33,326 nt of DNA from Bdellovibrionales bacterium RIFOXYC1_FULL_37_79. Its GTDB lineage: Bacteria; Bdellovibrionota; Bacteriovoracia; Bacteriovoracales; Bacteriovoracaceae. A model generated the notes under the pieces. The model did not search any database and was not told the origin of the DNA. It saw only the letters and a list, made by a program, of their open reading frames with translations. How positions within the stretch are numbered: position 1 is the stretch's first letter; every line of letters begins with the position of its first letter. The stretch is taken from contig MEQB01000047.1 in the NCBI GenBank assembly GCA_001770015.1, positions 1-33,326 of the forward strand, written 5' to 3'. The translations under genes and the position numbers were made by a program. Positions 1-33,326 of this stretch are shown here, in pieces.

Positions 1-2
1 TA

Positions 3-92
3 CACCCCCACAATGCATACAAATTCATTTATTTTAATCAACCCGAGCGAGATTATGTAAATTTCAATCCTATGTCAACAGATTATTATTAA
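3..92 (+). CDS. C-terminal fragment of a protein that begins upstream of the window
   Basis: The third forward frame is open from the window edge to a TAA at 90-92 and gives 29 residues ending in NPMSTDYY. The composition (HPHNAYKFIYFNQPERDY...) is protein-like, and the other two forward frames close by position 60. I do not recognise the family from so short a piece. No GC-rich terminator follows, only an AT-rich stretch before the next gene. It could be a chance open frame. Confidence 0.4.
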   Translation, partial: HPHNAYKFIYFNQPERDYVNFNPMSTDYY

Positions 93-179
93 ATATTTAT
101 ATTTTTTTTACCAAAAAATTTAAATAAAGATTAAAATATTCAAAGATAGACACTAATGTTGGAAAAATGTAAAAATTTT

Positions 180-767
180 ATGAAAAAACTAAGGATATTA
201 AGTTTAATTTTCGTTCTCATTACCATAACTACCTCGTGTGATAAGAAAGATAACCTTCTACCGACTGAAAAAACATTTTATACTGATTTAAGTGCAATAA
301 ACGTTACCAATTTAAAAACAGACTCAAATGGATTATCCGATTTAAAAGCAATTATTAAAACTGTACATGGCAATATAACCTTTAAATTCTATTCATCCAA
401 ATCTCCAGGCACCACTGCCAGAATCATCGACCTTATTCAAAAAGGATTTTATGATGGCCTTGCTTTTCATCGCGTTCTTCCCCATTATATTGTTCAAACA
501 GGCGACCCGACCGGCACTGGGCAGGGGGGAAGTGAGGTAAAAATCAAAGCAGAATTTAATGAGATTCAACACATCAAAGGAACAATCGCCATGGCAAGAA
601 AAATTGACGACATAAACAGTTCAGATTCCCAGTTCTATATTGCACTCACAACGCTACCCCATCTTGACGGGAAATACACTGTTTTTGGTCAAGTAATTGC
701 CGGTCTTAATATTCTCGATAAAATCCAAAAAGATGATAAGATTCTCTCTGTCGTCCTTAGCAATTAA
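180..767 (+). CDS. cyclophilin-type peptidyl-prolyl cis-trans isomerase, probable lipoprotein
   Basis: This enzyme interconverts cis and trans X-Pro bonds and would act as a folding helper outside the inner membrane. The first residues from this start (MKKLRILSLIFVLITITTSC) form a basic-hydrophobic signal peptide ending in a cysteine; the lipobox is imperfect (TTSC), so lipid attachment is likely but not certain. The cyclophilin core is clear: YDGLAFHRVLPHYIVQTGDP contains the FHRV active-site arginine and the Q-x-GDP motif, followed by TGTGQGG, a KGTIAMAR strand, SQFYI, and LDGKYTVFGQV near the end. Length (195 residues) fits a secreted bacterial cyclophilin. An in-frame ATG at 156 exists, but the signal peptide begins at 180, with a GGA-type ribosome site at 161-163. 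The gene overlaps the convergent tryptophanase gene by 4 nt. Confidence 0.92.
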   Translation: MKKLRILSLIFVLITITTSCDKKDNLLPTEKTFYTDLSAINVTNLKTDSNGLSDLKAIIKTVHGNITFKFYSSKSPGTTARIIDLIQKGFYDGLAFHRVLPHYIVQTGDPTGTGQGGSEVKIKAEFNEIQHIKGTIAMARKIDDINSSDSQFYIALTTLPHLDGKYTVFGQVIAGLNILDKIQKDDKILSVVLSN

Positions 768-2155
768 TTATTTTTAGGCCTCATTTTCGCAGAAAAGTGT
801 CGCAAAAATGGAGGGGATTCAACTATTTCATAACCTCTAATATTATTTTTATTTTTATTAACTTCTTCCAATACTTCTATCACATAATCAATATGGCTTT
901 GAGTATATACTCTTCTAGGAATAGCCATTCGAAGTAATTCCATTTGAGCGGGAATAAACGCCCCCGTTTGCAAGTCTTCCTTACCAAACATTAAACTTCC
1001 TATCTCACAGGCCCTAACTCCACCCTCAAGATAAAGGGCACAGCATAGGGCATGTCCAGGAAATTGTTCCGGTGGAATATGCGGAAGCATAGTCTTAGCA
1101 TCAATATAAACAGCATGTCCGCCAATGGGTTTTAACACTGGGATTCCAAGCTTAATTAATTCATGACCAAAATACTGCGTGGATTTAATCCTGTACTCCA
1201 AATAATCTTCCTCCACAACCTCATATAAACCCTGAGCAAGAGCAGCTAAATCTCTTCCTGACAGTCCACCATAGGTTGGAAAACCCTCCGTCAAAATTTC
1301 AATATTTTGAACTTCAATAAAGAGCTTATCATCATTAAAAGCGAGAAATCCCCCCATATTAACTAGCGCATCCTTTTTGGAACTCATGGTTGCACCATCA
1401 CAATAAGAAAACATTTCTCGCACAATATCTTTGACTGCTACGCTTTCATAACCAGGTTCACGAAGTTTTATAAAATAGGCATTTTCAGCAAATCTACATG
1501 CATCCAAAAAAAGTGGAATATTATATTTATCACATAATCTTTTTGTTCCTCTAATGTTTGCCATCGAAACTGGCTGGCCACCACCTGAATTGTTAGTAAT
1601 AGTAAGCATACAGACGGGAATCCGGTTGGTTCCCTTATGTTTTTCAAACAGTTCTTCCAACTTTTTTAGATCCATATTTCCTTTAAAAGGATAATCCAGA
1701 GAAGGATCCTTTCCTTCAGCAATAACAAAATCAACCGCTTCAGTTTTGTTATATTCAATATTGGCACGAGTCGTATCAAAGTGAGTATTATTGGGGATAA
1801 TTTTTCCTTCCCCGCCAATTATGCCAAAAAGAATTCTTTCCGCAGCTCTTCCTTGATGAGTGGGAAAAATATGTTTTAGTCCAGTTAAATCCCTAACCGC
1901 ATCTGCCATCTTAAAAAAAGAACGACAACCTGCATATGATTCATCCCCTTCCATCATCGCTGCCCATTGTGCCGCACTCATAGCACCAGTACCACTATCC
2001 GTTAATAAATCAATCAGAATATTCTCGGCCCTAATGGAAAAAATATTATGATGAGCAGTATCTAAAAATTTTTTCCTATCAGCATAGGTGGTCATTTTTA
2101 TAGGCTCGACCATTTTGATTTTAAATGGCTCAATCACGGTTTTAAATTTTGTCAT
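764..2155 (-). CDS. tnaA: tryptophanase (beta-eliminating lyase, PLP-dependent)
   Basis: It would cleave L-tryptophan to indole, pyruvate and ammonia in the cytoplasm, using pyridoxal phosphate. It is full length (463 residues) and collinear with E. coli TnaA and tyrosine phenol-lyase: IDLLTDSGTGAMS near 48-60, PTHQGRAAE 98-106, GGQPVSMAN 192-200, and the cofactor lysine in MSSKKDALVNMGGF (K261). Three positions known to separate the two enzymes all read tryptophanase here: Asp127 in FDTT (Thr in tyrosine phenol-lyase), Ile385 in RACEIG (substrate-binding Arg in tyrosine phenol-lyase) and His453 in LRHFSAK (Phe in tyrosine phenol-lyase). These comparisons are from memory of the two families. 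A GGAG ribosome site lies about 8 nt before the ATG. The gene is 15 nt downstream of an unknown membrane-protein gene and probably shares its transcript. I see no TnaC-like leader peptide with the usual key tryptophan. Confidence 0.9.
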   Translation of the reverse strand: MTKFKTVIEPFKIKMVEPIKMTTYADRKKFLDTAHHNIFSIRAENILIDLLTDSGTGAMSAAQWAAMMEGDESYAGCRSFFKMADAVRDLTGLKHIFPTHQGRAAERILFGIIGGEGKIIPNNTHFDTTRANIEYNKTEAVDFVIAEGKDPSLDYPFKGNMDLKKLEELFEKHKGTNRIPVCMLTITNNSGGGQPVSMANIRGTKRLCDKYNIPLFLDACRFAENAYFIKLREPGYESVAVKDIVREMFSYCDGATMSSKKDALVNMGGFLAFNDDKLFIEVQNIEILTEGFPTYGGLSGRDLAALAQGLYEVVEEDYLEYRIKSTQYFGHELIKLGIPVLKPIGGHAVYIDAKTMLPHIPPEQFPGHALCCALYLEGGVRACEIGSLMFGKEDLQTGAFIPAQMELLRMAIPRRVYTQSHIDYVIEVLEEVNKNKNNIRGYEIVESPPFLRHFSAKMRPKNN

Positions 2156-2170
2156 ATTAGCAACTCCAGT

Positions 2171-3481
2171 TTAAAACGACTTTATCCACACAAATACCTT
2201 ATTTTTTCCCGGCGGATTTTTTACTCTTGCATTACTCTCATATATAACAACATCACCTACTTCATCAACTTTCATAAGAAATTCTTTCAACAACTCAGTG
2301 GGAACAAATAAATTGTAATAGACCCCACCCGGAACAAAAGTGCCAGGTTTTACGTTATCCGCTTGAGTTACCTTATACTTATCAAGTAAGATGTTTATTG
2401 CAGATCTGGTTTTTTGAGACTCAACTGAATTCACAATAACCCGATAAACCGTTTTATTGCCAAATTGGCTATCACGAAACACGCCCTTGGACTCTTCTTC
2501 GTAATTAGACATTTCTAGCTCAGCCAGACCAAAATTTTTAGGAAGCGTATCCCATGATGTAAGTACAACATCGGATTCCGTGATGAACTGGGTTGATCCC
2601 TTTATTTCTCTTTCTACTTCAGGTCTTTGGTCAATTACTTGAACATTTTTAAGATTTTTTACTGCCGGATTTAATTCCTGTTTTGCCAACGTCACATCTT
2701 CTGGCGTTTTGTATGTTTCACTAATCCACGGAATTTGTAATTTATATATACTAATTTTTTTCCCAATATTATCTTGCTGCCATACATTTAGTTTTAAAAT
2801 AAAACCAATAATAATCAAGCTCACCATCAATAAAGCCCCAGCCTCTAACAAAAATAGTCCATATTTTTTCCAGGAAGAATTCGCCTCTAATTTTTTTAAA
2901 TCAATCTCATAGTGATAGAGATCTTTTTTCATTTTAACCAAGAATTCCTTAAACTCATCATACAAGGTAATTTCCATAGATGGCATTATTTCAAACTCAA
3001 GACTACCATGAGCGATGTTCTCAATTTGTTTCATCTGAGCCAATTCAACAAAAGTTAATTTCATGCCTGGATTAGTAACGCAGGTAATATGAAAAACGTT
3101 GTTAAAAAAATCATCGATATGTGGATTAGTTTCCACAAAAAAATCGCGCAAAATCAAAGCAACCCTAGTTATATGAATATCCATGCCGCATGAAATCTGC
3201 CAAACACTTACATCCTTATGTATAAAAGAATAAATTATAAATTTTTCATTCAACCACTTAAACCAATTCACTAATGGAGCCAAATGAATTTCATGAAACA
3301 CATATAAAAATCTTTGATTAACCTGGGTAATTGAAAGTCCATCAATAAAAAATAAATTCCAAAATTCTTCAAAAACACTGGAAAATCGGTTTTGCCAGGT
3401 TATACTTTCCATATTCAGATTCAGCCACTTTCTAAAATCTTGAAAATCATCCATTGAATATACTATTTGAATATCTTTCAT
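2171..3481 (-). CDS. unknown one-pass membrane protein with cytoplasmic N-terminal and extracytoplasmic C-terminal halves
   Basis: I do not recognise this 436-residue protein. Residues 1-205 are soluble, rich in Trp and Phe, and contain two helical segments that could be helix-turn-helix-like: around 48-65 (GLSITQVNQRFLYVF) and 92-115 (SVWQISCGMDIHITRVALIL). One strong transmembrane helix lies at about 208-229 (LFLLEAGALLMVSLIIIGFI). The last 200 residues look globular and end in PPGKNKVFVWIKSF. The layout resembles membrane-bound regulators (ToxR- or anti-sigma-like), but that is inference from topology only. It lies 15 nt upstream of tnaA, so the two are probably co-transcribed. The start lacks a good ribosome site. 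Two adjacent inverted repeats lie upstream (3541-3578). Confidence 0.75.
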   Translation of the reverse strand: MKDIQIVYSMDDFQDFRKWLNLNMESITWQNRFSSVFEEFWNLFFIDGLSITQVNQRFLYVFHEIHLAPLVNWFKWLNEKFIIYSFIHKDVSVWQISCGMDIHITRVALILRDFFVETNPHIDDFFNNVFHITCVTNPGMKLTFVELAQMKQIENIAHGSLEFEIMPSMEITLYDEFKEFLVKMKKDLYHYEIDLKKLEANSSWKKYGLFLLEAGALLMVSLIIIGFILKLNVWQQDNIGKKISIYKLQIPWISETYKTPEDVTLAKQELNPAVKNLKNVQVIDQRPEVEREIKGSTQFITESDVVLTSWDTLPKNFGLAELEMSNYEEESKGVFRDSQFGNKTVYRVIVNSVESQKTRSAINILLDKYKVTQADNVKPGTFVPGGVYYNLFVPTELLKEFLMKVDEVGDVVIYESNARVKNPPGKNKVFVWIKSF

Positions 3482-3540
3482 AATCTTAAATTTAATTCCA
3501 ATTCTTTTTGTAATCTATTGGCATTACGGGAAATATCCTT

Positions 3541-3578
3541 GAATTCACATAAACTTAAAGTGAATTCTAGCGTGCTAG
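3541..3578. repeat. two adjoining inverted repeats in a divergent intergenic region
   Basis: GAATTCAC at 3541-3548 is repeated as its exact complement GTGAATTC at 3560-3567, with an 11-nt spacer. The last base of that repeat starts a second palindrome, CTAGCGTGCTAG, at 3567-3578. They lie in the 243-nt space between the divergently transcribed unknown membrane-protein gene and the coiled-coil gene, where operators would be expected. Function is inferred from position only. Confidence 0.45.
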
Positions 3579-3639
3579 CAATAATTTGCCTACCTTTTAT
3601 CCCAGAAAACCTCCGCTCGTATAGGATTTATTTTCCATC

Positions 3640-3669
3640 TTGTAGTGACCTTAAGCGGTTTAGTATACT
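3640..3669 (+). promoter_or_regulatory. candidate sigma-70 promoter for the coiled-coil / FliG-like pair
   Basis: A -35 box TTGTAG at 3640-3645 and a -10 box TATACT at 3664-3669 are separated by 18 nt, giving a start near 3676 and a leader of about 50 nt. A short palindrome, TGCCTTAAAGGCA, follows at 3680-3692 near the start of the transcript. Confidence 0.45.
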
Positions 3670-3724
3670 AATTCCATAATGCCTTAAAGGCAATCACCCA
3701 TTGATCAAGATATGAGGATAATCG

Positions 3725-4150
3725 ATGGAGACTCAAAATATTACATCAACACGTTTGCAAAGGCATCAAGACCAGGAATTTACCAGGCAACAGTTGGAAC
3801 TGCGCAATCTTCGATCTGATTTTGAAAAAAAGATTAAACATGTGGTTGAAGAAAATGAAAAAAAGCTTAGTGAGATTAAACAAGCCTATCGGATTAAAGG
3901 TGAACTCCTTGATAATGATCTGAATAAAAAACTGATAGCGCTACGCTCACATCAAACCTATATCATAAAAGATGAACAGGAACGTTTAGAAAAAGAGCTT
4001 GAAAATATAAAAAAACGACACGAAAACCAAATATCAGAATTGAGTGAAACCAATTCCAGCCAAATTGATAAAATGAAGGAAAATCATAACGAAGTTTTAG
4101 ATAATGCTAAAAGAAAATTTCTAAAGACCAAAGCCAAATGGGATGTCTAA
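3725..4150 (+). CDS. small, almost entirely coiled-coil protein
   Basis: The 141 residues are highly charged and helical from about residue 10 to 135, with continuous heptad-like spacing of Leu/Ile (for example KLSEIKQAYRIKGELL and LEKELENIKKRHENQ). There is no signal peptide, membrane segment or cysteine, so it should be cytoplasmic. I cannot name a family; charged coiled-coil proteins of this size include FliH/FliJ-type flagellar export factors, but no specific motif supports that. It sits 17 nt before a FliG-like gene and the two probably form one operon, so a physical partnership is a reasonable inference. Confidence 0.8.
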   Translation: METQNITSTRLQRHQDQEFTRQQLELRNLRSDFEKKIKHVVEENEKKLSEIKQAYRIKGELLDNDLNKKLIALRSHQTYIIKDEQERLEKELENIKKRHENQISELSETNSSQIDKMKENHNEVLDNAKRKFLKTKAKWDV

Positions 4151-4167
4151 CTTTAAGGGGATAATTA

Positions 4168-4590
4168 ATGAATTCACAACAAGCAGTTTTTATCAATGGT
4201 CGGGCACAAATTATTGAAATGTTGCAGTACATGGAAGATGAAGATAGAAACACACTTTTAAAAAATATTCGCATTAGAAACCCTATCTTGGCCAATGAAC
4301 TGTTGGAAAAAAGCTTGGTTTTTGAAAATATCGGTAAACTTTCCGATCATGAAATACGACTGGTATTAAATTATGTGCAACCAACCATCATGGGAGTGGC
4401 CCTCAAAAGTGTCAATCAGGATCTGCAAAGAAGGGTGCTAGGACTGGCCCAAAGAGGTTTTGCTGAAAAGGCTTACGAAATAATGATCAAGTCGATTGGC
4501 AATGAAATGACACATATAAAAAAAGCCCAAAACAAAATTCTTGAAACTATGGTGGCACTTAATAAGAAAAAGCAAATAAATTTAAAATAA
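4168..4590 (+). CDS. short FliG-like protein (end of middle domain plus C-terminal domain only)
   Basis: FliG is the flagellar switch protein whose C-terminal domain takes torque from the stator. This 140-residue protein aligns with the last part of FliG. Residues 11-48 match the helix that closes the middle domain (GRAQIIEMLQYMEDEDRN then RNPILANELLE, compare xDPELAxEI in FliG). Residues 49-130 match the C-terminal domain: LVFENIGKLSDHEIRLVL, VALKS, LAQRGFAEKA, and IKKAQNKIL. The FliF-binding N-terminal domain and most of the middle domain are absent. Of the charged residues known for torque in E. coli FliG (K264, R281, D288, D289, R297), my alignment keeps K80 and R96, has Tyr103-Glu104 in place of the two Asp, and lacks the last Arg. 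A ribosome site AAGGGG precedes the ATG. It is co-directional with the coiled-coil gene 17 nt upstream. It is probably a FliG paralogue with another role rather than the main rotor protein. Confidence 0.75.
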   Translation: MNSQQAVFINGRAQIIEMLQYMEDEDRNTLLKNIRIRNPILANELLEKSLVFENIGKLSDHEIRLVLNYVQPTIMGVALKSVNQDLQRRVLGLAQRGFAEKAYEIMIKSIGNEMTHIKKAQNKILETMVALNKKKQINLK

Positions 4591-4591
4591 T

Positions 4592-5083
4592 CTATTTCTT
4601 TAAAATATTCTTTCTTATTTTTTCTTCTTGATCTTTGCCAAGTGGTATTTTTTTGCGCAGTCTTTCGTCTGTAATTTGATGTTTTTCCAAAATCTCCAAA
4701 GACGAAAACAAGCGCTTGTTAATCGTCTTAAACAAATCCCTTACCCAGTCAGGGCAATTTTTTAAAACTAGTTTCATTTGGTTTAAATCTACTTTTAATA
4801 TTTCTGATTTCCCTAGAGATACCGCATACTGTTCCAATAAAGATTCTTCAAAAAGATGTTTTTCGCAAAGAAAATCCCCCTGTTCCACCACTTCTTCAAG
4901 AAAAAAACGATCTTTCGATTTATTAAATAAACCAATTTTGCCCTTATGAATAATGTAAAAAAACTTTGCCTGCCCGCCTTGGCGATATAAAACTTCACCA
5001 TCTTCTAGAGTGATAGCATCCTTATCGCCATTTAAAGAAAGTTGGGATGTTAGTTCAATACCTAATTCAGACTTAAAGTCCAT
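4592..5083 (-). CDS. cyclic-nucleotide-binding-domain protein without a DNA-binding domain
   Basis: Residues about 15-115 form a cNMP-binding beta-roll: LEDGEVLYRQGGQAKFFYII, then HKGKIGLF, then a phosphate-binding-cassette region GDFLCEKHLFEESLLEQYAV. The cassette keeps a Glu but has Gln-Tyr where the phosphate-binding Arg of the R-x-A motif normally sits, so nucleotide binding is doubtful. The C-terminal 45 residues are charged and helical and contain no helix-turn-helix, so it is not a CRP-type transcription factor. It starts 14 nt after the asmA-like gene and is probably co-transcribed with it. It ends convergently, 1 nt from the FliG-like gene. Confidence 0.8.
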   Translation of the reverse strand: MDFKSELGIELTSQLSLNGDKDAITLEDGEVLYRQGGQAKFFYIIHKGKIGLFNKSKDRFFLEEVVEQGDFLCEKHLFEESLLEQYAVSLGKSEILKVDLNQMKLVLKNCPDWVRDLFKTINKRLFSSLEILEKHQITDERLRKKIPLGKDQEEKIRKNILKK

Positions 5084-5097
5084 AATATTTCACCTAT

Positions 5098-7416
5098 CTA
5101 ATTACCGAAAAGGCCCTTGAGCGGGTTTTTCTTTCCTTTAAGTAATCCGTTAAGCAGCTTATCTCCCTGCTCATCAATAAGTTTTTTTGCCGCTTTCTTG
5201 CCTTGCTGTTTCACAGCTCCTTCCGCAAGTTTCTTCAAAGTATAACCCGCATCTGGTTTAAGACTGAAGCCAATTCCTTTCAAACGTATCGGAAGAATTC
5301 TGGTTCCGGCTTCTTTTTCTAAAAATTTAGATATTCCCAATTCATCTTCACTCACCAACTCGATCGCACCTTCTTTCTTGAGAGGTGGTGGATAAAGCTC
5401 TCCGCTACCGGAAATTTTAATCTTTTGTTTGGCACCATCAAAAATAAATTTTTCAATCTGATATTTCGAATTAGAAAACACACCTTTTAATGAAAAAAGA
5501 TCAAATGAATCATCCAAGTCGAAAGCTTTGTCCGTATAATTCTTCAGAACCGCTACGCTACTGACGATATCTTCAAGATAATTTTTCAAATTTAAACCCT
5601 TTACTTCGCCTTTTTGGGCACTCATTTCCAATTTAACGTTGTATTGAGGTTCTTTTGCATCAGCGATAACAACATCCCCTGATGACGTTAAATTGGCTAT
5701 ACCATTAATTTTATCAATAGAGGGTGGTAGAAAAACTGTAAAACTGGAAAAATTAATATTTTTAGTGATGAGATTAAATTTGTTATCCAACACATTATTT
5801 TTGCCAATGTTAGTGGTATGAGTCAGGGCGATACTACCATCACCTAGCTTAAAATTCATCTCCTTGGTCTCGATTTTTCCATCCCGAATTTTAATATACC
5901 CTTTTCCAGAAAATTGGTCTTTATCTATATTAATCTGATTGATACCTAGGTAAATATCACAAGGTGGTAGCACCATAGGTGTTTTTTTCTCAGCAACCGC
6001 TACTTTAGAAATCTCTTTATCACTCTTCTCCTCAGGAGATGAGGTTTGTGCTTTTTTACCATCATTTTTGTATAAGATACCAGAAATCATATTACGCATA
6101 ATTTTCAAATTATTTAAATCAATTTTTACATTAAGCGGATTCATGGTTGCTAAATCAAATTTTTTAGCATTTGGATCAATTTTAGTACTAAGAGAAAAAT
6201 TAGTGGTGCCATCTAAAACTTTGGTAGTGGCACTGACATTAAAATCACTCTTTTTGAAACTTCCATTAATAGTTGTAGTTCCCTCTATCCCTTCATATTT
6301 AAAATTTATTCCAGGATTCATTTCAAATTTTAGATTTATATCAGCATGCTTTTCGTCCCCTAAGAGCTTGGTGTTCCCCGAAAGTGAAAATACGGCTTGA
6401 TTCATATCTAACATTTTATTATCAAAGCCTACTACTTTTAAGATTTCCGCCAGCTTTACTTTGACTAAAATATCATCAACATTAATCTCTTTTTTATTCA
6501 AAGAGTATTTGGCGTCCAACAAATCTACTTCTCCAAATTTGGTTTTAATAATTCCGTTAACCTCGCCTGTTTTAGAAACTTCCAGGTTGATATTGGTTTT
6601 TATTTCTGGAAGTTGGTTTTTGAGCTGAGCCATTTTAACATTATTCAGGATTATTTCAGTTTTGATTGGCAGTTTAGATTCTTGCACCAATTTATTTAGA
6701 TACAATTCTGCGATCACAGATACATCCAACGACCCTACATCTTTTATATTAATATTCGAAGCCAATTGAATAACTGTCTCTTTTTCAAAATTTAAATCTT
6801 TGATTCTAAATATTGAAACAACAACTTGCCCATTATTTCTTTTTGGTGAATCAAATAATGAATAATGAAGCTCGAGATTCTTCAATTCAAAATTTAATTT
6901 TAAAACACTCAAGAAACCAGGCAACGATAATTCACCAGATTTATTTTCTGCACCAGCCTTAGAATCAGTTATTGGACGAGTGGTAGACATTTCACTGGTT
7001 TTAGTTTCTTTACTTCCAAGGGCATAACCCCAATTATGTTCATCTTTTGAATACTGGTAATAATAAATCTGAGGAGAATCAAGAATGACTTCGACCTTTC
7101 CTGAACCTAAAATAATGGCCCACAACGGAACTTTGGCAAACATGTTTTTGACTTTAAATAAATTGGATGCTTTCTCCTTCTTATCAATTTTCAGCTCTAA
7201 ATCAGACACCTCGATTTTAGCATATAAACCAAATCCAATATCTAACTTTCCCAACTCTATTTTGGCATTAGGAAAAATCTGTTGCAATTGTTTAACAGTA
7301 AAATTTTTTACTTCGTCAGGGGTTATAATCGTAGAAGCATAAAAAATAGCGCCCGCCAGGAGTAATGCACACAAAGAAAAACCAGCACCCATAACAATTA
7401 ACAATTTCTTTTTCAT
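5098..7416 (-). CDS. AsmA-family protein, large envelope protein
   Basis: AsmA-family proteins are anchored in the inner membrane by an N-terminal helix and extend a long beta-rich domain into the periplasm; the family is linked to lipid traffic to the outer membrane. This 772-residue protein has a signal anchor (MKKKLLIVMGAGFSLCALLL), then the AsmA N-terminal region (KQLQQIFPNAKIELGKLDIG, IYYYQYSKDEHNWGYAL), many repeated amphipathic strands, a Lys/Ser/Glu-rich linker near 460-480, and a C-terminal AsmA-type region (DDSFDLFSLKGVFSN, KIKISGSGELYPP) ending in a Gly/Lys-rich tail. I choose the start at 7416 because GGAGG lies 8 nt before it and the signal anchor begins there; an in-frame ATG 18 nt upstream contains that ribosome site. 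A 72-nt gap separates it from pcrA upstream. Confidence 0.85.
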   Translation of the reverse strand: MKKKLLIVMGAGFSLCALLLAGAIFYASTIITPDEVKNFTVKQLQQIFPNAKIELGKLDIGFGLYAKIEVSDLELKIDKKEKASNLFKVKNMFAKVPLWAIILGSGKVEVILDSPQIYYYQYSKDEHNWGYALGSKETKTSEMSTTRPITDSKAGAENKSGELSLPGFLSVLKLNFELKNLELHYSLFDSPKRNNGQVVVSIFRIKDLNFEKETVIQLASNINIKDVGSLDVSVIAELYLNKLVQESKLPIKTEIILNNVKMAQLKNQLPEIKTNINLEVSKTGEVNGIIKTKFGEVDLLDAKYSLNKKEINVDDILVKVKLAEILKVVGFDNKMLDMNQAVFSLSGNTKLLGDEKHADINLKFEMNPGINFKYEGIEGTTTINGSFKKSDFNVSATTKVLDGTTNFSLSTKIDPNAKKFDLATMNPLNVKIDLNNLKIMRNMISGILYKNDGKKAQTSSPEEKSDKEISKVAVAEKKTPMVLPPCDIYLGINQINIDKDQFSGKGYIKIRDGKIETKEMNFKLGDGSIALTHTTNIGKNNVLDNKFNLITKNINFSSFTVFLPPSIDKINGIANLTSSGDVVIADAKEPQYNVKLEMSAQKGEVKGLNLKNYLEDIVSSVAVLKNYTDKAFDLDDSFDLFSLKGVFSNSKYQIEKFIFDGAKQKIKISGSGELYPPPLKKEGAIELVSEDELGISKFLEKEAGTRILPIRLKGIGFSLKPDAGYTLKKLAEGAVKQQGKKAAKKLIDEQGDKLLNGLLKGKKNPLKGLFGN

Positions 7417-7505
7417 TCGAAGAAGACCCTCCATTAATATTACAATAACCGACCTATTCTACATGGCATGTTACCAATATCAAACTTGTTTATAAATATA
7501 AAAGA

Positions 7506-9749
7506 TTAGACACTGAGCGTTACCAAAGGGGCTACGAATGTTAGAAACTTTCTTTTAGAGCCATCTTTGAATTTCACAAGCACCTTTTCATCTTTACCTG
7601 CACCGGTAGTTTCCAAAACCAAACCTTCCCCGTAAAGTGTATGTAACACTTTCACTCCAGGATTAAATTTTGATCTTGGTCTAACTACATGAATAACAGG
7701 ACCATCATCATTTATTTTCCTTGGTAATTCATCACCATAATCATCAAAACTCCCCTCATCACAATCATGATATGCATCACACGAATTATCTATTATCCCA
7801 AAACGTTTCCAATTCACCAAATGTTTTGGTATTTCCGAAAGAAATCTACTGGGACCATTGAATTTATATTGACCAAAAAGCATGCGCGCCTGGGCAAACA
7901 GAATAAATAGTTTTTTCATGGCCCTGGTCATGGCAACATAAAACAATCTGCGCTCTTCCTCCAACCCATTTTCTGATTCCTGCAAGGCCTGATACGATGG
8001 AAAAAGATTTTCTTCGGCTCCCACCACAAAGACATAATTAAACTCGAGTCCCTTAGCCCCATGTACGGTCATCAGTGAAACTTCCCCGCTGGAAATATTC
8101 TCATTAATCAATGAACTTTCTTCATTATTCGAATCCAGATTTATGGTTTCTAAAAATGAAACCATATTGGGATTTGCTTGCGTTTCCTCGTAATCACCAA
8201 TCGCATGTAATAATTCATCCAAATTTTCAATACGGTTTTGGCTCTCATAGTCTTTTTGAGTTTTAAGATGCTCAAGGTATCCTGAACTATGAAGTATTTT
8301 TTCATACACCTTGCTGGGAGTCACACCATTTTTATCCCAATATTTAGCTTCTTGAATTAAATGAACGAATTCATCCAGGGCTGACTTTATTCGGGCAGAT
8401 AATTTAAAATCTGAATATTTTTCCGGATTTTCCACAAGCTCAACGACCGTTTCCCACAATGAATTATTATTTTTAACAGACATTTCTTCCAACTTTCTAA
8501 GAGTTGTCGCTCCAATTCCCCTGGTTGGGATATTTATTATTCTGGCAAAAGCCAAAGAATCTTTTTCATTAACAATAAGTTTTAAATAAGCAATCAGATC
8601 CTTAATTTCTTTTCTTTCATAAAATTTGATCCCGCCAACAATCCGATAAGGAATATCCTTTCTTCTCAAATGATCTTCAATTACCCTTGACTGCGAATTG
8701 GTCCTATAAAAAACCGCTACATCTTTCAACATAACGTCATTATTTTTCAATGCGCACAATTCATTGATCACAAATTCCGCTTCACTTTTTTCGTCAGCAC
8801 ATTCGATAATGTCAATGGCATCTCCTTTGGAATTTTCAGTCCACATGGTTTTGCCTTTACGCATTTGATTTTTAGCAATAACTGCCGTCGCTGCTTCTAT
8901 TATCATTCCACTTGAACGATAATTTTGTTCAAGCTTGAAAAGTTTTACTTCCTTGAAAACTTTTTCAAAATCCATGATATTTCTAATATCAGCACCTCTC
9001 CATGAATAAATAGATTGATCCTCGTCGCCCACCACACAAATGTTTTGATGGATTTCGCTAAGTTTTTTAACAATTTCAAACTGCACCCGGTTGGTATCTT
9101 GATATTCATCGACCAATACATAGCAATATTTGTTGCGATAATGCTCTAGAACTTTGGGATATTTTTCAAATAATTCCAAAACCCCGGTTAATAGTCCCCC
9201 AAAATCCACCGCATTTGCCTTATGCAATTCAGCTTCATACTCTTTGTAAATACTAAAAAAATCATCCTCGGGATTAACATTTTCGAGATAGTGGTGACCT
9301 CCAATATAATAGCCATTATTCTTAAGATCATCTATAAAATACAAAACCTCAAAAGGGGATATGTCCTTGGGATTAACACCTCTTCTTTTGAGAATACTTT
9401 TCACCACTGTTTTAGATTCAGAATCATCATAAATAGTAAAATTTTTACTTAACCCCAAATAATCCGACTCACCTCGAAGTAACCTTGCACAGAAAGAGTG
9501 AAAAGTTGTTATTTGCAAAGTACCAATATCAAACTTCACTTCTGCGGCGATACGCTCTCTCATTTCCCTTGCAGCCTTGTTAGAGAAAGTCATTGCTAAA
9601 ACTCTATAAGGGCTTATGCCTTTGTCTTCCAAAAGATAAATAATTCTTGAAACAAGAGTCCTGGTTTTTCCACTGCCAGCACCGGCCAGCACCATAATCG
9701 GTCCATCCACATGTGTTATAACCTGTTGTTGAGTCTCATTTAAAATCAT
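7506..9749 (-). CDS. pcrA: UvrD/PcrA-type superfamily 1 DNA helicase
   Basis: This ATP-driven 3'-5' helicase would act in nucleotide-excision and mismatch repair and in clearing proteins from DNA. At 747 residues it has the usual length. All motifs are present: Q motif NETQQQV near the N-terminus, Walker A GAGSGKT (23-29), motif Ia TFSNKAA, Walker B DEYQDT (214-219), motif III GDEDQSIYSWRGA, motif IV QNYRSS, motif V TVHGAKGLEF and motif VI EERRLFYVAMTRA. The C-terminus carries the PcrA/UvrD tudor-like fold (PGVKVLHTLYGEGLVLET, VLVKFKDGSKRKF). The gene starts 2 nt after glmS, so it is most likely translated from the glmU-glmS transcript. uvrD is the alternative name, since PcrA and UvrD cannot be separated by these motifs. 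Confidence 0.95.
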   Translation of the reverse strand: MILNETQQQVITHVDGPIMVLAGAGSGKTRTLVSRIIYLLEDKGISPYRVLAMTFSNKAAREMRERIAAEVKFDIGTLQITTFHSFCARLLRGESDYLGLSKNFTIYDDSESKTVVKSILKRRGVNPKDISPFEVLYFIDDLKNNGYYIGGHHYLENVNPEDDFFSIYKEYEAELHKANAVDFGGLLTGVLELFEKYPKVLEHYRNKYCYVLVDEYQDTNRVQFEIVKKLSEIHQNICVVGDEDQSIYSWRGADIRNIMDFEKVFKEVKLFKLEQNYRSSGMIIEAATAVIAKNQMRKGKTMWTENSKGDAIDIIECADEKSEAEFVINELCALKNNDVMLKDVAVFYRTNSQSRVIEDHLRRKDIPYRIVGGIKFYERKEIKDLIAYLKLIVNEKDSLAFARIINIPTRGIGATTLRKLEEMSVKNNNSLWETVVELVENPEKYSDFKLSARIKSALDEFVHLIQEAKYWDKNGVTPSKVYEKILHSSGYLEHLKTQKDYESQNRIENLDELLHAIGDYEETQANPNMVSFLETINLDSNNEESSLINENISSGEVSLMTVHGAKGLEFNYVFVVGAEENLFPSYQALQESENGLEEERRLFYVAMTRAMKKLFILFAQARMLFGQYKFNGPSRFLSEIPKHLVNWKRFGIIDNSCDAYHDCDEGSFDDYGDELPRKINDDGPVIHVVRPRSKFNPGVKVLHTLYGEGLVLETTGAGKDEKVLVKFKDGSKRKFLTFVAPLVTLSV

Positions 9750-9751
9750 CT

Positions 9752-11587
9752 CTATTCTACTGTGACAGATTTTGCTAAATTTCTGGGTTTATCAATATCA
9801 GTTCCTTTAAATTTTGCCATATAATAGGCTAGCAATTGGGTAACCACGTTGACATAAACTGGAGACAATTCACCCAAACCACTAAAATCCAAAGGAATAA
9901 AATAATCACCAACTGATTCTAAAATGGGATGATTTTGGGGACCAATGATAACAATAATCCCTCTACGAGCCTTGACTTCTTGAATATTTGACACGGTTTT
10001 ATCATATAATTCAGGTCCCACAATAGCTATATTAACCATACTTTCATCAATCAGGGCAATAGGCCCATGCTTGAGTTCCCCGGCGGCATAACCTTCCGCA
10101 TGCACATATGCTATTTCCTTAAGTTTCAACGCTCCCTCCAGAGCGACTGGAAAATAAATACCCCTGCCAGTGAAGATAAATCCTTTTTTTGCATAAATCT
10201 TATAAGCTATTTTCTCAATTTGCTCAGTGGAATTTAGAATTGATTCAATTCGGTTAGCCAAAAGACTGAATTTTTCTCTAATTGTATTTTTACAAACATC
10301 CTTCCCTAATAAATATTGTGTGGTTAAATAACCTGTCAACACCTGTTGAGTAAAAGCCTTGGTGCTGGCAACACAAATTTCAACCCCCGCTTGAATAAGA
10401 AGATTTTCATAACAATCCCGATACAGGGTTGATCCTTCCACATTTACGATTGAAAAGGTTTTTATCCCTTTTTCCTTACACAATTTTTGAGCCGCTAACG
10501 TATCTGCAGTTTCACCAGATTGGCTGATAAACAAAGCCATATCATTGGACTTGATAAGTGGATTTCGATATCTGAATTCACTGGCCCAATCAATATGACA
10601 GTGGATTTGATTATAACTTTCTAAAAAATTTTTAATGATCAAACCAGCATGCCAGGCGGTACCACAAGCAACAATATGGATTCTTTCGGGTTGTTTTTCT
10701 TGTTTAATATTTTCCAACCGGAAAAGACCTTCTCCTTCAAAATAATATTGAGTAAGGCCCCTGATCAGGCCCGGTTGTTCATTGATTTCCTTTAACATGA
10801 AATGGTCGTAAGACCCTTTGTCAATGGCTTTATAATCGGTGTTTAATTTTTTATGAACAATTCTATTTGATGCTTGTAAATTCAATTCCAAAAAAGAAAG
10901 CTCCCCATTCATTCCCGCCTTAATAATAACGCCATCTTCCGGAAAATAAATATCTCTTACCCTACCTGCCAGGGCATAGGGATCTGAAGAAATAATAATT
11001 TCACCATTTTCCTGATTAAGACCACATACCAGCGGAGCAGACCTTTTTAATGCATAGATCTCATTTGAATCCTTAAACTGTATAACAAAAGCAGAATTCC
11101 CTTCAATTTTACTAAAAGAATTCACAATAGCTTCCAGGTAAGTTTTATTCAAGTGAAGCTCCCTAAGTAACAACCCTAAATAAACTTCTGAGTCTGTATC
11201 AGTTTTAAAATGAATGCCCGTTTTTTTCAATTCTGCTTTTAAAACATCTGCGTTTTCAATAATTCCATTATGAACAATGGCAATACACCTATCCACATCC
11301 ACAATCATTGAATCGGTTGCGTGTGGATGAGCATTTATATCATTGACTTCCCCATGCGTTGCCCATCTGGTATGACCGATACAAACATTGGATTGGTGCT
11401 TTTCACCCTCAAGCAATTTTTCAAGATTTTGAATTTTACCTGATTTTTTAAAAAGGGAAATATGCCCATTTTCATTTTTAAATGATATTCCCGCAGAATC
11501 ATATCCTCGATACTCAAGTCTCTTAAGCCCTTCAATAACAATATCAACTGCGTTGCCTTTTCCAATATAACCGACAATTCCACACAT
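9752..11587 (-). CDS. glmS: glutamine--fructose-6-phosphate aminotransferase (isomerizing)
   Basis: GlmS makes glucosamine-6-phosphate from fructose-6-phosphate and glutamine, the first step to UDP-GlcNAc for peptidoglycan and lipopolysaccharide. The protein is 611 residues, the family length. It begins MCGIVGYIG with the catalytic Cys2 of the glutaminase domain, followed by RLEYRGYDSAG, GHTRWATHG and HNGIIEN. The isomerase half has two SIS domains (ACGTAWHAG, SQSGETADT, ASTKAFTQQV, HAEGYAAGELKHGPIALID), and it ends with the conserved PRNLAKSVTVE. The start codon abuts the glmU stop, with a ribosome site AAAGGA inside the end of glmU. I see no glmS ribozyme; the gene is inside an operon. Confidence 0.97.
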   Translation of the reverse strand: MCGIVGYIGKGNAVDIVIEGLKRLEYRGYDSAGISFKNENGHISLFKKSGKIQNLEKLLEGEKHQSNVCIGHTRWATHGEVNDINAHPHATDSMIVDVDRCIAIVHNGIIENADVLKAELKKTGIHFKTDTDSEVYLGLLLRELHLNKTYLEAIVNSFSKIEGNSAFVIQFKDSNEIYALKRSAPLVCGLNQENGEIIISSDPYALAGRVRDIYFPEDGVIIKAGMNGELSFLELNLQASNRIVHKKLNTDYKAIDKGSYDHFMLKEINEQPGLIRGLTQYYFEGEGLFRLENIKQEKQPERIHIVACGTAWHAGLIIKNFLESYNQIHCHIDWASEFRYRNPLIKSNDMALFISQSGETADTLAAQKLCKEKGIKTFSIVNVEGSTLYRDCYENLLIQAGVEICVASTKAFTQQVLTGYLTTQYLLGKDVCKNTIREKFSLLANRIESILNSTEQIEKIAYKIYAKKGFIFTGRGIYFPVALEGALKLKEIAYVHAEGYAAGELKHGPIALIDESMVNIAIVGPELYDKTVSNIQEVKARRGIIVIIGPQNHPILESVGDYFIPLDFSGLGELSPVYVNVVTQLLAYYMAKFKGTDIDKPRNLAKSVTVE

Positions 11588-12985
11588 CTATTTATCCTTT
11601 TTTTTAATAAATTTTCTTGCAAGGCCCGGTTTGTTTTCCTGAACTGATCTCGCTATCGCAAAATCCCCATCGGCCATATTTTTATTTATGGTCGAACCAC
11701 TTGCCACATAGCAATTATCCCCAATTTTAACCGGTGCAATCATTTGCGAATCCGAACCAATAAAACATCCTTTGCCAATCTCCGTCAAATGTTTATTGGC
11801 ACCATCATAATTGCAGGTAATAAAGCCGCACCCTATATTGGTATCCTCTCCAATTATAGCATCCCCTACATAACTCAAATGACTGACCTTTACACCCTTT
11901 CTTAATATTGCTTTTTTTGTTTCAACAAAATTTCCTATTTTACTACTTTCTCCAACTTCTGTATCTGGACGGATTCTGGCGAAAGGTCCAATAGCAACGC
12001 TTTTACCAATATGGGATTTATCAACAATCGAATAAGGGTTGATCACCGTGTGATCATCAATTCTTGAGTCCTTGATTATTGAACCAGCATCAATTACCAC
12101 ATTTTTTCCTATCACACTTTTTCCTCTAAGCGATACCTGGGGATAAATAATCGAACCAGCCCCCACTTCCACATCCCAGTCAACGTAAGTACAAGCTGAA
12201 TCATAAAAAAACACACCATTTTTCTTTAAGTCATAAATTTTTTCATAATTGAGTTCCAGGTAAACTTCTTCTAGTTGATCCGGGTTGTTCACACCGACAA
12301 AACTCTTATAATCATCAAATAAAATTGGTGCCACGTTTGCTTCTTCTTTAAAAACATCGGTCAAATAAAATTCCTTGGACATATTATTAGCGTCAATTTT
12401 CTCCAAATGATTTACCAAGTAATCGGTTTTCATAATATATAAACCTGAATTGACCTCATCGATTATTTTTTGCTCTTCCGTGGCATCCTTGTGCTCCACT
12501 ATCTTAAATCCCTTTTCTCCCCGTAGAATTCTCCCATAGCCCGCAGGATCATCTGCAATAAATGTGGCCGCTACCGCATCGAGATTTTGACTTAATAGGC
12601 TTTTCCACAAAAAACTCAAATGGATACTTCGGATTAGTGGAGTATCAGCGCAAAGAATAAGCGTATAATCGTATTGCTTCCCGGATTTTTGCTGGTCAAA
12701 ATAACTCCTAATTGCATCTGCCGTTCCTAGCTGCTCCTTTTGAAAAACCGTAGCGACATCTTGAAAATTGTGCGCAAGATAATCGTTCACCAGCTCTCTT
12801 TTGTGTCCGGTTACCGCCGTAATAAGAAAGGAAAGGTTGCTTTTTTCACAGAACATTTTAGCTTCGTTGATTGGGAAATCTATCAGACGTTTGCCGGATG
12901 CGATCAGTAAGGGCTTAGGCGTATCTGTTCCCATTCTTTTCCCTTGTCCGGCTGCTAAAATAACTATACCAATTGTTTTTTTCAT
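11588..12985 (-). CDS. glmU: bifunctional GlmU: GlcN-1-P acetyltransferase / GlcNAc-1-P uridylyltransferase
   Basis: GlmU completes UDP-GlcNAc synthesis, and GlmS from the next gene supplies the pathway. The N-terminal nucleotidyltransferase has ILAAGQGKRMG with conserved Arg17 and PKPLL with Lys24, then KEQLGTADAI and ADTPLI. The C-terminal half is a left-handed beta-helix of hexapeptide repeats (AGSIIYPQVSLRG, VVIDAGSIIKDS, IGPFARIRPDTEVG) with NFVETKKA and the active-site stretch SHLSYVGDAIIGEDTNIGCG, then NYDGANKH. Length is 465 residues against about 456 in E. coli. It is first in the run glmU-glmS-pcrA. A weak promoter (TTGTGC, 17 nt, TATAGG on the minus strand, 13045-13017) lies upstream. 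Confidence 0.96.
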   Translation of the reverse strand: MKKTIGIVILAAGQGKRMGTDTPKPLLIASGKRLIDFPINEAKMFCEKSNLSFLITAVTGHKRELVNDYLAHNFQDVATVFQKEQLGTADAIRSYFDQQKSGKQYDYTLILCADTPLIRSIHLSFLWKSLLSQNLDAVAATFIADDPAGYGRILRGEKGFKIVEHKDATEEQKIIDEVNSGLYIMKTDYLVNHLEKIDANNMSKEFYLTDVFKEEANVAPILFDDYKSFVGVNNPDQLEEVYLELNYEKIYDLKKNGVFFYDSACTYVDWDVEVGAGSIIYPQVSLRGKSVIGKNVVIDAGSIIKDSRIDDHTVINPYSIVDKSHIGKSVAIGPFARIRPDTEVGESSKIGNFVETKKAILRKGVKVSHLSYVGDAIIGEDTNIGCGFITCNYDGANKHLTEIGKGCFIGSDSQMIAPVKIGDNCYVASGSTINKNMADGDFAIARSVQENKPGLARKFIKKKDK

Positions 12986-13066
12986 AATATCAGACCTTTT
13001 TTGGTGGGTATTTTACCCTATATTTTTAAATATTAACTGGCACAATGCATTTATCTGGTAACGTAT

Positions 13067-13072
13067 TATAAT
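13067..13072 (+). promoter_or_regulatory. candidate -10 element upstream of lon
   Basis: A perfect TATAAT lies at 13067-13072, 146 nt before the chosen lon start, but no matching -35 is visible at 16-18 nt. An overlapping TATAAT also reads on the minus strand (13070-13065), so either divergent gene (glmU or lon) could use this site. The region is the 233-nt space between glmU and lon and holds no other gene that I can support. Confidence 0.3.
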
Positions 13073-13218
13073 TCCGTTTTACTCCGACTACTTTAGTTGA
13101 TTACCAAAGAAAAAAAAAGATAAAAACATTAAAAAGTTTAAAGACTTATCATATGTTAACCGAACAAAATTCGACAGCATTTTGTGCTCACGTTAGACAC
13201 TTTTCGTGGAGGAAGTGG

Positions 13219-15645
13219 ATGGTTACTAATTATAATGGGGAAAGTATTGAGTTTAAGGAAGTTCTCCCTCTGTTGCCGATCCGAGATATTGTTGTATATC
13301 CATTTATGATTTTACCTTTGTTTGTTGGCAGAGAATCTTCAATTGAAGCCGTTGATCATGCTCTGAATAAGACCAATCAGCTTATTTTGCTTGCCAGTCA
13401 AAAGGACATTTTAGCGGAGTGTCCAGAACCCCATGAAATATATGAAATGGGTACCGTTGCCATGATCATGAGAATGAGAAAACTTCCTGACGGACGAGTT
13501 AAAATTTTAGTCCAAGGTCTGTCCAAAGCCAGAATTACCGAGTTTGTTAAAAAAGAGCCATGCTTTATCACCAGAATCGAAAAAGTAGAAGATCTGGATG
13601 TCAATGGGCGTGATCCTCTCCCTGTTAATGCCCTCATGAGAACAATTCGTGAACAGCTTGAAAAAATAATCACCCACGGAAAAGTGCTTTCATCAGACAT
13701 CTTAATGGTACTTGATGACATTCAAGATCCCGGAAGGCTAGCAGATCTGGTTGCCAGTAATTTAAATCTCCATGTAGTAGAGGCCCAGATTATCTTGGAA
13801 ATCCTTGATCCCATTGAGCGGCTTAACAAAATAAATGAAATTTTATCCCGAGAACTTGAAATCATGGCCATGCAGGCAAAAATCAGGAATGTGGCCCAAG
13901 ATGAAATAACCAAATCACAAAAAGAATATTTTCTCAAGGAACAAATCAAGGCTATCAAAAATGAACTGGGGGAAGACCCCGCGGAAGAAGAAGGGAACGA
14001 ATTTGCAGAAATAAAAGAAAAAATAATTAAGGCTAAAATGCCCCTCGATACTGAAAAAGAATCTTTGAAACAACTTAGTCGTCTGGAAAAAATGCACCCC
14101 GATTCCTCGGAATCATCCATCATTAGAAATTATCTTGATTGGCTAACTGATCTGCCTTGGTCAATTACTACTGAAGAACAGTTTAATCTTGATGAGGCAC
14201 AAAGGATTCTTGATGAGGATCACTTTGATTTACACAAAGTCAAAGAGCGCATTCTGGAATATCTTGCTGTGAAACGCTTGAAGGGCAGTGATATGAAGGG
14301 CCCGATTCTTTGTCTAGCAGGCCCTCCCGGCGTTGGAAAAACCAGTCTTGGCAAATCTATAGCACGAGCGGCTGGAAGAAAATTTGCCCGGATATCCCTA
14401 GGTGGTGTTAAAGATGAGGCAGAAATAAGAGGACACCGCAGAACCTATGTGGGCTCCATGCCAGGAAGAATTATCCAGGCAATCAAGCAAGCTGGTTCAA
14501 ACAATCCGGTCATGCTTCTTGATGAAGTTGATAAGATGGCCAATGACATAAAGGGCGACCCCGCCAGTGCTCTTTTGGAAGTACTTGATCCAGAACAAAA
14601 TAATTCATTCAGGGATCACTACCTGAATGTACCTTTCGATTTATCCAATACCATTTTTATTGCCACTGTTAATATGCTGGAAAACATTCCCCCTGCACTA
14701 AAAGACCGCATGGAAGTCATCAGTCTGTCAGGATACTCGCAAGAAGAAAAACTCACGATAAGCCGCAAATTCCTTATTCCGAAACAAATGCAAGAAAATG
14801 GCATTTGCGAGGAGCACATTGAGTTCTCCGATGAAAGTGTTAAAACGGTCATTCGGAATTTCACATGTGAAGCCGGTCTTCGTAACCTGGAACGACAAAT
14901 AGGTGCACTTTGTAGAAAAGTGGCCATGAAAATAGCCAAGGGTGACATTGCTAAAACCCACCTGCTGGCAGATACTGTCGAAAAATTTCTAGGACCACCA
15001 CTCTTTACCAAAGAAGACGAGCTGACCGAAGATGAAATAGGAATAGCTACCGGTCTGGCATGGACTTCGGTGGGGGGAGAAATTTTAAGAATTGAAACCA
15101 CCCGTATGAAAGGCAAAGGGATAACCCTAACTGGCAGACTTGGCGAAGTTATGAAAGAATCTGCCCAAACCGCCATTGGTTTTATCAGAAGCAAAGCTTA
15201 TGAACTTGGAGTTGACGAACAAATTTTTGAAGATAACGAAATTCATTTACATATTCCTGCAGGTGCCATTCCCAAAGATGGCCCCAGTGCAGGTATTACC
15301 CTGGCCACTGCCTTGGTTTCACTATTAACCAACACAGCCGTCAAAAGCAACGTTGCCATGACCGGCGAAATCACTTTAACGGGGAAAGTCCTTCCGATTG
15401 GGGGATTGAAAGAAAAAGCACTAGCTGCCATGAGAATGAACATCAAGACCATAATTATCCCTTGGAAAAACAAAAAAGACCTGATTGAAATTCCAGAGGA
15501 ATACCGATTAAAAATTAAATTTATACCCGTAAAAACCTTTGAAGAAGTCTTAAATATTGCCTTGGTTGACTGGAAAGAGCGACAAAAAATATTGCATCAA
15601 GAATTATCGATCAGAGGAAAAATTAAAATGCCCGTCGCCGCTTAA
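13219..15645 (+). CDS. lon: Lon ATP-dependent serine protease
   Basis: Lon degrades misfolded and regulatory proteins in the cytoplasm as a hexamer. From this start it is 808 residues. Domains in order: LON substrate-binding domain (VLPLLPIRDIVVYPFM through about 210), a coiled helical region, AAA+ ATPase with Walker A GPPGVGKTS (K374) and Walker B MLLDEVDKM (D435-E436), then the protease domain with the Ser-Lys pair S690 in PKDGPSAG and K733 in GGLKEKALAA. I choose 13219 because GGAGG at 13208-13212 is correctly spaced and the LON domain follows at once; an in-frame ATG at 13153 would add 22 non-conserved residues and has no ribosome site. An intrinsic terminator follows at 15673. Confidence 0.97.
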   Translation: MVTNYNGESIEFKEVLPLLPIRDIVVYPFMILPLFVGRESSIEAVDHALNKTNQLILLASQKDILAECPEPHEIYEMGTVAMIMRMRKLPDGRVKILVQGLSKARITEFVKKEPCFITRIEKVEDLDVNGRDPLPVNALMRTIREQLEKIITHGKVLSSDILMVLDDIQDPGRLADLVASNLNLHVVEAQIILEILDPIERLNKINEILSRELEIMAMQAKIRNVAQDEITKSQKEYFLKEQIKAIKNELGEDPAEEEGNEFAEIKEKIIKAKMPLDTEKESLKQLSRLEKMHPDSSESSIIRNYLDWLTDLPWSITTEEQFNLDEAQRILDEDHFDLHKVKERILEYLAVKRLKGSDMKGPILCLAGPPGVGKTSLGKSIARAAGRKFARISLGGVKDEAEIRGHRRTYVGSMPGRIIQAIKQAGSNNPVMLLDEVDKMANDIKGDPASALLEVLDPEQNNSFRDHYLNVPFDLSNTIFIATVNMLENIPPALKDRMEVISLSGYSQEEKLTISRKFLIPKQMQENGICEEHIEFSDESVKTVIRNFTCEAGLRNLERQIGALCRKVAMKIAKGDIAKTHLLADTVEKFLGPPLFTKEDELTEDEIGIATGLAWTSVGGEILRIETTRMKGKGITLTGRLGEVMKESAQTAIGFIRSKAYELGVDEQIFEDNEIHLHIPAGAIPKDGPSAGITLATALVSLLTNTAVKSNVAMTGEITLTGKVLPIGGLKEKALAAMRMNIKTIIIPWKNKKDLIEIPEEYRLKIKFIPVKTFEEVLNIALVDWKERQKILHQELSIRGKIKMPVAA

Positions 15646-15672
15646 ACGGATAACCAATTAAAATACTCTAGT

Positions 15673-15708
15673 AAAAAAAAGCAGCTACTATGTGGCTGCT
15701 TTTTTGTT
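15673..15708 (+). terminator. intrinsic terminator after lon
   Basis: An A-run and GCAGC pair with GCTGC and a T-run around a 9-nt loop (TACTATGTG), giving a stem extended by A-T pairs and ending in six Ts. It lies 28 nt after the lon stop codon and reads in the lon direction. Confidence 0.8.
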
Positions 15709-15802
15709 TAACCTTTTATATTAGTTTATAGTTTTATATTTTTTGGTAGAATAAAACTAAATGTATAAGCAAATTGGCCAAGTAACTTTTGAGGAAAAAT
15801 GA

Positions 15803-16231
15803 ATGACCTCCAATAACACCGAAAATGCACCAATCAAAACCACCCCCTTAAAATTAAAAATTGCGGTCGTTGATGACTCATCGTTTTCCCGGAAAACCAT
15901 GATTGAAATTTTAGAAGAAGACGGACATGTCGTTGTGGGAGAAGCCAGCAATGCTGAAATGGCTATTCAAATTGCCCACACCACCAGCGTTGATTTATTC
16001 ATCATTGATGTTGTCATGCCTGAAGTAAGCGGCATTGAACTAATGAATGCCCTAAAAGACTACAAGAAAAAAAGTTTCGCTTACATCCTGATATCCTCAC
16101 TGAACGTGGAAAGTGTGATCATCGATGCCATATCTGGAGGGGCACAGGATTTTATAAGCAAGCCTTTTGATAAAAATGATCTTCTAAGTTCCGTAAACAA
16201 AATCGCTCAAAATATCGAAAATGATAAATAG
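15803..16231 (+). CDS. single-domain response regulator (CheY-like receiver)
   Basis: Phosphotransfer receiver domain with no output domain. The acidic pocket is Asp24-Asp25 (VVDDS), the phospho-acceptor is Asp69 (FIIDVVMP), the switch hydroxyl is Ser98 (ILISS) and the conserved lysine is Lys120 (ISKPFD). The first 17 residues before the domain are polar and disordered. A GAGG ribosome site lies 8 nt before the ATG. No histidine kinase is adjacent, so its partner is elsewhere. It shares a transcript with a small membrane protein 8 nt downstream. A chemotaxis/motility role is possible but not shown by the sequence. Confidence 0.9.
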   Translation: MTSNNTENAPIKTTPLKLKIAVVDDSSFSRKTMIEILEEDGHVVVGEASNAEMAIQIAHTTSVDLFIIDVVMPEVSGIELMNALKDYKKKSFAYILISSLNVESVIIDAISGGAQDFISKPFDKNDLLSSVNKIAQNIENDK

Positions 16232-16239
16232 GGGAAAAA

Positions 16240-16599
16240 ATGTTTATACTTAAATTTGTTTTTTACTTTTTTATTTCATTTATAATTCTGAGCATCCCCC
16301 TATATCATAGGCCGCTTTTTGACCACGCCTACAAACGTATGAAACCAACCACCAGCAAAATTATTAATTATATCCACCAAAATATAGAAATTGGCCTTGG
16401 ACGTGGAGAAAAAACCCTTAAAAAAATTTTTTCCATGGAAGAAGATGTAGTGCAATCAAACCAATCAGCCTTACAAAAAAGCAAATTTCGTAAATCATTT
16501 AACCACAAGTCCTTAAAAGATGAATCACCTATGGGCAGTTATACCAAAGAAGAAAAGTTACTGCTCGAAAAAATTATCAACTCTTCCAAAGAGGAGTAA
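16240..16599 (+). CDS. small one-pass membrane protein of unknown function
   Basis: The 119-residue protein starts with a strongly hydrophobic helix (residues 3-22, ILKFVFYFFISFIILSIPLY) and continues with a basic, polar, probably cytoplasmic tail containing KKIFSMEEDVVQ and ending KLLLEKIINSSKEE. I do not recognise a family. It is translated right after the response regulator (8-nt gap, AGGGG ribosome site), which suggests the two work together, for example as a membrane partner for the receiver; that is inference. A strong terminator follows. Confidence 0.7.
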   Translation: MFILKFVFYFFISFIILSIPLYHRPLFDHAYKRMKPTTSKIINYIHQNIEIGLGRGEKTLKKIFSMEEDVVQSNQSALQKSKFRKSFNHKSLKDESPMGSYTKEEKLLLEKIINSSKEE

Positions 16600-16626
16600 C
16601 GACCAAATTTTTAATTTAACTCAAAT

Positions 16627-16665
16627 AAAAAAGGGATACTCATAATCTGAGTATCCCTTTTTTTT
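16627..16665. terminator. strong bidirectional intrinsic terminator
   Basis: AAAGGGATACTCA pairs perfectly with TGAGTATCCCTTT across a 5-nt loop (TAATC, 16643-16647). A T8 tract follows on the plus strand and a T-rich tract on the minus strand. It serves the plus-strand membrane protein gene and the convergent small secreted protein gene. It is followed directly by a run of ten Gs (16666-16675). Confidence 0.9.
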
Positions 16666-16689
16666 GGGGGGGGGGAAGAATATTTAAAT

Positions 16690-16893
16690 TTATACGTCTG
16701 TGTTGACTTTTACTGCTGCTTCTTCTTTAATTTGTTGAACAGATTCTGGTCTCTTCACTGCATCTTGCCCTCTAGGGTTATCAAGCGTCGCACTACAATT
16801 TGATCTTAACTCTTCTTTGCCAACTTCAAAAGCTGCATACGCGTTCAAACTAAAAAAACTTAAAACAAATAATGCCAAAAATAATTTTTTCAT
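16690..16893 (-). CDS. 67-residue secreted protein, unknown
   Basis: A clear signal peptide (MKKLFLALFVLSFFSLNAYA, cleavage after AYA) is followed by about 47 polar residues with one cysteine (NCSATLDNPRGQDAVKRPE). No family is recognised. The start has an excellent ribosome site (AAGGAG, 7 nt). Upstream is a near-consensus sigma-54 promoter (16956-16941). The signal peptide, ribosome site and promoter together make this a real gene despite its size. Confidence 0.8.
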   Translation of the reverse strand: MKKLFLALFVLSFFSLNAYAAFEVGKEELRSNCSATLDNPRGQDAVKRPESVQQIKEEAAVKVNTDV

Positions 16894-16940
16894 ATGTCTC
16901 TCCTTGCTCTATTCTAAAACAATTGCGTTACCAATACAGT

Positions 16941-16956
16941 TGCATGTGTCGTGCCA
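16941..16956 (-). promoter_or_regulatory. sigma-54 (-24/-12) promoter for the 67-residue secreted protein
   Basis: On the minus strand the sequence is TGGCACGACACATGCA. It matches the sigma-54 consensus TGGCACG-N4-TTGCA with one change in the -12 box (ATGCA), and the GG and GC are exactly 10 nt apart. Transcription would begin near 16930, giving a leader of about 37 nt. No better sigma-70 promoter is visible before this gene. The upstream space 16957-17073 could hold enhancer sites, but I cannot identify one. Confidence 0.65.
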
Positions 16957-17073
16957 AAGGAGGATATTGAATTCTTAGCTAGTTATAAGATATTGATAAG
17001 GACCTAATTGTTTAATCTTTTATATCTGTATAGTTTCTAGACAGATACGACTTGAAAGAGCCTGCCAGTACCC

Positions 17074-17102
17074 AAAAAAAAGCCCCCTGATTCAGGGGGC
17101 TT
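17074..17102 (-). terminator. intrinsic terminator after the 85-residue secreted protein
   Basis: AGCCCCCTG and CAGGGGGCT form a 9-bp GC-rich stem with a 3-nt loop. The run of As at 17074-17081 gives a T8 tract on the minus strand, so it ends the minus-strand gene whose stop is at 17159. Confidence 0.85.
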
Positions 17103-17158
17103 AACTCAATTGCTTAAATATTATTAAAAATGATAACTAAATGGACAAACAATAATTA

Positions 17159-17416
17159 TTACTTTTCTTTAGTTGCTTTACCAAAATCCTCATTATATTT
17201 TCCAAGATCAGCTCCAGAAACCTCACCAATCCTTTTAGTTTCGTCGACCTCGATCGGGTTACAATCTTTAGGACCTGAATCTTCTGCAGCTGTTACAGCC
17301 GGTTCTGGAGCTGTTGCAGCCGCTTCTGGAGCTGCTGCCTTATCATCTTCACCTTGCACAACCGTGCCTATAAACGCCATCAATCCAAGTGCTAATATAA
17401 CCATCAATTTTTTCAT
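17159..17416 (-). CDS. 85-residue secreted Ala/Pro/Glu-rich protein, unknown
   Basis: Signal peptide MKKLMVILALGLMAFIGTVV, then a low-complexity stretch DDKAAAPEAAATAPEPAVTA and a short C-terminal part with one cysteine (DCNPIEVDETKRIGEVSGAD). It resembles the other small secreted protein downstream only in general layout. A GGGAG ribosome site precedes the ATG. The plus-strand frame opposite it is a shadow that lacks a ribosome site and a plausible protein composition. Function unknown; small Ala/Pro-rich secreted proteins are often cell-wall spacers, which is only a suggestion. Confidence 0.8.
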   Translation of the reverse strand: MKKLMVILALGLMAFIGTVVQGEDDKAAAPEAAATAPEPAVTAAEDSGPKDCNPIEVDETKRIGEVSGADLGKYNEDFGKATKEK

Positions 17417-17438
17417 ATATTTTCTCCCTTATAAACCC

Positions 17439-17467
17439 ATTATATTCTGACTATCTTTTTTCTCCAA
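17439..17467 (-). promoter_or_regulatory. candidate sigma-70 promoter for the 85-residue secreted protein
   Basis: On the minus strand a -35 TTGGAG (17467-17462) and a perfect -10 TATAAT (17444-17439) are 17 nt apart, giving a start near 17432, about 16 nt before the start codon and just upstream of the ribosome site. Confidence 0.5.
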
Positions 17468-17521
17468 ACTATTACCAAACATATTGATCTCTTGCTAAAA
17501 AAGTGCCTCACAATATTGGCA

Positions 17522-19150
17522 TTACATGTTTAAGTTAACTCCTGCAGGCTTAACTATTGAAAGAAGCGATTGAAATGCCTGGGTTACCTCTAAGGCCATC
17601 TTGTGTCCCTTTTGTGAATCCACTTTTTTTATTGCACCGTAATTATCATAAGATACATTGATCTCGCCTTTACCTACCATTTGGATTTTAACCGGCTTGC
17701 CCAAGGAACCATAAGTGAAAACCAGGGTTCTTTTTTCCTTACTCTCCCCCTTATCTACCATCTGGGTGATCCTGCCACCAATGTCGTAGGACAGGAATAC
17801 CGACTTGCCATCGCTGCTTTCAGCTTTGGCAAGATTTCCCTTGTTATCATAAACAAAATTGGTCCAGCTATACATCTTGCCACCTTTGCTATTTTCAACT
17901 CGGTTAATCTTATTGTGTTTCTCGTCGTAGCTTATCTTGATAAGCTCTCCTCTACTGAGCTTTTCGGTTAAAAGCCCATTTTCATTATATTTAAATGAAG
18001 TGGCCAAATTTCCACGAGTGATTTTTATCGGAAGCTTAAAATCATTATATACGGTGTCCGTTTTAATACCATCCACTTCTGTAATAATCCTCTCTGTATA
18101 GAGAGAACCGTCGGTTTTGGTTTTGATATAATATTCATATCGATTTTTCATCTGTCGAGCGTTTAAGCCTTCCTTGGTAACCGTTGTCCAATAATGAAAA
18201 TCCGGATTGGACTTATCAGCACCATACTCGTAGCTGACTTTGGATGAATACCTATCTGTTATAGTGGAGACAAATTGGGTCTTTGGTTCATAGGTAATAT
18301 CCATTTTTGAATTATCTGAATACTTAACCTGGGTCATATTATGATTACCATCATAAGCATAGACAAATTTGTGATCGCTTGCAGCTTGGGCAAATACCAG
18401 ATCATGGCCTTCATATTTATAGGTAGCCGCCTTATCTTTAGCCGTTGTAGTGATTTTTGAAACCTTGCCACTGTCGTACCATTCAAAAAATAATTGTTTG
18501 CCATCTGAATCTTTGATGGAAACCAGCATTTTATCCTTGTAATTGAAATCAACAGTGTAGTTATTTTTATCAATAACTTTTAACAATCTTCCTTCATTAT
18601 CAAAATACTGCTTTTTACCTGCGTTAAAATGACGGACATAACCCGTTTTAAGTTTTTCCACCTTCTGTGGCCCAAAATCGCTGGAATAAAGCATTGTTCC
18701 TACCGCCAACTCTCCTTTAACATCAAATTTTTTGGCATAGGCATGTCTCAGTTCTGCGTCCCCTTTGAGTTTTACAATCAAATTAGCCGCATCTTTCTCA
18801 TTAAGAGTGGTATTTTTCCTGATTGCTGCCACGATATTATTGGCTGCTTGGTCAACATCAAGTGAAGTTTTAGGAACAAATCGAGTCATTGCGCCAGAAC
18901 CATTCTCATGAATAACAACCGAGCTGTCTGCCGAAACGCTCAGAAAGGTTTCATACTCACTACCCCAACCAAATCCAAACCATCCGATTCGAGTTGCCTT
19001 TGAATTGTAGGTTCGAATAATTTTTAAATCCTCACCTTTTCCAGGAGCTCCGATATCAGTGTATGAAATATAAAAATTTCCATTTTTTAAATTCACACCT
19101 GCATAACTGATCATAGGGAGCAGAAAAAGAAATAATTTTAGCAATTTCAT
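17522..19150 (-). CDS. short secreted YD-repeat (RHS-like) protein
   Basis: Signal peptide (MKLLKLFLFLLPMISYA), then an RHS N-terminal module (LKNGNFYISYTDI, IIRTYNSKATRIGWFGFGWG, SADSSVVIHENGSGAMTRF), a helical insert at about 95-140, then a run of YD-type repeats from about 175 to 520 (YFDNEGRLLKVIDKNNYTVD, YAYDGNHNMTQVKYSDNS, FVYDNKGNLAKAESSDGK). At 542 residues it is much shorter than RHS toxins and lacks the conserved core-end motif and any C-terminal toxin domain. The first mature residues (AGVNLKN) are echoed at the end (AGVNLNM). A ribosome site AAGGA precedes the ATG. It lies just downstream of tadB on the same strand, separated by a stem-loop, so a link to the pilus is possible but unproven. 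Confidence 0.85.
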   Translation of the reverse strand: MKLLKLFLFLLPMISYAGVNLKNGNFYISYTDIGAPGKGEDLKIIRTYNSKATRIGWFGFGWGSEYETFLSVSADSSVVIHENGSGAMTRFVPKTSLDVDQAANNIVAAIRKNTTLNEKDAANLIVKLKGDAELRHAYAKKFDVKGELAVGTMLYSSDFGPQKVEKLKTGYVRHFNAGKKQYFDNEGRLLKVIDKNNYTVDFNYKDKMLVSIKDSDGKQLFFEWYDSGKVSKITTTAKDKAATYKYEGHDLVFAQAASDHKFVYAYDGNHNMTQVKYSDNSKMDITYEPKTQFVSTITDRYSSKVSYEYGADKSNPDFHYWTTVTKEGLNARQMKNRYEYYIKTKTDGSLYTERIITEVDGIKTDTVYNDFKLPIKITRGNLATSFKYNENGLLTEKLSRGELIKISYDEKHNKINRVENSKGGKMYSWTNFVYDNKGNLAKAESSDGKSVFLSYDIGGRITQMVDKGESKEKRTLVFTYGSLGKPVKIQMVGKGEINVSYDNYGAIKKVDSQKGHKMALEVTQAFQSLLSIVKPAGVNLNM

Positions 19151-19216
19151 AACATCTATCCTTTTTTATTCATTTCTACTTGATATTAACAATTTTTACC
19201 TAAGTCTCCAAAGTTT

Positions 19217-19237
19217 TTATCGGCGTATTGCCGATAA
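19217..19237. terminator. stem-loop between tadB and the YD-repeat gene
   Basis: TTATCGGC and GCCGATAA form a perfect 8-bp stem with a 5-nt loop, 15 nt after the tadB stop codon. No T-run follows on the minus strand, so it may be an RNA-processing or stability element rather than a complete terminator. Confidence 0.4.
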
Positions 19238-19251
19238 CACTTAATAATATT

Positions 19252-20154
19252 TTATACCTTAATATCAACAATTTTAAGAATAAAATAACCACCAATACAA
19301 TCCAAAATCAACGCCACAATAAGCGCAATAATTCCAAGAGGTTCTGTAAAAATCCGTATAACCGTACTTGGATCAGAGATAAAATATAGGGACAAAACTA
19401 CCCAGGGCATGCAGAAAATGGTCAGCCCTTGAAATTTTCCTTGGGCAGTAGCTGAATCAATTTTCTGCTTTAATCTGATTCTTTCCCTAATGACAGACAC
19501 TATCGTATCAAAAACCTCGGATAAATTACCTCCAGTCTCTCTTAAAATATTCACACTTGATACAAACATATCATTATCCTCGGTGGGCACCCTTTTGGCT
19601 AAATTTTCAAAACATTCCTCTAAGGGAACACCTATTTTATTCTGCTGCAAAATCAAATTGAATTCTTGAGAAATTGGTATGGGTAATTCATCCACCACCA
19701 TGCCAATTGATTGAGGTACTGATAATCCAGCGCGGATACCATTGGCAAGCAGGGTCAACCCATCCACCATCTGACTGGAATATGCATCTATTCTTCTTTT
19801 TACCAGATAGTTCATAAATGGCTTGGGAATTTTCCAACCAATAAAAGAAATTATCAATGCCAAAAGAATTCCCCACAACCACCAGGAAAAAAACCCGCAG
19901 ATAATTAAAACAAGCATGCCATTTCCAAAACTCAGAAACAACAAAACATATGTGACGTGAGTCGGGTTAACTTTTATAAATAAGTAATCAAATTTATCGA
20001 CAACATAATTCCTGGTTCCGTAAGTATTATTTTCAATCCAGTCAAAGATTTTTACACTATGCTTGTAAACCAGCAAAAAAGTCATCAAGCCAATTACCCC
20101 TATGACACCTTTTAAACCCAGTAATTGCAAAAATGGGTATAACATTTTGGTCAT
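19252..20154 (-). CDS. tadB: TadB-like inner-membrane platform protein of the Tad pilus
   Basis: TadB and TadC are type II secretion F-domain proteins that form the inner-membrane platform on which the ATPase assembles pili. This 300-residue protein has N-terminal membrane helices (about 8-28 and 68-105), the T2SF domain with MVDGLTLLANGIRAGLSVPQ, NDMFVSSVNILRETGGNLSEV and RERIRLKQKIDSATAQGKFQ, and two C-terminal membrane helices. Its start overlaps the stop of the CpaE-CpaF fusion gene in an ATGA, indicating translational coupling. It is the only F-domain gene in the locus. Confidence 0.88.
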   Translation of the reverse strand: MTKMLYPFLQLLGLKGVIGVIGLMTFLLVYKHSVKIFDWIENNTYGTRNYVVDKFDYLFIKVNPTHVTYVLLFLSFGNGMLVLIICGFFSWWLWGILLALIISFIGWKIPKPFMNYLVKRRIDAYSSQMVDGLTLLANGIRAGLSVPQSIGMVVDELPIPISQEFNLILQQNKIGVPLEECFENLAKRVPTEDNDMFVSSVNILRETGGNLSEVFDTIVSVIRERIRLKQKIDSATAQGKFQGLTIFCMPWVVLSLYFISDPSTVIRIFTEPLGIIALIVALILDCIGGYFILKIVDIKV

Positions 20155-22316
20155 TTTTTGCCTCTTGGTGATTCAGGGGATGATGTTGCGCTTGGTTTGG
20201 TTTGCATTTTATTGGAAAAAAGATCCCGGGGAATATTGTATCCTTTCCGTTCCAGCACTTCGATAAATTTAGGAATAAATCCTGTGGCCTGAAATTTTCC
20301 GGTAATTTTACCTGATTTATCCATTCCTTCCTGGTAGAAAAGAAAAATGTCTTGAAGGATAACCACATCTCCTTGCAATCCTCCCAGCTCGGTTATATGG
20401 GTCATCTTCCTAGTACCATCCTCCATTCTTGACTGCTGAACAATCATATGAAGAGCTGAAGCAATCATTTCCCTTATCACCTTGGGTGCCAGTCCGGTTC
20501 CAGCATACTGAACCAGAGTTTCCAGTCGTCCAATGGCCTCCCGGGGATTGTTCGCATGCACCGTCGTCATCGAACCGTCATGCCCGGTTCCCATGGCCTG
20601 TAACATGTCAAGGGCCTCACCACCACGACACTCACCAACAATAATTCGATCAGGTCTCATCCGCAGGGTCTGTTTTACCAAAAGCCTGATATCAATCTCT
20701 CCCTCCCCTTCAAGCGATGGTGGTTTGGTTTCCAACCTGACCACATGTTCCTGGGGAAGATCCAATTCCGCAGAATCTTCGCAAGTGATAATTCTTTCGT
20801 TAGCTGGAATAAAACCACCCAGAATATTAATGAGAGTCGTCTTACCAGAACCAGTACCACCACTTATAATAATATTACGATGACCTTCCACTGCAATTCT
20901 TAAAAAATCTGCCATCTCCTGAGTAGCCGATCCATAAGTCACCAAATCCTTCCACGTGAGCCGGTTTTCTGGAAATTTTCTAATCGTAATGCAACAGCCA
21001 TCAATCGCTGACGGGGGTATGATTGCATGAACCCTTGATCCGTCACGAAGCCGGGCATCCACATAAGGGGTTTTTTCATCTATTCTTCTTCCAATCGGAG
21101 AAACGATCCTTTCAATGACATTTAAGACCTGTCGATCGTTGGAAAAAGTCACTTTGGATAATTTAATTTTTCCCGATTGCTCATAGTAAACCTTGTACGG
21201 ACCAACCACCATTATTTCCGAAATGGTTTTGTCCGCCAGAAGATCCTCTAGGGGCCCAAGCCCCAAAGCTTCATCTAGTATTTCTTTTACAATTTGATTC
21301 ATATCCTCACGTGAATCAATGACTCCCTTCGTTTCCTCCTTGCCTAGCAACTCGACCACTTTCTTTTTCGCCTTTTCACGCATTATAAGTGCCGCATTGG
21401 GATCGTTTTTATCTTTATCCCTCTCCTTCATATCCAGTTCATCCACCAGGGAGGTATGAACTCTCATTTTTAAATCAATCCAGGGGCGATTTATCGTGCC
21501 CGCTCCTTCTTTGGCTCCCCCAGGTAAAAGTTTTTTCTTTTCGGGTGCCTTCCTTTGCAGCTTGGAAAGGGTCTGTAAAACATTTTTTTGAATTATCTTT
21601 CTAACGGCTTCTTGAATACCTCTGGCAAATGGACTATTTTGAAATACCATCATCGCCGGCTTTTTCATATTCAAAGATGAAACACAAGTCTCCTCATCTT
21701 TTGGTATCAACGAAAAAATAGGTTTGCCAATTTGTCGGGAAACAACATCTGGAGTAACCGGGTGATTACTTTGAAACTGATTAAAGAGGATCTGAATCAC
21801 ATCTTTTGGAAACAGCTGGGTTAATAAATCGGAATACATTCTCTTGGTTTGATTAGCAGCTAAAATATCCGGAGTAACCACCAGAAATATGACCGTTGAA
21901 AACTCCATTGCTTTAAGAGCCAAATCATTTAGTTCACCTCCACAATCAATTATCGTAATCGGAAAAATATTGGGCAAAGCCTTCAAAGTCTTGGTTAATC
22001 CATCAACATTTATATTAAAAGATGCTGTAGGATCGGTGGACATGGAAAGATACGATACCCCTAAGGGATGCCGGCCTAAAAATGGTTCAATACTTCTTGG
22101 ATCAATAGCACCTTTAAACTCCGAAAGTTCCTTTACGGTTTTATTCGATTTGATGCCTGTGATAAAATCCTGGTCACCGCTGGCCTTTTGGTCAAAATCT
22201 AGCAGTAAAACCTTGCTTTTTGATTCTTGAGCAAAAGAAAAAGCTAAATTGGCCGCTACCTGAGATTTACCAACCCCGCCCTTACCTCCAGCGATTGCAA
22301 TCACATAACCAGCCAA
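20151..22316 (-). CDS. fusion of CpaE/TadZ-type ParA ATPase with CpaF/TadA secretion ATPase
   Basis: One uninterrupted 721-residue frame holds two Tad proteins that are normally separate. Residues 1-250 are a ParA/MinD-type ATPase: deviant Walker A GGKGGVGKS (10-18) with signature Lys12, LLLDFDQ (D40) and TIIDCGGEL. There is no receiver domain before it, unlike Caulobacter CpaE. A charged linker (about 253-310) leads to the CpaF part, with GLGPLEDLL and ISEIMV, Walker A GGTGSGKT (486-493), RIIVGECRGGEALDM (557-571) and the His box TGHDGSMTTVHANNP (577-591). The first half would position the machine and the second would power pilin polymerisation. It abuts the secretin gene upstream (no gap) and overlaps tadB by 4 nt. 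Both ATPase sites look intact. Confidence 0.93.
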   Translation of the reverse strand: MAGYVIAIAGGKGGVGKSQVAANLAFSFAQESKSKVLLLDFDQKASGDQDFITGIKSNKTVKELSEFKGAIDPRSIEPFLGRHPLGVSYLSMSTDPTASFNINVDGLTKTLKALPNIFPITIIDCGGELNDLALKAMEFSTVIFLVVTPDILAANQTKRMYSDLLTQLFPKDVIQILFNQFQSNHPVTPDVVSRQIGKPIFSLIPKDEETCVSSLNMKKPAMMVFQNSPFARGIQEAVRKIIQKNVLQTLSKLQRKAPEKKKLLPGGAKEGAGTINRPWIDLKMRVHTSLVDELDMKERDKDKNDPNAALIMREKAKKKVVELLGKEETKGVIDSREDMNQIVKEILDEALGLGPLEDLLADKTISEIMVVGPYKVYYEQSGKIKLSKVTFSNDRQVLNVIERIVSPIGRRIDEKTPYVDARLRDGSRVHAIIPPSAIDGCCITIRKFPENRLTWKDLVTYGSATQEMADFLRIAVEGHRNIIISGGTGSGKTTLINILGGFIPANERIITCEDSAELDLPQEHVVRLETKPPSLEGEGEIDIRLLVKQTLRMRPDRIIVGECRGGEALDMLQAMGTGHDGSMTTVHANNPREAIGRLETLVQYAGTGLAPKVIREMIASALHMIVQQSRMEDGTRKMTHITELGGLQGDVVILQDIFLFYQEGMDKSGKITGKFQATGFIPKFIEVLERKGYNIPRDLFSNKMQTKPSATSSPESPRGKK

Positions 22317-24143
22317 CTATTTTCTCCTTCTAAATTTTTTCTTTATTTCTTCGGCACCAGTCGAAGCAGACGGAATAATTTCCGGGGTGATAAACATGAC
22401 AAATTGGGCCTTGCTTACTACATTCTGTTTACCTCTGATAAATGAAAATAATTTTTGCCCCTCTCCCTCTCTGGTTTTTTGTTGAGAAGGTGTATTAAAT
22501 TGAGTTTCATCTTTCTTATCAAACACTCCCCCTATCACGGCAGACTCCTTGCTTTTGACAATCAAGGTTGTTTTAATATTATTTTTAAGCGTTTCAATTT
22601 CCTCTTGGCTACGTCCCGAAATCGTATCCGAATTCATAACGATCTCCAGATCAATATTTTCATCCTTCAAAATTTTAGGTTTGACTTCCAGCTGATATCC
22701 TCCCTTGCTGGTCTGGCTCTTTTGAAATTCACCACTTCCTATCGGGTTAACTGATTCAATGGTTTTTTTAATCGTACCCACCACATCCTCTTTAACAATT
22801 AAAACGCTGGATTGAATAACCCTGGCGTGTCCAGCATTTTGAGCAGATAAGAGTTTAGGAAAAAGATCAGAAATAACCGCAGACAAAGTACTTCTGGAGT
22901 TGGTGGTAAGCCCTCCACTGGTTTTTCCCAACTGTATTTCTCCACCACTTCCTCCCAGCCAAGGCGACCATTCAAAACCAAAAACATCCGAAAAGGATTT
23001 GGTCAGCTCAACAAATTGAGCCGTAATCTTGATCAGTTTGGGCAAGGGTGGCTGATCTTTTTTTTCATTAACACTTATAAAATCCTGGATAATTGATCTG
23101 GGTACGGTTTCAATTCCGCCTTTTCTTTTTGCAAGAGACTGTATTCTATCGGGTAAAAACAGGGTGGCAATCCGGGATGCTTTTGATTTTTCATCATTAG
23201 AGGAGACCACCCCCTCCAACACAAAAGTTTTATGAATTATGCGCACATTCACTTGCCTCATTCCGGCGGCGTGAATTTCTTCTTGCATTTTTTTAGCAAC
23301 TTCCCTTTGCGTTTGAGGAGACAATTCCACTAAATTAACAATGTCGGGATATTTCTCTAAAATATACAAAATTCTTCCAATGTCGTCTGGGATAACTAAA
23401 AAACCATCCAACGTGATAGTATCCCCCACCACTTTTATTTCGATACCCTCGATATCCTTTAAAAATGATTGCAGATCTTGCAAAACTTTTGATTGCGCAT
23501 TAGTGGTAACTTTAATATTAAGGGTGAGCTTTTTATCAGGATCAGTATTATCCCTCAAAGTAACATTCGTTGTTCCAGGTTTTAAACCTTTTAAGGTTAT
23601 TTCCTTTCGACCCACCAAAAATTCATAATCCAAGACAGATCGATTCCCCACCTGAACCTGTCTATTGGGAATAAAATCCAACTCAAGGTGTTTATCCACA
23701 CCTAACACGACCTCAACTTCCATTTGTTCCGGCTTGATCTCTTCTGTTTTATTATCAACCTTATTATCCTCGGCTTGTAATTCATCCGGTTTTACTGATG
23801 ATGAATCCGCTTGTGCCGTCTCTTTTACCTCTGGTTCTTTTGGCGGCTCCTCTTTCACTTCCTCGGACGAAAAACCCGATGATGGAACTTCGCTAACCGA
23901 AGTAGTCTCTTCTTTCCCTGCTTCCTTTTCTTTCCCTTCTTCCTTTTCTTTCACTTCTTCCGTGACTTCGGCTTGAGTTTCAGATGTTTTAGTCTCGGTC
24001 GCCGGTTCTTCCACCTCTACTTTTTCGGTCTGCGTATCAGCTGATTCTACACTGGTTTCAGTCTCTGTATCCGTATCAGTATCTTGCGAAAAAGCCAGAT
24101 GAATAAAACAAATAGTAAAAATTAAAATTATAATTTTTTTCAT
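22317..24143 (-). CDS. cpaC: CpaC/RcpA-type outer-membrane secretin of the Tad pilus, with acidic N-terminal extension
   Basis: The secretin forms the outer-membrane ring through which the Flp pilus leaves. A signal peptide (MKKIIILIFTICFIHLAFS) is followed by about 120 residues made mostly of Glu, Thr, Ser, Lys and Val (for example EVKEKEEGKEKEAGKEE), which is not usual for the family. From about 145 come the pilus-specific N domain (DKHLELDFIPNRQVQVGN), two BON/N1-like modules (KDIEGIEIKVVGDTITLDGF, NVRIIHKTFVLEGVV), and the secretin core from about 370 (LPKLIKITAQFVELTKSFSD, ENIDLEIVMNSDTI, ESAVIGGVFDK, QFVMFITPEIIP). The C-terminus is basic (KKKFRRRK). It starts 3 nt after cpaB. Confidence 0.92.
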   Translation of the reverse strand: MKKIIILIFTICFIHLAFSQDTDTDTETETSVESADTQTEKVEVEEPATETKTSETQAEVTEEVKEKEEGKEKEAGKEETTSVSEVPSSGFSSEEVKEEPPKEPEVKETAQADSSSVKPDELQAEDNKVDNKTEEIKPEQMEVEVVLGVDKHLELDFIPNRQVQVGNRSVLDYEFLVGRKEITLKGLKPGTTNVTLRDNTDPDKKLTLNIKVTTNAQSKVLQDLQSFLKDIEGIEIKVVGDTITLDGFLVIPDDIGRILYILEKYPDIVNLVELSPQTQREVAKKMQEEIHAAGMRQVNVRIIHKTFVLEGVVSSNDEKSKASRIATLFLPDRIQSLAKRKGGIETVPRSIIQDFISVNEKKDQPPLPKLIKITAQFVELTKSFSDVFGFEWSPWLGGSGGEIQLGKTSGGLTTNSRSTLSAVISDLFPKLLSAQNAGHARVIQSSVLIVKEDVVGTIKKTIESVNPIGSGEFQKSQTSKGGYQLEVKPKILKDENIDLEIVMNSDTISGRSQEEIETLKNNIKTTLIVKSKESAVIGGVFDKKDETQFNTPSQQKTREGEGQKLFSFIRGKQNVVSKAQFVMFITPEIIPSASTGAEEIKKKFRRRK

Positions 24144-24146
24144 AAT

Positions 24147-24953
24147 TTATTTTTTCTCACTATATTTTTGCTGAAAAAACAATTTTGCTTCCTGGGCGTC
24201 ATCCCCAATGACATCAAATACTTTGGTCGGTTTGATTTTCACCCGGTCTCGGTCATTATTATTTCGTAATACCAGATAAGGATCAGCGTTGAAATTAAGT
24301 AAAAAAACCAACTGTTGCGCTTCAAAAGAGGTCACCTCTAAAGTCACCGTATTATAGTTGGTGTAGGTGTTTAATTTCATCGCTTCAATAACCTTATCCG
24401 TTTTTCTTCCATACATGGGAAGTGAATTGGTCATATCAAACCCAGTGGAAAGCACCAGCACATCCTGCAAAACCGTGGATACCTTTTGAATATCTTTTCT
24501 GCCGGAGGCATAGTCGATCGAAGCCAGGACATCCACTCGATCTCCCGGCTTGACTAATTTACTGACCGCCGTTCTATCACTAATCAAAATGGCAATGGCC
24601 CTCTTATCCGGACTAACTTGTCTGGACAATCCGGTTTTTACTCCAGGATAATCGACCCGGGGTTTGGTAATTTGCTCTCCTTTTTTAATAGGAACCATGG
24701 CCACCGTATTCATTAATTCTTTTTTACTTTTAAAGTTACCAGGCTGGGCGAACTTCATTGGCACCGCAATAGTATCAATCATGGAATCATCAATTAGCTC
24801 CAATTCATTAATATCTCGTGAGGCCACTATTACAGTTTGAGACTGCCCATATTCTTTTTTAACTTCACTTATTTCGCTATCTACATACGTCCATACGATT
24901 ACCATGGCCAAAACCGCCAGAATCAGTGCTAATGAAAATGAACGTGTATTCAT
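24147..24953 (-). CDS. cpaB: CpaB/RcpC-type Flp pilus assembly protein
   Basis: CpaB is a periplasmic, inner-membrane-anchored protein that works with the secretin. The 268 residues start with a signal anchor (SFSLALILAVLAMVIVWTYV), then a SAF domain (QTVIVASRDINELELIDDSM, IKKGEQITKPRVDYPG), a second beta-rich domain with RAIAILISDRTAVSKLVKPG then DRVDVLASID, and TVTLEVTSFEAQQLVFLLNF at the end. Ribosome site GAGG at 8 nt. A 105-nt gap containing a hairpin at 25024-25041 separates it from the TadE-like gene upstream; a promoter there is possible. Confidence 0.9.
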   Translation of the reverse strand: MNTRSFSLALILAVLAMVIVWTYVDSEISEVKKEYGQSQTVIVASRDINELELIDDSMIDTIAVPMKFAQPGNFKSKKELMNTVAMVPIKKGEQITKPRVDYPGVKTGLSRQVSPDKRAIAILISDRTAVSKLVKPGDRVDVLASIDYASGRKDIQKVSTVLQDVLVLSTGFDMTNSLPMYGRKTDKVIEAMKLNTYTNYNTVTLEVTSFEAQQLVFLLNFNADPYLVLRNNNDRDRVKIKPTKVFDVIGDDAQEAKLFFQQKYSEKK

Positions 24954-25023
24954 AATATAACCTCACCCAATTATTTGATTTTATTTTATCAGACTTGATG
25001 ATGACTTTCGGACATGGGGAAGT

Positions 25024-25041
25024 TTTGTCCTAGTGGACAAA
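25024..25041. repeat. perfect inverted repeat between the TadE-like gene and cpaB
   Basis: TTTGTCC and GGACAAA flank a 4-nt loop (TAGT). It follows the TadE-like stop by 18 nt (minus-strand direction). No T-run follows on the minus strand, so it is more likely an mRNA-processing or segmental-stability hairpin, or a protein site, than a terminator. Confidence 0.45.
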
Positions 25042-25058
25042 TACCCGAGCAAAACAAT

Positions 25059-25574
25059 TTATTTTTTGCGGGAGCAATAGGCGGAAGACCAGGCCACACC
25101 GCTCATATCTGAATAATCTGCTTGGTTATTGAGCTTATAAACATACGCACTACAAACACCATACATCGTAACCGGCCTGATAAATTTTGATTTTGCATTC
25201 CTGCCATGAACACTGCTCGTATTATCACATACATCGCTGGCCTGGTTAGTAATTAGGGACTGTAATGAATAGCAAGGTGCAACGGCTTCTTCCCCGATAG
25301 CATAATCACTCCAGCCTATTACATTGGTCCCCACCATTGCAACTCTTCCAACCAAGGTAGTCAGATCCTGCATAAATGGACCACGAGGATTTCCCTTGAC
25401 CAGAAAATAAAAATACCCGCGTGTGGCTTTTTGCTGATTAATTGATCCATTGATGGATGCGGAAATAGTAATCGTCATCAAAAAAATAATCATGATCAAA
25501 GGCAAAAAAATCACAAACTCCACAATCGATTGCCCGCTTTCAAAATTATTTTTTCTATTTTTTATTTTTTTCAT
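25059..25574 (-). CDS. TadE/TadF-like minor prepilin (second)
   Basis: A basic N-terminus (MKKIKNRKNNFES) is followed by the prepilin cleavage motif G-QSIVEF and a hydrophobic helix (VIFLPLIMIIFLMTITISAS), then a periplasmic domain with four cysteines (CYSLQ, DVCDN, GVCSAY, YCSRKK). Five residues after the cleavage Gly comes Glu, as in TadE-family pseudopilins processed by CpaA. It starts immediately after the upstream TadE-like gene (3-nt gap) and has only a weak ribosome site, so it is probably translationally coupled. Confidence 0.82.
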   Translation of the reverse strand: MKKIKNRKNNFESGQSIVEFVIFLPLIMIIFLMTITISASINGSINQQKATRGYFYFLVKGNPRGPFMQDLTTLVGRVAMVGTNVIGWSDYAIGEEAVAPCYSLQSLITNQASDVCDNTSSVHGRNAKSKFIRPVTMYGVCSAYVYKLNNQADYSDMSGVAWSSAYCSRKK

Positions 25575-25577
25575 TAT

Positions 25578-26141
25578 TTAGCAACCATTGTCGTATAAAG
25601 TATAGTGCACCAGTGACTCACAACCACCGCCGACACCCAGCATGGCATAACAAATCCTTTCAGCACATTCCGCCCTGGTTGGCTCACGTCCTAAATAGGA
25701 TTCTGATTTTAAATTCATTGCATCTTTCACACCGATTAGGCCAAAACTGAATTTTTGTTTAAAATCAAACCCCACCCCTACGTAGGGAAATCCGACCACC
25801 GAATCGGGATTATTGACAAAAAAACTACCCTTGGCTGGATTGAGATATTTCGCAAACACCCTCTGTGCTTCACTTAAGGCGATGGCATCTGAACCATTGG
25901 GACGGTTGGCATTTACATCCACCACCAGATAAGTCCGGCTCGCCATAAACGTTGCATAATGCACGATGTATCCGTCTGTCGCATTAAAGGCAATACTAAA
26001 AAATAGAAACACTATCCCCAGGCTAAACGAAAGAGTCATTATAAATTCGATTAATGACTGGCCTTGATTAGTTTTTTGGGTACTCTTCCAAGGGAGTAAA
26101 AAAATGTGTCCCGCCTTTTTCAACATTAAAGTAGAGTTCAT
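25578..26141 (-). CDS. TadE/TadF-like minor prepilin (first)
   Basis: Long basic leader (about 26 residues), cleavage motif G-QSLIEF, then hydrophobic helix IMTLSFSLGIVFLFFSIAF and a periplasmic part with four cysteines near the C-terminus (AECAERICYAMLGVGGGC) and a fifth as the last residue. The start is supported by a near-perfect ribosome site (GGAGGA) but lies inside the upstream pilin gene, so the two overlap by 74 nt in different frames. It probably forms part of the pilus base or tip, as known for TadE/TadF. Confidence 0.82.
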   Translation of the reverse strand: MNSTLMLKKAGHIFLLPWKSTQKTNQGQSLIEFIMTLSFSLGIVFLFFSIAFNATDGYIVHYATFMASRTYLVVDVNANRPNGSDAIALSEAQRVFAKYLNPAKGSFFVNNPDSVVGFPYVGVGFDFKQKFSFGLIGVKDAMNLKSESYLGREPTRAECAERICYAMLGVGGGCESLVHYTLYDNGC

Positions 26142-26376
26142 GTACTCCTCCGGTTCTGGTTACCGAAATATCCCGGCTTCCTGGTGCCCCATGCCGATAG
26201 GAATATTCCATATAATTTTTTAATGCCACAAAAAATTCAGAATCTTTTCCCATAATCTGTTTAAACTTATCACTTCCTAAAATAGACATGGTAATTGCAG
26301 CCATGACCGCAAATAAAAGCAAATACTCCACCGTGCTTTGGCCGGTAGATAAAAAATCCTTCCTAGTAAACATCAT
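26068..26376 (-). CDS. Flp/TadE-like prepilin with C-terminal domain
   Basis: From this start the leader is MMFTRKDFLSTG, then QSTVEYLLLFAVMAAITMSI: a G-x4-E-Y prepilin motif and hydrophobic helix as in Flp pilins. Unlike a ~60-residue Flp protein it carries a further 65-residue soluble part (DKFKQIMGKDSEFFVALKNY ... GGTHFFTPLEEYPKN), so it may be a minor pilin or a TadE-type protein. The frame is open further upstream, but I place the start at the tandem ATGs 26376/26373, which lie inside the end of the peptidase gene, leaving a short overlap of 14 nt. It overlaps the next gene at its own end. Confidence 0.75.
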   Translation of the reverse strand: MMFTRKDFLSTGQSTVEYLLLFAVMAAITMSILGSDKFKQIMGKDSEFFVALKNYMEYSYRHGAPGSRDISVTRTGGVHELYFNVEKGGTHFFTPLEEYPKN

Positions 26377-26869
26377 ATATATAATCCAGAATAAACAAAA
26401 CCCATGCAATCATCATCACAGGAGCAAAAGGCATTTTTTTTCCTAAAATTGCTCGCATAATATTCTTATAATTTCTCATTAAATATTCATGATAAATCAT
26501 CACCCGTCTATTATAGGCCCGAAATAACAAATTGAAAATTGAGACAAAAATTGTGGTCACCAGCAAACTAGTAAAGTATTCATCATGAATTTCCAAGGGT
26601 AACATCAGGTAAATGCTGAATAAAAATTTGGCATCCCCGGCACCCATTAAATTAATGGCAAAAAGTATGAATCCAAGAATTAAAAATGAAACCGGATAAA
26701 GAAAAATATTCCAGTCAAATATATAAATTTCTGATAAAAATAAATAGAATAAAACCGTTATTGCAAGATTTAATATAATCCAATAATTTGAAATTTTCTT
26801 GTCTCTAAAGTCTAGATAGGAAACCATAATCAGTTCAATTAATACAAAAATGACAATTGTTAGCTTCAT
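26363..26869 (-). CDS. cpaA: CpaA-type prepilin peptidase (A24 aspartic protease)
   Basis: This small integral-membrane protease cuts the leader from Flp and TadE/F prepilins. It has 168 residues and about six hydrophobic helices. The catalytic aspartates are visible: Asp20 in YLDFRDKKISN and Asp79 in the MGAGDAKF (GxGD) motif. MPFAPVMMIAW near the end is the usual family signature. There is no N-terminal methylase domain, as normal for Tad systems. Its ATG overlaps the stop codon of the preceding Flp-like gene in an ATGA. Confidence 0.92.
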   Translation of the reverse strand: MKLTIVIFVLIELIMVSYLDFRDKKISNYWIILNLAITVLFYLFLSEIYIFDWNIFLYPVSFLILGFILFAINLMGAGDAKFLFSIYLMLPLEIHDEYFTSLLVTTIFVSIFNLLFRAYNRRVMIYHEYLMRNYKNIMRAILGKKMPFAPVMMIAWVLFILDYIYDVY

Positions 26870-27084
26870 TCTTCGTCTGGAATAGAATTCCGGTAATGCT
26901 CAAAATAACAAGTATTCTTGCAAACTCCGGTTTTTAGCTGTCTGGACAGCACCACCGCCAAGCCGCCAATATTGGATGCCAAAAAACCGTGAATTGCCTT
27001 GGCCAGATTAAAAGCTATAATTGACATCATTGCAAAAAAAATAAGATATTCGATAACCGCCTGCCCGGAAGATTTTTTTCTCAT
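26866..27084 (-). CDS. second Flp-like pilin
   Basis: 72 residues: MRKKSSG leader, then QAVIEYLIFFAMMSIIAFNL with the G-x4-E-Y motif and the hydrophobic helix, then FLASNIGGLAVVLSRQLKTG and two cysteines (VCKNTCYF) that could form a disulphide. A longer frame starting at a TTG (27126) exists, but that TTG lies in the terminator hairpin of the first flp gene, so I take the ATG at 27084. It has no clear ribosome site; a TATAAT lies 6 nt upstream on the minus strand. Confidence 0.78.
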   Translation of the reverse strand: MRKKSSGQAVIEYLIFFAMMSIIAFNLAKAIHGFLASNIGGLAVVLSRQLKTGVCKNTCYFEHYRNSIPDEE

Positions 27085-27110
27085 AGTTAAATTATAGGAG
27101 AAAAGCCAAA

Positions 27111-27138
27111 AAAAAGGTAGGATCAATTCCTACCTTTT
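27111..27138 (-). terminator. intrinsic terminator between the first flp gene and the rest of the tad operon
   Basis: An 11-bp stem (AAAAGGTAGGA at 27112-27122 with TCCTACCTTTT at 27128-27138) with a 5-nt loop is followed on the minus strand by a T8 run (complement of the As at 27108-27115). It lies 83 nt after the flp stop codon. It would let the major pilin mRNA outnumber read-through into the assembly genes. Confidence 0.82.
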
Positions 27139-27220
27139 AAATATAAGCACCTAAAACGGTCTAAACTTTTTAAACCTAAAAAAAGACATTTCCCTTTCTC
27201 GAATACATTCCGTTTAAACC

Positions 27221-27412
27221 TTACTGAAGTTCGCTCATTTCTTGCACTAAACCATCCGCATTGTTAAACACACCATCTATAAGCTTGCCGAGTCTATCTA
27301 TGGCAGCTCCCTTGAAACGAAAGACAATAAGGGCCACCACGGCAAGTAATAAAATGTACTCTGTGGAGGTCTGTCCATCCTCATTTTTTATAAATCTCAA
27401 AAAAAGACTCAT
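27221..27412 (-). CDS. flp: Flp major pilin
   Basis: 63 residues: MSLFLRFIKNEDG leader, then cleavage before QTSTEYILLLAVVALIVFRF, matching the Flp G/x4-E-Y motif and length, then a short helical tail DRLGKLIDGVFNNADGLVQE. The start at 27412 has AAGGAG 7 nt upstream; the frame extends to 27469 but those residues are basic and not pilin-like. It has its own strong promoter and terminator, fitting the abundant pilin subunit. It would be cut by the CpaA peptidase encoded 350 nt downstream. Confidence 0.88.
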   Translation of the reverse strand: MSLFLRFIKNEDGQTSTEYILLLAVVALIVFRFKGAAIDRLGKLIDGVFNNADGLVQEMSELQ

Positions 27413-27534
27413 CCACTTTCTCCTTAAAACTTTTCTCCGACACATTTCTATGAAAACATATCGGTACAATATAAAAACTCTTAAGCTAAGTTCACAATTT
27501 TTCTAACCCGAGAGTAGTCATATCGTACCCTTTA

Positions 27535-27563
27535 ATTATAACTCAAAGCGCAATCAATTTCAA
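27535..27563 (-). promoter_or_regulatory. strong sigma-70 promoter for flp
   Basis: On the minus strand: -35 TTGAAA (27563-27558), 17-nt spacer, -10 TATAAT (27540-27535), start near 27528. This leaves an untranslated leader of about 115 nt before the flp ATG at 27412. Five of six and six of six consensus matches with ideal spacing. Confidence 0.7.
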
Positions 27564-27654
27564 TCAACTAAACATATTCTGTTTTAAAAATTTAATAAAA
27601 AAAATAAAAATATCATCTAACTGATTGATTTTATAATCATAACCAAAACATTTC

Positions 27655-27684
27655 TTGAGTCCATAGCTGATTTCTTGCTATAAT
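27655..27684 (+). promoter_or_regulatory. promoter of the 6S RNA gene
   Basis: -35 TTGAGT (27655-27660) and extended -10 TGCTATAAT (TATAAT at 27679-27684), 18 nt apart, giving a start near 27691. It diverges from the flp promoter about 90 nt away. Confidence 0.7.
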
Positions 27685-27690
27685 CCCAAG

Positions 27691-27872
27691 TGGGTCTTGT
27701 AGTTGGCACAAATATTTTCTGCCCTACAACCATAAGTACGGGAGTGGTCCCTGATCACGGTGTGCAAGCTCATGTGGACTTCGGTCGACTGATGAGAAGC
27801 CTAAAGTGGTTAATTACTGCGCCCACCTGTCTAATAGAGGCAGGAAAATCCAGACCACCTACTAGACCCATT
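27691..27872 (+). ncRNA. ssrS: 6S RNA
   Basis: 6S RNA mimics an open promoter and binds the housekeeping RNA polymerase holoenzyme. This stretch is GC-richer than its surroundings and has the 6S features: AGTGGTCCCTGA (27743-27754), a central arm CTCAT...ATGAG (27769-27796) closed by a TTCG tetraloop between GAC and GTC, the conserved GAGAAGCCTAAA after it, CTGCGCCCACCTG, and a small 3' hairpin CCTG...CAGG. GTGGTC (27744-27749) pairs with GACCAC (27853-27858), and GGGTCTTGTAG (27692-27702) pairs with CTACTAGACCC (27859-27869) with one mismatch. A competing 5' hairpin, TTGTAG...CTACAA, is also possible. Conserved motifs were recalled from E. coli 6S RNA. Ends are approximate. It has a clear extended -10 promoter and no coding frame. 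Confidence 0.82.
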
Positions 27873-27896
27873 ATTTGCCCCCTTAGACAATAATTC

Positions 27897-27925
27897 TTGA
27901 CAATACAGGTCATTTTTCTCATCAT
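27897..27925 (+). promoter_or_regulatory. candidate promoter for the unknown 175-residue protein
   Basis: A perfect -35 TTGACA (27897-27902) is followed after 17 nt by CATCAT (27920-27925), a weak -10. The start would be near 27932, 46 nt before the ATG. Confidence 0.45.
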
Positions 27926-27977
27926 TAAACATAGACATACATCTATTTAAATACATTGATTAAATTGGAGTTCAAGT

Positions 27978-28505
27978 ATGAACGAAATCACCGTAAGACA
28001 GGAAGAATCAACCAAATGGCTTGAAGATTTAGCCTTGGATGAACTTAACATGGATGAGTCGGGGATTATTAATTTTGGCGAACACATCAATCCCTCTCAC
28101 TTACTTGAAGAGTCTTCCATCGGTTTCATGAATGAACTAAGAGATTTATTTGAAGTCTATGTTACAAAATTTAACGAATACAGAGGCGGAACAACGAACT
28201 TGTCCCAAATTAAAATTTTTAAAATATCAAATACTGTAAACGATTTTATGCTCTTTAGAAATTCGCTTCGACTTATCTTTAATCGAAGGGCAAACGACCT
28301 GATCACGATTGGTTTTATAGCGTCCAATGGTGAACTCCTGTCAGCCAGAATGAGCACCGGTAACAACCATGAATCCGTTCACGAAATCAAGGCACATCTG
28401 GGACCATTCAATAACATCACCTGGCGATTCCACGGGGAAACGGTTGCCACCAGAGCACTGGTTCGCCATTATTTAAGTGAGTTTATTAAAAATTCGGCGA
28501 GATAA
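27978..28505 (+). CDS. unknown cytoplasmic protein
   Basis: 175 residues, no signal peptide or membrane helix. The N-terminal 45 residues are acidic (KWLEDLALDELNMDESG). The rest looks like one alpha/beta domain: FMNELRDLFEVYVTKFNEYR, SQIKIFKISNTVNDFMLFRN, RANDLITIGFIASNGELLSA and ITWRFHGETVATRALVRHYL. I do not recognise the family. The start is supported by GGAG with 7-nt spacing and by its own promoter. It lies alone between the 6S RNA gene and the HExxH/beta-helix gene. Confidence 0.8.
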   Translation: MNEITVRQEESTKWLEDLALDELNMDESGIINFGEHINPSHLLEESSIGFMNELRDLFEVYVTKFNEYRGGTTNLSQIKIFKISNTVNDFMLFRNSLRLIFNRRANDLITIGFIASNGELLSARMSTGNNHESVHEIKAHLGPFNNITWRFHGETVATRALVRHYLSEFIKNSAR

Positions 28506-28637
28506 AAATTCTAAATTTCGGTAACAGATATTTTGGATCAATTCGTTCGCAGCGTGAAAATATTTCAGACACAAATTAATTTATTGCGAGAAATTCAGAT
28601 CATGTTATTATGCGTGCAAATTAACAGTACCACTGTG

Positions 28638-28679
28638 CTTAAAATTAGTCCTTGTTTCTTCAGAGTGTAGAATTTTAAG
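28638..28679. repeat. 9-bp inverted repeat upstream of the HExxH/beta-helix gene
   Basis: CTTAAAATT (28638-28646) and its exact complement AATTTTAAG (28671-28679) are separated by 24 nt. They lie just upstream of the presumed promoter, so they may be a regulator site or a weak hairpin. The remainder of the 249-nt space before the gene shows no coding frame. Confidence 0.35.
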
Positions 28680-28701
28680 TTTTGTCTAAATGACTGGTAC
28701 C

Positions 28702-28729
28702 TATAATTAATAGTTTCTGCCTGGCAGAA
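28702..28729 (+). promoter_or_regulatory. -10 element and operator-like palindrome before the HExxH/beta-helix gene
   Basis: TATAAT at 28702-28707 predicts a transcription start near 28714. Directly there lies a palindrome, TTCTGCC-T-GGCAGAA (28715-28729, 7-bp arms), in the place where a repressor would block transcription. No good -35 is visible at 16-18 nt, which fits a promoter that needs an activator or is weak. The palindrome is not the Bdellovibrio-type LexA box as I know it. Confidence 0.45.
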
Positions 28730-28754
28730 TTTAGTTAAACAAGAGGTACATCTC

Positions 28755-30335
28755 ATGAAAACTTTATTTTTTATTTTCCTTTCAATTTTCTTAACTGTAA
28801 ATGCATTCGCTGTGGGTGGCGGAGTGGTTGGCGATGGAACTCGCATGGTTACTTTACCCAGCGGAGAAATAGTTCCAGAAGATTTTATTTTGGAGTTTCA
28901 GGACGAAAAACTTTCACTCAAGCCTGTCATTCTTGAAGAAGATTTTTCAGACGTTTATAAAGAATTAAAAAAATTTGGCCAGTTAATACAAGTTAGACAA
29001 TTTCATCCTTCATTCAAAAAAGAAGAATTTTTACCCATCAACGATTTACGTAGAAGTGGTTTAATGTTTTATTTAGTTGATGAAGTTAATAAGGTTAAGT
29101 GTGGCAGGGATCTTGATGCATGTGCTTATAAATTGCAAACCTACAATGCTTCTTCTTACAAATTCGAATATGTTTCAGTGATTGAGCTAAAAAGAAAAAC
29201 AATGACTAACCCTAAAATTTCAGCAAGAAAAAAAGCCTTGATTGTGCTTCATGAAATGTTACATCATGACGATACGATTCTGCGACTTGCACCAGATTAT
29301 AAGAACGAAGTACATAGGTTGATTTCTCCGTTCGTAACAAAACTAAATATCTTAGAAAATGCATATGCCAAACAAAAGGCTCTTTTTGCCAAATCAAATG
29401 AAATGTATCAACTAACCGATGAAGAATATGAGGCTTCAGTTGAATTTCAGAAGATATTGAGTATTCTCGGTTACGATAACGAAAATCCACGCGCTGGTGA
29501 AAAATGTGCTACAACGATTTCCCGTTTAGGCGGTGGTGTCATCATACTATGTACAGATACCATTGAAATGAATGAGAATAATTATGTAAGCATCGATTCT
29601 GAAGTCTCATTTCATGACAATTCTCCGCGGTTAAATAAAAAATTAGAATTTAACGACAATATGGTTATAGATAGTATTATTAATTCTTATGGTGCTGTTG
29701 CATTAAACGATTCAATAATCAAAAACAGCAATATAGTAATAGCTGCTGGACGTTTCGTGAATATGTCAAGTTCAAAGATTTTCAAGAGTGATATTCGTTT
29801 GTATGAAAGTACGTTTAATCAAGCAAATATTTTAAACACAATTATTAAGCATGGTTATATTACTTGCGACGGTTGTACAATAAAAAATTCAAAGGTAGAA
29901 AATACCTCCTTGAGTGGTAAGTGGAATTTTGTCATTGACTCTGTAGTTATTGATCTAATCGTTAAGAATACCAATTTCATTAATACAAAGTGGAACCGTG
30001 TAAAATTGTTTAGCGAAGAATTAAGTGACAAAGGGGAAATAATCACATTTGACAATTGTACATTACAAAACAAAGAATTTCGCCTTCAAACGATAATTAA
30101 CAAAGCAAAAGAAGCCATTGTAGTTAAAAATTGGAATATGGATATGAACACTTTTGTGGATGGTGAATTATTAATTGATAAGAATGCTGAATCGGAAATT
30201 GCATTTGATCTAAGTAAAACTTATGTGATCTCTGGCATATATAAAAAAGACGGAAAGCGTGTACCGAAGTTACCAGTTCTAAAATCTGTTTATCAATTTG
30301 AAAAAGACTATCCACAATTCATTAAGCAAAAGTAA
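28755..30335 (+). CDS. secreted protein with HExxH motif and beta-helix-like C-terminal half
   Basis: 526 residues. Signal peptide 1-19 (ending NAFA), then VGGGVVGDGTRMVTLPSGE. A helical region carries ALIVLHEMLHHDD: His166-Glu167-x-x-His170 is a zinc-metallopeptidase-type motif followed by His171-Asp172. Cysteines occur at about 116, 123, 251 and 266. From about 270 to 460 the protein consists of short Ile/Asn/Ser-rich strands of similar length (INSYGAVALNDSIIKNSNIV, KSDIRLYESTFNQANI, CDGCTIKNSKVENTSLSGKW), suggesting a right-handed parallel beta-helix as in surface or polysaccharide-binding proteins. I cannot name a family, and protease activity is inferred from one motif. GAGG ribosome site at 8 nt. 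The regulator gene follows after 10 nt, so the two form one operon. Confidence 0.82.
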   Translation: MKTLFFIFLSIFLTVNAFAVGGGVVGDGTRMVTLPSGEIVPEDFILEFQDEKLSLKPVILEEDFSDVYKELKKFGQLIQVRQFHPSFKKEEFLPINDLRRSGLMFYLVDEVNKVKCGRDLDACAYKLQTYNASSYKFEYVSVIELKRKTMTNPKISARKKALIVLHEMLHHDDTILRLAPDYKNEVHRLISPFVTKLNILENAYAKQKALFAKSNEMYQLTDEEYEASVEFQKILSILGYDNENPRAGEKCATTISRLGGGVIILCTDTIEMNENNYVSIDSEVSFHDNSPRLNKKLEFNDNMVIDSIINSYGAVALNDSIIKNSNIVIAAGRFVNMSSSKIFKSDIRLYESTFNQANILNTIIKHGYITCDGCTIKNSKVENTSLSGKWNFVIDSVVIDLIVKNTNFINTKWNRVKLFSEELSDKGEIITFDNCTLQNKEFRLQTIINKAKEAIVVKNWNMDMNTFVDGELLIDKNAESEIAFDLSKTYVISGIYKKDGKRVPKLPVLKSVYQFEKDYPQFIKQK

Positions 30336-30345
30336 GGAGGACATA

Positions 30346-31233
30346 ATGACAATCAATACTCCTCCCAACAACATTGAACTCTCCGTATTCAAATACACTG
30401 ACTACCGAGAGTACTTAAATGACTTGAAAAATGCTCTTGAAAATGAAGATAACAAGCTGACTTATCAGGATTTTGCGGACATTCTGGGAATAAGTTCAAG
30501 AACCAAGATAAAAAAAGTGTTTAAAGGTGAAATTCCCCTAACTAAAAGTGGAATGGAAAACCTGTGCAAGCACTTTGGTTTAAGTAAAACTGAATCCACT
30601 TATCTTGATATGCTTCGGCTTTTTAACGAGAGTCGTGATTCCGATATGGCCTTGTCGATTTATAATAAGATCATTGATCTTAGAAAAAAACATGGGCCTA
30701 AACAAGAAAATCATGAACTCGAAGAAACTCAGCTTCGCCTGCTTGAAAAATGGTACTACCTTCCGATTTTAAGCTATATCGGACTTAAGGGGGCATCTAG
30801 TGATGTACTCGCCATTGTAAAAGCTTTTAAGGGGCAAATAACCGTGGAAGAGGCCAGTGAAGCAATACGAATTCTAGTTGATATCAAACTGCTTAGATAT
30901 ACCGACGAAGGAGTAATAGAGAATACTCATGATAGTGTGTCTTTGCTTGATGGTATCCCAAGGCAACTCGTTAAAAAATTTCACTCTCACATGATTAATA
31001 AGGCCCATGATGCGATCTCTGGAATGCCTCAAGAGAAGCGGTATCTGATGAGCTCAACAATAAATGTAAAAAGCAGCATGCTACCAGAAATCAAGAAAAA
31101 GATTTCCAAGTTTATGGTTGAAATTTGCAGAGACTATTCGGTAGATGATGCTGATTCGATCTACCAACTCAATACCCAGTTTTTTAATTTAGCTGTGGTA
31201 AGCGAGAACCCAAACAGCTTGGTAAAGGAATAA
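30346..31233 (+). CDS. TIGR02147-family protein (putative DNA-binding regulator)
   Basis: 295 residues matching the TIGR02147 pattern, a family expanded in Fibrobacter and Bdellovibrio relatives: FKYTDYREYLNDLKNALENE at the start, then a helix-turn-helix-like stretch TYQDFADILGISSRTKIKKV and LTKSGMENLCKHFGLSKTES, then WYYLPILSYIGLKG and a winged-helix-like second half with VEEASEAIRILVDIKLLRY. The family is presumed to regulate transcription; its targets are unknown. I choose the ATG at 30346 because AAGGAGG lies 5 nt before it; an earlier in-frame ATG at 30298 falls inside the previous gene. Being second in an operon with a secreted protein, it may control that operon through the palindrome at 28715-28729, which is inference. 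Confidence 0.9.
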   Translation: MTINTPPNNIELSVFKYTDYREYLNDLKNALENEDNKLTYQDFADILGISSRTKIKKVFKGEIPLTKSGMENLCKHFGLSKTESTYLDMLRLFNESRDSDMALSIYNKIIDLRKKHGPKQENHELEETQLRLLEKWYYLPILSYIGLKGASSDVLAIVKAFKGQITVEEASEAIRILVDIKLLRYTDEGVIENTHDSVSLLDGIPRQLVKKFHSHMINKAHDAISGMPQEKRYLMSSTINVKSSMLPEIKKKISKFMVEICRDYSVDDADSIYQLNTQFFNLAVVSENPNSLVKE

Positions 31234-31237
31234 AAAC

Positions 31238-31281
31238 AATCACCCCCCTCTTATTGAAATTCGATATGAGGGGGGGTGATT
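31238..31281 (+). terminator. GC-rich hairpin after the TIGR02147 gene
   Basis: AATCACCCCCCTC (31238-31250) pairs with GAGGGGGGGTGATT (31268-31281) across a 17-nt loop, 5 nt after the stop codon. Only short T runs follow (TTTGTTGT), so termination may be moderate. Confidence 0.65.
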
Positions 31282-31337
31282 TGTTGTAATAGCTTAGAAT
31301 TGTTGCATAATATTCCGGCGCTTCAATAATAAAAATT

Positions 31338-32309
31338 CTAAATATAAACGATCCCCTCGTCTTTACTTCTGCCTTTTTTATCCAGGCCCATAAATCTTTT
31401 ATAGGTAAGTCCCAACGACTCTTCCACTGTAGGCATTTTTATATTTAAAAAATTTTCTATATTCATAATATCCATCTTGAAAAAGATGTCTCCCCCTTCC
31501 CATGAACTCGTTGAGGAACTCATAATTGGAAAAACCCAATTCCCCTTGGCCAGATTGCGATCCAGTTGATGAAACACTTTACAATAAATTTTAGCAAAAT
31601 CGTATACTGTATAATAATCCTTGGAGCTCACTTGAAAAAGTCGGTTAATGGCCTGTTTGTCTATGGCCAGTTTAATAACCATTCCAAGATAATATGGATC
31701 TAGGTAACCATGATGTACCTTATTGTCACAAACCATTTGCTCTCCTAACTCATTTTTTTCTTGAATAACCTCCAGTAACGTTTTCTGTCTAGCCGCCACA
31801 CTTCGTCCATACATCATGGAACATCTGAAAATTAAATAATTGAGTGAGGTTCTTTGAATAAAAAACTCTGCCGAGGCCTTAGTTTTACCAAGTACCGTTA
31901 AAGAATCAGGTATATCGGATTCAATATATTCCTTATCAACCCCACCAAATACATAAGAGCTGGATATATAAATAACTTGCGCCTTATATCTCTGACAATG
32001 TTCTGCCACATTAAAAAGTCCCAACGCATTGAGGGTCTCTGCATAATCTGGCGCTTTGGAACACTCATAAACGGACGATAACCCAATTGCATAAATAACA
32101 TAATCTGGTTTAAAGGTAAAAATCGCCAATTGAACTTGCTCTTTGACCATGACATCACATTTGATGGTTCGCACTCCCTTCACATAAGTTCGATGCTGAT
32201 GATAAGTCCCAATCACCCTGTAATAATTAGAAAAAAATTCAGCCAAAGCCGAACCCACCATGGAAGAAACCCCAAAAATCATAATCGTTTTAAATTTATT
32301 ATCTGACAT
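31338..32309 (-). CDS. RmlD/epimerase-like NAD(P)-binding protein lacking the catalytic tyrosine
   Basis: Extended short-chain dehydrogenase of the dTDP-4-dehydrorhamnose reductase (RmlD) type: Rossmann motif IFGVSSMVGSAL (11-22), PDYVIYAIGLSSVYEC, VIYISSSYVFGG (112-123) and ESDIPDSLTVLGKTKASAEF. In active enzymes the last motif is Y-x-x-x-K; here Leu140 replaces Tyr while Lys144 remains. The later part (FRCSMMYGRS, NKVHHGYLDPYYLGMVIKLA) fits the family. It may bind a nucleotide-sugar or cofactor without the usual reduction. It lies downstream of flagellin on the same strand but after a terminator. There is no ribosome site at the ATG; TATAAT sits 7 nt upstream. Confidence 0.82.
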   Translation of the reverse strand: MSDNKFKTIMIFGVSSMVGSALAEFFSNYYRVIGTYHQHRTYVKGVRTIKCDVMVKEQVQLAIFTFKPDYVIYAIGLSSVYECSKAPDYAETLNALGLFNVAEHCQRYKAQVIYISSSYVFGGVDKEYIESDIPDSLTVLGKTKASAEFFIQRTSLNYLIFRCSMMYGRSVAARQKTLLEVIQEKNELGEQMVCDNKVHHGYLDPYYLGMVIKLAIDKQAINRLFQVSSKDYYTVYDFAKIYCKVFHQLDRNLAKGNWVFPIMSSSTSSWEGGDIFFKMDIMNIENFLNIKMPTVEESLGLTYKRFMGLDKKGRSKDEGIVYI

Positions 32310-32316
32310 AAGTATT

Positions 32317-32344
32317 ATTATATTTTAGAAACAGCAAATACCAA
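32317..32344 (-). promoter_or_regulatory. candidate promoter giving a leaderless RmlD-like mRNA
   Basis: On the minus strand: -35 TTGGTA (32344-32339), 16-nt spacer, -10 TATAAT (32322-32317). The predicted start, near 32310, is 1 nt before the ATG, and no ribosome site is present. Confidence 0.45.
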
Positions 32345-32363
32345 GACTTATTATGAAGAAAAT

Positions 32364-32395
32364 AAAAAACCCTTGCTTCATCCGAAGCAAGGGTT
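32364..32395 (-). terminator. intrinsic terminator of the flagellin gene
   Basis: AACCCTTGCTTC (32368-32379) pairs with GAAGCAAGGGTT (32384-32395), a perfect 12-bp stem with a 4-nt loop; the As at 32364-32369 give a T tract on the minus strand. It lies about 20 nt after the flagellin stop codon. Confidence 0.9.
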
Positions 32396-32415
32396 ACACT
32401 GGTTATCTTACTTTT

Positions 32416-33249
32416 TTAGTCTAATAATTTTAAAGCTACTTTCGGAAAACTATTGGCATTACTTAAAACAGACACCCCAGATTGCATCAAAATGTTATTT
32501 CTAGTGAGATCTGCTGTCGCTTGGGCCACATCCACGTCCCTAATTCTCGAATTTGCCGCCGACAGATTCTCATCAGTAATAGCAGTTGTATTAAGTACTG
32601 ATGTAAGTCTATTTTGTACTGCCCCCAGTTCCGCACGAACACCGTTAACTTGCACCAAAGCATCATCCAATTTCTTAAGTGATGTTTGGGCACCAATTTT
32701 TGTCGCAACTGATTCTTCAGACAAACCCAAAGATCCAAGCGTGGCATCCGATTTAGCAGCATCATAGCGCAGCCGATCCAACATTGGGTCATTATGAATT
32801 CCAATTTGAAACTCAAGATTACCCCCTGTACCGTCCAACAATTTAGTACCGTTGAACTCAGTCGACTGGGCAATTCTATCAAGCTCTTCTTTAATTTGCT
32901 GGAACTCAATATTAGCAAATGCTCTTTCCGCATCACCAACAGTGTCGGAAGCAGCCTGTATCGAGAGTTCCCTGAGCCTGATAATGATGTTTGAAACTTC
33001 ATTCAATCCACCTTCTGCCGTTTGCACCAGCGAAATAGCATCACCTGCATTTCTTCTGGCCTGTCTAATTCCTCTAATTTGCGCCTTCAAATTCTCGCTT
33101 ATTGCCAATCCTGCTGCATCATCACCCGCTTTTGTTATACGCTCACCTGAAGACAAAGCTCTCAAGTTTTGATTCATTGATCTGGTCGTATTACTAAGCG
33201 ATCGTTGAGCTGCCAAGGACGGAATATTTGTATTTATTCTTAAACCCAT
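32416..33249 (-). CDS. fliC: flagellin
   Basis: 277 residues, matching Bdellovibrio-type flagellins. The N-terminal D0/D1 region is conserved (MGLRINTNIPSLAAQRSL, LSSGERITKAGDDAAGLAIS, AGDAISLVQTAEGGLNEVSN), as is the C-terminal part (RAELGAVQNRLTSVLNT, SRIRDVDVAQATADLTRN, NILMQSGVSVLSNAN). The variable middle is almost absent. The last residues are SFPKVALKLLD where many flagellins have QQPQLALKLL. It polymerises into the filament after export. The ribosome site is AAGGAG at 7 nt. A five-codon open frame with its own AGGAGG site precedes it. Confidence 0.96.
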   Translation of the reverse strand: MGLRINTNIPSLAAQRSLSNTTRSMNQNLRALSSGERITKAGDDAAGLAISENLKAQIRGIRQARRNAGDAISLVQTAEGGLNEVSNIIIRLRELSIQAASDTVGDAERAFANIEFQQIKEELDRIAQSTEFNGTKLLDGTGGNLEFQIGIHNDPMLDRLRYDAAKSDATLGSLGLSEESVATKIGAQTSLKKLDDALVQVNGVRAELGAVQNRLTSVLNTTAITDENLSAANSRIRDVDVAQATADLTRNNILMQSGVSVLSNANSFPKVALKLLD

Positions 33250-33251
33250 AT

Positions 33252-33269
33252 TTAATCTCCTTTACACAT
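33252..33269 (-). CDS. possible five-codon leader ORF before flagellin
   Basis: On the minus strand AGGAGG (33281-33276) lies 6 nt before ATG-TGT-AAA-GGA-GAT-TAA (peptide MCKGD). Its end covers the ribosome site of flagellin, and its stop codon is 2 nt from the flagellin ATG. It may be a translational leader or simply a second ribosome site. Confidence 0.35.
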   Translation of the reverse strand: MCKGD

Positions 33270-33326
33270 AATAAACCTCCTGTTTTGTTATAAAGACTTC
33301 ATGTCTTACAAATTTTGTTAATCGTT

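What the first reader, a model, noticed from the sequence alone, without database searches (positions are those of the whole stretch)
28755..31233. Two-gene unit: secreted HExxH / beta-helix protein plus TIGR02147 regulator
The secreted protein joins a HExxHHD metal-site motif to a long run of beta-helix-like strands, a combination I do not recognise. It is 10 nt ahead of a TIGR02147 protein, a family enriched in these bacteria but with unknown targets. The pair looks like a self-contained surface-protein-and-regulator module that could recur in the genome.
Basis: partly seen in the sequence, partly recalled or inferred. Interest (0 to 1): 0.6.

Follow-up and report, generated by a model that had tools for sequence, protein, structure and literature searches.

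The report
Mobile regulator-plus-secreted-metalloprotein gene pair
In a bacterium of the predatory Bacteriovoracaceae family, a secreted protein with a zinc-protease-type motif and a DNA-binding regulator form a compact two-gene cassette that was probably gained as one block, and it is one of about thirty regulator-plus-secreted-protein pairs in the same genome, a pattern for which I found no published description.

Summary
A 526-aa Sec-secreted protein with HEMLHHD (28755-30335) is followed after 10 nt by a TIGR02147 regulator (30346-31233). The beta-helix half is not demonstrated. The exact pair is single-copy in its genome. Orthologous pairs occur in two other genera of the family, with the same order and HExxH kept. 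More generally, 30 of 35 TIGR02147 genes in this genome adjoin a predicted secreted gene, 20 of them directly downstream (background 8%, p about 3e-11). Many partners share a GNGG motif after the signal peptide and a HExx[H/Y/W] helix. Searches with the secreted protein's own profiles lead back to TIGR02147 genes in 13 of 14 new hits. The window pair is a divergent, reversed-order member of this class. It is also a discrete block: a same-genus relative has an empty site at this place, two other genera have the same flanking genes adjacent without it, and 15-bp direct repeats bracket it. A palindrome 22-26 nt before the first gene is shared by the three pairs. Best model: an autoregulated accessory cassette in which the regulator controls its own secreted zincin-like protein. 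Zinc binding, proteolysis and regulation are inferred.

The parts
28502..28516 (.). left direct repeat ATAAAAATTCTAAAT, overlapping the stop codon of the upstream gene 27978-28505
   Evidence: exact 15-bp pair with 31329-31343; a single, diverged copy at the empty site of G001
28518..31327 (.). whole cassette absent from the same-genus genome G001
   Evidence: window 23946-28517 and 31328-33326 align to abutting stretches of L197; flanking genes adjacent and convergent in G022 and G039 too
28715..28729 (.). palindrome TTCTGCCTGGCAGAA, candidate operator, 25 nt before the first gene
   Evidence: matching WTCTR-N5/6-YAGAW palindromes 22 and 26 nt before the orthologous genes of G022 and G039; 0 of 350 background upstream regions carry the pattern; shared-palindrome score reached in 27 of 200,000 random triplets (post hoc)
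28755..30335 (+). secreted protein P0001, 526 aa, GGGVVGDG motif after the signal peptide, HEMLHHD
   Evidence: orthologues in L145 and L031; profile A3 finds only TIGR02147-linked secreted proteins below E 1e-3
28755..28811 (+). Sec signal peptide (AFA cleavage motif)
   Evidence: sequence; heuristic
29250..29264 (+). HExxH (HEMLH, residues 166-170)
   Evidence: H, E and H nearly invariant in alignment A6
29520..30332 (+). C-terminal half, rich in N, S, I; fold unresolved
   Evidence: pLDDT below 40; periodicity not significant
30334..30340 (+). ribosome-binding site AAGGAGG of the regulator, overlapping the stop of the secreted gene
   Evidence: sequence
30346..31233 (+). TIGR02147 / DUF4423 helix-turn-helix regulator P0002, 295 aa
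   Evidence: orthologues only in G022 (45%) and G039 (37%)
31235..31286 (+). strong hairpin after the regulator, terminator-like
   Evidence: -28.7 kcal/mol, z -5.2; not flagged by the T-run scan
31329..31343 (.). right direct repeat ATAAAAATTCTAAAT, next to the end of the convergent RmlD-like gene (31338-32309, minus strand)

Best explanation
This is an accessory, block-wise gained operon in which a TIGR02147 helix-turn-helix protein controls the secreted protein encoded beside it, probably through the palindrome 25 nt before the first gene, so that the regulator also sets its own level. The secreted protein is exported by Sec; its N-terminal half (GNGG-like motif, then a HExxH helix) is a zincin-like domain, probably a metallopeptidase acting in the periplasm, on the cell surface or on other cells, and its C-terminal half is a lineage-specific strand-rich part. 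Shown: two-gene unit, conservation in three genera, HExxH conservation, membership in a large class of TIGR02147-plus-secreted pairs, empty site. Inferred: DNA binding, direction of control (repression or activation), zinc, proteolysis, site of action.
For: Orthologous pairs in G022 and G039 keep order, close spacing and HExxH although the secreted proteins share only about 24-29% identity. In the own genome 20 of 35 TIGR02147 genes have a signal-peptide gene directly downstream, against 27 of 328 background genes (p 2.5e-11), and 30 of 35 have one beside them. In reverse, profiles of the secreted proteins alone found 14 new significant loci in two searches (129 and 369 genomes), 13 of them beside a TIGR02147-type gene. 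AlphaFold2 of the G022 partner is confident (mostly above 85) over residues 51-190, with a HExxH helix and three strands; the top four Foldseek hits and rank 8 are zinc peptidases. Empty sites.
Against: No experiment shows regulation or activity. The Foldseek E-values are weak (0.2-0.7). P0001 itself could not be folded, and its third zinc ligand is not identifiable (spacing differs from the HExxHxxGxxxH of relatives). Many partner proteins have HExxY or HExxW, so catalysis may not be the common function. In this pair the secreted gene precedes the regulator, an order that alone is not enriched (p 0.29). The palindrome was found post hoc and is not seen before other TIGR02147 operons.
Confidence: 0.62

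Rival explanations
1. The regulator controls genes elsewhere (a predation or growth switch), and the secreted gene is only a hitch-hiking neighbour or the sensor end of the pair: the secreted protein, or its export state, signals to the regulator.
For: TIGR02147 targets are unknown, and no paper in the held library describes them. In B. bacteriovorus a DUF4423 protein, Bd3700, is itself strongly up-regulated at prey exit (PMC12546842).
Against: Adjacency to a secreted gene is kept across some 30 divergent paralogues and many genera, often with overlapping reading frames; chance hitch-hiking would not do this. The sensor version is not excluded.
Confidence: 0.2
2. The secreted protein is a non-catalytic, HExxH-bearing structural or adhesin protein; the motif is a structural remnant of a zincin fold.
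For: Close partner families carry HExxY or HExxW in place of HExxH; the third ligand is unclear in P0001; long unrelated C-terminal part.
Against: H, E and H are kept in the window, G022, G039 and nearly all HExxH relatives of A6 despite very low overall identity, as expected for a functional metal site.
Confidence: 0.25
3. Toxin-antitoxin-like or selfish cassette: the pair persists because it is addictive or mobile, not because it helps the host.
For: Block gain and loss, direct repeats, autoregulatory layout, far fewer TIGR02147 genes in the same-genus genome (8 matches, about 6 genes, against about 36).
Against: The putative toxin has a Sec signal peptide and the cytosolic regulator could not neutralise it after export; no recombinase in the block; paralogues diverge like ordinary cargo.
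Confidence: 0.08

Closest known systems
TIGR02147 family (NCBIfam Fsuc_second; Pfam DUF4423)
   Same: P0002 scores 165 bits against a cut-off of 50 over the whole model; paralogous expansion is typical (102 of 114 phylum genomes have it)
   Different: distinct clade with orthologues in only two other genomes; gene order secreted-then-regulator instead of the usual regulator-then-secreted
GNGG...HExx[H/Y/W] secreted partners of TIGR02147 genes (no Pfam name found; this work)
   Same: signal peptide, glycine-rich GNGG/GGGVVGDG motif after cleavage, about 110-145 residues later a hydrophobic helix with HExx[H/Y/W]; profile links
   Different: single-sequence similarity is not significant; the long C-terminal half is shared only with G039
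Zincin metallopeptidases (Foldseek: Grifola frondosa zinc peptidase 1ge6/1g12, SprT/Wss1-type 6mdw, AsaP1 2x3c)
   Same: HExxH in a long helix preceded by three strands in the model of the G022 partner
   Different: weak match (E 0.2 or worse), no sequence match, third ligand unassigned in P0001
Regulator plus cargo accessory cassettes (general idea: small operons gained with their own local regulator)
   Same: own regulator, own upstream region and terminator-like hairpin, presence/absence as a block
   Different: no integrase or transposase; 15-bp direct repeats of unknown origin, not a general feature of the other units

Membership tests
TIGR02147 | NCBIfam model score above curated cut-off | tested here: met
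   164.9 bits against 50, residues 13-283
TIGR02147 | C-terminal DUF4423 domain | tested here: met
   PF14394 99.6 bits against 30
TIGR02147 | DNA binding and gene regulation | not testable with these tools
   only weak PDB similarity of the N-terminus to HigA-type HTH
TIGR02147-linked GNGG/HExx secreted proteins (defined here) | signal peptide | tested here: met
   residues 1-19
TIGR02147-linked GNGG/HExx secreted proteins (defined here) | glycine motif after the signal peptide and HExx[H/Y/W] about 110-145 residues later | tested here: met
   GGGVVGDG at 21-28 and HEMLH at 166
TIGR02147-linked GNGG/HExx secreted proteins (defined here) | profile similarity to other members | tested here: met
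   hhalign probability 74% (window and G039 only) or 93% (with G022), single sequence 13%; A3 profile finds four further members at E 7.6e-8 to 4.3e-4
TIGR02147-linked GNGG/HExx secreted proteins (defined here) | adjacent TIGR02147 gene | tested here: met
   10 nt
Zincin metallopeptidase | HExxH conserved among orthologues | tested here: met
   HEMLH, HEILH, HEFSH; near-invariant in A6
Zincin metallopeptidase | third metal ligand at family-typical spacing | tested here: inconclusive
   present in relatives (HExSHHxxGxxDH), not identifiable in P0001
Zincin metallopeptidase | zincin fold | tested here: inconclusive
   G022 partner model matches zinc peptidases at E 0.2-0.7; P0001 model unusable
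Right-handed beta-helix proteins | coil periodicity or fold | tested here: inconclusive
   no significant hydrophobic periodicity (p 0.67; G039 p 0.08); no Pfam or PDB match
Transposon or integrative element | recombinase gene or terminal inverted repeats | tested here: not met
   only two genes in the block; no long inverted repeats joining the block ends

The most novel reading that the evidence does not exclude
TIGR02147 regulators across Bdellovibrionota are dedicated local regulators of secreted zincin-like proteins, and these regulator-plus-effector pairs form an exchangeable cassette repertoire (1 to some 36 TIGR02147 genes per genome) that is gained and lost as blocks and diversifies what these bacteria secrete.
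Probability: 0.4. Interest if true: 0.72.

Novelty: new variant of a known kind. Interest (0 to 1): 0.58.

Why it matters
TIGR02147 is a heavily expanded regulator family in these bacteria, its targets are unknown, and no held paper mentions it by name. The link found here gives each regulator a testable neighbour target and gives dozens of unnamed secreted proteins a family, a likely zincin ancestry and a mode of spread. If the pairs are a swappable secreted repertoire, they may underlie differences between predatory or related species in what they act on outside the cell.

Tried and rejected
Pfam, NCBIfam and PDB sequence searches with P0001: nothing. Collection scan with P0001: 84 pattern hits, none confirmed. 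AlphaFold2 of P0001 with four rows: pLDDT 33, not used for fold search. Beta-helix periodicity: not significant. Integron or general direct-repeat hypothesis: long flanking repeats occur at only 2 of 31 units (window 15 bp; C37 25 bp within a 127-nt repeat), background maximum 14 bp, and no repeat was found at the second empty site; so a common integration mechanism is not supported. A shared operator across all TIGR02147 operons: not found. Promoter scan: no more sites than in shuffles; a TATAAT at 28702-28707 has no good -35 partner. Recurrence of the exact pair in the genome: rejected. The first tolerance setting of the palindrome test gave observed score 0 and was widened afterwards, so that p-value is post hoc.

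Full report
Observation. The secreted protein is an orphan for Pfam, NCBIfam and PDB sequences and is single-copy in its 4.36-Mb genome. That genome belongs to the same family (f1) as two MAGs titled Bacteriovoracaceae.

Orthologous pairs. The regulator has two clear orthologues among 129 genomes of the order: G022 (45%, contig JAGLPP010000087.1) and G039 (37%, JABIHA010000020.1), both Bacteriovoracaceae MAGs. All other hits are paralogues near 28% identity. In both, the gene directly upstream (gaps 12 and 30 nt) encodes a secreted protein with a G-rich motif after the signal peptide and a HExxH (HEFSHH, HEILHY). In G039 that gene is split by a frame change at a short tandem repeat; this may be decay, phase variation or an assembly error. 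G039 shares a long N/S-rich C-terminal half; G022 does not.

A class of pairs. In the own genome, TIGR02147 gives 38 matches, about 36 genes. For 35 of them neighbours could be called by script: 20 have a predicted secreted gene directly downstream on the same strand within 60 nt (many overlap by 4 nt), 3 directly upstream, and 7 divergent within 500 nt. Thirty of 35 thus have a secreted neighbour; one further locus, missed by the gene caller, also has a downstream secreted gene. In 328 background genes 8.2% have such a downstream neighbour (Fisher p 2.5e-11); the upstream order alone is not enriched (p 0.29). Of 19 TIGR02147 loci from other genomes, chosen only for similarity to P0002, 16 have a secreted gene directly downstream. 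A tree of 65 regulators puts the divergent-arranged ones in one supported clade and the window-G022 pair on its own long branch (the G039 pair was not in that tree). Signal peptides were called with a simple heuristic of my own, applied alike to units and background.

The partners. Twenty-five proteins share a GNGG-like motif after the signal peptide and a HExx[H/Y/W] helix about 110-145 residues later. The tie of P0001 to them is weak in single sequence but holds with profiles: hhalign 74% (window and G039) and 93% (with G022). A search with the profile of the three secreted proteins, blind to TIGR02147, found four further significant loci in 129 genomes, all beside TIGR02147 genes (in two of them a lipoprotein gene lies in between). 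A second profile found ten more in 369 genomes of the phylum, nine of them beside TIGR02147-type genes. H, E and H are nearly invariant in 20 aligned sequences.

Fold. AlphaFold2 failed on P0001 (pLDDT 33). For the G022 partner it gave a confident core, residues 51-190, with three strands and the HExxH in a long helix; Foldseek's top four hits and rank 8 are zinc peptidases but at E 0.2 or worse. So a zincin-like domain is likely, not proven. The third ligand is clear in HExSHHxxGxxDH relatives and unclear in P0001. The beta-helix claim is unproven.

Control. Palindromes of the form WTCTR-N5/6-YAGAW lie 25, 22 and 26 nt before the first gene of the three orthologous pairs. The pattern is absent from 350 background upstream regions, and a comparable shared palindrome arises in 27 of 200,000 random triplets. 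The pattern and the tolerance were chosen after seeing the three sequences. A strong hairpin follows the regulator (z -5.2).

Mobility. In G001 (same genus; flanking proteins 97-99% identical, DNA 83-92%) the flanks are joined and the block 28518-31327 is missing. In G022 and G039 the same two flanking genes are convergent and adjacent, while those genomes carry their own pair on other contigs; the empty state is therefore most likely ancestral and the window genome gained the block. Exact 15-bp direct repeats (28502-28516 and 31329-31343) bracket it; the background maximum for gene pairs is 14 bp. There is no recombinase inside. Two other units in the genome also lack a counterpart at the matching place in G001 (L066: 3.08 kb against 38 bp; L082: replaced by 500 bp), five loci with TIGR02147 genes are shared, and G001 has only about six TIGR02147 genes. 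G001 is about 85% complete and far smaller, so the count difference is an upper bound on the real difference; the empty site itself is not affected. No repeats were found at the L066 site, so one common mechanism is not supported.

Interpretation. The simplest reading is a locally regulated secreted zincin-like protein carried as an accessory cassette. Shown: two-gene unit, conservation, linkage in both directions, block presence/absence. Inferred: DNA binding, direction of control, metal, proteolysis and target. Literature: no paper in the held library names TIGR02147 and one lists a DUF4423 protein (Bd3700) as up-regulated at prey exit (PMC12546842); the library lacks most subscription journals, so prior description elsewhere cannot be excluded.

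Noticed in passing
L031:7987-9671 (G039): The orthologous secreted gene is split into two overlapping frames at a short tandem repeat, possibly phase variation, decay or assembly error.
   Followed up: partly
L063:4463-4589 and 7259-7385 (own genome, contig C37): Another TIGR02147 unit lies between 127-nt direct repeats (90% identical); a third copy at L101:1853 precedes an ORF that looks like a transposase remnant (recalled resemblance, not tested).
   Followed up: partly
L066:2078-5155 and L082:2510-5147: Two more TIGR02147 units missing or replaced at the matching place in G001 (38 bp and 500 bp instead).
   Followed up: partly
L063, L064, L065, L067, L072, L076, L081 partners: Many TIGR02147-linked secreted proteins have HExxY (L066 and L079 have W) where HExxH would be, some with MORN_2-like repeats behind; possibly a non-canonical or lost metal site.
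   Followed up: no
L068, L155, L160, L162, L163: In the HELGH/HEAGH subfamily a further small secreted protein gene lies just upstream of the regulator, so the unit has three genes.
   Followed up: no
L153, L157: TIGR02147 genes without secreted neighbour, next to a gene that looks like ribosomal protein L9, in two genomes of family f3.
   Followed up: no
L145:3090-4073 (G022): Two short secreted ORFs upstream of the pair, the first with nearly the same signal peptide as the HExxH protein: looks like a partial duplicate.
   Followed up: no
window 31338-33249 and L197: RmlD-like reductase gene and flagellin gene conserved beside the insertion site in G001 and G022 (both) and G039 (reductase).
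   Followed up: partly
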